64,000 nt of DNA from Micropterix aruncella. Lineage: Eukaryota > Arthropoda > Insecta > Lepidoptera > Micropterigidae. The position numbers were made by a program, and so were the translations under genes. The stretch covers positions 23,426,256 to 23,490,255 of the forward strand of contig OX155965.1 of assembly GCA_944548615.1 (NCBI GenBank). The letters are read 5' to 3'. Each line of letters begins with the position of its first letter. The first letter of the stretch is position 1. This document shows positions 1 through 64,000 of this stretch, piece after piece. The notes under the pieces are model-generated. The model did no database searches and was not told the origin of the DNA. It saw only the letters and a list, made by a program, of their open reading frames with translations.

Positions 1-215
1 AACGGAATACCAGCAAAATAAAGATGGTGCTTAAGTTCCTAATTTTTAGCACCAGCTTAGTTTAAGCTTGCAAGAAACAGAATACGAGCCACTGCATTGA
101 CTTGCTCTTCCCATCGCAATTTATTGTCAACTACAATGCCTAGGTATTTGACTGTGGGGGATCTCTTTAGTGGTGCACAATTACAAGAGATTTCAGAGTG
201 ACATAAAGTGTTTCA
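1..215 (-). pseudogene. LINE reverse-transcriptase C-terminal fragment, cut by the window edge
   Basis: Minus-strand translation gives a continuous segment containing VKYLGIVVDNKLRWEEQV, the conserved block just C-terminal to the reverse-transcriptase active site in CR1/Jockey-type LINEs. It reads on to ARILFLASLN before a stop. The catalytic FADD/YADD region is not present and the element runs off the left edge. Clade not determined. Confidence 0.75.
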
Positions 216-1204
216 TTCCCGAAAGCGTTTCAAACAGTTAAGTGCAAGTTGCTATAAGATAGCTATACAATTGTTCAAAATAGACCAAAATATTTCAATA
301 GAATAATATTTACTTTCGTGACATTTAGGTACCGCCTAGCAACCACCACTCTTACCGGCCACCGTGCTATCACTAAAATGGCTGCCAAAACAGCGCGACG
401 GTATGGTGTTTTGCGACGCTCTTCACACTTATCGATATCTCTTTTCTTCGCGGAGCTATTGCTGTCGGAACAACTTGCCCCCGGCACTTTAGACCCCACT
501 CTCCCCTACTCAATCATACCTTTCATATTTATCTAAAGTTACTGACATTTGGACATTTAGACAAATATTTATATGACATTTGGAGAGTAGGTGCCCAGTG
601 ACACAGGATGACATACTTGACCATTCTTACAATACCACACACATCTAATTCGGTTTAAGCGTTTAGAAGTTATGGTGAAATAAAGAAACGGAAAACATAC
701 ATACCTACTTAACCCTATAAACATAACATTCATTTTTTGGGAGGTGGCGTAAAAAGTGGAATAACTGTTATTAAGCATTGGATGCCACTGAATAGAAATT
801 CAGTCACTAACTTTGAGCGTTTTAGTGACTTTCAGTAATTTTATCACTTAATAAAACAAAAAATTAAAACTTGTCCAGTTTTTTTTCCAACACATCTGGC
901 AACCCATAATAGAATGCGTCATAATAATAACAGAGGAGACAAGCGCCTCTTTTCTCCCATTATTTTATGGCGCATCGTCGATTATCTACTGTTGAATACA
1001 TCTCTAATGCTAAAGAGTCGCTTCGCTGCTGAGACCCACACTAACATGCCGTAAGATCGGACGCCGGTTTGAATAAAACAGTGTCGGGGCAGGCGCGAGG
1101 CTGCCCCATCTGCGGTCCGAATATAGCGCAATTCCGATGAGCGTTATCGGTCGTTCTGCCTTGCTCTGGCTAGTCCAGGAGCTCACTACAGATCACTCTA
1201 CGTT
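216..1204. other. No recognisable gene; AT-rich interval
   Basis: Short open frames lie on both strands, but none has a domain, compositional bias or splice context that I recognise. A GC-richer stretch at about 1040-1150 looks like an old repeat fragment that I could not assign. Confidence 0.4.
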
Positions 1205-1587
1205 AAGGTGACATACATGAGAAAAAATCCTATGGCCCAAGCTGCACGAAATCATTTGCTACCAGTCGGAATGCACAATCGATTGGCGCACGGTGCGCAA
1301 ACCGTCCAGGGGCGCCCGAAGGACGATTCCCAGGGGCAAATGGCCCGCAGGCACAGAGTCCTATCCGGGCTCGCTTTTCTGCTTGGAGGCTACCGGATGG
1401 ATGCTGATCATGACCATGGTGATGACCATGACCATGACCTTGACCATGACATGACCATGACCATGACTATAACCTGATGGTGATGACCATGACCATGACC
1501 TCAGGATGCTGACCTGACATGTGAGTTGGTACGATTCTAAACACATGGGCCATAATCACCTAACTGCACTGGGATCAATAGCTCCCT
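1205..1587 (-). repeat. GC-rich repeat family, two abutting partial copies with an internal microsatellite
   Basis: Read on the minus strand, 1587 down to 1263 begins with GGGAGCTA, the 5' end of the GC-rich family seen complete at 31615-32281, and carries its internal blocks (CTGGACGGTTTGCGCACC and TGGGAATC). It is truncated 3'. A second copy of subfamily type B, marked by CCCAACTGCACGAAA-like sequence, starts at about 1262 and is cut at 1205. No conserved reading frame is shared with other copies. Confidence 0.7.
1404..1508. repeat. Degenerate (ATGACC)n microsatellite
   Basis: ATGACC/ATGATG hexamers repeat imperfectly for about 100 bp inside the GC-rich repeat. They apparently expanded from the ATGATGAGG-like motif that other family members carry there. 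The His/Asp-rich open frame across it is a by-product of the microsatellite. Confidence 0.85.
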
Positions 1588-2151
1588 AAACAAATGACAG
1601 TTAGATAAAACAAACTGTATTCTACAGCTAAAGAGTTCCGTTTTCGAATGTTGTAATTTGTTTTAATGTTTACGTAAGTGGCCAGTTTCAGAATATTTCA
1701 GTGTGACCTACATAGGTACGTATCAAATAAAAATCGTGTCCGCATTGAATCACAATCGATTAAGACATATCAATAAAATACACAATTCCATAACACGAAC
1801 GGATAGAGTAAAAATAGATCTCATTTATTAGTCTCATAAAATAGTTTTTATGGAAGATTTTGAGACTGGTTTCGTTCTTATGGCTGATGACGTAGGATAG
1901 ACCACATTGGACTCCCTGACCAGTAGAAGACCGGGCGATCGACATTAATATGCATGACTAGGCCCTAACTTTGTGACGTCCATGAAAACATATCTGTCTG
2001 GGCGGCTAGAACGGACGTTTTCCATTGAACCCTATTCGCCAAAATCACATCTGGTAGATGGCTACTGCTACTACATAAACAATCGTATCTTCCAACCCGC
2101 TCCTTTCGAGCTGAAGCAACAGGGCCAAGAACCCATGGACGTAGCAGGAGA

Positions 2152-2169
2152 GGGGGGGGGGGGGGGGGA
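2152..2169. repeat. Poly(G) run
   Basis: About 18 consecutive G residues, a likely length-uncertain homopolymer. The flanking sequence is not recognised. Confidence 0.9.
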
Positions 2170-2536
2170 AAGAGGTGAAGACTCATTTCTACGTTTTTGC
2201 GAACGCTGATAAACATGACTGTTCAATCTATCGGTATACTATGCTTGCGAATTTATCTGGCGTACCTATATTACAGGTTTAGTTTTTATAGTCCAGTAGG
2301 TAATTCTATACGAGAAACTAATCAAGAAACTTACAATAAAAGTATTTTTTTTCGAAATCTTTTGTTATTTATAATATGATTTTTTCTCAGACGACATTCT
2401 ACATAAAAAACTGAGTTAAACATGTTCCAAAAGCTATTTTAATTTTATTGTTGGGGAAAAGCAATATAAAAACTTATAGTAGATGATTTTCTACTCAGCT
2501 TTTTATGTATGAACATAAACTATCTACACTCAAGAG

Positions 2537-2926
2537 CAGTGATTTTCATCCAGTGGGTCGCGGGTCGCAAAGAGATTGGGATATGGGGATAGGGGGTCGG
2601 AGAGACCCCCAGGTTGTGTAGAAATAAAAATTTAAAATATTACAATTACTTTTATTATATACAAACGTTTACAGCTGCGGAAGAGAGCATATATTATATA
2701 TTGTGTTATGCTATTGCTTATACAAAACGTTATATTGATCTAAAATGGAAACAGGTGCAGCTTCGAAAGTGATAAACAGTTAAAATTATTGTGGGATGCT
2801 TTCAATTACAGCTATGGAAGAGACTAAGGAGGGCCGAGAGAACGAAGTTGCAGTCTAAGGGGGGACGCGCAAGATTTTTTTTTACCTGAAAGAGGGTCGC
2901 GATCTAAAAAGGGGTAAAAAATACTG
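2537..2926. mobile_element. hAT-type MITE, non-autonomous
   Basis: The left end reads CAGTGATTTTCATCC; the right end, reverse-complemented, reads CAGTATTTTTTACCCC. Both lead into GGTCGCGA-type subterminal sequence. The 390-bp element is flanked by CTCAAGAG (2529-2536) and CTAAAGAG (2927-2934), an 8-bp target duplication with one mismatch, as expected for the hAT superfamily. There is no transposase. A related terminus lies near 12340-12395. Confidence 0.75.
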
Positions 2927-2934
2927 CTAAAGAG

Positions 2935-3394
2935 CAATGAATACGGGTCACCAACAACCTTAATATCCCGGAAAATAAGAATAGTAAGTTATTCAAATGA
3001 AAAGTAATGTATAGACAATTTAATATTTCTCAAATAAAACATATAAAATTCCTTAGTTGCTGTTAAGTAATTCTGTTAAAAATAAAGCAAAATAAATTAT
3101 TTTTTGAAAGTCGAAATACGAATTCACTGCATTTGTTTTTTCTTTTGTTTCTGTTTTCCCAAAAAATAATAACACGCGCTACTGGTATTCAATAAAAATA
3201 TGACAAGCGCTCCTGGCATTTTCACAGTACAATACACAAAGACGTAGTAAGGTTAAATTTAAAATAAACTTATACAAATATATGTCAGTAACCTATGCCC
3301 AGGGAAGGATAAAGGCGAGGACAAGGTGAGGTATTTGGTTAGTGGCTGTGTAAAAATAAATGTTTCTTCTCACGAAAAATACGAAAAAAATATC
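2935..3394. other. AT-rich interval, nothing recognised
   Basis: Low-complexity AT-rich sequence between the hAT MITE and the LINE remnant. No open frame with recognisable features. Confidence 0.4.
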
Positions 3395-5640
3395 TCAGCG
3401 TATCCAGTCTAAAACCTTCATAGACAAAAAGAAACTTTTAAACTTGTTTCGCGAGGCAACATAGGATAAAGTCTATGAAGCCAAGGACGTGAATGAAGAA
3501 TCCGACCTATTTCTAAAAATATTTTTGAATTGCATAAACAACGCCTCAACTGAAAAGAAAATTAATCTTTCTCGTTCACAAGCTAAAATCAATCCGTGGA
3601 TAACGGACGGTCTATTATTCTGTATAAGAAAGCGAGACAAGCTCCACAAAGAAGTAAGAAGAAATCCTAATGATGTACAACTCCAAAGTTTTTATAAAAA
3701 ATATAGAAATACCTGCAAAACAATCATTAAGAAAACCAAAGAGTCTATTACAGCGAAAAATTTAAGCAAGCAAATGGAGATATGAAGAAAACATGGGAGT
3801 TAATTAATGACATAGGGCACACAAATAAGAATAAACCCTCAATCAAGGCACTAAAGGTTGGCAATAAGATAAAAAGCGTGGACAAGGATCTTTGAGAACT
3901 AACCAAAGATGCCAACGAATATTTTGTGTCTGTTGGACAAAAACTTGCAAACTCCATTTTAGTGGATATGAAATATACTGAATCTGCTTTGACTAACCAA
4001 ATAAATACCTTTCCTAAAACTAAAAAGCAATTTGCGCTGGGTCTTGTTAACACATCGGAAATTTCAAACACCATAAAAAATCTGAAAGCTGATTCTTCAC
4101 CCGGGTTAGATGGTATACGCACAAATCACTTCAAACTTGTAGCTGTGTTCATTTCCGAACCTCTCGCATACTTAGTGAATTTAAGTTTTAAATCGGGCAC
4201 CTTTCCCCAGTCACTTAAGACGTCAATGGTCATACCAATATTTAAGAATGGAAACAAAGAAGATATTGGAAACTATCGACCGATATCTCTACAAAATATA
4301 ATTTAAAAGTAATTGAAAAAATTGTAAAAAAGAGGCTTATCAAACACGTCGAGGATGAGGGGCTCCTTTCAACTAACCGATTCGGCTTCAGAGAAGGTGG
4401 AGGAACGCAAGATGCAATTATCGCTGTTACCCAATATATATCAGTAAATATTGATAAGGGGAGAAAAGTTATGGCAGCGTTCCTCGACCTGTCAAAAGCA
4501 TTTGACACGGTGTCTCACCCGATTCTCTGTAAAAAACTGGAGAGCTTTGGAGTTAAAGGGGTATCCATGGAATGGTTTAGAAGTTACTTAGATGACAGAT
4601 CTCAGGTAACAGCAATAAATGGACAGATCAGTGATAAACTAAATATAAGATATGGCGTTCCACAAGCAAGTGTGCTTGGGCCACTCCTGTTTTTAATATA
4701 TATTAATGAATTATGTGAACTCCAACTGCGAAAGTCATCTCATTCGCAGACGATACGGTCTTGTTCACGGAAGCGACTAATTCGGCAGAAGTCAAACTTA
4801 AATTACAAAATACTCGGGATACCGTTAGTGAGTGGCTAAATAAACATATTTTAACAATTAACTCGTCGAAAACCAAAGTAATGAATTTTAGCCTACGATC
4901 AGTTCATATCTCCAGCTTCTTTAAAATCCACTCTTAAGACTGCACATGCTCATGTGAACGACTAACAGTTGTAGATAACATAAAATATCTTGGGATAACT
5001 GTGGATTCTAAGCTGAATTGGTCTAGCCACATAATTCAACTCTTTGATCGATTACGGAAACTAATATATGTTTTTCGTGAACTGCGCAATGTACTATCTC
5101 GGAAAACAATTAAAATCACCTACATAGCTCTATGCCAAAGTCTTATGATTTATGGGATTGTAGGGTGTGGTGCTTGCACGAAACAGGCCTTGGATCCACT
5201 AATAAAGACGCAAAAACTGTTTTTACGGATTATTTATAGGAAACCTAATGGCTACCCGTCAGAGCGTCTTTTCAAGGAGTCTAAAGTTCTGGACGTCAAG
5301 CAATTGTTTATTAAATATGTGATAATATTTTTTCATAAACACAAAGATAGACGTGAACAAAGTCAGCAAAACTGCAATACTCGGAGTTCACGGAAACAAA
5401 ATTTCCTTATTCCTCGAGTGCAAAGAACATTTGCGCAACGACAAGCATTTTTCATTGGTCCCAAATTATATAATGGCATAGAGGAAAAATGGAAACACTT
5501 ATAAAAAGAACAATCAAGAGTTTAGACAATATTAATAAATGGTTATTTGAATTAGGAAGGTCTAAATCTGAAAACTTGGTTTGTAAAGCGTATGTATAAC
5601 GGTTAATTAAAAAATAATATTGTATATTTATATAAATTAA
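3395..5640 (+). pseudogene. Degenerate CR1/Jockey-like LINE, 5' truncated
   Basis: Successive frames encode the pre-RT linker (3489-3785, with PWITDGLL), the RT fingers (4080-4306, with SPGLDGIRTNHFKL and NYRPISLQNII), the palm (4471-4710, with FLDLSKAFDTVSHPIL and GVPQASVLGP), the catalytic FADDTVLF block in a shifted frame (about 4735-4900), and the thumb to C-terminus (5001-5504, with KIRIIYRK-like and GPKLYNG). At least three frameshifts and a stop separate the parts. The usual GVPQGS reads GVPQAS. The endonuclease domain is missing, so this is a dead, 5'-truncated copy. Its AT-rich tail ends where a Helitron begins at 5641. Confidence 0.85.
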
Positions 5641-7849
5641 CTAGCTGTCCCGTGCCCACTTCGTTGGGCGGTAAAAATTTTTACTTGTGATGAAATTATG
5701 AGCGTGGTGCTATGATTGCTATGATTTATTTCCTGACTGCCAAAAGAAGGGTTATATTTTTACTGCATATGTATGTATGTATTTGCATGCCAATTTGAAT
5801 ATATTACCGTTATTTGTGAGTGTCTTCTTGTGAGTGTCTTATTTGTGAGTGTCTTATCTCTTTAACCATTTATGCAGTAAATGGGAAATTATATGCAGTA
5901 AAAGGAAAAAGTCTTTTGTCACTTGAGACGATAAACTTACTTATTTTGATATGAATTCATAATTGTTGATAATTTGACCAATAAACATGACCTGATATTT
6001 AAATTATTTTATAATTATTTTATATAGGTACGCAAGGGACGCACGGTCGCCTACCGCAAGATAAAGTTATAATGTTTTATATTTCAAAATTTCAATGCGG
6101 TCATTTTATAGTTATTCTTTTTATGATCCGTATAGTGGTTTTCCTCAAGGCCATCGACTCTCGCCAATTTTACGCGCCAAACTGACAAAACAAAAGGGAC
6201 CGCCGAATGTTTACTTCGCAAAATGAGGGGTTAAATATAAAATAGTACTTTTTGTGACTTAAATACAAAATTTAGACATATGCTTTCCCTTACTTTTTTG
6301 TAGGCATTACTAAGCTCTACAACTTTTCTCTAGAACTCAATCATATATCTCTCATCGTTAAAGCAGCGTTCGTAAGAAACGTTTTCATTCGACTGTTTTT
6401 CTCCGAATTACTTTGTAAATCCAACGACCACGAAAAAGTCTTTTCATTTTTCGGATTAATATAGGTATAGCCATAAGACACTTACTAATAACGTGGCTTT
6501 CTATTCGTAAAAGAATTGTCAAAATCGGTTCATTAGTTCCAGAGATTACTTCCTACAAAGTCACAAACGTTACCTCTTTATAATATTAGTATAGAAGTAT
6601 AGATTAAGACACGGTCGCGGTTCCATACCTATGTCGTATTATCTCTCTATTTATTCAGTAAAAGGTAAAAGTCTTTTGTTTTAAATACTTGAGACGATAA
6701 ATTTACTTATTTTGATAAGAATTCATAATTGTTGATAATATGACCAATAAATATGACCTAACGATTTAAATGATTTTTTTTAATATAAAAAAAATATAAT
6801 TAAAAAAAACACCATAATATCGCGCACTCGGTTGGTTATCGTCATATCTATTCAAATATTTGTCCAAATTTGTCCAAATGATGTACTCTAAAAGACAAAA
6901 TTTATCTACTTTAGATACCAGATGTGATAAAAGTATTTATTTTGATATAATAATCAATTTATTACTACCAAATGTGCGTTAGAAATAATTTTTATTTTTT
7001 TATTGTATTATGGTTCACTATTTTAGCGATAATGGCTTACACATAAAATATAGATATATGCTGTCGCTGGCTTTTTTGTAGGACTATTTAAGATAAACAT
7101 TTCCACTGTATATTATATACGTGTAACTCCAACGGTTTTTGCGGCGCACGCCAGAATAGCTCGCAGATGGCAGATTTTTTTCCTACTTCTTCTTCTTCAT
7201 CATCATCAGCGTGCCTTCGCCCACCGTTAGGCATACGCCTCTCCAATTACTCTCCATCCGGATCGGTTAGTTTGGTTTGGCAGTCTGATCGTACCCAGAG
7301 ATTCTTAGCACCCCCTGCCCCGCCGTTACCGTAACCGCTGCCGTGGCTCGGGCTAGTGGGGCTGCTGGGGACTGGGGGCCGTGGTAAGGTTGTACTGTTC
7401 ATCATCATGATTGGAGGTATTTAGCCCGATACCCGCCACGTCGGCCGCACGTCTTGGCGAGCTCCACACTTTCAGGAAAATATTTCCATTTCCTAGGCTT
7501 GTGGCAACCTGGTCGGGTTACTTAACCACTGAATTGCACTATATATTCTAAATTTATTATTTAATTATTATTTATTGTTGAGAAAATTTTCAAAATATAT
7601 GTTGACGCTTAGAATTTAAATTTCGAATATCAATTTCTTAGATTTTTTCCCACTTACTTGACAGGTACCTATCGTTATATTTGAGGTAATTCACACTATA
7701 TCTTTATAAATTATAGCCTATGTGTTATTCTGATGTGTAAGCTATATTATTGTAAAGTTTCATCAAAATCCATTCAGTAGTTTTTGCGTGAAAGAGTAAC
7801 AAACATCCATACATTCTTACAAACTTTCGCGTTTATAATATTAGTAGGA
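5641..7849 (-). mobile_element. Helitron composite, non-autonomous, minus orientation
   Basis: On the minus strand the 5' end is TCCTACTAATATTATAAAC (7849 downward) and the 3' end is a GCCCAACGAAGTGGGC hairpin 10-15 nt before the terminal CTAG at 5641-5644. It sits between A (5640) and T (7850), the Helitron A^T target rule. No Rep/helicase frame was found. A second Helitron-like 5' end (TCTATACTTCTATAC, then TAATATTATAAAGAGG) lies internally at about 6603, so at least two Helitrons are joined. Positions 5641-7115 are repeated at 50770-52011. Confidence 0.8.
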
Positions 7850-8778
7850 TATATTAGTAGGATATGTATGTATATATTAATAGTATATCATATCATATTT
7901 TTTTTTATATTATTTCATATTTTTTAGCAGCGATTTTATAATTGTTTTTATATATTTTATTAAATTATAAATATGTGTATACCATATATTATTTATTATT
8001 TATTGAAATCGTATTTACGTATATGTGTATTTGCCATATTGTATTACCTACCATGTATTATTCGTAAAAATTTAGTGTTTTGATTTGTATTATAATGTTA
8101 TTTATTTATAATTATATATTATTCAATCTTAACTAAGTACATTCATTAATTATACAAATAAAAAGTTTTTTTCACGTTAATTAGGCTAATTGTTACATAA
8201 GTTGTATTACTTATTTTAATTACTCTGACCCGCCTAGATACGGGACAGTTTAGTCCTAGTTAGGTGGGCAATGAGCATTAGCTGCATTTCGGTGTTCAAT
8301 TTTTCCGAGTTAATTATAACATCGATAACAATGGGGCTAAATGTACAAAAATGAAATGAATAAAGTATTAAACCTTAAACAACTTTTTGAAAGTATGCAA
8401 CGAAGGTGCATGCCTGATAGAGTGAGGGAGCTGATTCCATAAACGAGCAGAATGGACCGTAAAAGAGTGCGTGTAAACAGAAGAATGATGTATCAGAATG
8501 GCGAGTGTGTTATCCGGGCTTGATCGAAGTGGAAGACCGTGGCCTCCCAAAGGGTGGAAGTTCTCCTTGAGATAGGAGAGTGAAGTGGGGTTATTATGTG
8601 TGTTGTAGAGTAGCCACAACGTATGCAAATTTCTTCGATCGCGAATGGGAAGCCAATTTTTCAATGTTTGTAACTACATTGATTTTATATAAAATCAATG
8701 GTAACTATGAGTGCGTAGTAAAATCCTAGCTGCCATACGCAGTACGGCATTGAGCAATCTTATACCCTCGATAATCAA
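7850..8778 (-). pseudogene. LINE C-terminal fragment with 3' UTR
   Basis: Minus-strand 8664-8368 encodes a C-terminal LINE segment (WLPIRDRRNLHTLWLLYN, then SARLWNQLPHSIR and FKKLFKV) that ends in a stop. Upstream at about 8778-8705 another frame gives RLLNAVLRMAARILL, the usual block before WLPIRDRR. Between them is a perfect 24-bp palindrome (about 8678-8701, half-site CATTGATTTTAT). Sequence below 8368 is AT-rich and probably the 3' UTR. Neither RT nor endonuclease is retained. Confidence 0.75.
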
Positions 8779-8986
8779 TGTTTATGATAAAAATAAAAAT
8801 AAAAGTACTTATTTCCAATACAACCATAACAATTGTGTAGGAATGACATTAAATTAATCTTAAACTAGTTACTCAATTTAGCCAAGAGATGATATAATAT
8901 ATAACTAAAAACTTACCAATTTACAAAAACAAAGACATATCATAACAGTTTACAACAAAACAATTGACAATAAATAATGTGTATTA
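8779..8986. other. AT-rich spacer, nothing recognised
   Basis: A short AT-rich spacer that ends in the TTA (8984-8986) used as the target of the adjacent MITE. Confidence 0.4.
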
Positions 8987-9303
8987 GGGGCTCTCTAGAC
9001 GATCAAGCATGCTTGTCAAGCATCGCGTGGCGGGCTGAGATGGAGATCGCGGAAGATCGTAAACCGCAGGAATTATGCAAATATTTTTTTTTATATTTAC
9101 CAAAAATGCCTAATTTTGTATTTATACCAGAGAGTCACGTTAATTAGACGTAATTGATTGATAAATGACGTGACTCCCTGGTATAAAACTACAAAATTAG
9201 GTAAATATTTTTAAAAATATTTGCATATATCCTGCGGTTTACAATCCCCTCCCAGCCCGCGACGCGATGCTTGACAAGCATGATTGATCGTCTAGAGAGC
9301 CCT
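8987..9303. mobile_element. Harbinger-type MITE, copy 1
   Basis: Long inverted arms (GGGGCTCTCTAGACGATCAA on the left, its complement on the right) surround an AT-rich core that is itself nearly palindromic. It is flanked by TTA (8984-8986) and TTA (9304-9306). The 3-bp TWA duplication and GGG-start termini match PIF/Harbinger MITEs. No coding sequence. Copies recur at 24103 and 44450. Confidence 0.8.
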
Positions 9304-9369
9304 TTAGATTAAATGGGTAAATACGATGCTATGTATTTTCACAGTATTTTAAAAAGTCGATATGAGCAT

Positions 9370-9530
9370 ACATGACAACGACACGCTCGAATCCCGGCTG
9401 GGTCACCATTTTCCGTTGGGATAGAATTAACGGAATTGCATTTTCAATTCTGTCGATCGAATGCAAGACACACACTTTACATGTAACACGCACACATGCA
9501 TATAAACACGCCAATTTGTAAGAGATTGAC
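9370..9530 (+). repeat. tRNA-derived SINE body, head truncated
   Basis: Carries the B-box remnant CTCGAATCCCGGCTGGGTCA followed by the same tail (TGGGATAGAATTAACGGAAT) that follows the tRNA-like head at 43898. The A box is missing. A third, minus-strand copy lies at 27295-27440. Confidence 0.65.
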
Positions 9531-9599
9531 GCGGAACCATAACCTTAAATAAAGTGCGTTACTCCGTCGAATTTCAATCCATCTTTATGAAGATGGAAA

Positions 9600-10060
9600 T
9601 TTAACTATTGTGTCACCCCAAGACGATCCCGGAAAGTAGACAAGGACTGATTTAATCTTTCATAAACCAAAATCGATGAGCCCACTCTCTCGGCAGGTGG
9701 ACGGTTCCATTGCGACGCCTCAGGCGGCGCGGTTCGTTTCTTGGCTATGGGTGGGTTTGAGACAAGCGCCAACAGAAGGCGTAAATATTTAATAAAATGT
9801 AGGTATAGCCGAATTTAAATATTATTAGTGTAGATTGTAGGTATATGAGATATTATTATGAGATATTCTAAAGAAAATGTGATTTCGGCTCAACAAAGGC
9901 ATCTGTGTACCAAATTTCATGTCTTTACGTACAATATTTCGAGATTGACATATGTCTAGTGCGCCCTCTGGTGGACCGATTTCAACCACCATCTTTTCGA
10001 CTCTTGCCATGAATAGGGAAATTAATATTCCTGAAGCCCTCATGTCTCATTTATTTACTA
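9600..10060 (-). repeat. Interspersed repeat family C, minus copy
   Basis: The reverse complement contains the family's core words: GACTCTTGCCATG complement, GGTCCACCAGAGGGCGCACT and GAAATATTG. It ends in the GCGCCGCCTGAGGCGTCGCA block that also closes the copy at 31140-31600. Non-coding. The best complete member is 35636-36270. Confidence 0.6.
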
Positions 10061-10291
10061 ACCACCTAACGTAAAAGCCCACGGTTTCTCACCGATAAAT
10101 CATCCACGCTCCTTCTCCAATCGGTCGTCGGGGGACGATAAAAAATGGGTTGTGTTGCCACAAGACTTCCCGGCAAGTGGCCGACCCCTTTGCCCCTCCC
10201 CCCTTTACCCCCGAGGGGGAGGGCAACCGCCTCTCTTTCCGCGCGCTTATCCGTGGTGTATTTATAGTATTTCCCGTATTATTAAAATGGG
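10061..10291. other. GC-rich spacer with a C-run hairpin
   Basis: Contains TTGCCCCTCCCCCC and GGGGGAGGGCAA (about 10188-10226), which can pair as a hairpin, and a further fragment of family C 3' sequence (CTTCCCGGCAAG). No gene seen. Confidence 0.45.
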
Positions 10292-10677
10292 TATTATTGC
10301 AGTATAGGAACCTCTTCTAGATTGTTGATTTTTTATATATTCACAACGCTGATTCCGAATCTATATATATTCGGTCTTAATAAATAAGCGAGTTATAGGC
10401 ATTCAAAAAAGCGTCAAACCCATACATTTCGGTAGGTTAAGTTTTTTTTAATTATAAATAATACATAAACACCTATTTGGCGGTAGGTTAGATTAGTTTT
10501 TTTTAAACAACCTTAAAAACTGAGTTTAAAAAAACTTTTTTTTTAATTGTAAATTTGGTTTTGAAATTTTACGCGTCTGAAGCTTTTTTCTTTCAAATTT
10601 AGCATTACAATGATCGAATCTAGTAGTATTTCTTTATTTTTTCGATTTCTGAGAAAGGTTCCTATACTGCAATAATT
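10292..10677. mobile_element. MITE with 20-bp terminal inverted repeats
   Basis: ATTATTGCAGTATAGGAACC on the left and its exact complement on the right (10658-10677) bound an AT-rich 386-bp core. Flanks (AAAATGG before, TTAAATGG after) may be a target duplication of about 8 bp, so the superfamily is unclear. No open frame. Confidence 0.7.
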
Positions 10678-10734
10678 CCTTAAATGGTTTTTTTTCAAAA
10701 ATGATGTAGTATTTCATTAAATATGACGTATTTT

Positions 10735-11345
10735 AAACATTTGTGTCGCTTGCATACGAGATATTCGCATTCCAGTGTGAACAAAATTTGTCTTTGAACG
10801 AAATTTCAAGTCTTTACGTCCAATATTTCGATATTGATATATGACTATTGCGCCCCCTTGCGGACCGATTTCAACCACAATCTTTTTAACTCTTGCCATG
10901 ACCAAATTATGCCTGCATGCCAAATTTCGGCGTCATCAGATCACACGCTTCGGCGATATCGTGGAGGAATACACACAGACGGATACAGACAAATTTCCAT
11001 CTCGAAATGGTTGGATATCAAGTCCAATATTTCGAGATTGAAGTACGGCTAGCGCGCCCTCTAATGATCCCTTTCAACTACAATATTTTCAACTCTTGCC
11101 ATGAAAAAATGACGCCTGGATGCCAAATTTCAGTTCAATCGGATGAAGCGTTTGGGAGCTATCGTGCAGCAATACACACACACACACACACAAATAGACA
11201 GACAGACACACAGACAGACTTCATGGTCTTAATAGTCTCGGGGGGGGGGGGGGAGGGGTAAAATGTATATATCCGTCTTCCCTTCGAAAAAATGTTTAGC
11301 GCGTTCATAATGCTTTACCTCCTCCTCGGTTGGTAGGCCGGTATA
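10735..11345 (-). repeat. Interspersed repeat family C, two tandem minus copies
   Basis: Two head-to-tail minus-strand copies meet at about 10985. Each has the complement of GAGCTGAAATTTGGCATGCA and GGCGC-type blocks. The second includes a (CA)n/(GACA)n stretch (11176-11216), a poly(G) run (11240-11253) and the family's 5' end CAACCGAGGAGGAGGTAAAG in complement. Non-coding. Confidence 0.7.
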
Positions 11346-11962
11346 TTAAAAGAGAAACTTACCATTTTAGTTTCTTCAGATGGGCGAAGGCTGTTTTCCA
11401 CCTGTGCGACATCTATGATGTTTCGATCACGAATTCCATAACCTAACACTCTCACAATCACTCACTTTTGTCACCATATTATACAGCACCGATCCACTTA
11501 CCACTCAAAGAATAGAATCACTAAATCGCAATTAAAAACGCCAAAACTCTGACAGATTACAACGATAAGATAGGATATCGCCTGGATATTTATTTTCATC
11601 GTCGTTCGTTTACGATTATGAAGTAATACGTCAGTTGCTGATGTTTAAAAAAAATGGCTTTGCATAGCCTTGGTGTGATTTCCGCTGGCAGATAAAACTT
11701 ATTAGCATTTTAACAGCGCTCTGTAATTAGTTATTAAAAATAATTGTAAAGATTAGTTTACGGATTCATAGGGTTTTTAGCTTTATTAAATATTTGCACG
11801 ACAAGTAGCACCGAGAAAAATCCGGGTCAGAATATATTATTTATTTTAAGAGTAATTGGTACACATACAACACTCTGACAAATATTGTTACATATTTTTT
11901 TATTAGATCATAATATTCTACGTGCACTGTGCATGCTAAATTTGTTACTGCCTGTTTGTCGT
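11346..11962. other. No recognisable feature
   Basis: AT-rich unique-looking sequence. No long frame, no inverted repeat that I could define. Confidence 0.35.
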
Positions 11963-12252
11963 TTAACCCTTCGAGTAGCAGCATAATTTTATGGCAGACC
12001 GCGGCAATTTATTGAAAATTCTTGCAATATCGCAGCGCTCGATAAAAAGTACTATAACTATGGAACTATGTACTATAGCAATCATAAAAATAATAACTGT
12101 GCAATGATCGAATTAAAATTTCGTATATAGCATATTGAAATCTCATTTTGTAAAATAATTAGATAATTATGAATAAATATGAGAAAGTCGAAAAAGTGAA
12201 AAAAACTCGGCATTTCTAACTTGTACTTGTCTTACGATAAAATACGGACCCC
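11963..12252 (+). mobile_element. piggyBac-type MITE, left part
   Basis: Begins TTAA CCCTTCGAGTAGCAGC, the TTAA/CCC terminus typical of piggyBac-like elements. It matches the element at 55244 for about 285 bp with scattered substitutions. The right terminus is missing, so it is truncated. Confidence 0.65.
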
Positions 12253-12774
12253 TAGTTCGTCCGGAACGGAGTGTCGCGACAGCATCACAATAAAAGCTTG
12301 TTTTTAAACTTGCCTGTTTTTAAGCTTGTATTAACTTATTTTACCAAAAAGGTGGTCGCGATCTAAAATAGGTTGAAAAACTGCATTATATTATAGAATT
12401 TGAATGTGAAAAGCAACTTCATTCTTTAATCTTATGTTTAAAATAGTTTCCACAGTGTTTGCCACAAACAATATGTTGATGGATACCGAATTTACAAATA
12501 ATTATGTCAAACACTATTCGCTATTAATAGTAGGCAAAACAATCGCCGATGCTTCCGGTTCCTTTATATTTATTTGAGATTACGATATGATATAGATAAG
12601 AGTATCATTTTTATGGTAGATATAACAATCTCGGATTGGTAGATATAACATATAACAATCTCGGATTGGTAGATATGGTAGATATAACAATCAAACATTT
12701 AGCAACCCATCCGAAACGAAACATCCCGTCTGCCATGGAGTTCAAGTAAAAGACTTTGTGAGAAATACAATGCA
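12253..12774. other. AT-rich interval with a hAT-like terminus and a small tandem duplication
   Basis: At 12340-12395 the complement reads CAGTTTTTCAACC followed by GATCGCGACC, resembling the right end of the MITE at 2537-2926. At 12617-12690 the motif ACAATCTCGGATTGGTAGAT is tandemly duplicated. No gene seen. Confidence 0.45.
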
Positions 12775-13260
12775 TTGTTACGTTTTGTTACCGGCCCGTA
12801 AGGGTCCTACGCCTTAGAGCGAGGCACTGGGAAGAGAATCCACCGGGCGAACCTCGCTCCCTTACTACCAGATTTAAAGGATTTCTCCATCCTCCGATCT
12901 AGTCACAAATTTGAGGTCAATTGCACGACTTTACCCTATGTTAGCGGTAATTCATTTCGAATTTATGGCGGACCGAGGCTCCCTTTTCCCGGCGATATTA
13001 CACGGGATCGGGTGATGAACCGATAGTTTCAAGGATATGTAACATTAGGTCAACAACTATCCCCGCTGTTTAGGAAACGTACGTTTCCAGACTTCCCCGG
13101 TTATTCGGAGGATTCAACAATTGATTAGCTAACGCCGCACGTTGCGCGAACCACCCAGTGTTCTCCTCCGCAAGCAGAGTTCATGGCAGCCATTTCAGGT
13201 TAGCCCCTCTCGAGGAGGCTACTGGATGGGAGCTGAACCGTGAGTTGAGCTGGCCAAAAA
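12775..13260 (-). repeat. GC-rich repeat family, subfamily B, minus copy
   Basis: Minus-strand copy with the marker blocks TTAGAGCGAGGCACTGGGAA (complement sense), ATGGCGGACCGAGG and GAGCTGAACCGTGAGTTGAG. These match the copies at 52617-53250 and 56878-57539. Non-coding as far as I can see. Confidence 0.65.
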
Positions 13261-13695
13261 AACACATACCGCAGCAGTAGGAAGAGCAGGTACCGAAGGA
13301 AGGGCAGGCTTGGGCACTATTGCGCTATATAACCAGCGCCGACGTAACGGATACTGCACGCGAAGAAGAAGAAGATAAAGCTACGTATTGCAGAATCAAT
13401 CGGCAGAACGGGAAGCGAGAGCGACGAGTGGCAGTGACGCGACGGGTCTACGCAGATAGGGCGGGATTCGCAGACGAAGAATAGAAAAATAATAGACAGG
13501 CCCTTTGTCGTCTTGCCTTTCGCACTTTAAGGCCCGAGCTACACGATGCTGTTTTTCTTCTGAGCGGAGATTATTAGCCCCGCCTCCCGAAAAAATAGAA
13601 TCAGCATCCTAATGTCCTTCCATCGGCTCACAGGCTACACGCTTACGTAATTCCGCACACGCGGAATAAACAGCGGCGCGTCCAGGTTTGTCCGC
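13261..13695. other. GC-richer interval, unassigned
   Basis: Contains purine-rich and GAAGAAGAAG stretches and the near-palindrome ATTCCGCACACGCGGAAT at about 13650-13668, just outside the left inverted arm. No convincing gene. Confidence 0.35.
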
Positions 13696-13906
13696 TTGTC
13701 CGCAGCCGAATTTTTCCGGTCTAGGACAAGTGGGCGCGGCCAACTGGGCGCGGCCGACTGGGCGCTGCTAACTGGGCGCCGCCGACTGGGCGCTAGGCCA
13801 ACTGGACGCAGGGACAACTGGACGCGAGCCAAGTGGGCGCGGGACAGGTGGGCGCCAAAATTATATTATGCAATATATTTACATATTTTTTTATTGTGAC
13901 TGACGG
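13696..13906 (+). repeat. Left inverted arm with 14-16-bp GGGCGC-bearing repeats
   Basis: From GGACAAGTGGGCGCGG the arm carries about eight short repeats of the form AACTGGGCGCNGNC, then an AT-rich end closing in ATTGTGACTGAC. Its inverted counterpart lies 10 kb away at 23872-24082 and matches in unit order and flanking words, including CCGAA and CCGG outside the array. An apparent open frame here only reflects the GC repeat. Confidence 0.8.
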
Positions 13907-13936
13907 GAAATATTTTTATTGCTACATTATATAAAA

Positions 13937-14376
13937 ATTAACTAATGGTGAAACATTAACTTCTTAGCTATACCTACTGTGATACACCCGTTACAGAGCT
14001 AGCGTTTATATGGGATTTAACATTTACATAATAAATACTTATTAAATTTAGTGAAAAATATCAAAAAATATCATAAAATGCAGAGCTTTATATTTATGGT
14101 CACGTATATATTTGACGTATATAGGTTGGCTGTAAAATAAATAAATAAAAAAAACGATCAATATTATATCAACAGAGCATTAACTATTTCCAGTCTTGTA
14201 AATTATTTGAGTAAATGTATTTAAAGGCTTTCATAGTATGTATAATACTTTCTATATATTTTTTGATATTTTGCACTAAATTTATTAGGTATGCAAATGT
14301 TAAATCCCATGTAAAAGCTAGCTCTGAAACGGATGTATCACAGTATAGCTACGAAGGTAATGTTTCACCATTAGTT
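13937..14376. repeat. Foldback / long inverted repeat
   Basis: TAACTAATGGTGAAACATTA at 13937 leads a roughly 115-bp arm whose inverted copy ends at 14376 (both arms contain GAGCTAGC and GGGATTTAACATTT). A 215-bp AT-rich loop separates the arms, which have diverged by small indels. Probably an old MITE. No transposase. Confidence 0.75.
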
Positions 14377-15079
14377 ATTTTTTATTTTATTATTTTATTA
14401 TTATTTATTCCGTAGCCGGCGATTGGGGAGGGGGTCGCCCTCGCAGCCAATACGCTGCTGTCGGTGCCGCTGGATCTCGTACTCCATTCACGATTCGCTT
14501 CCATTCTTGACGATTTTTTGCCACGTCTCGAGCATCCCTAGCCGACAATCGTTGATTTTTAAGGCGACGTACTACTTAAAAAATAAACCGTATCCGAGTT
14601 TTTAAGCCCCGCCTACTTACCCCCTCCCCTCGCGACGGGGCAGGTGTTTATTATGTTGACTCATCTCGCAGCGATATTCACTCGCTATCGATGTCTGGAC
14701 TAAACACACTAGGTATACACTATTGCAATGGGATTTATATTTTGGGATTATGCAAGTGTCATGTACCTACGCTGGTGAAGAAGGCTACGCTTTATCATCA
14801 TCTAAACTTGAACATTATATTACTCTCCCGGCTGCCACTGGTAGGGAAGGTGTTGTGATCGTGCGGAAAAAAATGTTTAGATAACGATAGAGATGTCCAT
14901 TTTGAGGTCCACCAAGATGATTAAGACCATTTTCAGAGAAATGTATGTCTGTTTGCCTGTATGTAATCTCTCACGATAACTGCCGAGCCGTTGAACCGAT
15001 TGAGTTGAAATTTGGAACATAGGGATAGTATCACCCTGGAATGCGCCCATTAGATTTTGGCTGTCAACTGTTAAACCAA
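14377..15079. other. Mixed interval, unassigned repeat remnants
   Basis: 14410-14650 is GC-rich and repeat-like. 14930-15050 contains a repeat of the type CCGATTGAGTTGAAATTTGGAAC, reminiscent of family C but divergent. No gene recognised. Confidence 0.4.
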
Positions 15080-15370
15080 ACTATCACTGTCAAAAATTGA
15101 CAGAAGCCATATCTTACAGAATTTCATTTGCGATATGTCATTTGAAATCCCCTGAAAAACTGTATTAAGAAGAGTCACCTGTCACTAATTAATTTTCGAC
15201 ATTTTAAAATTATTTTAAATGGTGATAGATGACAATTGGAGAAATGCCGTTAACTGTTTTGGATACAGTTTTCCAAGGGCTTTTAAATGACATAAATCGC
15301 AATTCATTTTCCGTGAGATACAGCTTTAGTATTTTTTTGATAGTTGTAGTGACAGTTTTTGATGGTATTT
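15080..15370. mobile_element. MITE with imperfect long inverted repeats
   Basis: CTATCACTGTCAAAAATTGA on the left pairs with TTGATAGTTGTAGTGACAGT on the right. Inner segments (ATATGTCATTT against AAATGACAT, ACTGTAT against ATACAGT) also pair across an AT-rich loop. No coding sequence and no clear target duplication. Confidence 0.6.
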
Positions 15371-15805
15371 TTTGGCAGAAAAAACATTTAGAATCGAATT
15401 AAAAAACAACATTGTGTATCGAACTATTTATTCGCGGTATAATAGTTCTTTGAGGAGGACATAACGACACCCATCGCCTTGTACATTATCATTAAAAAAT
15501 TATTTAATTAAAAAGTAATATAATTTATTTTTAGATACTGTAAGCACATCATTGTAAACTTTAAAGAAATACACATCATTAAAAATAAATAATTATTAAT
15601 TAAAATATAAAATCATTAAGACAAAAAATCATGAAGACATTTCTGGTTGGCAAAGTAGTCTGTTATTTCTGAGTAGATACATACATATTAAATGTAAAGA
15701 GACGAATAAATACATTTAAAATTGCGCAGTACATTTGAGACTTCCTTTTTGTAGCCTTGACAGTGTCGCTTTGTAGTGGTGCGCCGACTTTTGTAATTAA
15801 AATTC

Positions 15806-16279
15806 ATCAAATGATAATACATTTTCAAAAGCCTGTTCATCATTATTAATTAGATCTGTACTCAGCACAGATTTGGAATATCGTGTACTTTTCGGTGGCT
15901 CTATATTGCTTGTGCTTTGCTTTGGAGTGTTATTGGCAAGTACATTCTCTGTGAGTTCTTTGCTCACTTTGTGATGGAATCACTGAAAACTAACTACCGC
16001 TTAAGCGTTGGACAAGGGAGAGGAACCGATTTCTTTCGCTTTATCGTGTCGTTTCTTTTATTTGCTTCTTTCAAAGTGTATTCAGGCTCCCTTAAAACCA
16101 TATTCCTTCATACTCCTGGATCGATAATTTCAGGTAATACACAGTCCATATAAAAACAAACAAGTTTTTTCCATGACATTTGTCCAAATCAAATCATTCG
16201 TCTGTATATATTCGGTTTTGAGGAGATCGTTTTTACCAGACCAAAATGTAAATAGGCACACTTCCTTTCCAGTTATATG
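15806..16279 (-). pseudogene. YqaJ-type exonuclease gene, C-terminal part (3' of the insertion)
   Basis: Minus-strand frames read IHITGKEVCLFTFWSGKNDL and EKTCLFLYGLC; the overlapping frame reads FYMDCVLPEIIDPGV. These match the conserved C-terminus that follows the QVQGQ motif in insect YqaJ-domain proteins. A serine/lysine-rich tail with frameshifts (SKELTENVLANNTPKQ) ends at a stop near 15806. It continues exactly where the fragment at 18242-18481 stops, so the two are one gene split by 16280-18241. Confidence 0.7.
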
Positions 16280-16315
16280 TATCGTTCCAGTTACAGTTTC
16301 TTTCCAGCACACTTT

Positions 16316-16610
16316 CTTTAAAGTTATCCACAATACCACAGATAGTTCATACCTTGTTGAAAACTTACGTTTTTTCGTTCCTCAGCGATTAATTCGCAAT
16401 TCACGCACGTTTGAGGTATCTCGTGCCAATACCAACTACGGGAAACATTCCATCGCTTATGGGCTGATATGCACGTACGACTCTTGTTTCTCCACCATCG
16501 ACATTTTCAACCTCAACCAACCGACGTTCGTTAAAGAATTATTCAAATCAATTGCACCTAACGAGCTTGTTAATACCTATAGTAATTAGTTATATACTTT
16601 CTATACAACA
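16316..16610 (+). pseudogene. Probable LINE C-terminal fragment
   Basis: The plus-strand frame ending at the stop near 16589 contains RNSRTFEVSRANTNYGKHSI followed by FVKELFKS. This resembles the basic/aromatic C-terminal tail of LINE ORF2 proteins (pattern RN..F..P...TN.GK.S). RT motifs are absent. Family unknown. Confidence 0.5.
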
Positions 16611-16616
16611 AAATAA

Positions 16617-16720
16617 AATTCGAAATTTAAATTCTAAGTGTCAACATATTTTAAAATTTTCTCCCCTCTAAATAATAATTAAATAATAAATTTTAGTGAT
16701 TATAGTGCAATTCTATAGTC
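16617..16720 (+). repeat. Helitron-derived fragment
   Basis: ATTCGAAATTTAAATTCTAA and the following 90 bp match, in order, the sequence just inside the Helitron 5' region (reverse complement of about 7535-7625; 52500-52548 on the plus strand). Both ends are truncated. Confidence 0.65.
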
Positions 16721-16768
16721 TGGATTAACTCGCGGTTAACACGGGACGCGTCCCGAAGGATCTGATCG

Positions 16769-17513
16769 GTCTGAGCTGTTCACTTTAAATATTCGACCAG
16801 CGTGTCTATGGAAAAGTCGACCATCGAAAACAAGGGAGCTGTAGTTACTGGCTGAAGGCAGATCGACTTTGCTGAAGATACATCGGAGGACTTACTGAAG
16901 GTGGTGGTGGATTTGATTGACCAGCCACCTTTCGAAGACTATATGCAAAGACTCTCAGAAGGAGGTTACCGCAAGGTATAAGGACGATCAATTGTGCGCT
17001 GGCAGCTTAGAAGGATTACGAGACTCTTGTGGAGGCGATAGTGGTGGACCTCTGCAAGTGGCGATAGCTGACAACCAATGCCTTTTCAACATAATCACCG
17101 TTGCCAGTATTGGAAAGAGCCCTTGCGGAAGTGCCAAGGGACCTGGCATATACACTGCCGTGAAGAGTCATGTGAAATAAATGGCGTTTTAGGAGTATGT
17201 CTACCGGCGAAAAATTGTCCAAAAACTGAGGGGGATTTGCCAAAAGGGAAACTATCACAATTTTGTATAATGTCGGAACAAGAGACTGTATGCTGTATTC
17301 AACACAGCCCCATGAGCAACAACACGAGATCATCAGAAAACCAGGATAAATCCAATAATGCATCTTCTATATCACCGCCTACTACAACAACTACCAAATA
17401 AGTCACCGGTCATCTCTACAATAGCTCCAGAAAAAACTCAAACATCACCACAAGCCATAACTACCAATTTCATAAATGACAGTGTGAAAAACGAACTAAA
17501 TCCGAAAAAATAG
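16769..17513 (+). pseudogene. CLIP-domain serine protease pseudogene with the CLIP domain 3' of the protease
   Basis: Successive frames give NIRPACLW, then GAVVTG followed by TGA where Trp is expected, SEDLLKVVVDLIDQ, and finally DDQLCAGSLEGLRDSCGGDS with GGPLQV. The last carries the catalytic Ser of chymotrypsin-like (S1A) proteases; PGIYTAV is the usual C-terminal block. The stop at 17177-17179 overlaps, in another frame, a full six-cysteine CLIP domain (SCEINGVLGVCLPAKNCPK to ETVCCI, about 17167-17302), then a Thr/Pro/Ser linker ending at 17513. CLIP domains normally precede the protease. Frameshifts, the TGA and the absence of introns point to a rearranged, possibly retroposed pseudogene. 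His57/Asp102 regions were not found. Confidence 0.75.
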
Positions 17514-18200
17514 CTCTGCAATATTGAGTAAAAATTTAACAATGACAGTCATTGCTGCGTTAGCGATTAATTGATTTATTTTATTTTATCTGCATCCAAA
17601 CTTTTCTCTGGTCGTAACGGTCTCCGTTCCATCGGGTTCAGAAGAGGGAGGAAGAGAGAGTGCACCCGTGGTCGCGCGCCCACCTGTGCACTATAATATA
17701 GCCTGCGCACTTGACTGCTTCCGAACAGTGGACTCTGAGAAGACTAAAGAAGTCACTAGAATCTACAATGCAGTCACTGTGGCCGAACACGGCTAGAAGG
17801 ATATATATACAACATATCAGTAGCTACCACAAATATTTATAAATATCTATAAATATTTATTATATATCAATAAATATCTGTATATCTGTATCCTATAAAC
17901 ATCAATAAATATCTGTATTTATATATCCACTATACGACCTATCTATATCTTTATTTATATCTATATACATATACACATACCATCGTCTAACTCCTTCTTC
18001 CTAATCACTTCCAATTCCCTACCTCTCCCATCGGTTTTCTATATATTTTTTATATTTAATATGAACTTTGTTTATTTTATAATTAATTTTTAAGTGTAAT
18101 ATGCTGAAATCCAAATGTGTAATAAACGATTATAGGCGTAATGTTTTTCTTTTTTTTCTACATTTATGCACACGTATGTATATTGTATGCGCTGTATTTT
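17514..18200. other. Unassigned 3' part of the insertion
   Basis: 17580-17830 is moderately GC-rich with promoter- or LTR-like composition. 17830-17990 is a run of imperfect ATAAATATCTGT repeats. 18110-18130 has an AATAAA signal. No gene or clear LTR boundary seen. Confidence 0.35.
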
Positions 18201-18241
18201 TCCAGAAATAAAATAAAAAATAAATAAATAAAAAGAAATTA

Positions 18242-19385
18242 TATATGGACCTGTCCTTGAACTTGAACGTACCAGTGATGTTTGATGCTGATTTCAAGTT
18301 TTCCATCTTTCTGTTTCCAAAATGTCACTTTTCTTTTTCTTGTCGCTTCCGTTAACCAGATTCTATGCGCTGTAATGGGAAATTTGACTTCAAAAATATA
18401 ATCATCAGATATTCCATCTGGAGAAGCTCCCAAAAATGGAAATTTAGGGTCAATGAATAATCCACATTGCTGAATTTCCACTTTTTCTAGACATATTTTT
18501 CATTCTAGTGCAGTTGTTTCATTTTCTTTTCCATGGCAAATTGATGCTACGTTGCTCAAATCCCATTTTCAGTCATGGATTTAACTAAATTGGCGCATGT
18601 TGTGTGTTGTTAACTATTGACAATTTTGCCAAAGTTAGACGCAGTTACCATTTTTCTTCGTAATTCCATCCACTCGCTGCTTTCACCTTGAATAACCGTA
18701 AGTTTTTCAATTCGCAATCGATCATTTTTCTATTTTCCAATTCTTGAAATAACAGAGCTTTGCTTTTTTCGAATATTTCTGATGGAACATCGGGTTGGTT
18801 GCAATGTTCTCCATAATGCGAATTATTGTTTTTTTTTTCAAAAAAACTTTCTGCTTTTATTTCTTTTATAAAGAATGGATTTACTTAAATGCCTCTGTCT
18901 TCTTTATTCCACTTTTGATATCCTGCCAGAGGGACTTTTGCCTATATATTTTTTATGTAATCTTGAGAGTGGCTGTTTTGTATTAAATGATATAACTGCC
19001 GCATTACATCGCGCTTGGTAAGACTGCTTTTGGATGTAATTTGTCCTCTTACCACCAATAAATTTTGCAATGATGCCGTTAAACCTTTCGAGAACATTAC
19101 TATCTACATCATGAATTCGGCTTCTTGCATGTATTGCTACCTACGTTTTAAGTTATGTAACGTATTCTTTCCCAAATAATGTCACCCATCAAACAACTCA
19201 TTGCATCCAGTGTTTCATTTTCCGACAAACAATTTTAAAAACTTCTACATTTATCATGGTTTCCAAATGCATCTATCGGGGCGTTCAAAATGTCATTATA
19301 CAGGCAATCAATTTTCTCATCAATTGAAAAGTTTTGACATTTATTATAAGCTACTGCTGATGTAATATTTCTTCGCATTTTTAGT
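18242..19385 (-). pseudogene. YqaJ-type exonuclease gene, N-terminal and catalytic part
   Basis: Minus-strand reading from 19385: NITSAVAYNKCQNFSIDEKI with a GNHDKC block, then ENETLDAMSCLMGDIIWERI, NVLERFNGIIAKFIGGKRTN and SYQARCNAAVISFN, as in the N-terminal half of insect YqaJ-domain proteins. The catalytic core at 18481-18242 has FLGASPDGI (Asp), EVK (Glu and Lys) and YVQVQGQ, the D/E-x-K/Q-x-Q pattern of the YqaJ/lambda-exonuclease fold. Several frameshifts and stops break it. The last codons before the insertion are QVHI. Such genes are repeated and transposon-like in insects; the biochemical role is inferred from the fold only. Confidence 0.75.
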
Positions 19386-20699
19386 TTTTTTTTTCACAGA
19401 CATTACAAGTTGAATAAAAGCTTTTAAAAAGTAGATACCTACGTTTTGTTTTTTAAATTACAATTCTGCCTATCTGACGGTTTTCTATATTAGAACGGTC
19501 AGAATCGTAGCCTAATAGTATATTATATTTATACATGGTGTATAGCTCTGTCATATGGCTCTAACGCAAATGTATTGGCATTACTTACTGTCTCCTTATA
19601 TATGACACATTTTGACTCGCGGGAAGCAAGCTGAAGTGGCGCACTTGTTTTAAACTCGCATAAGATCACACCGGTCGTAGGTTCAAAACCTACCGATATG
19701 TATATTTTTTTTTTGTTTTTATACATAAAGAAACATTGTTATCAAATAAATGAACACTTTTTATTAAAAAAAAGTAATATTGTAAATTTAAAAAAAAAAT
19801 AAATAAATATTAAATATTATTTTACTTATTATTGTTTCTATTTTTCAACATATGATTTATCATGTTTTTAAACCTCTTTCATTTACACGGTGAAATAGCC
19901 ATCTAAAACCGATATTTTTTTACTTCACATCTCCGATCCATCGAAATGTCAATTTGGTAATAATAAGTCATGAAACAGAGCGTCGCGAACGCAACCGCAT
20001 ATGTCGGCCTTCGAAGCCGAAATGAACCACGTTTCTAAGAGCCAATAACATTTCATTATAAAAGGTTGGCTGTTATGCCATTTGAATCAGTAATTGATCC
20101 CCACATAAGAACCATATTGACCCAATGTCGCTTGCGGCATTTTGAATGCCAGCGCGTCGTCGCGAGAAGAGCGCGCTCATCTCATTGTATGACAAAAATA
20201 ATATAAACGGGCTCTGCAAAATATTATTTTTAAAATATACTGATATTTTATTTGAAAAAAATAATCGTCAGTACTACAAGTTTATTGTACATAGTTTATG
20301 TAAAAAAAAACAAACTTGAAAAAAACACACAGTAATAAGTAATATTTAACAGTGAATATGGATGAAAGTTACACTTTTTATATAATTTTTTTTAACAAGA
20401 AAAACTTATTTTTTTAAATTTATGCGAAAGCATTCCTCTTTACAACTATTGTTAAAATGCCGTAGTATTTTTTTTGAGTTTCTTGATCGTGCAGTTTAGT
20501 GTGAGGCACGTTTCAAAAAATGCTCTAAAATGAAAATTTCCTGTATAGCTCCCAGATTTAATTATTTTCCTCAATTTTCCAATACTTAAAAAAAAATCTG
20601 AAATAGCTATCTACTTAAGAAAGGTACTGTGAGTTACGATAATTTTTTTTTGTTGGCTAACATCATGAGTTATTTCAGTATGACTGTTCAAAAATTGCC
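19386..20699. other. AT-rich interval with one tRNA-like repeat
   Basis: Mostly AT-rich with T- and A-runs. At 19610-19705 an A-box-like AGCTGAAGTGG and a B-box-like GGTTCAAAACC (within GTAGGTTCAAAACCTACC) suggest a degenerate tRNA-derived SINE head. No protein gene recognised. Confidence 0.4.
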
Positions 20700-23600
20700 A
20701 AAAAATGTAATTTTCGAAATTTACCTACATCGTCGCCTTAAGGTCGTCTTTGATGGTATTTAGCCAGGTTTTCTTCGGTGCCGATCGCTGAATTCTCCAT
20801 TCTGTCGGACGGTCTCGCCAAAGAAGTTTACGTGGCAAGCGATTGTCGTTCATTCGGCAAACATGGCCGAACCATCGTAGTCGACGTTTTTGTACTTCTT
20901 CTTCGATCGTTGTTACTAGATCGCATCTTTCTCTAATGGTCTCGTTTCGAATTCGGTCGCGGAGTGAGACACCGAGAATCTGCCTCAAGCATCGCATTTG
21001 GAAGACTTCGAACTTTTTGAGGTCCGATTGTAGTAACGTCCACGTTTCCGATCCATAAAGAAGAATGGGAAGAACCAACGTTCGGTATAGTCGTACTTTG
21101 GTTTTGATGGTAATATTCATTCGCTTCCATATGCACCACTTGAGCGAGGCGAATGTTGCTGTTGCCTGACCGATCCGGCTATGGACATCGGCCGTCGAAG
21201 CCACTTTCTTTTCCGTAACCAACGATCCTAAATACTTGAATTGTGGGACCTGTTCGATTTGGGTTCCATCGAGGTAAACGCTGGGCTTCGAACCGTCCGT
21301 AGTGAGCACTTTGGTCTTATCCGCATTGATTTTCAATCCATATGATTGAGCAATTCCGGATATGTCGTATAAAATGTCCGTTGCTTCGGCATCAGTGTCG
21401 GCGAAAACGGCGCTATCATCAGCGAACATCAAATCGGTTATGAAGTTTGATTCGTCGTATCTAACTCCGCGTCGACAGTCGAATGCTCTCCGCATAATCG
21501 CGTCGATCACCACGTTAAAAAGTAGCGGCGATGCGACGTCTCCTTGTCGAACACCAGTTTGAATCGGGAATTCCTCAGACAAATCGTTACGGATTCGAAC
21601 GCTGCTGGTTAAGCCATCGTACGATGATTGGAGAAGTTTAATGATTTTTGGTGGCACGTGTTCTGTCTCCAAGGCACTCCATAAGCTGTTCCAATCGATG
21701 CAATCGAAGGCGGATTTAAAGTCTATGAAGACGACGATTGTTCGTTTGCCGCACCGTATTCTTTCTTCCATTAGCTGACGAAGAGCGAATATCTGATCAA
21801 TGCATCCTCGATATGGTCTAAATCCTGCTTGCTCCTCTCGGCTCGTTTGTTCTCGATGTTTTTGTAGCCTCGACTGTATGATTTTTGTAAATACTTTGCC
21901 GACTATTGAAAGAAGGCTAATACCACGATAATTCTTGCATTCTCTGCTATCGCCTTTCTTTAAAATTGGCACAACGATGGCTTTCTTCCATGCCGACGGA
22001 ATACGATCCGATTGCCAAATATGCGTTAGGAGAACATGTAGTTGTTGTAATAGAATGTCACCTCCGGCTTTGATCATCTCGGCGGTAACTTGATCTGGAC
22101 CCGGCGCTTTACCATTTTTCAGCGATTTTATTGCCGTTTTCACTTCGTTTATTGTTGGTTCGTTATCGGAAAACGGATTCGCCGGCTGATTGATAATCGG
22201 CGGTTGCGGTGCTGGACCTTGAGGCGGATCGTGATTGTGCAGCTGATTAAAGAATTCCCTCCACCGCTGCAGGCGCTCGTGGGGGGAGATCACGAAAGTT
22301 CCATCCGATTTCTTGATGTTGTCGTTCGTTGATGTTGTTTTCCCGCCTAACCGTCGGATTGTTTGGTATAGCGTCCGGTATTCGTGCCTCGATGCTGCTT
22401 CTTCCAATTCGGCTGCAACGTTATTCCAATGCGCTTCTCGTTCCGATTTCATTCTTTGTCGGACTTCTTTGTTCAATAATCGGTATTTTTCGAAATTGAC
22501 GTGTTTCATCCGTTTTCGTTGGTCGACGAGGTCTAAACAGTCGTCCGAAATCCATTGCTGCGTCCGTCGACGGATGGGTGGGCACAGCTCCGTTGCACAC
22601 TTCACAAGGGACTCCGATAATTGCATTTCTTCAAAGTCGATATCGTCTGATATTGCGAGCGTTGCGAATTTGTTGGATAGCGCGATTTGAAATTTCTGTC
22701 CAATGGCTGGGTCCTGTAGACATGCCCAGTTTCTCTTGGTTGGTGGTGGCGCTTTTTTCTTCGCTCGTTGTAGTCGCATTTGTAATTTCGCTCGAACGAG
22801 ATAGTGATCCGATCCGCAATCGGGTCCACGCATCGCCCGTACGTCTTTGACTGTTGATCGAAATCTCGAATTGATTAAAATGTAGTCCAACATTGCTGAA
22901 TCTTTACCGGACGGATTTCGCCACGTTAGTTGATGTTTGCGGGGATGACGAAATATGCTGTTTCCGACGATCATGTTGTTCGACAATGCGAATGATAACA
23001 GGCGTAGTCCATTGTCGTTAATTTCGCCGTGTCCAAATCTTCCCATCGTTTCTTCCCAACCCGTCCGATCTACACCCGTATGTGCATTAAAGTCGCCCGC
23101 TAGTATAATTAATTCGGTTCGGGGTATCGTATCCAGCGTGTGTTGAAGCTGGTAGTAGAATTCATCTTTGTTCGTATCCGGGCTCATCTCGGTTGGCGCG
23201 TAAACGGAAACGATATGGGTCTTGATTGTTCCATCGATGGTGATAACTGCTAAGCGCTCGGATATCGGTTGAAACGCAATAACGCTGCCGGCAGCTCGGC
23301 GATCGACCATGAAGCCGACCCCGGCCTCTCGTTTGTCGCCTCCGGAATAAAATAGCGTCATCGTCTCGTCGATTGTTGGATCAATTGTCATTGTTCCCGA
23401 TCCCGTGAGTCGTAATTCCGATAATGCGGCGATCGATATTTTGCATTTCGCTAATTCCATTGCTATGATTTCATTTTGGCCGACGTGATGCCCCGTTCGC
23501 ACATTCCATGCGGCGATTCGAATGTCCGATTTCGGTGTAAAATATTTGGGTTTTCGGCCAGTTGCCAACTTCTCACCAGCATCCCTGGTCCCCGGAGCTG

Positions 23601-23790
23601 GCGCATCGGCTGCCTCAGATGCGGTAGCATTATTTCGTGAATGATTAATTGTACTATCCATTGGTTTCTTGCCTGGTTTCTTCGGTTACCCGATTCTGGT
23701 CGACGCGGCAGGCCAACCACCCTCCTCCTTTCGCACCCTGGACTTGGGACCAGACGACGGCGGAGTGGTTTACAAGTTACAGAGTAAAAT
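20700..23790 (-). mobile_element. RTE-clade non-LTR retrotransposon, apparently full-length
   Basis: The element surrounds the intact 978-codon frame at 20725-23661. The 3' UTR is very short (CDS ends about 25 nt before AT-rich unrelated sequence), as in RTE elements. A GC-richer 5' leader of about 100-130 nt extends to about 23790. I saw no clear target duplication, so the outer limits are approximate. It lies inside the 10.4-kb block bounded by inverted arms. Confidence 0.75.
20725..23661 (-). CDS. RTE retrotransposon polyprotein (AP endonuclease + reverse transcriptase)
   Basis: A single uninterrupted 978-aa frame. The N-terminal AP-endonuclease domain (about residues 45-295) keeps its catalytic signatures: AWN (51-53), SEL (81-83), VYAPT (153-157), GDFN (189-192), LDY (258-260) and SDH (284-286). 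The RT domain (about 505-815) has KAPGPD (518-523), IDFKSAFD (646-653), GVRQGD (703-708), the catalytic FADD (746-749) and KYLGS (809-813). The C-terminal RRLRWFGHVCRMND block is typical of RTE. It would nick target DNA and prime reverse transcription in the nucleus. All key residues are present, so the copy may be young or active. Homologues are often misannotated as craniofacial development protein 2. Confidence 0.93.
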   Translation of the reverse strand: MDSTINHSRNNATASEAADAPAPGTRDAGEKLATGRKPKYFTPKSDIRIAAWNVRTGHHVGQNEIIAMELAKCKISIAALSELRLTGSGTMTIDPTIDETMTLFYSGGDKREAGVGFMVDRRAAGSVIAFQPISERLAVITIDGTIKTHIVSVYAPTEMSPDTNKDEFYYQLQHTLDTIPRTELIILAGDFNAHTGVDRTGWEETMGRFGHGEINDNGLRLLSFALSNNMIVGNSIFRHPRKHQLTWRNPSGKDSAMLDYILINSRFRSTVKDVRAMRGPDCGSDHYLVRAKLQMRLQRAKKKAPPPTKRNWACLQDPAIGQKFQIALSNKFATLAISDDIDFEEMQLSESLVKCATELCPPIRRRTQQWISDDCLDLVDQRKRMKHVNFEKYRLLNKEVRQRMKSEREAHWNNVAAELEEAASRHEYRTLYQTIRRLGGKTTSTNDNIKKSDGTFVISPHERLQRWREFFNQLHNHDPPQGPAPQPPIINQPANPFSDNEPTINEVKTAIKSLKNGKAPGPDQVTAEMIKAGGDILLQQLHVLLTHIWQSDRIPSAWKKAIVVPILKKGDSRECKNYRGISLLSIVGKVFTKIIQSRLQKHREQTSREEQAGFRPYRGCIDQIFALRQLMEERIRCGKRTIVVFIDFKSAFDCIDWNSLWSALETEHVPPKIIKLLQSSYDGLTSSVRIRNDLSEEFPIQTGVRQGDVASPLLFNVVIDAIMRRAFDCRRGVRYDESNFITDLMFADDSAVFADTDAEATDILYDISGIAQSYGLKINADKTKVLTTDGSKPSVYLDGTQIEQVPQFKYLGSLVTEKKVASTADVHSRIGQATATFASLKWCIWKRMNITIKTKVRLYRTLVLPILLYGSETWTLLQSDLKKFEVFQMRCLRQILGVSLRDRIRNETIRERCDLVTTIEEEVQKRRLRWFGHVCRMNDNRLPRKLLWRDRPTEWRIQRSAPKKTWLNTIKDDLKATM

Positions 23791-23871
23791 ACGAGTTATA
23801 ATACAAGGTTTACAATTTAAAACAATAATTATTAAATTTATTTTAAACAATTATTAAAGTTATTTTTTAAA

Positions 23872-24082
23872 TAGTCAGTCACAATAAATAAATATATATA
23901 TATATTGCATAATATAATTTTGGCGCCCACCTGTCCCGCGCCCACTTGGCTCGCGCCCAGTTGTCCCTGCGCCCAGTTGGCCTGGCGTCCAGTCGGCGGC
24001 GCCCAGTTAGCAGCGCCCAGTCGGCCGCGCCCAGTTGGCCGCGCCCACTTGTCCCATTCCGGAATTTTTCGGCACGCGTAGA
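23872..24082 (-). repeat. Right inverted arm, partner of 13696-13906
   Basis: Reads as the reverse complement of the left arm: GTCAGTCACAATAAATAAAT at the inner edge, GGCGCCCACCTGTCCCGCGC, then about eight GCGCCCAGTTGG-type units, then CCGG and TTTTTCGGC at the outer edge. Unit order and inter-unit bases are conserved with few differences. Confidence 0.8.
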
Positions 24083-24102
24083 AGGTCAAGCTGACGGACT
24101 AA

Positions 24103-24411
24103 GGGGCTCCCTAGATGATCAAGCATTGTCAACGCGTCGCGGGCTGGGAGGGATCGTAAACCGCAGGAAAAATGCAAATATGTTTTTTAAATATTCACCA
24201 AAAATGCCTAATTTTGTAGTTTATACCAGGGAGTCAAGTCATTCATCAATCAATTACGTCTAATTAATGTTAATCCCTGGTATAAACTACAAAATTAGTT
24301 ATTTTTGGTAACTATTTTTAAAAAATATTTGGAATTTTCCTGCGGTTTACGATCTCCTCCCAGCCCGCCACGCGATGCTTGTCAAGCATGCTTTATCGTC
24401 TTGGGAGCCCT
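24103..24411. mobile_element. Harbinger-type MITE, copy 2, with an adjoining remnant
   Basis: GGGGCTCCCTAGATGATCAA on the left and its complement at the right end, flanked by TAA (24100-24102) and TAA (24412-24414). A further partial terminus starts directly after, at 24415-24478 (GGGGCTCCCTAGACGATAAA), so two ends meet head to tail across one TAA. Non-coding. Confidence 0.8.
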
Positions 24412-24478
24412 TAAGGGGCTCCCTAGACGATAAAGCATGCCTAATTTATATATACTAGACGATAAAGCATGCTTATAT

Positions 24479-26514
24479 TGTGAAAATCATCAATGTATTA
24501 TATGTCTCCCACTTCTTCCCTAGTTATCTATGAAGTTGCCGTTCTATGAAGTAAATCTAAGACTAAATTTTGTGTGAAAAATATAGATGTAATTAACCGA
24601 AATATTGACCCCTAAAGTAACAAGCTTAGGGTGAGTTCTATCAGATTTTGCATACTCAGATCAGTGCCGGATTAACCCATGTAGAGGCTCTTAGGCCGGC
24701 CAAATTCCTCCATCCCCCCCTTCCCTCCCCTTTTGCAATTTTCGGGGCCCCTTCGTCCCCGTCGTCCCCCCGGTCCCCCCGGGGGGACGACGATATAGTG
24801 TAGAATGGACGTAAGCAAAACACGATCGCACCTGCAAACATTACCGTAGCAAAGACGCGCATATAAACAAAATACGATCGCACAGGCTGGCAGTGGCCAA
24901 CGATAAAACAATTATACTCTTAGTCGGATCAAAAAACATTTACTCATTAGAACTCAATACAATTACTTTTTTCTACCTATTAGAAACAATTTAAAAAAAA
25001 TGTTTGTAATGATCCCTTGTCACGGAGCCCCTAAAAGGCGTGGGCCCATAGGCCCAGATACCGCCGGCGCGCTTGTATTACTACGTTGACACGTGTGTAT
25101 GTTGCGTCTTGTTATTGTTGGTTGGCTGCCATGAATGGGCCTGTGAGAGTGGCCACCCTTCACTAGACTCCAATTGATTGTGAGCGAAGGGTGGTTCTCA
25201 TCAGGAAGTTTTCTCCGTTATTGAAAGTCGTGGATGTTGAAGTTGAAGTATTTAATCAGAAGGTCTGTAGTAGGTTGCCAGTTCGTAACGCCTTGATTGA
25301 TATTTCGCCGTTGTGTAGGTAGTGTGGGCACGAAGTGAAGCCGTGGTTGTGTATCCGAAGTGTGAAGCGCCGCGATAGATTCGAAGATAGTGATAGTCGC
25401 GTATACTCTGCGTGATTTGTTGACTCGAAGTGTAGAGCGCGAGTACTTGTCAATGCGCGGTTACTGCCCTCCAGGGAATGATGAAGATGTGTAGCGCGAT
25501 AACTGCCCAACAGGAATGATATCGATCGATCGAAATGTACTGCGATTTATATTGTAAGCAGTGACGCAATAGTTGTGAGTGGGGTGAGAAATGTGTGTTA
25601 ATTTCGTATCGATCAGAAGAAATGACATTAGTCATCACTTGACTGTGCAAAAAATGCCGAATTTAGTTGGAAATCAACTGCACTGGCTCGTGTAGATTTG
25701 AGCGAATTTGCGGTTTCGATTTTGTAGAAATTACTTTTTTGTTGTGGGTATGTTGGGCTGAAGTTCCAACAGGCCTATCTTGTATTTTATTTATATGTAT
25801 AAAGGCCGATAGGGGCCAACGCTCTTGGGCGGGCAGCAGTCGGCGGTCGGATGGTAGATCGATAGGCGCGTGGGCGGGCGGGTGACGAGGGGGTGGTGGG
25901 GGCGACCGCTCCACGCCACAGATTAATCAGTCTTGAGTAGGACACTCACAACAGATACGGTGATGGTTCAATTATCACGGTAAAGTAGTATGGACGGTAA
26001 AGTGATAAAAGACTGAAATATTTAATACGTAAATAGTAATTTTAATAAAAAACTGTTAATGACGTGAAATAACGAAATAACGAGAATAAGCTTATAGTGA
26101 TTTTTCAAATGAGTAAAATTGAAAAAAAAAATTGATAGGAGTTTTCGGAGTTTGATCTGAAAGTTGGTTTGATTCCTGACAGGGTCGATAAAAAGTGTCG
26201 AGATTACCCTAGTCGGTGATTATCTACTAGAAGGGTTGAATTTTGATTTTTTTTGAATTTTTTTTGAAATTTTGATTGATTTTGATTTTTGTTTGATTTT
26301 GAATTTTTTTGAAAATCACTATAAATATAAATAATACGCAGATATATAAAATATTAAATAAAATAAATGCGATAAAATAAAATCGCCATGAAAAAAGGGC
26401 GGCGTCTCCGGAAATGAAGTAATCGCAGCATGCGTGTTGAAACCCGTCGAGAGGAGGAAAATTGGACGACGCCACGCGACGGGACGACAACAGGTTAAGG
26501 TAAGGGCGCGTGTT
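24479..26514. other. Long interval without a supported gene; one hAT-like remnant
   Basis: 24662-25067 has ends GTGCCGGATTAACC and GGTATCTGGGCC...(complement), resembling hAT-type elements of the GGCCGG class. It includes a hairpin of CGTCGTCCCCCC with its complement (24760-24792). 25080-26100 is GC-richer and LTR- or promoter-like (TATAAAGG at about 25797) but has no partner. 26374-26500 is CpG-rich and followed by a splice-donor-like AAGGTAAGG. None is firm. Confidence 0.4.
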
Positions 26515-27548
26515 AAGGGCTCCCTAGACGATCAAAATTGCTACGTTGTCCACAAGCAATGCTTGACGTGGTTTAATGACACATTAAGCATGCTTGCCAA
26601 GCATTTATACACTTATTTGCCGGCGCAGCGCCTACGCGTTGAGAACTGGAAAAAAATCGCGTGCTTGTCAAGCAGTTTTAACCGTGTAGGGAGCCGTAAG
26701 CATGGTTATAAAGCTTTTTATTCTTACAGGAACAGCGCCTATGCGTCGCGCGCTGGGAGAGGTAAACCACTGGAAATATGCTTTTTTATCAGGGTAAAAG
26801 TCACGAGTCACGTTAATAACGAGAAACGTTAATTAAACATAATTTTCGTGAGAGACCCCTATATGTTACGAGGATGGAATGACGTGACATTATAAAATAT
26901 TTTTTTAAATAGACAGAAGAGTAGACATTTTAAACGTTGATTATTTTTAATCTAAAAAAATCTTTAATCTAATTTTAAAATTTCTTGTATTTTCAGAAAT
27001 CGTGAAAAAATCGTTACATTTCGGCATTTTGATAGGACAGACCCTATTTCAGTAGAAATGCAGAAAAATCAGAAGGTTCGAGACCACTGGATGTGAGTTC
27101 CTTGACAAGTATTTATCTAGACGTGCAAGCATGACTTGACAAGCATTGAAAAAATATACATTTTCATCAAGCATTGTTTGTTTGTTTTTTTATACTCTAT
27201 ATTATGAAATTTCACGATGGGCGGGTTTATTGTCATACGACAATCTCTTCCAAACGACCCTACTATAAAATGTTTTTATGTATGAGTGCGTGTAACATGT
27301 GTGTATCTTGTTATTGCATTCTATCGACAGAATTGAAATGTAATTCCGTTAATTTTATCCTAACAGAAAATGGTAACCCAGCCGGGAATCAAATTCGGGA
27401 CCTTACAAAGTAAGATCAGACGATTGTGCACAGCACGTAGTCTGCTTGTCAAGCCATCACGTTTAGTCATAGATAGGTCAAAATTACTTGTCAAGAACGA
27501 AAAATTTACTTGCTTGACAATCAATTTTGATCGTGTAGGGAGCTCTTT
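26515..27548. mobile_element. Diverged Harbinger-type element carrying a SINE
   Basis: GGGCTCCCTAGACGATCAAA at the left and TTTTGATCGTGTAGGGAGCT at the right form inverted ends related to the MITEs at 8987, 24103 and 44450. An inner pair (26517-26542 against 26672-26693) suggests a nested shorter copy. 27295-27440 is a minus-strand tRNA-derived SINE. Boundaries are approximate. Confidence 0.5.
27295..27440 (-). repeat. tRNA-derived SINE, minus copy
   Basis: The complement contains GGTCCCGAATTTGATTCCCG (degenerate B box), the TGGGTTACC block, and the AATTAACGGAATTACATTTC body shared with copies at 9370 and 43898. Confidence 0.65.
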
Positions 27549-29775
27549 AATTTCCGGGAGACCGTTTGGAAAACGCTGGAGTATAGACGCACGGCGAAAA
27601 TGCGGGACGCATCTGGTCTACTTTTTAACAATCGCTGTTACGCGTGGGAGGGACTATAATACGCCATCGGTTAACACTCTCGCTCACTGAACGGAGAGTT
27701 TCTCCTCATTGCGGCACGACGTGTCTCTATTACCAATTAGGTTACCAGCCGCATTTCCAAGCATTTCCAACCTAGGACAATTCACACATCTTCATAAAAA
27801 CACTGAAAAGGTAGGTACTCTTCATCTTCTAGTGCCGTATCAGACTTAGGATGTAGGCTATAACCGCAATTCTTACTCCACTGCCTACGCTGAGAAAAAT
27901 ATTACATTTCTTTTTATATTACTGTAATATTACATTACGGATAATACTATCAAAGGCGTATTATTATTACGAAACAAAGACATAAACCGAAAACGCAGCG
28001 GGTATGTAGCGGGGCCTTGGGGCTTTTGGTTGTTGGTCTAACTAAAATAATGACAATATTTTACGATATCTTGATTATTCAAATAGATCTCAATTTCCTT
28101 AAAACCGCCATCTAGGCGCAACTAGTAGAACTATTTATAAAAACCCGAAAGTCAAAAGAACGAGCTAGAAAAAATCATGTACAAAAAAAGTAGTGTTTAA
28201 ACTAAAACAACAACAAAAACATTAGGGAAGAAATGAAACAAAAGTTACCCAAAATGGACAAATTTTTGTTCAACCCGAAATCTCCAGAAATGGTTACTAC
28301 TCCTGCTACGTCTTAATTCCAATGCGGGTACAGTCATTGGTAGCTTCCCAAATATTACCCTTTCTATAATCTGGCCGAATTTGAAGGCCATGATTTTTTA
28401 AATATTGTGCCCATTTAAATTACTTAAAAAAGTAGAGCCTTATTGTCTGATTATTTTATATCGTCCTACTTTTATAGATTATTTTACTGGATCTGTACTT
28501 TAAGTTTAAAATGCATAACGTAGATTTGATTTCATTATTTAATATTTTACTGACAATTTGAATATTACGATGAATAATTTTACTACGTATCTTTTCGAAT
28601 TACTAACTACTTCAGATATTAGGCTTCGATTTTGATTATTTATATTTATAGTTTGACAATCTAGTAGTTAATTCTTGACTATCTATGTATGTTCAGTAAA
28701 GATTAGTAACGAGACTGACTACGTAACCCAATTATTTTGACAAGTCTAAGAGCGGTCTTTAGCCGTCAATTGGACACGACGAAAATGTAGTGTAATGTAA
28801 TGTAATTAGGGCTCGATGAAAATTGAGTAAGGATAGTAAGCTTCGATTTTTATTGATTGTAATGTGCCCAAATGATAATGATTGGTTCAACCATTATTAT
28901 TAGAAATCACATTTTTTATCGCAATTCAAGTCCTATTGTTTTGATTTGAGGAGATGGGTGACGGGGCACCAATTTTCTCTTCGCACCGGGGCCATTGACC
29001 ACCTAACTACGCCACTGGATAAGGACTCCTCAACGGCAAACAATAAGTCCATTAAAGTTGGGATCTTCTTCAATGCTGAAAACAATGAATCCGTCAAAGT
29101 GTTCACTATTTAAAAGCACAGTTTCTTTAATAAATATTGACATTATGATGCGTACAGAGTACAGCCTGACAAAAGGTAACATGCAACCAAAACTAAATTT
29201 GCGCAAAGGCACTTTAGTTGTGTAGCTCCTAAACTCCACAATTACTTTCAGGATAAGTTAAAACAATGCAAAAGCTTACATATGAAAAAAGGAAAACTTA
29301 CTTTGTGGCTCTTTGAGACCAGCAGGGAAAAGGTAGCTGAAATTATTACACATATCCTCGTTTAAAACGACAAGTTATCAATTTAATTTAATATTACAAT
29401 TATATATTACTAATAAATACGTGTATGTAAATGCAAATGTATGTAATATTACAAGTAGGTAAATATATAACTTTATATGTAAATGAGAATAATATGTATA
29501 ATGTTTAATATTATATAAACATGTAAAATATTACCATAGTTTTTAATTGCAGTATAAAATTACGTGCGCATCTTAATTTAAAAGAAAAGAATCTACCCTA
29601 GTAGGGGCATTAACTTAGTCGGGTAGTTTTTAATACATAATTTTTATACTACTTTCTCTTAAATAAAGCATTATTATTATTTTTTTAAAAAAGAAACGTG
29701 AAAGGAGCATCTCATCAGTGTGGACGCAACGCGCGCACGAACCAAACATGTACCTACTCGTACCAAACATGTACC
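27549..29775. other. No supported gene; AT-rich interval
   Basis: 28225-28320 contains a short frame with KMDKFLFNPKSPEMVTTPAT, which looks like the start of a transposon-encoded protein, but it stops at once. 28745-28800 shares TCCAATTGACGGCTAAA (complement) with 54640-54665, so it belongs to some repeat. Nothing else recognised. Confidence 0.35.
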
Positions 29776-30365
29776 CGGAACGAGTCTTGTTTGAAAACAA
29801 TATTAAATTTTAGGAACTATGAGTGCTGTCTACACGTGCGTTTGGTAGTAAAATACTGGTTTCCAAATCGTAGTACGTCGTTGAGCAATATAATACGCGG
29901 TATACTCAATGGCGTTACTTTTACCAATACGGAACGTTTATTGACGAATTTCCCGCGCGCGCAGAGAGCGACCGGAACGAGTCACCATATTAAAAACAAT
30001 ATTCGATTTTAGGAACTATGAGTGCTATCTACACGTTACGTTTGGTAGTAAAATACTGGTTTCCAAATCGTAGTACGTTGCTGAGCAATATAATACGCGG
30101 TATAATCAATGGCGTTACTTTTACCAATCTGGACCCTTATTGACGAATTTTCCGCGCGCGCAGAGAGCGACCCGAACGAGTCACCTTATTGATAACAATA
30201 TTCAATTTTAGGAACTATGAGTGCTATCTACACGTTGCGTTTGGTAGTAAAATACTGGTTTACAAATCGTAGTACTTCGTTGAGCAATACAATACGCGGT
30301 ATAATAAATGGCGTTACTTTTACCGATACGGAATAACGAATTTTCCGCGCGCGCAGAGACCATCC
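29776..30365 (+). repeat. 199-bp tandem repeat array, nearly three units
   Basis: AGGAACTATGAGTGCT starts units at 29812, 30011 and 30210, so the period is exactly 199 bp twice. Each unit has TTGAGCAATATAATACGCGG and CCGCGCGCGCAGAGA. A partial unit precedes at 29776, and the last breaks off after about 155 bp. Units differ by a few substitutions. On the minus strand they read weakly like the LINE segment LLNAVLR (LLNEVLRF), so the array may derive from a LINE fragment. Confidence 0.85.
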
Positions 30366-30783
30366 GGAAAGCTCATATCGGGGCGCGGGCGCCGAATACA
30401 CTGAAGCGCCGACGCGAAAAGCTGCTGAAACCTGTACGAACTCCCGGATGCTGAAACGCACTTCGTCACGGGGCCTCGAGTGGGAGTAGTGGAAACCTTA
30501 TTTCGTCTAATAATTAATTCAGGACGCTCGCTCTCGACTTATTCTTGAATATTTCAAGTGACCTCCAAGAGGAATTGCTCCCGCGCCTCGTGATTCTTAA
30601 TTGGATTCTTGGAGACGGAGTAAGATGAGGCTCTATCAAACAAATGACAAACATTATAGTGATTTATTTATTTTCTTTCCCGGCTCACCAACCGAGCAGG
30701 AGGGAAAGTATTGTGAACGAGATAACAATTTCTTTCGAGTTGAAGCCATTTCCAGATTGAAGTATATCTATGTGTGTCTGAAA
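30366..30783 (+). repeat. Unassigned sequence and a fragment of repeat family C
   Basis: 30672-30770 carries the family C 5' start (CCGGCTCACCAACCGAGCAG, then GGAAAGTATTGTGAACG) and the CATTTCCAGATTGAAG block, then is cut by GC-rich repeats. The preceding 300 bp is unassigned. Confidence 0.5.
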
Positions 30784-31172
30784 TCCCGAGCGGTTACAAG
30801 TTCGAGGTCTGGGTCACCAAGTAGTTAACCCAGCGGGTAAACCAAGCGCCCTCGCTACCAGTTTTAGTCATATTTCTCTGGCCTCCCGAGTGGTTACAAG
30901 TGCGAGGTCGCTTGCGTGATCCGAATCACCTCTCCCTTACGTAGCGGTGATTCGGTGTAAGGAGCGTAGTAAGGGCGCGAGGTCGGCCCGCTGATTGCAC
31001 ATCCCCTGCGTCACGCGATAAGGCGTTGGCTTCTTACGGGTGAGTTTACGTAGCTAGACAGTGTATTGTTTTCTTCCCAAGTCTATACCTTCATGCCACG
31101 GCTGAAAGAACAATCCATATTTTTATACCAGCCTTTTGTGACAGGTTCGCCCTTTGTAGGTGATAACTGACA
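30784..31172. repeat. GC-rich repeat family, fragments in head-to-head orientation
   Basis: 30784-30958 is minus-strand (CCCGAGTGGTTACAAGTGCG block). 30963-31172 is plus-strand (CGCGATAAGGCGTTGG to GGTTCGCCCTTTGTAGGTGA), so the two face each other with only a few bases between. The first part itself contains a duplicated GAGYGGTTACAAGT block. Confidence 0.6.
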
Positions 31173-31600
31173 GTGTGTCTGAGTGTGTGTGTGTATATGT
31201 ATGTATTCCTCCTGAATAGCGTCTTAACGCTTAATCCGAATGAGCTAAAACTTGTCATGCAGACATCATTTAATTTTAGTCAGGCAAGAATTGAAAAGAT
31301 TGGCCACCAGAAGCGCACTAGTCATATTGGACTTAGAGACTTGAAATATTGGACTTAGAGACTTGAAATATTGGACTTAGAGACTTGAAATTTGGTACAC
31401 AGATGCTTGTTGGGTAGAAACCACACTGTGAAAATTTGGTTAAAAATGTCATATAAAATCTGTGCTAATAATATTTAAATTCCGCTATGCAGTTTAATAA
31501 AATATTACCTACAGCCGAGCCGCCCGAGGCTAGCCGTAAAACGAATGGCGCCGCTTGAGGCGTCGCAATAGATCCAGGGCTGCTTAGTCGGTTACTCAAC
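31140..31600 (+). repeat. Interspersed repeat family C, plus copy
   Basis: Contains GTGTGTGTGTATATGTATGTA, TCCTGAATAGCG, TGAGCTAAAACTTGTCATGC, GAATTGAAAAGATTGG, a 24-bp tandem triplication (ATTGGACTTAGAGACTTGAA, 31329-31392), and the 3' block GGCGCCGCTTGAGGCGTCGC. Non-coding; 5' part missing. Confidence 0.7.
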
Positions 31601-31614
31601 TGTCCTAAATTACT

Positions 31615-32281
31615 TGGGAGCTAATGGGCCCATGATGAGGTGGCCACAATAACCCATGTGTTCAGGGTCGGTCACACTCACGGGTCAACACCCATCCGAT
31701 GGCCTCCACGCATGGGGTGCGAGCCTGGGTAGGACACTGGGTCAACCAGTCTCCCCTGGGAATCAATCCTCTGGCGCTCCTGGACGGTCTGCGCACCGAG
31801 CGGCGCAAGCCAATCGACTGTGCTCTCCGACTAACAATCGGGGGAGTCTGGGAACTGTATTGTTTCCTATAGAGCGGGGGTAGTTGTCTACCTTACGGCG
31901 ACTGCTCTTGAAATGACCATTGGCCATCCGATCCCGGTTCAGAGTCGGGCAAAGGACGCCTTGGTCCGCGATAGATTCGGTGCACTCCGTTTCACCGCTT
32001 CGTAAGGGAGAGGACCGCGCAAGCGACCTCAAACTCGGAACCAATCGAGAGACCGGAGAAATCTGGTCACAATTGGAAGTAAGGGCGCGAGTATCTCGAG
32101 CCCGCCGGGTTTATTCCTGGCTCACTCGCGGTAAGGCGTTGGACTCTCACGGGTTGTGACGTAGCTGGACGTAGGATTGTACTGTCCAAAGTCTTCTACG
32201 TTCACTGCAGGGCGACAGAACGACTAATCGTTATAACGTCCTGTGATGACGGGCTCGCCCGTTGTAGTCGACACCGCAAGA
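31615..32281 (+). mobile_element. GC-rich non-autonomous element, complete copy with target duplication
   Basis: A 667-bp GC-rich element starting TGGGAGCTAATGGGCCC and ending CCGTTGTAGTCGACACCGCA. It is flanked by TGTCCTAAATTACT at 31601-31614 and 32282-32295, a perfect 14-bp duplication. There is no poly(A) or terminal inverted repeat. Open frames are not conserved between copies. Together with the constant 3' end and variable 5' truncation of other copies, this fits a non-autonomous retroelement moved by a LINE machinery. I do not recognise the family. Confidence 0.75.
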
Positions 32282-32295
32282 TGTCCTAAATTACT

Positions 32296-32633
32296 TTTTT
32301 CTTTTTTTTTTCTTTACTCTGTTTATAACTTCAGTACGTAAGCTAAATAATGTTTGTATATTTAAATGTATATTTTATAATGTTAGATAGTAAGTGAATT
32401 GTTGATATTTTTTTTGATTAAATAAACGGTTCACGGGGTGCCGGAGGGGGTAGAAACCAGGAGAATCTTCCTCCATATCTCCGTTCGTCCACCCCTCACG
32501 TAATACCCTTCTGGTACGCGTGAGGTTGTCGATGCACGATATCCCGGGCAGATAAAACGACCCATGTCGTTAGAACTGCTCGGGTGGTGGGCGGGGTTTT
32601 TTCCTCCGCCTGTCACCGCGTAGCCTAATAATA
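32296..32633 (+). mobile_element. R1-clade LINE 3' end, 5' truncated
   Basis: A GC-rich 3' UTR (CACGATATCCCGGGCAGATA to GGTGGGCGGGGTTTTTTCC) homologous to the region downstream of the R1-clade coding remnant at 38303-38767. It is flanked by ATGTCCTAAATTACT on the left (32281-32295) and the same 15-mer on the right (32634-32648). No coding sequence remains; the first 100 bp is AT-rich UTR or filler. Confidence 0.65.
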
Positions 32634-32648
32634 ATGTCCTAAATTACT

Positions 32649-32970
32649 GAATTACCGCTGTAATACAACAGGTAGAGGCCACGTAAGCGACTTCGGACCC
32701 GTAACCAGTTGGAAGGATGGAGGCATCCGGAGGTATTCAAACGGAGATATCCTACCAAAACTGGTATTTGGGGGGCGAGGCTGCCCGCTGGGTACCTTTC
32801 CCGGTGCCTAGCCGTAAGGCGTTGGTCTCTAACGGGCTGTTGGCGAGCTAGACAGTAGATTGTCTTGTCTCTAAGTCTTCTACGCTCATCCCACGGGTGA
32901 AAGAACGATCACATATCGTTATACCCGCCTGGGGTAACGTGTTCGCCCGTTGTACTCGACACCACCCTAC
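32649..32970 (+). repeat. GC-rich repeat family, subfamily B, 5'-truncated plus copy
   Basis: Starts mid-element (GAATTACCGCTGTAATACAA) and runs to the usual 3' end (GTTCGCCCGTTGTACTCGAC, then ACCACC). The missing 5' half with an intact 3' end is the pattern of incomplete reverse transcription. Confidence 0.7.
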
Positions 32971-33058
32971 TGTCCGTAATTAAGGACAGTCTTGTTGACA
33001 GTCTATGTTTCGCTTAGTCTTAGTAATTACTTAGACTAAGCAAAACATAGACTGTCAA
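32971..33058. repeat. Two adjacent hairpins
   Basis: CTGTCC/GGACAG arms at 32969-32989, then a longer hairpin at 32995-33058 with 26-bp arms (TTGACAGTCTATGTTT start), one mismatch and a 12-nt AT loop. It sits at the 3' edge of the subfamily B copy. Confidence 0.8.
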
Positions 33059-34382
<1,324 letters not shown>

Positions 34383-34477
34383 CTATATGGATAAATACAT
34401 TTACCAAAAATATCTCATCAAAAATCGTCATAGAAATAGTTATAAATACTTTTTGTAACGGCAGTCGCGTTTTTTAT

Positions 34478-35000
34478 TCATTTTAATATATTTACTTGTT
34501 TCCTACGTTCTTGTACGGAAGTAGGGAATTCCTTATAGTCAAATTGCTTATAGCTTTGGATGAGAGATTTCCTTTTTTCTTGACAATGGCCTCGGCCTTG
34601 GAAAGATTGAGTAGAGAAACTCATGGACATGAGGTTAGCTAGGCCGATATGAAGTTTGGATAAGAGTTTTGTGGATATTGCACTCAAAGCGTCACTGGGA
34701 TTAGGGGCTTTGTAGCTGGGCTTTTGTAGCTGAAGGTCGATCAATTATCTGAAAACGAGCTTATAAATAATCTGAAAAGAAGGGGTGATAAAATACATCC
34801 TTGGGTAACCCCACAGACAATCTTCGCCAAACTGCATTTCACCGATACCCGTTGCTCGCGATCATACAAATAAGAATGGAGGCAAACCTCGGTCGAAGAC
34901 GATATTTTTAAATTGTGTAAGTGAGCTAGAAGCAGGTCAATGCCAACAGAGTTGAAGGCGCTGTTGAAGTCGAAGAAAATTAGGACAGTCATCTGGCGAA
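34478..35000 (-). pseudogene. LINE reverse-transcriptase fragment
   Basis: Minus strand 34992-34741: LIFFDFNSAFNSVGIDLLLA (palm with the first catalytic Asp) through CGVTQGCILSPLLFRLFI. It then shifts to another frame (DLQLQKPSYKAPNPSDALSA) where the YADD box should lie; the YAD residues are lost. Clade resembles CR1/Daphne-like. Degenerate. Confidence 0.75.
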
Positions 35001-35635
35001 GGTCGATATAAACGCGAAAATCATTAGTGATCTCTGCTATGTTACGTTTGTTTCTTTGATTTTAAAATGGTTAATTCCGGTGTTTGCTCCTTCCCTGTAT
35101 CTGGCAACGCATCAAAGTCGGCAGTAAATGGTTTCTTTGCCAATCGATGAAGTGCTGGGATTTAATGCATGCATGCACGGGAAGGAATTTAATAATCTGG
35201 CATTGAAAGTAGGTCTTAAACGCAACATTTATTGTATAGTGTAGTCCGATATATCTATAGGTCTAATAAACCCATTTTTTTTGCATTTATTTTTCTTTAA
35301 AAAAATCTGAATGATACACGGTATTATATACCTACCTTCCCAAATAACGTCTTGGTAAAGCGACATACAATGGCTCGCTGTTCTAGGTATTGGCGATAAT
35401 AAGTGCGATAATTTATTTTTCGATTTTCAAACTGTTTTGTTTTCTTCTCTTCGACTTAATTGACTTTCCATCGGCTATAATAATAGCGATTTTCAGGTTC
35501 GATATTATTTATTTTTTTTATTTTCAACCCATCATTTTGAATTATGTATATTATGAAACTCGTATACCACTAAAGATATTCAGAAATGACTTCTATCAAA
35601 GTTAGAAGCATTATTCTCAGGATTGTGAGCCACTT
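35001..35635. other. No recognisable feature
   Basis: AT-rich interval; only short frames without known domains. Confidence 0.35.
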
Positions 35636-36270
35636 TTACTTTACCGGCCTGCCAACCGACGAGGAGGTAAAGTATTGTAAACGCGAAAATTCTTTTTTCC
35701 GAGATGAAGACGGATATATACATTTCAAGCCCCCCAGAGACGATTAAGAACATAATTTCCAGACTGAAGTCTGTCTGTGTATCTGTCTTTGTGTATTTCA
35801 CGATAGAGCCCAAACGCTTCATCCGATTGAGCTTGAAGTATGGCATGCAGGCATAATTTGGTCATAGCAAGTAGTTGAAATCGGTCCACGAGTGGGCGCG
35901 CTAGTCATACCTCTTTCTTGAAATATTTGACTTAAAAACTTGAAATTCAGTACACATATTATGCCTTGTTGGGCCTAAAAGACATTGTAAAATTTTGATT
36001 GGAATATCTTATTTACAAGCGACACAAATATGTTTACAAAGTACGCCATATTTAAGAAAATACTATATCATATTGGAAATTACCATTTTAATAACCACGT
36101 AAAATACTAGAAATATAGTTCGAAAATACTACTAAAATTCAACGAAAATACTGCTGAGGGGTGGGTGACGGTGGGTGGGAGTTGAGGGTTGGCGGGGGTT
36201 GCGGGGTGGGGGGTAGCTATCTACTTGCCGGGAAGGTCTTGGGGTGACCCAACCGTCCGTTTTTTGTCCA
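35636..36270 (+). repeat. Interspersed repeat family C, most complete copy
   Basis: Begins TTACTTTACCGGCCTGCCAA and GAGGTAAAGTATTGTAAACG. It continues through CCAGACTGAAGTCTGTCTGT, ATCCGATTGAGCTTGAAGTA and GGCATGCAGGCATAATTTGG to an AT-rich segment, then a G-rich end with TTGCCGGGAAGGTCTTGGGG. About 635 bp, non-coding. Copies elsewhere: 9600, 10735, 30672, 31140, 45390, 47300, 48945. Ends are not inverted repeats and no target duplication was found, so the class is unknown. Confidence 0.7.
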
Positions 36271-37035
36271 TTCTAGCTTTAATAATAACGGAGTTTAAAA
36301 AGTATAAAATTTTCAAATTAGAACATTTTTAATTAAAAAACCGCTAAAGATGTTAATAATGGATGTAGGTAAGCAACAGTTGTAGGAAACGTCATCGGAA
36401 TTCCTATTTATTTAAATTTCTAAGACCATTATTAAAGGATTTTTTTAAAATATGAAAAGGCCACCATTTTCAAACAAAACGGCGTTTATCTCTAATCAGG
36501 TTTCCAAATGTGTAGTTTCTTAGAAGCAATGGGTATCTACAGACACACGCACACACATACACACACAGACATTTTCCAGAAATCGCTGTTTTGGATACCC
36601 AGGATGTCATAACGTGGAGCTCCGGTGAAAACACGAATTTTAAACTTTGCTCGAAATATGATGTTTTTTTGGGGGAGTAAAAAAATGGATATTGAATCTT
36701 CTGATACATCCCAAATACGCATCGACCTATGGAGAATCCAAATCGAGTATTAGTTTGCTTTCGACCAAAATTGGAACCTGTGTAATTGCTGTTTAAACAC
36801 ACTGGCCACTTTGAACTTAGATAACATGGGTTTGAGTTGAAATTTCAAATTAAAATAAATTTTAAGTCAAGGCCTTTTTAGAATCAGCTATTTATTTGTC
36901 TTTCTGTCGTTTGTTTTTGCTCAAATATTTTCGTTTGTGCAACCATAGTAAAGATAAAAATTTGCATTATTTGCAAATATGAGAATCTGTACCGGTGTTT
37001 TTTATTACAGCTTCTTGCAGTCTGGCTTTACAGTT
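36271..37035. other. No supported gene
   Basis: AT-rich, with a (CA)n stretch at 36541-36566. The minus frame KNIIFRAKFKIRVFTGAPRY looks repeat-like but is unassigned. Confidence 0.35.
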
Positions 37036-37428
37036 ACCGTCAATGTGTACTGATAAGAACTGCAAAAAATGATGAAGAAGCTCGTGATTAAATAACCGAG
37101 CCTGGTCAATCGCTCATCGCCTCTGCATCTGCATGACAACGTCTAACCACAGATTTCACTGCAAACGGTCGCAAAGTTGCAGAAGTTGCGGTTGGAGACT
37201 TTTGGTCACCCACCGTACTTGCCAGACCTTGCTCCAGTAGAGTTTAGTTTTTTTCAGAATTTAGTTCACTTTTTACAAGGGAACAAAATCAACTTTGAAG
37301 AGTCTGTGATAAACGCCTTCAAAGCATTCATTGGTTCCTGTCTACGAGAGTTTTATATCAGAGGAATTAAGCAACTCCCATTAAAATCACAAATCTGCTT
37401 AGATAATATGGGTCAATATTTCTATTAA
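37036..37428 (+). pseudogene. mariner transposase pseudogene, C-terminal part
   Basis: One continuous frame, without frameshift but with four stop codons, reads ELQKMMKKLVIK, LVNRSSPLHLHDNV (second catalytic Asp), LQKLRLETFGHPPYLPDLAP and ends QLPLKSQICLDNMGQYFY. This is the end of a mariner-type transposase. Where mariner has the third catalytic Asp (LAPSD) this copy has LAPVE, so Asp is replaced by Glu. The N-terminal half and inverted repeats are missing. Confidence 0.85.
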
Positions 37429-38076
37429 TTAAATATATATTTTTAATATGTAGTTTTTGGCCATAAATTTTCTTTATAGAACAGCTACTTCATAGGTAAG
37501 GACCCAATACCTCAGCTATTATTATTTATTAGTTTCAAATAGTATTCAAGGGCATTACAGATGAATCCGATTCGCCCTTGATTATCAAAGCTAGAGTGTA
37601 AGTCTAAAAATAAATGACTTACATAACTAAATTAATGCTAACATTGAACAAGAAAAAAAAACATAAAAATATAAAACTAAATAAAAGACAGATTATGATA
37701 AACATGACATAGCAGGGAGTTGCCTTTTTAGCTGCCAAAGGGATATACAAAAGATATCTATTTCTGTGGGTAAGGAATTAAGAAGAGCTATAACACTTCC
37801 CACTGGCCTGTCTACAAAAATATTTGTACGGTGGTACGGCACATTAAACAATAGATGCGATCTCCTAGCTGTGTAATTTACCGGTACGTACAATTCAAAC
37901 TTACATAGTATCTCTGGCAAATAAATAGTTCCTTGAATTAATTTATATGCAAATATAATTAGTGAAATATATCGACGCGTTTCAAGACTGTTGTATCCTA
38001 CCATTCCTAGCACAAAATCGGACGGAAATGAGTATGGATAAATATTGTATTTTCTGTAATAAAGATATCTTAGAAA
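37429..38076 (-). pseudogene. LINE C-terminal fragment with 3' UTR
   Basis: Minus frame 38013-37693 has RRYISLIIFAYKLIQGTIYL, VPVNYTARRSHLLFNVPYHR and SVIALLNSLPTEIDIF, the C-terminal region of CR1/Jockey-like LINEs. The AT-rich 3' UTR extends to about 37500. A GC-rich element inserted at its 5' side (38077). Confidence 0.75.
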
Positions 38077-38302
38077 TGGGAGTTAATGGGCCCTTGCTGA
38101 GTTGGCCACGAAGACCAATTCTGTTCAGGGTTGGTCACACTCACGGGTCAACACCCATCCGACGGCCTCCACGCATGAAGTGCGAGCCTGGGTAGGACTC
38201 TGGCCTTGGTCAGTTTCCCCTGGGAATCAAACTTCTGGCGCTCCTGGACGGTCTGCGCACCGTGCGGCGTAAGCCAATCGACTGTGCACTCTGACTAACA
38301 GT

Positions 38303-39363
38303 TAAGAGTTTCAAGGCGATAGGTGAGGGCAGCAAACCCCGCCCACCGCCCGGGCAGTTATAACGACGAGGGTCGTCTTGTCTGCCCGGGATATCGTGCT
38401 ACGACAACCCTGCGCGTACCAGAAGGGTAAAACGCGCAGGGGGTGAAATAGGGTAAACCACCCCCCCCCGTACCGCCCCGAGAACCCATTTATTCAAAAA
38501 AATAAAAGGTATTTACAAAAAAAAAAAATACAAAATATTACAAAATTTTACGAGAAAAGAAACAACAATATCGTAAATTTAGGAGCCGGTAATCGGGGTA
38601 GAGGACGCTCCAGAACAATGAAGGTGAAAGCGCACTGTCCGTGGGCAGGTCTCGGAGCAGCCACGGGGGGGAGGAATCCCTGGATCCTGCAAAGAACGAA
38701 ACGCCCCTCGGGGCGGTAAAGAGACGGACACAAAGACGGGCACTTCGGGCTGGAAGAACCCGCCGAATCACGCCACCAAGGAAGAGGGTACCCCCTGGGG
38801 GGTATCCCGAAGCCTCATGCTTTCCCAAGAAGCCACCCAGTGCCCCACAAACTCGCCAAACGACTGGAAGCAGCTCCTACAACTGACCAAATCCGGGTAC
38901 CAACTCGGAGAACGCCCAACGCACGCGCCCACTGCATCCATCAATTTCTCCCGTGCAGCCGCTAGAATTGGGCAAGACCAAATTACGTGTTCCGCAGCTT
39001 GGCGACCATACCCACAGGCGCACCGGGGGTCATCGGCAAGTCCAAAGTCAAATAGTTTGGCTCTGAACTCTCCGTGGCCCCCAACCAGCTGCGTGGTATG
39101 GTGGTCGAACCGCAGAAACGAATTTGCCATCCGCACTGCAACGGACGGGAAAAAGCAATGGGTGAGGCGGCCCGTACCCCCGGCGTCCCATCTAGCCTGC
39201 CAGACACGCAAGGACTCCACCCGAATCAGGCGGGCAAACTCCCCAGCTCGGTGCGCCACCGGGTCGATCGATAGGCCATGAAGGACTACCGGCTCGCCCC
39301 GGCGGTACCGCGACAACGCTGCACGCTCCAGAATCTCCAGGTCAATCGGCAGAACGCCAGCAG
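38303..39363 (-). mobile_element. R1-clade LINE, 5' truncated, with 15-bp target duplication
   Basis: Flanked by ACTCTGACTAACAGT at 38288-38302 and again at 39364-39378. The minus strand encodes the ORF2 C-terminus (39363-38768). The 3' UTR below 38768 lacks a poly(A) tail and matches 32400-32633. R1-clade elements typically make about 14-bp duplications and are often site-specific; here the site is within a GC-rich repeat. Confidence 0.8.
38768..39363 (-). pseudogene. R1-clade ORF2 C-terminal fragment with CCHC finger
   Basis: Open from the 5' truncation point. It contains ILERAALSRYRRGEPVVLHG, RVWQARWDAGGTGRLTHCF, QLVGGHGEFRAKLFDFGLAD and the CCHC-type finger CACGYGRQAAEHVIWSC, all hallmarks of the region after the RT in R1-clade ORF2. 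The stop falls after DTPQGVPSSLVA. Endonuclease and RT are lost, so it cannot be active. The remaining frame is undamaged, which suggests a fairly recent insertion. Confidence 0.8.
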
Positions 39364-39765
39364 ACTCTGACTAACAGTCGGGGGAGTCTGGAAGCAGTAC
39401 TGTTTCCTATAGAGCGGGGGTGGTTGCTGACCTTACGGCGACTGCTCTTGAAACGACCATCGGCCATCCGATCCTGGGTGAACAGCCGGGCAAAGGACGC
39501 TGTGGTCAGCGATAGATTCGGTATTCACCGTTTCACCGCTTCGTAAGGCAGAAGACCGCGCAAGCGACCACGAACTCGGAACCAATCGAGAGACCGGAGT
39601 AATCTGGGCTTACTCTTACGGGCTTGTGATGTAGCTAGATGGTGGACTGTTTTTGTCCCAAGTCTTCTACGTTCTCTCCAGGGAGATAGAACGACTAATC
39701 GTTAAAACTTCCTGAGGTGACGGGCTCGCCCGCTGTAGTCGACAACCCAAGTTATATCTTAAAAA

Positions 39766-41200
39766 TTTTCTTTGAATACGCTCTACCATCTACTCATCCA
39801 TCTATTGTTGGATCTATCGATCTATGGACTGTTGGATCAGCTATCGACTATTACGTTGGATTGGCTATTGAGGTCACCTCTTCTACTACACTTTTGCCAG
39901 CACCAACCCCATATTACGAGAAAGTAAAAATACTCGTACGTTTACATTGGTGAAATCTTCTCAGTCTGTAATAGCGTTGGTCGATACGAGTATCGGTGTA
40001 TAAACAGAAATATGCTCTGTTTGCTGGCGCCTGCTTTGCGCATGAGTCACTATCCACCCAAGATCTGTCGACCCTGAACGTGCAACGAAGACAGATTAAT
40101 CGAGTGAGATAGATCAGTTTTAATGGTGATTTACTTCACTTCTGCCAGAATCCGTGATAACAATTTGAATTTGTTTTTTCAGCGGCTAGAAAACCAGCCG
40201 TTACGACTCGAGAGTTATAGCGCAAACAGAAATGAACGATTTCAACATTATAACCCTAGAATGTGTCTGATTCCTGGTATAACCAGTACTGAATAACCCT
40301 ATAATGTTGACGCCCTACAACAGAGGTTTTTTTAAGTGTGACGCGATCCACTTCGGAAACCTGTATACATCTCTAGTGGGGTGCGAAAAGTCTTGAAAAT
40401 TAACCCAAGATAGCTAACGCTCTAAACTACTATGATAAGCTAACCATTCGATATTTTTTTTTTTGAATGTGTTGTTTTATTTGACGATATTTTTTTGAAT
40501 GTGTTGGTTATCAAAATTTTATTATAGTTTTCTCAAGGTTATTGTATTTAAAGAAAATATGGGATATAAGTGAAAGGTAATTATTACAAAAATGAATATT
40601 TATTGACCTTTTATTTACCTTTTATTTACTAAGTCACAAATCTTAAATGGCATATGTTTATTTGATATCAATATGGTACTTATATTTACAGTGAATAAAT
40701 CAGGAACTATTGTATAGAAAGTTAGTTTTTTTTCTTTGGTATTAAATATATAATTAGATTACAAAACTTATAAATGAACGTTAATTCTCAAATTACTTAG
40801 ATTTTTTATTACTTAGACCTTAGATTATCAGTTTAAATGTGACGCTTCAAGCTGTTTACAAACATATAAGTATGCGGTAGGTATCTTACATACAAAATTA
40901 CTTATGGTTGACTGTAAGATATCGCTATAGCGATAAAACCGTCATTTGTGCATAAATTGTCTTTTTTTATAAAACCAGTGTAATATTCATTAACTTATGT
41001 TTTTATAGCACAATAAAGTTATTCTATTCTATTCTTTACTTATCGGCTAAACGCGACTACCAGGCGACGCAGTCTAGCGGTGTGTGGGTAAAATAATTAA
41101 AAAGGGATAGAGGGATATTTAATAGATGCTCGTCGTTTTGACGAACGTTAGCTCCCTAATAGTACATAGTCATATTTTCAGATTCGAATTATCAAGCTTC
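39766..41200. other. No supported gene
   Basis: Includes a small inverted motif (CTGGTATAACCAG at about 40275) within AACATTATA...TATAATGTT flanks at 40226-40312, and otherwise AT-rich sequence. No recognisable frames. Confidence 0.35.
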
Positions 41201-41340
41201 TTACGAACGAGTGGCGTAACTAGACAGTGGACTATTTTCGTCACAAGTCTTCTACGCCCACCTCACGGGAGACAGAACGATCAAATATCGATAAAACTTC
41301 CTGAGGTGACGGGCTCGCCTGTTGTACTTGACAGCTCCAG
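41201..41340 (+). repeat. GC-rich repeat family, short 5'-truncated copy
   Basis: Only the last 135-140 bp of the family is present (GAGTGGCGTAACTAGACAGT to CTTGACAGCTCCAG). Flanks TTATCAAGCTTC and TTGTCAAGTTTC form an imperfect duplication of about 12 bp. A strongly 5'-truncated insertion with the standard 3' end. Confidence 0.65.
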
Positions 41341-41534
41341 TTGTCAAGTTTCGTTGGCATATTCACCTACCATATTTCAATAGCACTGAAGCCTCAATTT
41401 AAAGCTGCACGTCGAGATCTCAAATATAATAAATAAATCACCATAATACTTTTAAAGCGTATCAGCTTTCGAAATGAAAGATGCAAGGAAAGCCGCCTAA
41501 CTTTTCGTCTTTCTACAACATTGTCTGAAGACAG

Positions 41535-41656
41535 GTGGAACCTCTGATAACGAGCCCCTCTCATAACGAGTATGGGAAAAATTGTTTCGCTTAACGAGTG
41601 TTTCGCTTAACGAGTAAGAGTCTGGAACGAATTATGCTCATTATGAGAAGTTCCAC
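41535..41656. mobile_element. Short pogo/Tc1-type MITE
   Basis: GTGGAACCTCTGATAACGAG and GAGAAGTTCCAC at the two ends form inverted repeats. The interior repeats TTTCGCTTAACGAGT twice. Only 122 bp; TA duplication not evident. Confidence 0.6.
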
Positions 41657-41729
41657 ATGCAATCGTACGGGTCATAATAGAAGACCCCCCCCTCGCGCAT
41701 GACACTTCCTAAAATTTTTTTTTTTTTAG

Positions 41730-41945
41730 AAACGATAAGAAAATGGCCGTAATCAGTAGTAGCATTAGACGGAACATGCACGAAACGTACTATCTTAGAA
41801 CCGCCAAGAGAGGAATGGAGAAGAAACTTTGAAGTTCAGCCAGGCGATTGCATAATTATATCATTGCTGGCTCTTCAAAGAGATCCGAGATATTGGGAAA
41901 ATCCTGACGTTTTCGATCCAGAGAGATTCAACGATGAGAATATAG
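41730..41945 (+). pseudogene. Cytochrome P450 exon remnant (clan 3-like)
   Basis: After a T-tract and TAG acceptor-like site (41721-41729) one frame reads RKWP, a TAA stop, SVVALDGTCTKRTI, then FEVQPGDCIIISLLALQRDP and YWENPDVFDPERFNDEN. This is the P450 block between the K-helix/beta-1-4 segment and the PERF motif, with CTK and QPGD in the positions usual for CYP6/CYP9-type enzymes. The haem-binding Cys exon is not adjacent. The internal stop, and Gly where Arg is usual before TCTK, mark it as a pseudogene or detritus exon. Confidence 0.8.
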
Positions 41946-43283
41946 GCTTAATGTTACAACATCCCCTAATGTTAAGTAATACAGTGATATATTTACTTCC
42001 ATAGATACAGAGGGCTACTTAAATATAATCTGTTAAACCACGACTGCTTTCAAGATTAACAATGATTTTTTGAATAAAGACTCAAAAAAAACATTGTTTT
42101 TTTATGTTCTTCCCCGATAGGTATATTTGTTTTTTATTAGCTAAATGTATACAGCATATTCATTATATAAAAAAAACATTTTGTAAATTAACATTAATAT
42201 AGCCATTAATACATTTCAAATTAGCAAATAATATAAAGCACCTATTTAAAAGATAATAATTTTATAACCTTTTTTTAAAGAAAAAAGGAAAAGAGGAAAA
42301 AGAAGCATTTCTAAATTTAAATGTAAAAGTACAATAGGGGAATGGAAATGGAAGGGAGGGATTGTTATAACACTAAATGGCCATAAATGGCCATACATAC
42401 GTATACTATTGACATAAGTAGTGCGTATTTTATAAATATTTAAATTAATTATCATTCCTGAGCTTTTCTTCGACTGCGTGAAGAAAAGGCTTCCTGTCCA
42501 GAGAAAAAATGTCAAGGTCATTAAACCTGTTATTAAAAGAGGTGAGTAACCGTATCATAGTAGAGTTGCTGAAGTGGCTTGTATTGCATCTGAGCACGTG
42601 AAACAAACGAGAAACTCGGGTACTTCTGGGGGGGCATATTTCCTATACTTCCCCGATAGGTATTCAATTGAATTAAATGATGCATATATCTATCAGAGAT
42701 TTTTTTCGTACTATAAATCTATTTATTTGCATTGCATGTGCAGATGCATTGAAAGTTGAATATATTTTAATATTACCCAATGATATATATAAATAAATAC
42801 AAACGGAGCTGCCATGGAATTCACCGACCGGAGTCGGGCCCATCATAATGATTCTTTGAAAATATTTTGCTTACAAATATTGCTTCCATTAATAATTATC
42901 GTTTGCTTAATATAGTTTTTTGTTTTTATACATACCTACATTAAAAATAAATCTTTAAAAAAAATGACTGAAACACGTCGTCCTGGTTTTGAAAAATTGT
43001 ATCATCGCCCATAGTCATAAACTATTTTGTCATCCTTGTTTCAATGAAATCCATTGAAGTTTGCTGAATAAAATAATTTTATATTTTTACCATTGTTATC
43101 CTTATGAAAATTAAAAAAATACTGTGTGACATTGGTGTTTTAATTTACTTTTATCCTTGTCTATACGTCCACTAAAAATATTTTTTCTAGTTCAAATGTA
43201 AACCCCACAAAAGTCAATGGAGTTGGTATAACCCAATTACATGTAATGCACGAACGTCATGGCTGAGTCTAAAATGCATTATA
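41946..43283. other. No supported gene; AT-rich
   Basis: A GT-donor-like GTTAAGT follows the P450 remnant at about 41970. The motif TTCCCCGATAGGTAT occurs twice (42111 and 42649). No P450 haem-loop exon or other gene found. Confidence 0.35.
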
Positions 43284-43657
43284 TTGTAGAACTCTAATTA
43301 TCCGAATCAATTGGGACCGGACCCCATTTGGATAATTGAATCTATTCCGAAAAAGGATCTATTTTAATTAATTATTGTACATAGTATGTTTAAATTGGGA
43401 GAAAAAACTATTTAATATAAAAATTTATTATCAATATTAATATCAATTAAATGTAAAGGCTGCACTTTTACATATTCAGCGTACTTAGAAAGTGCTGTAT
43501 GTCAGTACATCATCCCCAATAACGATAGCGCGCGTAGACAGAATCATTGTATTGCGAATCGCAGTATAAGTGTCCGTCCTAATTGTTTTCCGTTTTAATT
43601 TAGGATAATCAGCGATTCGGATAGGTAGTCGGAGTTCGGATAATTGGAGTTCTACTG
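43284..43657. mobile_element. Tigger/pogo-type MITE
   Basis: Left TTGTAGAACTCTAATTATCC and right GGATAATTGGAGTTCTACTG are inverted repeats, bordered by TA (43282-43283) and TA (43658-43659). The CAGTAGAACTCCAATTATCC-type terminus is characteristic of pogo/Tigger. 374 bp, non-coding. Confidence 0.8.
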
Positions 43658-43897
43658 TATATCATGCACGGACAGTCAACGTGTGAAACTATTTAAGACA
43701 ATATTCCATCGGGTCTACAACTGCTTTGTAGGTAGTACATTATCAGAAGCCTAGCGTTGTTTACTTGCATATCGCTCTACCACAACCAATCTCCCTAATT
43801 TTACCGATTATGTGGCACATGAATTGAATACATTCCAGTATTCGGGTAGATGTTTTGTGTAGTTAGATATCCAAGAGATCGGTGGCTCGGATTACAC

Positions 43898-44060
43898 GAC
43901 TCTGTGGCTTAGTGGCTTAATGTCGCCTGATCTTACATTGTAAGGTTCCGGGTTCGATTCCCGGCTGGGTCTCCATTTTCTGTTGGGCTACAATTAACGG
44001 AATTGCATTTTAATTCTGACCATCGAATGTTAAAGAAGACACACAGAGCCAGTGAAATTC
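43898..44060 (+). repeat. tRNA-derived SINE with intact promoter boxes
   Basis: A tRNA-like head carries an A box (TGGCTTAGTGG) and a perfect B box (GGTTCGATTCC). The acceptor ends GACTCTG/CTGGGTC nearly pair. It continues into a non-tRNA body (CAATTAACGGAATTGCATTT) shared with 9370 and 27295. No anticodon arm that folds well, so it is a SINE, not a tRNA gene. Confidence 0.7.
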
Positions 44061-44396
44061 GAAAACTGTGGTATCTTTCTGACCAAACTTCGAGAAATCG
44101 CGAAATTGAATGAATGAATTAATATGAAATGATAAAATCAATGACGGAACTAAATCTCCAATTGAAATATAGAAATAAATTCACGCACGTGTTGAATGTT
44201 GTAAAAGTAGCGATGACTAATCCACCATTTGATTCCGTCGATCAGCGTCTGTACATCTTTTACGATGATTCGTGCAGTTCATTTCACGTAATGATCGTAT
44301 GCGCGTACGATCGAACGCATTGAGGTACGATACGACACTTTTCAGGTAGGTAAAATAAAATCGTAGTAAAAACATATTTTCAAAACAAGCTTTGTT
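44061..44396. other. No recognisable feature
   Basis: A short frame of 64 codons has no known domain. Confidence 0.35.
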
Positions 44397-45065
44397 AAAA
44401 TGCTCTGTCCCGAGCCAACCCCGGGTGCAGCATCCATGTCATAGTGTAAGGGGCTCCTAGACGATCAAGCATGCTAGTCAAGCATCACGTCGCGGGCTGG
44501 GAAGGGATCGTAAACCACAGGAAATATACAAATATTTTTTTGTAATATTTACCAAAAATGCCTAATTTTGTAGTTTATACCAGGGAGTCACGTTAATTAG
44601 ACGTAATTGATTGATGAATGATTGACTCCCTGGTATAAAACTACACAATTAGTAAATATTTAAAAAAAAATGCATATTTCCTGAGGTTGACGATCCCCTC
44701 CCAGCCCGGGACGCGATGCTTGACAAGCATGATTGATCGTCTAGAGAGCCCCTAACTTAGAACAGGCTATCATAATTGAGTGCATATATAAAATATCGTT
44801 TATGTGTTGATGACCGTTGAGGAGTCCCCTCATCGGAAGCCAACTCTGGGTGCAACAGCCCTGTCGCGATGAAACTTAGAACGGGCTATGATAATTGAAT
44901 ACGTATACAAAATTTCGTTTCTGTGCTGTTGACCGTTGATGAGTCGCCTCGTCGGGAGGTAACCCTGGGTGCAGCAGCCATATCATTGTGAACTTTAGAA
45001 CGGGCTATCATAATTGAATGCGTAAACAAAATTGTGTGTCTTTGCTGTTGACATTGGAAGAGTAT
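44397..45065 (+). repeat. 122-bp satellite-like tandem repeat interrupted by a MITE
   Basis: Units share AACTTAGAACGGGCTAT, AATTGAATGCGTA, GTTGACCGTTGA and CTGGGTGCAGCAGCC. Unit starts fall at about 44755, 44873 and 44995, so the period is roughly 120 bp. A partial first unit (44397-44446) is separated from the rest by the MITE at 44450-44752. Confidence 0.8.
44450..44752. mobile_element. Harbinger-type MITE, copy 3
   Basis: GGGGCTCCTAGACGATCAAG on the left, with the complementary right end GATCGTCTAGAGAGCCCC. It is flanked by TAA (44447-44449) and TAA (44753-44755). Comparison with the neighbouring satellite units confirms the insertion point. 303 bp, non-coding. Confidence 0.82.
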
Positions 45066-45389
45066 CCGGAGTCGATCTGGGCGTAGAATCACCTCATGTT
45101 CACCATAAAATGCATTGTCATCGGTACTGAACCAACATGCAAAATTTCAACTTCAGATGATAAGAGAAAGTGGTTTTAATTCAGCTTGCAAGATTTAACC
45201 TAAACAAACTAACAGACATTGCAAGATAAATAAAAGCTTGTAATAAATACCAGGAGAGAACCTTTCCGATGAGGTGTTTCCTTAATATCAGGCTTTTTGA
45301 CTGAGGATTCACCTTATTTGTAGTGTATGTAGTGAGATCATTCATGCGTCCATTGTTTACAGATTAATTAATGACTTTCTGTAATTTTT
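45066..45389. other. No recognisable feature
   Basis: Moderately AT-rich; no frame, repeat or inverted structure that I could support. Confidence 0.35.
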
Positions 45390-46870
45390 GCCTTTCCGGT
45401 CCACCAACCAACGCGGAGGGAAAGTATTGTGAACCCGCACAATGTTTTTTTTCTATATGAAGGCGGAAATATTAATTTTGAGCCCCCCTGAGTCGATTAA
45501 AACCATTTCCAGAAGAAAGACTGTCTGTATGTATGCCTGTGTGTCTGGGTGTATTCCTCCACAATAGCGCCCAATCGCTTAATCAGATTGAGCTGAAATT
45601 TGCCATGCAGGCGTAATTTGGTCATGGCAAGAGTTGAAAAGTGATTGAAACCAGTCCACCAGGGGGCGTACTACCAATATTTCAATCTCGAAATATTAGA
45701 CTTATACATATATGTACTTGAAATACAGATGACTTCTGTACCTCAGAGGTAAGGGGCCGTCCACATATTACGTAAACTCGTTTTTGGGATTTTCGACCCC
45801 CCCCCCCCCACCCCTCCCTCATGTCAACAGACGTGCCTCATCCCCCAAGATTACGTAATCAACCGAATTTGCGGAAAATGTGAAGAATCATGAACCCAGC
45901 GTTTGTAAAGTGTTTGAAGACAGTAAGTGAAAAATAACATTTTAGAATGCTATAAAATGCACTTTATTAATTCAAAGTAATTACAAATTCTCAAACTCTT
46001 TGTTTTATTTTACAGATCACAATCTTCAGACCGCAGTGACTGTAAATACGGTATTAAAGAAATAACATATTTAAGAAAGCATATAAAAATGCACATTTAA
46101 TGTGCATTTTTAATCTAAAACAATTAGAAGAAAGTCTAATTCTTTGGATATAGATCCTAATCTTCAGCCAACATTTAAGAATGCAAAATGCACATAGTTT
46201 TTCTAAAATAATAGTCTATGGTTTATTACAGGTACAAATCTTCAGACCACAGTGGCTGTGTCCATTCCGCAGTAGACCAAAAAAAATGCGATGCGGTGAC
46301 CAAAGTTGATTACTTAATCAGGACGGGTTCGTCGTTCCCCCCTTCCCCCACCACGTAATCAGGTGTAAGCCGCAGCCCCCTTCCTCCCTCGGTGATTACG
46401 TAATATATGGTCTGGGCTCGTAATATGGGCTCTGTAGTCTGTACCTCTGAGGTACCGACTTGTTGAACCAAAGACACATTGTGCAAATTTCGTTGCGATA
46501 TTTCGTATGCGAGCGACTTCCGTGAGTTCCTATGCCGCCTTATCTAGAGTGCATTAACTTCGAAGAATATAGACGAAATACACAGGATGCGTAAAGTTTC
46601 GGACTTAAAAAATCTTCCTCCTCCGATATTGTTCTTCTTCCAAGGGCTCCTATTCCGCCTTGTCTCGAGTGCTTAAAGTTTCGGTTGAAAATGTTTTTCT
46701 TCTTTCGTGGGTACCTATCCCGCCTTATCGTTGTGCTGTAGCTTTGAAGAAGTGCTTTAACTTTGAAGAAGACTGCTTAACAGGGCTTTAACTTTGAAGA
46801 AGATAGACAAAGTACAGGATACGACATAGGATACGAACGGAAGATAGACCAAGTACTCTGGTGTACTGTG
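45390..46870 (+). repeat. Interspersed repeat family C, plus copy split by a 686-bp element, with repetitive tail
   Basis: 5' part 45390-45735 (TTTCCGGTCCACCAACCAAC, GAGCTGAAATTTGCCATGCA). It resumes at 46455 (ACTTGTTGAACCAAAGACAC). From 46500 to 46870 a repetitive tail has units with CCTATCCCGCCTTATC-like and TTTAACTTTGAAGAAG words. Non-coding. Confidence 0.65.
45753..46438. mobile_element. 686-bp MITE with 16-bp flanking duplication
   Basis: Ends GGGGCCGTCCACATATTACG and, in complement, GAGCCCAGACCATATATTAC, converging on a shared ATATTACGTAA. It is flanked by CTGTACCTCAGAGGTA (45737-45752) and CTGTACCTCTGAGGTA (46439-46454), identical but for one base. The core has three related TAATCTTCAGNCC segments and a hairpin around ATGCACATTTAATGTGCAT. 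No transposase. Confidence 0.65.
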
Positions 46871-47935
46871 GTTTTAATCGGTTTGAAGCAGTTTCATTGA
46901 AGTGACCCGTGTTCGATATCGAACACGGCCCGAGAGAAGAAGACGAATGCTACTGTTGAGGATTGACAGAGGTACGATTGCAGTGCATGTGTAAACATTA
47001 TCCGCCCTAGTAGCTTCATGGAAAGTAGGGCGCTGGGGCGAGACGCTCACCAAAATAACATGGACGAGAGAGCGGCGCTGCTGACAGCTACAGCACCCCC
47101 CTCTCCCACCTCCCCCACCGCATAGGCCGTCGAATGCGCGGGAAACAGCCATTACTTTTAACATAGCCATAGCCAACAGAGGAGAGGGCTCCACAAATGT
47201 AGTACGGGGGAAGATGATTTTAAAAAATGGCCAAAAGTGTTTAATGGTTTTGCTTTCCTGGCCCAAGGGAATGTGTTTTGACCGCGCTAAAAACATGTTT
47301 TCGAGATGACGGAAATATCAATGTTGACCCCCCTGAGACGATTATCACCATTTCCAGACTGAAGTCTGTTTGTCAGTCTGTGCGTATGGCTGTGTGTGTG
47401 TATTGTGTATATAGTTTACACTAATATTTTAGTATTAATATTGAAAGTAGTTTAGTTGTCAAATAACGTCAGTACATCACAAAAACAAAAGCAGTGTATT
47501 TCCTATGCCCAGATACAGGCTGCTTGGTCTGGTTAGGCATTCGTCTAGCTAGAATAATCGTATGGGTTGTGTTCATCTCCTTATTGCTTATATTTCTAAT
47601 TACAATTTATATCTGTACGATCACACTGATAACCGATAACCCGAATGCATACCTACTAATAAATACTTAAATTTCTCCACGATAGCGCCTAAACGCTTCA
47701 TCCGATTGAGCTGAAATTTGGCATGCAGGCATCATTCGGTCATGATGCAAGATTGCAAGATTGGCAAGATTGCAAGATTGGCAAGATTGAAGCTCTCCAT
47801 TGCAAATAGTTGAGTGAATGTTCAATTACGGGTCGATAATTATACTCCCATGTATAAAAATATTTAGGACATATGCCTATCAGCCTCGTATCGTACATTC
47901 TAAACACGTTAGGACCAACTATCAGAGATCCGGCA
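46871..47935 (+). repeat. Repeat-derived interval with family C pieces
   Basis: 47310-47400 (CCCCCTGAGACGATTATCAC, then CCAGACTGAAGTCTGTTTGT) and 47675-47760 (CATCCGATTGAGCTGAAATT) are two pieces of one family C copy separated by about 275 bp of other sequence. A small ATTGCAAGATTGGCAAG tandem lies at 47749-47791. The 140-codon minus frame at 46874-47296 contains a Gly-rich stretch but no domain I recognise. Confidence 0.5.
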
Positions 47936-48440
47936 ACTAGAGTTGCCGACTACAACGGGCGAACCCGTCACCTCAGGAAGTGTTAACGATATTAGATCGT
48001 TCGGTCTCCCGTGAGGTGAGCGCAGAAGACTTAGGATGAAACAGCCCACCGTCTAGTTACGCCACACGCCCGTAAAAAGCCAACGCCTTATCGCGAGATG
48101 ACCAGGTTAATCACCCAGCGGACCGACACTCGCACCCTTACTTCCAGTTGCGACCAGATTACGCCGGTCTCCCGACTGGTTAAAGGCTCGAGGTCTCTTG
48201 CGCAGTCCCCTTCCTTACGTAGCGGAATTTCACCCGGAATTGGGTAGCCGATCGGTCGTTTCAAGAGCAATTTTCGTAAGGTAAACAAATGTCTTCGCTC
48301 TATAGGAGACAGTACTGCTTCCAGACTCCTCCGGCTCCTCCATACGTGGAGGCCGCCGGATGGGTGTTGACCCGTGAGTGTGACGGACCCTGAACACATG
48401 GGTCTTCGTGGCCAAACTGTAACAGGGCCCATTAGCTCCC
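47936..48440 (-). mobile_element. GC-rich non-autonomous element, minus copy with target duplication
   Basis: On the minus strand it starts GGGAGCTAATGGGCCC (48440) and ends CCGTTGTAGTCGGCAACTCT. Flanks CAGAGATCCGGCA (47923-47935) and CAGAGATCCTGCA (48441-48453) match in 12 of 13 bases. 505 bp, with internal deletions relative to 31615-32281. A 135-codon minus frame crosses it, but its sequence is not conserved as protein in other copies. Confidence 0.75.
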
Positions 48441-49010
48441 CAGAGATCCTGCACTGAGAAACAGTCGGTTCTTTCCTAGAGTAATACAATTCCACTTACC
48501 CTTAAATATTATATTTTCACGTTGTAATGCGAAAATGAATATCACGGTAGATGCGGGGTCCTAACACAAAGGTAACCCCTCCCCCCCCCCCCCCTCCCTA
48601 TTATCTCGCCATCCCACCCTCTAACACAATTAAAATGTTAATGCCCTCAATCTGGAATGAACCTTCATATCGGATATACATGAGCGCCTTTACGCGTATT
48701 ATTGAGGTTATATACATGACTGTACCTATATAGAAGGCTTGGGGCTATAATATACAGGGTCTTCATTTAATAAAAAGGCGTCCTATCAGGGGGGAATCTG
48801 TATTAAATCCAAGCAACTTCCGTATAAAATTAATATTTCCAAAATGAGTCTGACTTATTATTTTTTGCCATTCACAAATAAATCAACGTAGAAACTCCGC
48901 GGAAAACGATTAGGAAAGCGTATAACATGTCCATTTTTACTTTGTCGATCCACCAACCGACTAGGAGGGAAAGTATTGTGAATACGCTAAAAAAATCGAG
49001 GTGAAGAAGG
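48441..49010. other. Unassigned interval with poly(C) run and a family C start
   Basis: A C-run at 48580-48594, AT-rich sequence, then the family C 5' end at 48945-49005 (CGATCCACCAACCGACTAGG, GGAAAGTATTGTGAATACG). This leads directly into the TA array, suggesting that the array grew from the family's own GGATATATAC. Confidence 0.5.
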
Positions 49011-50396
<1,386 letters not shown>

Positions 50397-50404
50397 ATAT
50401 TTTA

Positions 50405-50765
<361 letters not shown>

Positions 50766-50769
50766 ATAC

Positions 50770-52011
50770 TAGCTGACCCGTGCCCACTTCGTTGGGCGGT
50801 AAAAATTTTTACTTGTGATGAAATTATGAGTGTGCATCGGTTAGTACTGAGTGCTATGATTTATTTCCTGACTGCCAAAAGAAGGGTTATATTTTTACTG
50901 CATATGTATGTATGTATGTATTTGCATGCTAATTTGAATATATTACCGTTATTTGTGGGTGTCTTCTTTTGAGTGTATTATTTGTGAGTGTCTTATCTCT
51001 TTAACCATTTATGCAGTAAAAGGGAAAAGTCTTTTGTCACTTGAGACGATAAACTTACTTATTTTGATATGAATTCATAATTGTTGATAATATGACCAAT
51101 AAACATGACCTAACGATTTAAATTATATTTTAAATATAAAAAACTACTTTTTGTGACTTAAATACAAAATTTAGACATATGCTTTCCCTTACTTTTTTGT
51201 AGGCATGACTAAGCTCTACAACTTTTCTCTAGAACTCAATCACATATCTCTCATCGTTGAAGCAGCGTTCGTAAGAAACGTTTTCATTCGACTGTTTTTC
51301 TCCGAATTACTTTGTAAATCCAACGACCACGAAAAAGTCTTTACGTTTCTCGGATTAATATATAGCCGTATGACACTCACAAATAACGTGGCTTTCTATT
51401 CGTAAAAGAATTTTCAAAATCGGTTCAGTAGATCCAGAGATTACTTCCTACAACGTCACAAACTTTACCTCTTTATAATATTAGTATAGAAGTATAGATT
51501 ACGTCACGGTCGCGGTTCCATAACTATGTCGTATTATCTCTTTAACTATTTATTCAGTAAAAGGTAAAAGTCTTTTGTTTTATACACTTGAGACGATAAA
51601 TTTACTTATTTTGATAAGAATTCATAAATGTTGATAATATGACCAATAAACATGACCTAACGATTTAAATTATTTTTTTTAATATAAAAAAAAATATATA
51701 TTAAAAAATCACCATAATATCGCGCACTCGGTTGGTTATCGTCATAACTATTCAAATATTTGTCCAAATTTCTCCAAATGATGTACTGTAAAAGACAAAA
51801 TTTATCTACTTCAGATACCAGATGTGATAAAAGTATTTATTTTGATATAATTATCAATTTATTACTACCAAATGTGCGTTAGAAATAATTTTTATTTTTT
51901 TATTGTATTTATGGTTCACTATTTTGGCGATAATGGCTTACACATAAAATATAGATATATGCTGTCGCTGGCTTTTTTGTAGGACTATTTAAGATAAACA
52001 TTTCCATTGTA
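50770..52011 (-). mobile_element. Helitron composite, second copy
   Basis: The minus-strand 3' end CAGCTAG (50770-50776) lies behind the GCCCAACGAAGTGGGC hairpin. It is homologous throughout to 5641-7115, with the same internal terminus TAATATTAGTATAGAAGTAT at about 51478. Its 5' part is replaced by plus-strand Helitron ends from 52012. No Rep/helicase coding. Confidence 0.75.
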
Positions 52012-52616
52012 TCCTACTAATATTATAAACGCGAAAGTTTGTATGTATGTATGGATGTTTGTTACTTTTTCACGCAAAAACTACTGAATGGATTTTGATG
52101 AAATTTTACAATAATATAGCTTACATATTAGAATAACACATAGGCTATAATTTATAAAGATATAGCGTGAATTATCTAAAATATGACGATAACTGTCAAG
52201 TAAGTAGGAAAAAAATCTAAGAAATTGACATTCGAAATTTAAATTCTATCCTACTATCCTACTAATCCTACTAATATTATCCTACTAATATTATAAACGC
52301 GAAAGTTTGTATGTATGTATGGATGTTTGTTACTCTTTCACGCAAAAACTACTGAATGGATTGTGATGAAACTTTACAATAATATAGCTTACACATCAGA
52401 ATAACACATAGGCTATAATTTATAAAGATATAGTGTGAATTATCTAAAATATAACGATAACTGTCAAGTAAGTAGGAAAAAAATCTAAGAAATTGATATC
52501 CGAAATTTAAATTCTAAGCGTCAACATATATTTTGAAAATTTTCTCCTACTATCCTACTAATATTATAAACCGCGAAAGTTTGTAAGAATGTATGGATGT
52601 TTGTTACTCTTTCACG
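52012..52616 (+). mobile_element. Three stacked Helitron 5' ends
   Basis: TCCTACTAATATTATAAACG begins copies at 52012 and 52275 (after stuttered TCCTACTA repeats) and at about 52557. Each continues with CGCGAAAGTTTGTATGTATG and TTTCACGCAAAAACTACTGA. The copies are about 250, 280 and 60 bp long and lack the CTAG 3' end. They are nested or tandem truncated insertions. Confidence 0.8.
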
Positions 52617-53250
52617 TAGAAGCCGTAGAAGACTTGGGGATAAGACAATCTAATATCTAGTTCACCAGCAACCCGTTAGAGACCAACGCCTTACGGCGAG
52701 GCACCGGGAAAGGTAACCAGCGAGCAGCCTCACACCCTAACTACCAGTTTTGGCAGGATATCTTCGTATGAATTAACCTTCAGGATACTTCCGTCCTCCC
52801 GGCTGGTTACGGGTCCGAAGTCGCTTACGCAACATCTACTTGTTGTATTACAGCGGTAATTCAGTTTGTGTTTATCGCGGACCTGGGCGTTCTTCGCCCG
52901 TAGTGCCGCACAGGATCGAGTGGCCCAAGGTCATTTCAAGAGTGGCATGACATCAGATGAAACATCCACCCCCGATGCTTAGGAAACAGTGTATTTCCAT
53001 AGTCTTCAGATCTCTTTAGCAATTAGTTAGAATGCACAACCGATTGGCTTCGCCGACCGATGCGCAAACTTTCCAGTGGCGCCGGGATGCAATCCCGCCG
53101 GGAGAAACCGGTCCACCAGCTCTGAGACCTGAGACACGGGAGTCTTACCCGGGGTAGCCTTCCACATAGGAGCTGAATCGTGAGTTGAGCCGATCCGAGA
53201 ACTAAATGGATCTTGTAGCCCAACTGCACGAAACCGTTCACCACATAGGT
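52617..53250 (-). repeat. GC-rich repeat family, subfamily B, long minus copy
   Basis: Complement-sense blocks: CTACAAGATCCATTTAGTTC (5' part near 53215), GGATTGCATCCCGGCGCCAC, CCGCTGTAATACAACAAGTA, CGGTGCCTCGCCGTAAGGCG and CTTCTACGGCTTCTACGTG. It lacks the final 100 bp of the 3' end. Non-coding. Confidence 0.65.
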
Positions 53251-54759
53251 AATGTATTATCTGTATTTTACACAGGTAATATATAGTGTGTATTTTACAC
53301 AGACAAATGTATTTCCTTACACGCCAGCGGCATTTTAATAATCTTTATTTTCAAGACGCGCTTATGTGCCACTGTAGTGTAAGTTAACTGCAAGACATTG
53401 CCATTTATTTATTTCCATAATTTAAGTTACAATTTACAAAAAGAAAATCCTTGTCCTAACACAAAAACATTTTATAATAAGTGTACATATTATACCTAGC
53501 TTAAAAAGGAAATTCATCTTTTGACATAACGGTTTACCACCTCACCAGGTATGAACCTGTGATGAGGTGGTACCATATGCCATGTGGCAATACTCGACTC
53601 ATAATTTCTAAGTGCAAGTAAAGAGTTCTTTTATCTATTTATTTACTAAAAATAGTTATATTTCGAAAACAGAGCGACCAGTAAGCAAAACGAAAACAGA
53701 GCGACCAGTAAACAAAACGTATAACTTATTTGTAACTTGAAACAACCCAGGGAATCAATTGGCAAATACACATACCTATCCGTTTCCTCGCGAGCTTATA
53801 ATTATGCAGTATTATAATTATGCAGTAGCTTTAGATGAAACATACACCAAGATTATTTTGTCCAAGTATTTAAACTGCCATAAAAAGCACATTTATTTCT
53901 ACTTTTTTAGCGTGACTGTACACTGTCTTTATAAAGACAATAATACGCGTAAATGCGCTCATGCATATAATCCGACATGAGTGACAACATATTAATATAA
54001 TCCGATATGAGTGAACCGACCTAACACTCGTATATAGGGCGTTTATGAGAACAGATATAATAAAATTTACAAGCCCAAGTTGGGTTTAAAAGCATGCGTG
54101 CTTCTGCTAAAAATCAATAGTTTTACTTACCATTTAGCCCTGGATTCGGCAGCGTGAAACGAAAGGAAACGTGGTGATTATTAAACAAACCCGTACTCAA
54201 AGGGTTTTACATCATTACATTACATGTAACCGAATGCTTTAATAATATAAACTATCAAATAATTTCGGTTCAGCCGCATTTGGCAAACTTAAGTTAAATT
54301 GTTTAGGATGGGGTAAAGGCAAAAGAGGGTTTACAACGATTGATCAAATATGAACACGGGTACAAAATGAATAATACATAGTAGAAAATTAAGCCCGTAA
54401 CTGCCCACGTTGAAAGAGTGTATGAACCCAGGTTCGCCATTTGTTGTCGGTGCCTTTACCTTCGAATCTGTTACGAAATGTACACACCTCCAATAACACC
54501 AGAGAAAAATCGAAATACGTTTAACGGCTGCAAATAGTTGTTACTTCGGACTCTCGTCTTAAATGGATTCTCGGAGGACGAAGGCAACCGACCCTTTACA
54601 CGACTCATTAGATAACATTACATTTGCGTAGTATCCAATTGACGGCTAAAATCGCTATCGAGAATAGCGCAGTAGGTGGTGAACACTATAGATCAGCAAT
54701 GGTCGCAGTATTACACGGCTCATAAATACCTTAGAAAAGCCAAAATAGAAATTTAAAAA
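53251..54759. other. No supported gene
   Basis: A hairpin with TACCACCTCA/TGAGGTGGTA arms (53534-53571), a tandem duplication of CGAAAACAGAGCGACCAGTA (53666-53718), and a block at 54640-54665 shared with 28750-28775. No open frame with a recognisable product. Confidence 0.4.
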
Positions 54760-55165
54760 AAATACGTAGCGGATATACGGCGTCTAGCGAATCTATCGCG
54801 GACCAAGGCATCCCTTGTTTGGCTCTTCGCTCGGTATTAGGTAGCCGAATTGTCGTTTCAAGAGCAGCTGCCGTAAGGTAAACAACTACCCCCGCTCGCT
54901 CTATAAGAAACAATACCGTTTCCAGACTCCCCCGCTGTCGGTCGGAATGCATAATCGATCGGCTGACGCCGCAAGTTGCGCAGACCGTCCAGGGCGCCCG
55001 AATGTTGACACCTAGGGAAATTGGCCCAAAGGCCAGAATCCTACCCGGGCTCTCACTTCTGCGTAGAGGCCGCCGGATTGGTGGTGAGCCGTAAGTTAGA
55101 CCGACCCTAAACGCATGTGACTTAGTGGCCTGACTGCCACAGGGCCCATTATCTCCCGTAAGATA
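54760..55165 (-). repeat. GC-rich repeat family, subfamily A, minus copy lacking the 3' end
   Basis: The minus-strand 5' end GGGAGATAATGGGCCC lies at about 55158. It contains GGTCCGCGATAGATTCGCTA and CGGGGGTAGTTGTTTACCTT-like blocks and breaks off at about 54760. Confidence 0.65.
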
Positions 55166-55243
55166 AGGACTAGCTTGGAGACAGGTGGAGAAGGGGAAGG
55201 GGGAAGGGGTATTTATACATTAATTAAAGTAAATATCTCTTAA

Positions 55244-55899
55244 CCCTTCGAGTAGCGGCATAATTTCATGGTAGACCGCGGCAATTTATTGGAATTTGTT
55301 GCAATGTCGCCACGCTCGACAAAAAAGTCCTATTACTATAGAACTACTATAGCAATCATAAAAAGAATAACTGTCCAATGATCGCACTGAAATTTCGTAT
55401 ATAGAATATTGAAATGTCATTTTGTAAAACAATTAGATAATCATGAATAAATATGAGAAAGTCGAAAAAGTGAAAAAAACTCGACATTTCTAACTTGTAC
55501 TTGTCTTACGGAAAAATACGGAACCTATTTAGAAATTTTGTAAATTCTATCGTGATCTTTATTAGATTCTCTATCAACGTTAATATTTCGTTATGCTTAT
55601 ACGAAATATTTAGACATTAGATCATAAAACCAATATTTTTTTATTTCTCGAAAAAAAAAAATGATGTTTGACAATGGAATTTTACCAGAAATATCCGTGA
55701 AATGACGCGCGAAATTATTCTAGCGGCCGTCTATGTATCTATTGTAATAATGAGATATTTGGTATGGCTTTTAGGATGAGTTCGAATTAGAAAATAATAT
55801 TACTGTGCGCTCCGGGAGCAAGCCGACAATATTGGTCGTTACGTAGTCAACGGTGTTCTGATGTGCAACCAAATTGGGTCCTTACGTAGCCGAAGGGTT
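55244..55899. mobile_element. piggyBac-type MITE, complete
   Basis: The left end CCCTTCGAGTAGCGGCA follows TTAA (55240-55243). The right end CGTAGCCGAAGGGTT precedes TTAA (55900-55903). The inverted ends (CCCTTCG...) and TTAA borders match piggyBac-like elements. 656 bp, no transposase. Its left 285 bp recurs at 11963. Confidence 0.7.
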
Positions 55900-55903
55900 T
55901 TAA

Positions 55904-56344
55904 TATATTTCTTCAGTGTACCGTATCCGCGTAGTCCGCACACTAGACAGTATAAGTAGATTTGTAAATACAAACCTAGCTATCTGCGCCAGACGTGTAA
56001 CTAATATCCAGAGTAATCTAGCCGCAATTAAAACTTGACAAAAGCTCATCTCGCTCCCCCCCCCCTCCGTAGGGGGTAAAAGCTTTTCAATTTGTCGTTT
56101 CCTCTGCGGCGCTTAGCGTAGGGAGAGTGGGGGTGAATAGGGAGGGAGGGGGTAAGGGAAACCTCGAGTGGACAAATGCGCGAGGACGGACCGGACGAGC
56201 TAATAAAGGAAAGCTCGCTCACAATGCGGCTTTCACTTATTTCCGTGTAGCCATTGTTAGCCCTAACCCAACGGACTGAGGGCATATTATTGCGTGCGTT
56301 TTGCATTCAACACGGAGGGAGGGGGAGAGGATATATTCGCAGAA
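55904..56344. other. Unassigned interval, GC-mixed
   Basis: Contains C- and G-runs (56056-56064, 56137-56153) and no recognisable gene. Confidence 0.35.
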
Positions 56345-56875
56345 TGTAGCTTTGCTCCTCGTCAAGCAAACAGACAATTCAGAAAAGTTGATTATGTGAA
56401 AGCTTATGTGATTCCTGTCGAGTATGCTTCAATGTATGTATTAATTTATTCATTTCTTTATTAATTTAGGGGAAACATACATTGAAGCATACAGATAATT
56501 CACTACAGTTGATCAAGTGAAAGTAAGATTGAGACCTGTCGAGTACCCATGCTTCAAAATGTATATATTTATTTATTTAATTATTATTTATTTTAAGGAA
56601 ACACACATTAAAGCATACAGATAGTTCAAAAGATTATGCGAAATCTGTCGAGTATGCTTCAATGTATAGTATTTATTTATTTTAAAGAAAACATACATTG
56701 AAACATATAGATAATTTACTAGAGATGATTAGGTGAAAGTATACGTGAAATTTGTCGAGTATGCTTCAATGTATGTATTTATTTAATCATTTCATTATTT
56801 TAAGGAAAACATACATAGAAACATACAGATAAAACACTAAAGTTGATTATGTGAAAGTATATATTTATGTAAAAA
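56345..56875. repeat. Tandem repeat, 107-122-bp units each with an internal hairpin
   Basis: GTCGAGTATGCTTCAATGTA (with small variations) starts at 56417, 56539, 56647 and 56754. Within each unit ATGCTTCAATGTATGT is followed 40-60 bp later by its complement ACATACATTGAAGCAT around a TTTATTTA-rich loop. About four and a half units. Confidence 0.85.
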
Positions 56876-57524
56876 ATATCTTACGGTGAGGCATCGAGAA
56901 AGGTACCCAGCGGGCAGCCTCGCCCCCAACTATCAGTTTTGGAAGGATATCTCCGTCTAAAATTAACCATCATGATACCTCCAACCTCCCGACTGGTTAC
57001 GGGTTCGAAGTCGCTTGCACGACCTCTACCTGCCGTATGTTCAACGGTGATTCAGTTTGAATCTATCGCGGACCAATGGCATATTTTACCCGGCTCTGAA
57101 TTCAGGATCTGGTAGCTAAATTGTCATTTCAAGAGTGGCTGAAGACAGGTCAACATCCACTCCCGCTGCTTAGAAGACAGTATATTTCCATAGTCCCCAT
57201 ACTCCTTCAGCGATTAATCTACCGACTAGCTAAGCGAGCATTCCCCTTAGAGGCCGACGCATTGCGGCGAGGCACCGGGAAAGGTACCCAGCGGGCAGCC
57301 TCGTCTCCTAACTACCATTTTCGGAAGGATATCTACCTACATCTGAAAATACGTCCAACCTCCCGACTGGTTACGAGTCTGAGGTCGCATGCGCGATCTC
57401 TACCTGCAGTATATTCAGCGGTGATTTAGTTTGAATCTATCACGGATCTTTGATATAAATTCCCGGCTCTGACTTTAGAATCAGTTAGCCAAATAGTCAT
57501 TTCAAAAGTGGTAGACGACAGGTC
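56876..57524 (-). repeat. GC-rich repeat family, subfamily B, two tandem minus copies
   Basis: Two copies in the same orientation, about 56876-57232 and 57236 onward, each with GCGAGGCACCGGGAAAGGTA and TCCCGACTGGTTACGRGT-type blocks. The second is interrupted by the LINE at 57530 and resumes at 59285. Confidence 0.7.
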
Positions 57525-57529
57525 AACAT

Positions 57530-59284
57530 TTATTTATTTATTTATTTATTTGCAGCTGTTATAAAAAACATATACAAAAAAAAAAAAACAAGAACACACA
57601 CATTAAAAATTAAAACTATAAATAGACAAAGACTATGAAATAAAGCTACAAACGCTGCAAATTAGGGGTATCCTCAGGATATCTCTTATCCTGGTTTTCA
57701 GGACACACCTATTAATTATTGATACATAGGTATATGATTTTTAAAATAAAATAACCAAATCAAATAAATCTTAAAACAAAAAATCCAAATAATCCTAAGC
57801 AAATAAATACACAAATCGAAATAATCAAAATCAAGATATTTAACATCAAATGATATTAAAAGAAAATAACGTAATTACATAAATTTAATAATCTACATAT
57901 AATAAATCAAAAATAATCAAAATCAAAATATTTAACATTAAATAATCAGTTACAAATTAATAAATAAACGAAGACAATAGTAATAATCCAATTGCAATAG
58001 TTATTTTAATATAAAATCAAATTATGACATCTAAATATCTTCCTTTAATAATAAACTTTTAAAGTGGTCCTTAAATACTGCAATTGATTTCGATCGCAAA
58101 GCCATTCCCAACCGATTCCATACAACCGCAGAATAATACGAAAAGCTGCACTCGAAATGTGTAGTTTTGTGCTTGGGTGTTATAGCAAGTTGTTCACGTG
58201 CCCGTGTTGAATGGACATGCCGGTTACGGGACCACGTCATAATCGAGTAAAGATATCGCGGCTGTTTATTGCGTACTACCTTGAGTACAAGGGTCGCAAG
58301 ATGGAGCTGCCTTCTTTTACTCATATTCAACATGGAAGCTTTCGCAAGGAATGGTGACACATGATGACGTGGAGGAATCCTAAAGCAAAATCTTGCGCAG
58401 GCATTTTGCAGTCTCTGAAGTCTCCGCTCAGTCTTCCTATATAGACAGGGGCCGTACACACAGTCGCCATAGTCCATTATAGACAATATAAGGGCATTTA
58501 CAAGTAGTATTCTGATTCTGACGCTGAGGTACTCCCGAATTCTGTATAAGGCCTTTAGACGTGAGAAACCCCACCCAACGCTTTTGCTGACATGTTCCTC
58601 AAACCGTAATTTCCCATCAAATAGAATACCCAGATTTTTAGCCGTAGTGACCAGTGGTATTGGCAAACTGTCCACCATTATAGGAAGAGAGCCATAGTTA
58701 GCAATTTTAGTCCTGCCCTGTTTCGACCCAATAATCATAAAACATGACTTCGAATGGTTGATTTGTAAGCCATGTTTATTGGACCAAGCGGATAACCTTT
58801 CAAGATCGGCATTGATTAGGCTGACTGCTGAAAATGGACAATTCGTGTCTATGGAATGCATTAATTGAGTGTCGTCGGCATATAGATGATAGCGACAGTT
58901 TTCAAAATTTGCAGCTATGTCAGAAGTATATAGTGCAAATAAGACCGGGCCCAGTATCGATCCCTGTGATACGCCTGTTTTAACTTCACGAAGAGAGGAA
59001 ATCGATTGACGGTCAATACATCTTTCAAAATTACTTTTTGAAAACGCTCTCACAGATAACTACGTATCAATTCGCATGCTGACCCAGAAAAGCCTAGATG
59101 TAAAAGTTTTGCCACCAGAAGAGAGTGATCCAGAGAATCAAAAGCCTTGCTGTAATCTAAAAGTATGAGGGCAGTTGCTTTGCCTTTATCCATGTTGGAT
59201 AGACATAAATTTGTGACGTGCGCCAGCGCAGTAGAGGTGCTATGATTGCGGCGAAAGCATCATATCACATCATCACATCACAAA
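57530..59284 (-). mobile_element. CR1/Daphne-like LINE, 5' truncated, inserted in a GC-rich repeat
   Basis: Minus-oriented, with a (TAAA)n tail seen as TTTATTTATTTA at 57529-57552. AACAT flanks both sides (57525-57529, 59285-59289), and joining them restores the host repeat. The 3' UTR occupies 57553-58030. The 5' truncation lies near 59245, before the palm domain. Confidence 0.8.
58031..59245 (-). pseudogene. LINE ORF2 reverse transcriptase, near-intact C-terminal part
   Basis: Upstream frame (59240-59060): LCLSNMDKGKATALILLDYS then KAFDSLDHSLL and LIRSYL before a stop/frameshift. The 340-codon frame from 59053 follows: KTGVSQGSILGPVLFALYTS, catalytic YADD (residues 58-61 of that frame), KNLGILFDGKLRFEEHV, SIMDYGDCVYGP, LQRLQNACARFCF and the C-terminal VWNRLGMALRSKS. 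A single lesion near 59055 breaks an otherwise good RT. No endonuclease domain. Confidence 0.85.
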
Positions 59285-59730
59285 AACATCCATCCCCGGA
59301 GCTTAGGAAACAGTGTATTCCATAGTCTCCCGCCTCCTTCAGTAATTAGTCAGAGTGCACGACCGATTGGCGTCGCCGAACGGTGCGCAAACCATCCAGT
59401 AGCGCCGGGAGGCAATCCCTCAGAAGAAACCAGGTCACGCAAGCGACTTCGGACAAGACGAGATGACGGAGAAATCCAGCCAAATCTGGCAGTGAGGGAC
59501 CTAGGCTGCCCGCTGCTTTTACTTGACGGTGCGTCGCGTTTGCGAATTACAGAGGTGAGGCGTTGGTCGCTCACGGGCTCCTTAGAGTAGCTGGATGGGC
59601 TTCTTAGAGTAGCTAGGTGGACAGTCTTGTTTCTCTCTACGTTCACCCCGCGGTTGAAAGAACGATCAATATCTTTATACCTTCTTGGGGTGGCGGGTTC
59701 GCTTGTTGTAGGCGACAACTCCACAGTGCA
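59285..59730. repeat. GC-rich repeat family, resumed minus copy then a plus copy
   Basis: 59285-59446 completes the minus copy interrupted by the LINE. 59447-59730 is a plus-strand fragment (GGTCACGCAAGCGACTTCGG to GGGTTCGCTTGTTGTAGGCG) with the constant 3' end and an internal duplication of TTAGAGTAGCTRGRTGG. Confidence 0.65.
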
Positions 59731-60148
59731 AGCAGAAACTGGGTATTCTAACACGGCATGGGTACGCTCGCCGCGTTTGATGTAGATTGAACGATCAAGT
59801 AGCGTGGTAAGCAGAGCATTTGGCTAGATATGTGAGGCCTAGATATGTAAGGCCTAGATATGCCTTCGGGTTCAAATGAGTTGGGTTATATTCGTTTCGC
59901 GTAAAACATGTGACAGAAAGAGAGAGAGAGAGCAATACATTCAACTGTATGCGTGAGAATAGTATAGCAATATTCGTCGCGGGATCGCTCACACCGGGAA
60001 GTACTGGCGAAACTATTACTGGGTGCGATATGTATTGGTATTGGTCATATTCGCGCGCGAAAGGCCCATTTACGTCCTTATATATCGATGTATGCATGGG
60101 ACAGCCATACAACGCTCCGATATGTGCTGACAAGCGCTTCGATTCATC
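59731..60148 (+). other. Unassigned interval, possible degenerate SINE
   Basis: 59797-59880 has an A-box-like TGGTAAGCAGAG, a triplicated GGCCTAGATATG, and a B-box-like GGGTTCAAATG. Suggestive of a tRNA-derived head, but unproven. A (GA)n stretch follows at 59915-59932. Confidence 0.35.
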
Positions 60149-60963
60149 CAGGGCCAGGTCGTCCATATAGGTAACATAGGCGGCCGCCTAGGGCGCAAAA
60201 TTTGGGGGGGGGGGGGGGCGCAAAATTGAAGAATTTATTTTTAGTTTGGGAATTTAAAAACATAAACTAAATAAAAGTTTAGTACTTCTTCGCCCTACTA
60301 GCTTAGGCAGACGAATTACTAGGTAACGATAGGTAAAGGGTATTTTATTTTATTTATTATATTATAAGTTGTCTTAGAAAATAGGAAAGTATGCCCTAAC
60401 GCCTTGGTCGGCAACAGGCGGACCGCGGCAGGTCGACTCTTGGACCGCCAAATATTGTTGAATAACTTCAATCCTATCTATGCAATTTAATGATCGTTAT
60501 TATCTAAAATAGTCTTAAATAAAAACCCTGCAACTTGTTCCTTTTTTAAAATACCTCAAAATTTAGGATGACTAGTAAGTACTACGAGTTTTTTTCTGGA
60601 TCTCGATAAAAAACTACAGTATCCGGACTCCACTTCAAATTACTTTCCGACCCCTGCCCTAACGTTACACCACTCAGTTTAGATTTTTAAACTTTTTTAA
60701 CTAACATAATACATTGAGGTTTGTGGGTATCACATTGTATGTGTTTTATGTAAAATTGACATTTGTTTTATTAGCATATCCCAGTTATTAATCAAAGGTT
60801 ATAAAATCTAATTCTTCGTTATAACAATTAATAACGAAAACGTCGTTCCGACGTTTCATTACATACAACAGTTCCATACCCGGAAGACCCCGCCGAAGGC
60901 ACTTTAATGAGGGCGCAGAATTTGTTTTCCCCTAGGGCGTCAAAAACCCTAGAGCCGGACCTG
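60149..60963. mobile_element. hAT-type element, non-autonomous, hosting a second one
   Basis: The left end CAGGGCCAGGTCGTCC and the complement of the right end CAGGTCCGGCTCTAGGG are related. Subterminal GCGGCCGCCTAGGGCGCAAA on the left mirrors CCCTAGGGCGTCAAAAACCC on the right. Flanks GATTCATC and GAATCACC are an imperfect 8-bp duplication. A G-run lies at 60205-60219. The MITE at 60402-60656 is nested within. Confidence 0.6.
60402..60656. mobile_element. hAT-type MITE with perfect 8-bp duplication
   Basis: Ends CCTTGGTCGGCAAC and, in complement, CAGGGGTCGGAAAG. Flanked by CCCTAACG (60394-60401) and CCCTAACG (60657-60664). 255 bp, with GGCGGACCGCGGCAGGTCG near the left end. Non-coding. Confidence 0.8.
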
Positions 60964-61174
60964 GAATCACCTGAGGTAGGCTCGTAGCGTCGGGCTGATT
61001 AACTAATATGGCAATGCACTTTAAAGTACTAGCATTAATACCGTCAGGTATATTTGACGGTATACTATCTAGAATCCGCATATTTAACCTACTGGCGCAG
61101 AACCGCATAATTAGGTCTACTACTCCCCATCAGCATTAGCATCGAGGAGAACATAGAAGAGGTGGAGTAATTAC
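60964..61174. other. Intronic-looking spacer 3' of the RGS exon
   Basis: On the minus strand this follows the GTAATTAC donor of the RGS exon. No second exon recognised. Confidence 0.4.
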
Positions 61175-61296
61175 CAGGAGCAACTACAGCAGCAGCACCA
61201 GCAGAGGCAGCAGTTGGGCTTGTGGGGGGCGGCAGCGCGCAGCGCGGGAGCCGCGCCGGCGCCGCGCCGCGCCGCCTCACCCGCGACCACCGACAT
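61175..61296 (-). CDS. Exon of an RZ-type RGS protein (cysteine-string exon)
   Basis: The minus-strand 122-nt exon begins ATGTCGGTGG at 61296, directly after a T-rich tract ending TGTAG (a 3' splice-site-like sequence), and ends TCCTG at 61175 before GTAATTAC (5' splice-site-like). It encodes an Ala-rich start (MSVVAGEAARRGAGAAPAL), then HKPNCCLCWCCCCSCS. This cysteine string is diagnostic of the RZ subfamily of RGS proteins (RGS17/19/20 group), which are palmitoylated there and act as GTPase activators for G-alpha i/z at membranes. Strongly GC-rich against its AT-rich surroundings. It is phase 2 at the donor (40 codons plus TG). The RGS domain exons must lie further along the minus strand and were not found. 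The start could instead be upstream in another exon. Confidence 0.75.
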
Positions 61297-61555
61297 CTAC
61301 ACAAACAAGCAAACAAACGAACGTTAGATGCGGTAATAGCAGATTAAAACATATATTGTAGTAACGGATATTGTCCGTCAATGCTATCAGCGCCACGTGC
61401 ATTTCGCCGTCTCGGAAACGGTTGCCAAATCGTTCTATTGAGTCAAATGACTGGTTTTTAGTTAAAGGTTTTAATTTTTCTGATTTAAAGGAGACTTTTT
61501 TGATTTTAGTAAAAAAATATTAAACGAAATCACAATGTAGTAGGTATATATAATT

Positions 61556-62140
61556 TAATTATACATTTTGCCGTAGGTAGGCGATCGTCCCGAGCGGGAC
61601 GTTACACATTGGAGGAAGCAAAAATGTATTTTTTCCATTATTATAAAAAAACAAAATGTATTGTAATTCATTGCAGAGCGCATTTTTACAGGTGCACGGA
61701 GGTTCCAATCGACATTTTCCGCAGACATATTTCTTACATGTAAAACAGACTTTTATAGATTTATAGCCTTTACCATACTTTATTTGACATGTTTTGCGTA
61801 TATTACAATCTGATGCAGAATTAGTCGATGTTCTTTCGTATCTGTTATTGTTAATTTTTCTTCTCTGGCTTCTCGATAATCAGCGTCAATATCTACTGCT
61901 AACTGGAGTAAAAAATCTTGTTTCGATATATTTTCTCCCGTCGTTTGCTTATACATATATCCAGGCATTTATGCCTGCTAAATCATGGATGTTAAAAAAT
62001 ACTTGGATAGGCCATCTGCGATCCTTCGATTTTGTGCTATATTTCCTCTCCATTCGATCGGTTATGTTTTCGGTAGTCAGCAGGGAGATATTTTGGCTCC
62101 AGGATGCTGCTACTAGGCTGCTAGGAATCTAGGAGGTAGC
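61556..62140 (-). pseudogene. piggyBac-type transposase C-terminal fragment
   Basis: Minus frames in succession: NITDRMERKYSTKSKDRRWP with IQVFFNIHDLAGINAWIYV, then (shifted) TTGENISKQDFLLQLAVDID, then (shifted) SASDCNIRKTCQIKYGKGYK with VCFTCKKYVCGKC. The first is the conserved YS.K..TRRWP..VF.N.LD.AGINAW block, the second the helix with FLLQLA, the third the C-terminal cysteine-rich zinc-binding region. At least two frameshifts. The catalytic Asp residues lie upstream and are absent. Confidence 0.82.
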
Positions 62141-62919
62141 CTGATAGGAGCCGGGAATCTCCTTGGTGACTCCCGATAACTCGACCCCCCCCCCCCCCCG
62201 TAGTAGCCCGAATTTGACCGATTACATTTATATCGCATTTTGTATAAAGGAACCGACTCTAGTCGGTAAGTTGGTTTGATCCACCGCCATCGGTTACAAA
62301 TGCAATGAAACCCAAATGTATTGTATATTGAGCAAACCGGCAGTTTAACTCATACTTTTACTTTTACTCAGATATCTTAGATAGAAGTCGGCCTTCAATA
62401 TTTCTCAGGGTCAAATTACTGGTCGTGGTAAACAAGAGCTAGACGTGTTTATCAGATTTAACAAATTAAAAAAATATATGATGTAAAATTAATTGTAAAT
62501 ATTTATTACCATGACGTCTGATGTGAAAAATCGATAATATTTTATGCGTTTTTTTTATTCAAAAGTTTTTAACTAGTCGTTTAATCGCTCATGGAACGAA
62601 CGATCGCCCATGGAACTTTTAATAACTACCATGTTTTTGATCATTTTACGTATTCTTTATTTTTCAATTAAATTATTTATTTGTGATTTTGTTTTTTTTA
62701 CCTTTTATATTAATTAATATATACTGTGTTTATAGAATGTCCACCAAAGCACAAGCGTTTCTTAGTTAAGCGACATCAGAAATTAACATCATCTTATAAG
62801 AGTTTAATTTTCTGCTGTGGATCAAGGAATTGAGTATGATATTTATTTGATGTTTTAATTGCATTTTCGTGTATTTCTTTGTAAATAAAAAATTAATTAA
62901 ATAAATAAATAAAAATACC
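62141..62919. other. No supported gene; AT-rich with a C-run
   Basis: A C-run at 62185-62200 and AT-rich sequence. No recognised frame. Confidence 0.35.
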
Positions 62920-63190
62920 ATATCGCACCTCAGATCAAAAACGGTTATAAATTGAAAAAAAAAACAATTATGGTGTTTCTTTATAAAAATTATCGCCATT
63001 TCTTATTTTACACTCCTAAACAGAGACTGAAAGAAACTGTTATTTCACTAGTACCATTGACGGATTAGTAAACTAACAGTTTTAAGTTTTTTGGGAGTGT
63101 AAAATGAGAAATGGCGATAATTTTAATAAAGAAACACATAACTGGAAATTTACAAGTTATTAGATCAGTTTTACGAATCAATGGTATAAT
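62920..63190. mobile_element. Long inverted repeat, MITE-like
   Basis: Arms at about 62965-63019 and 63092-63145 share ATTATCGCCATTTCT and TTTTACACTCC in inverted orientation. Weaker pairing extends outward (ATACCAT against ATGGTAT). The loop is about 75 bp. No target duplication defined. Confidence 0.65.
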
Positions 63191-63659
63191 TATGCATTTA
63201 ATATATAATACAATATTTATAAAGTGTGAGAATAGCAATTTCCAGCCATTCATATCACATCTAATACTGTGTTGTGACCTGGCCGGAAACCAGATTGAAG
63301 CGGATACAGCGAGTTAATCCAAGTCATGTCTATCCGTTTATTGCGTCAGCTGATAGTTTTCAGCGTTGTAAACCGTAACCACTCATGTCTAAGTTCAAAA
63401 GGAAATTGCATTTCCGTCGTGTCTCTGGCTTCGTAAGCTAACGATCATTGAAAATGTTCCCCTCATACTCGTATGACGCGACGTATGACGAGTATGTGTA
63501 TGTTGACAATACAATGCTTCTCGCATACGGCCCTCTTTCGCCAGCCACGAGTGGGCTTAGCGGGAGTCAACTCTTGAGCCGCCTACTTTTCTCGTGTGAA
63601 AAAAGGTCGGGATGTGTAATTCATTTTTATGTTTGTTATAACGTAGCGAAGGATTTATT
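63191..63659. other. No recognisable gene
   Basis: Contains short frames only; the one at 63448-63675 (MKMFPSYSYDATYDEYVYVD) has no known domain. Confidence 0.35.
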
Positions 63660-64000
63660 GCAGCTTGGGCCATAAAATCCACTGTGTTTCCGGGTCGGCC
63701 CAACTCACGATTCAGCTTCTATTCAGTAGCCTCCTCGTGAGGGAAGACTACCCCGGGGGCGATTCTCGCGTATCAGGCCTCGCGGCTGGTAGATCGGCAT
63801 CCTCTGAAGGAACGCCTCCCGGCGCTACTGGACGGTTTGCGCACCTAGAGTTGTCAACTACAACGGGCGAACCAGTTACCTTCGAGTAGTCGTTCTCTCC
63901 CCCGTGAAGTGAACGCAGAAGACTTGGACAAAACAGTCCACCGTCAAGATCCGCCACATGCCCGTAATAGGCCAACGCCTTAATCACGAGATAACTAGGT
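63660..64000. repeat. GC-rich repeat family, plus fragment meeting a minus copy at the window edge
   Basis: 63660-63845 is a plus-strand subfamily B 5' part (CTTGGGCCATAAAATCCACT to GACGGTTTGCGCACC). From 63846 a minus-strand copy begins at its 3' end (complement of GTTCGCCCGTTGTAGTTGAC) and runs past the window end at CACGAGATAACTAGGT. Confidence 0.65.

Follow-up and report, generated by a model that had tools for sequence, protein, structure and literature searches.

A tail-less, non-coding retroelement of Micropterix aruncella, an R1-like LINE as its probable helper, and a LINE target site within the element

A family of non-coding, tail-less repeats with a full length of approximately 667 bp in the genome of Micropterix aruncella is most probably (probability roughly 0.83) a non-autonomous retroelement that an R1-like LINE resident in that genome, hereafter LINE1, copies in trans. 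The family was studied in a window of DNA of 64,000 nucleotides (contig OX155965.1) and in the whole assembly (1.08 Gb, 742 contigs). A first-pass annotation of the window had proposed a non-autonomous retroelement, neither tRNA-SINE nor MITE, that borrows the enzymes of a LINE. The proposal is supported in that target duplications, 5' truncations and a constant 3' end all fit it, and we infer mobilisation in trans from the comparison with LINE1 given below. The annotation had not picked up the candidate helper present in the window, the hot spot common to both elements or the serial insertions.

Copies, borders and insertion sites of the element family

The type copy, a full-length element of the young type, is located at positions 31616–32281 of the window (plus strand). 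At least 40 copies in the genome were 99–100% identical to the element. These were the best-scoring 40 of 2,322 candidates (39 fetched with their flanks, plus the window copy), and the sample is therefore biased towards young, full-length copies. Their mean pairwise divergence was 0.79%, a value that this choice of best-scoring copies favours as young. In the window, the family took up 4,830 of the 64,000 bp in 16 segments detected with blastn, two of them halves of one interrupted copy, in keeping with the earlier count of at least a dozen copies. Copies reduced to their 3' part had been noticed near 32649 and 41201; both were present, at 32651–32969 (plus strand, 5'-truncated, older subfamily B) and 41196–41343 (plus strand, 5'-truncated, 3' part only). 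Further older copies were located on the minus strand at 52624–53083, 54763–55157 (5' part) and 56880–57425. A copy with internal deletions (47924–48440, minus strand) was flanked by CAGAGATCCGGCA and CAGAGATCCTGCA.

Other repeats of the window were long simple arrays rich in AT/TA, with inverted arms that matched almost perfectly (34083–34488, 48907–49211 and 50090–50768) and two tandem repeats of three copies each, with units of about 199 bp (29839–30337) and 119 bp (44757–45063). Elsewhere in the assembly, COI-like stretches, some with internal TAA or TAG, were observed on large contigs (C5, C9, C14, C7, C13 and others) and are probably nuclear insertions of mitochondrial DNA.

Young copies of the family had a fixed 3' end, ...GTAGTCGACACCGCAAGA. 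It was constant and tail-less, as the first-pass annotation had described it, but the true border was situated 9 nt past the GTAGTCGAC at which the annotation had placed it. No coding region was found in the element, the longest stop-to-stop frame being 115 aa, which agrees with the earlier statement that no protein is conserved.

Exact target duplications of at least 10 bp flanked 33 of the 40 young copies (12–15 bp in 30 of them) and varied in length, while the remaining seven copies had no clear duplication. With copies carrying the hot-spot motif (described below) excluded, duplications were found in 25 of 31 copies, versus none of 5,963 controls consisting of re-paired family flanks. Three pairs of matching direct repeats of 12–14 bp had been annotated in the window, and all three were present. 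The first pair, around the type copy, consisted of two exact 15-bp copies of TGTCCTAAATTACTT (31601–31615 and 32282–32296, plus strand), whereas the pairs at 38065/39754 and 47923/48441 were 13 bp long with one mismatch each, as judged by eye. The 3' flank started with TG in 44 of 45 family rows (39 of the 40 young ones); TG made up 5.7% of the dinucleotides of the window.

An R1-like LINE and a 3' hairpin common to three repeat families

A family copy at 38077–39753 was split by a 5'-truncated LINE1 copy (38301–39363, minus strand), inserted at the hot spot in the opposite orientation, which left a 5' half (38077–38300) and a 3' half (39364–39753) of the element on the plus strand. This LINE1 copy carried the C-terminal part of ORF2 in a 200-aa stop-to-stop frame (38768–39370, minus strand). 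When a longer piece of LINE1 (L048) was used to search the genome, at least 105 copies of 14,957 candidates were scored, with 96–97% amino-acid identity in the matches besides the query. A frame of 1,059 aa was open in 31 of the 105 copies (manual count), and a stop inside the match occurred in one of the 105. Among 29 copies compared over 1,179 nt, the mean pairwise divergence was 0.42%, again a best-scoring sample that favours young copies. Judging from their sequences, both the family and LINE1 show signs of recent movement.

An 893-aa part of LINE1 ORF2 contained an endonuclease domain (PF14529; 29.0 bits, cut-off 27.4) and a reverse transcriptase domain (PF00078), the APE-type endonuclease preceding the reverse transcriptase, as expected for the R1 clade. 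Among the 120 ORF2 matches listed, four were named R1 and a fifth had an incomplete 'type-1 retrotransposable' name. A tree was constructed with 19 chosen rows (14 of the 120 homologs listed, from 357 found; LINE1; and four other LINEs of the genome). A 98/99 branch separated LINE1 and all five R1-named proteins from the reverse transcriptases of the four other LINEs. We consider LINE1 to be R1-like, its predicted ORF2 product grouping with R1 elements in a tree that has automated names, several long branches and no curated clade set, and in which the R1-named rows do not form one clade. The window also contained an intact-looking LINE outside the tree group of LINE1 (20725–23685, minus strand), with an open frame of 986 aa encoding endonuclease and reverse transcriptase. 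In one LINE1 copy, an upstream ORF1 frame of 538 codons was open to the edge of the fetched stretch and showed zinc-knuckle-like motifs by eye. No Pfam domain was found in this frame, and a PDB search with a piece of LINE1 returned a single chance-level match.

Directly downstream of the type copy and its 3' duplication, the window contained a fragment of a third repeat, designated LINE2 (32297–32634, plus strand, 5' border approximate). It is known here from this non-coding stretch alone, of which 109 nt matched the LINE1 3' UTR at 83%, the match from which alone the name was taken. At least 40 genome matches to LINE2 were scored of 1,676 candidates. Their ends were A-rich, TG was not constant, and the hairpin was as in LINE1.

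A similar hairpin was formed by the 3' end of the family (32200–32253, plus strand, in the type copy), the LINE1 3' UTR (38349–38390, minus strand) and the LINE2 fragment (32538–32591, plus strand) when each was folded alone. It consisted of a lower stem, an internal loop, an upper stem with ACGA/UCGU and a small loop. The internal loop was 4×4 in the family and LINE1, and the LINE2 fold placed an extra pair inside it. Within the family, the structure was conserved with covariation: in 23 hairpins, 94.7% of the cells paired (31–46% in slid registers), and 24 cells were changed on both sides versus 8.4 after shuffling; none of 500 shuffles reached 24. Further pair types stood out less, since 52 of the 500 shuffles reached the same number.

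A covariance model built on these 23 family hairpins, without LINE sequences, found LINE1 in all ten loci tested (of 30), with E values of 1e-4 to 3.4e-4. In the window it found both LINE-type 3' UTRs (E 6.8e-4 and 1.3e-3), and the first unrelated match followed at E 1.3. LINE1 scored 24.6–26.7 bits; antisense family hairpins reached up to 28.4 bits because the hairpin is nearly palindromic. In a hand-chosen alignment of five family hairpins (four of the 23 plus window copy 39676) and three LINE-type hairpins (two LINE1, one LINE2), 96.3% of the cells paired (two of 500 shuffles as high) and the covariation score was 0.225 (three of 500 as high), while pairs changed on both sides numbered two of ten, no more than in the shuffles. 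The last 20 nt or so differed, with ...GACACCGCAAGA in the family and ...GAAACTCTTAAC/TAAAC in LINE1. The 3' end shared with an autonomous LINE, which the first-pass annotation had named as a check of its reading, was accordingly found in the RNA structure and not in the terminal nucleotides. We propose that the family hairpin is a candidate signal for recognition by the helper.

Shared targets and competing explanations

LINE1 had a hot spot of insertion within the element, at element positions 211–222 (window 31825–31836), reading TGTTAGTCGGAG on the minus strand, with insertion just before TG. In the element body the target is GAC|TGTTAGTCRGAG, also written GAC|TGTTAGTCAGAG. The 3' flanks of 50 of the 105 scored LINE1 copies were read, in sets of 30 and 20; copy L114 missed the general end pattern and was counted with its own. 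Flanks started with TG in 44 of the 50 and otherwise in six. Insertion at TGTTAGTC(A/G)GA or a near variant of it, corresponding to family position 222 in minus-strand reading, was found in 29 of the 50, a count that omits mutated forms (L053, L116). Assuming that full copies occupy the same share of the genome as the family does of the window (7.5%), we estimate that chance would place about 5.6e-5 of insertions at a single position of each copy on one strand. Family sequence was present within 120 nt of the LINE1 3' flank in 41 of 50 cases, and the family 5' end within 45 nt in 11. A second hot spot, TGTCYCRTCTRGATGCRCTGG in another repeat, was used by four of the 50 copies (L057, L071, L098, L117).

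Use of the hot spot was rarer in the family, with 13 of 45 rows located there by motif (eight of these aligned directly to position 222), than in LINE1, with 29 of 50. The junctions were alike in that both the family and LINE1 inserted mostly before TG, with similar duplications. At locus L077, one identical target was used by both, in the order TATCGTATTTT – LINE1 – TATCGTATTTTA – element – TATCGTATTTTA, so that a single target occurred three times. This target was outside the hot spot and started with TA rather than TG. In the window, the type copy, the LINE2 fragment and the truncated element formed an array in which TGTCCTAAATTACT occurred three times, the third at 32635–32648 (plus strand), as in serial insertion at one target.

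The LINE2 copy of this array was inserted at a TG target, between duplications of the same 14-bp target as the element. Since LINE2 has both the hairpin and this target, the hairpin alone cannot single out LINE1, and the 3' tails of the family and LINE1 differ. Another R1-like LINE, either LINE2 or one outside the sample, might therefore mobilise the family, LINE1 only sharing the hairpin and the hot spot. We consider this unlikely. None of the 16 LINE2 3' flanks read (of 40 matches) was at the hot spot, and at most four could start with TG as judged by eye, against TG in 44 of 45 family rows and 44 of 50 LINE1 flanks; LINE2 was not favoured as the helper on these grounds. Some family match was present in four of the 16. 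The hairpin is a feature of a group of R1-like repeats; LINE1 is indicated as the helper by the targets used.

The R1-dependent elements described from Drosophila are SIDEs (PMC3414825), and the family could likewise be an R1-like LINE that lost its interior, so that its two ends, 5' and 3', became joined. This origin appears improbable. With blastn, the element matched nothing in the LINE1 body as read in L057/L080, which extends from where ORF1 ends to the 3' terminus, and in a 401-bp stretch of one LINE1 copy that surrounds the start of ORF1 only a 19-bp piece resembled the family 5' end, the LINE1 5' terminus being beyond the compared stretch. A 5' ribozyme of the R2 type was rejected as a candidate: Rfam contained no ribozyme matching the element, and a simple scan found no 5' P1-like helix. 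For the 5' part of approximately 530 bp, no source was found in the LINE1 sequence compared, in Rfam or in the tRNA search.

At 667 bp, the element is long for a SINE. It nevertheless behaves like one, being non-coding, flanked by target duplications and high in copy number, and it has weak B-box-like matches at 68 and 102 (two mismatches), so a classical SINE whose Pol III head has decayed or is unusual was considered. We regard it as rather doubtful. ARAGORN found no tRNA; Rfam gave no match at curated cut-offs, its two weaker ones (E 2.8 and 3) being at chance level, and no 5S or 7SL up to E 5; in the box scan, nothing like an A box preceded the B-box-like matches. By these three methods, no Pol III-derived head (tRNA, 7SL or 5S) was found, and the earlier judgement that the element lacks convincing A and B boxes still stands.

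The hot spot itself could reflect recombination or gene conversion among repeats instead of independent insertions, as many of the elements are nested in one another. Among the LINE1 copies at the hot spot, two pairs have a common truncation point (L073/L079 and L054/L063), so the LINE1 copies need not all be independent events, and six of the 16 copies with their 5' end within the fetched stretch lacked a duplication. The other ten had exact duplications of 11–15 bp, truncation points mostly differed, and the L077 target was used by both elements outside the hot spot, which together make this explanation very improbable. A MITE, suggested by a short, GC-rich sequence in many copies, can practically be dismissed, as comparison of the element ends found no terminal inverted repeats, duplication lengths vary and 3'-only copies exist. 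Inverted repeats, a coding region and copies lacking duplications were also what the first-pass annotation had named as arguing against its reading; the first two were not found, and the 33 of 40 duplicated copies speak against the third.

Proposed cycle and comparison with known systems

On the reading that LINE1 mobilises the family, RNA of the element would be made from a putative promoter. The LINE1 ORF2 protein, with its endonuclease and reverse transcriptase, would bind the 3' hairpin, which is also present in LINE1 RNA, and the endonuclease would nick before TG, preferring AC|TGT. Reverse transcription would begin at the fixed ...AAGA 3' end, which would explain why there is no poly(A), and early stops at times would lead to the 5' truncations. 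A second-strand cut about 12–15 bp downstream would then produce the target duplication. We infer protein binding, mobilisation in trans and the order of these steps from the anatomy and targets described above. Because the favourite site is within the element body, each full copy would offer a fresh landing pad to LINE1 as well as to later family copies, and since the duplication would leave a usable site, serial arrays could form.

We cautiously lean towards the two elements being a self-reinforcing pair, in which the LINE is specialised on a site inside its own dependent, the dependent spreads landing pads and the LINE mobilises the dependent. In such a pair, parasite and habitat would be one molecule, and R1-type target specialisation would have left the host gene array for a target that moves and multiplies itself. 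As the target would be made by the LINE's own enzymes if the pair works as proposed, the supply of targets would grow with activity. The system would make two questions testable: which RNA feature an R1-clade reverse transcriptase reads, three repeat families here having a compact hairpin of similar layout, and by what route target specificity passes from genes to other elements. Copies fit for assays may exist, as both elements appear to have been active recently.

Host repeats are a known refuge of R1-clade LINEs. SART1Bm is a LINE of this clade, and Tx1L is a LINE whose target is a mobile element. The view that R1 proteins recognise their own 3' UTR comes from the R2/R1 hybrid SIDEs of Drosophila (PMC3414825). 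As described there, these SIDEs resemble the family in being non-autonomous, with R1-type 3' recognition and 14-bp duplications, and they are likewise interspersed with R1 in tandem arrays with the duplication between units. They are located in 28S genes and combine R2 ribozyme and R1 3' UTR segments, whereas the family is dispersed and is itself the target; unlike the SIDEs portrayed in that source, it showed no ribozyme and no LINE1 sequence beyond the hairpin. R1 and its tandem arrays, as presented in PMC2718515, also share with the elements described here 14-bp duplications, reinsertion into the duplication of older copies and 5' truncation. R1 targets the 28S gene according to the same source, whereas the target here is a site inside a non-autonomous element. 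Serial use of a duplication is known for R1 in rDNA from both sources (PMC2718515; PMC3414825).

Mobilisation in trans has a precedent in SART1Bm, whose proteins mobilise foreign RNA only if it carries the SART1 3' UTR (PMC7265360). That was an engineered test with a telomeric target, in which the poly(A) tail matters, whereas the family is natural and tail-less. The lepidopteran SINEs PxSE1–5, as characterised in PMC8010984, are non-autonomous like the family, and the 3' tail of PxSE5 is LINE-like; they have tRNA or 5S heads, in contrast to the family, in which none was found. Transposons are among the targets of target-specific non-LTR elements, as outlined in PMC4640811. LINE1 shares a mobile-element target with these cases, and differs from those outlined there in that its target element also appears to be LINE-dependent. 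Among the titles listed from the open-licence literature, none concerned a dependent of the R1 clade outside rDNA or a LINE targeting its own dependent. Within that literature, the combination described here seems new: a dispersed dependent of an R1-clade LINE in which no Pol III head was recognised and whose body serves as the main target of its helper.
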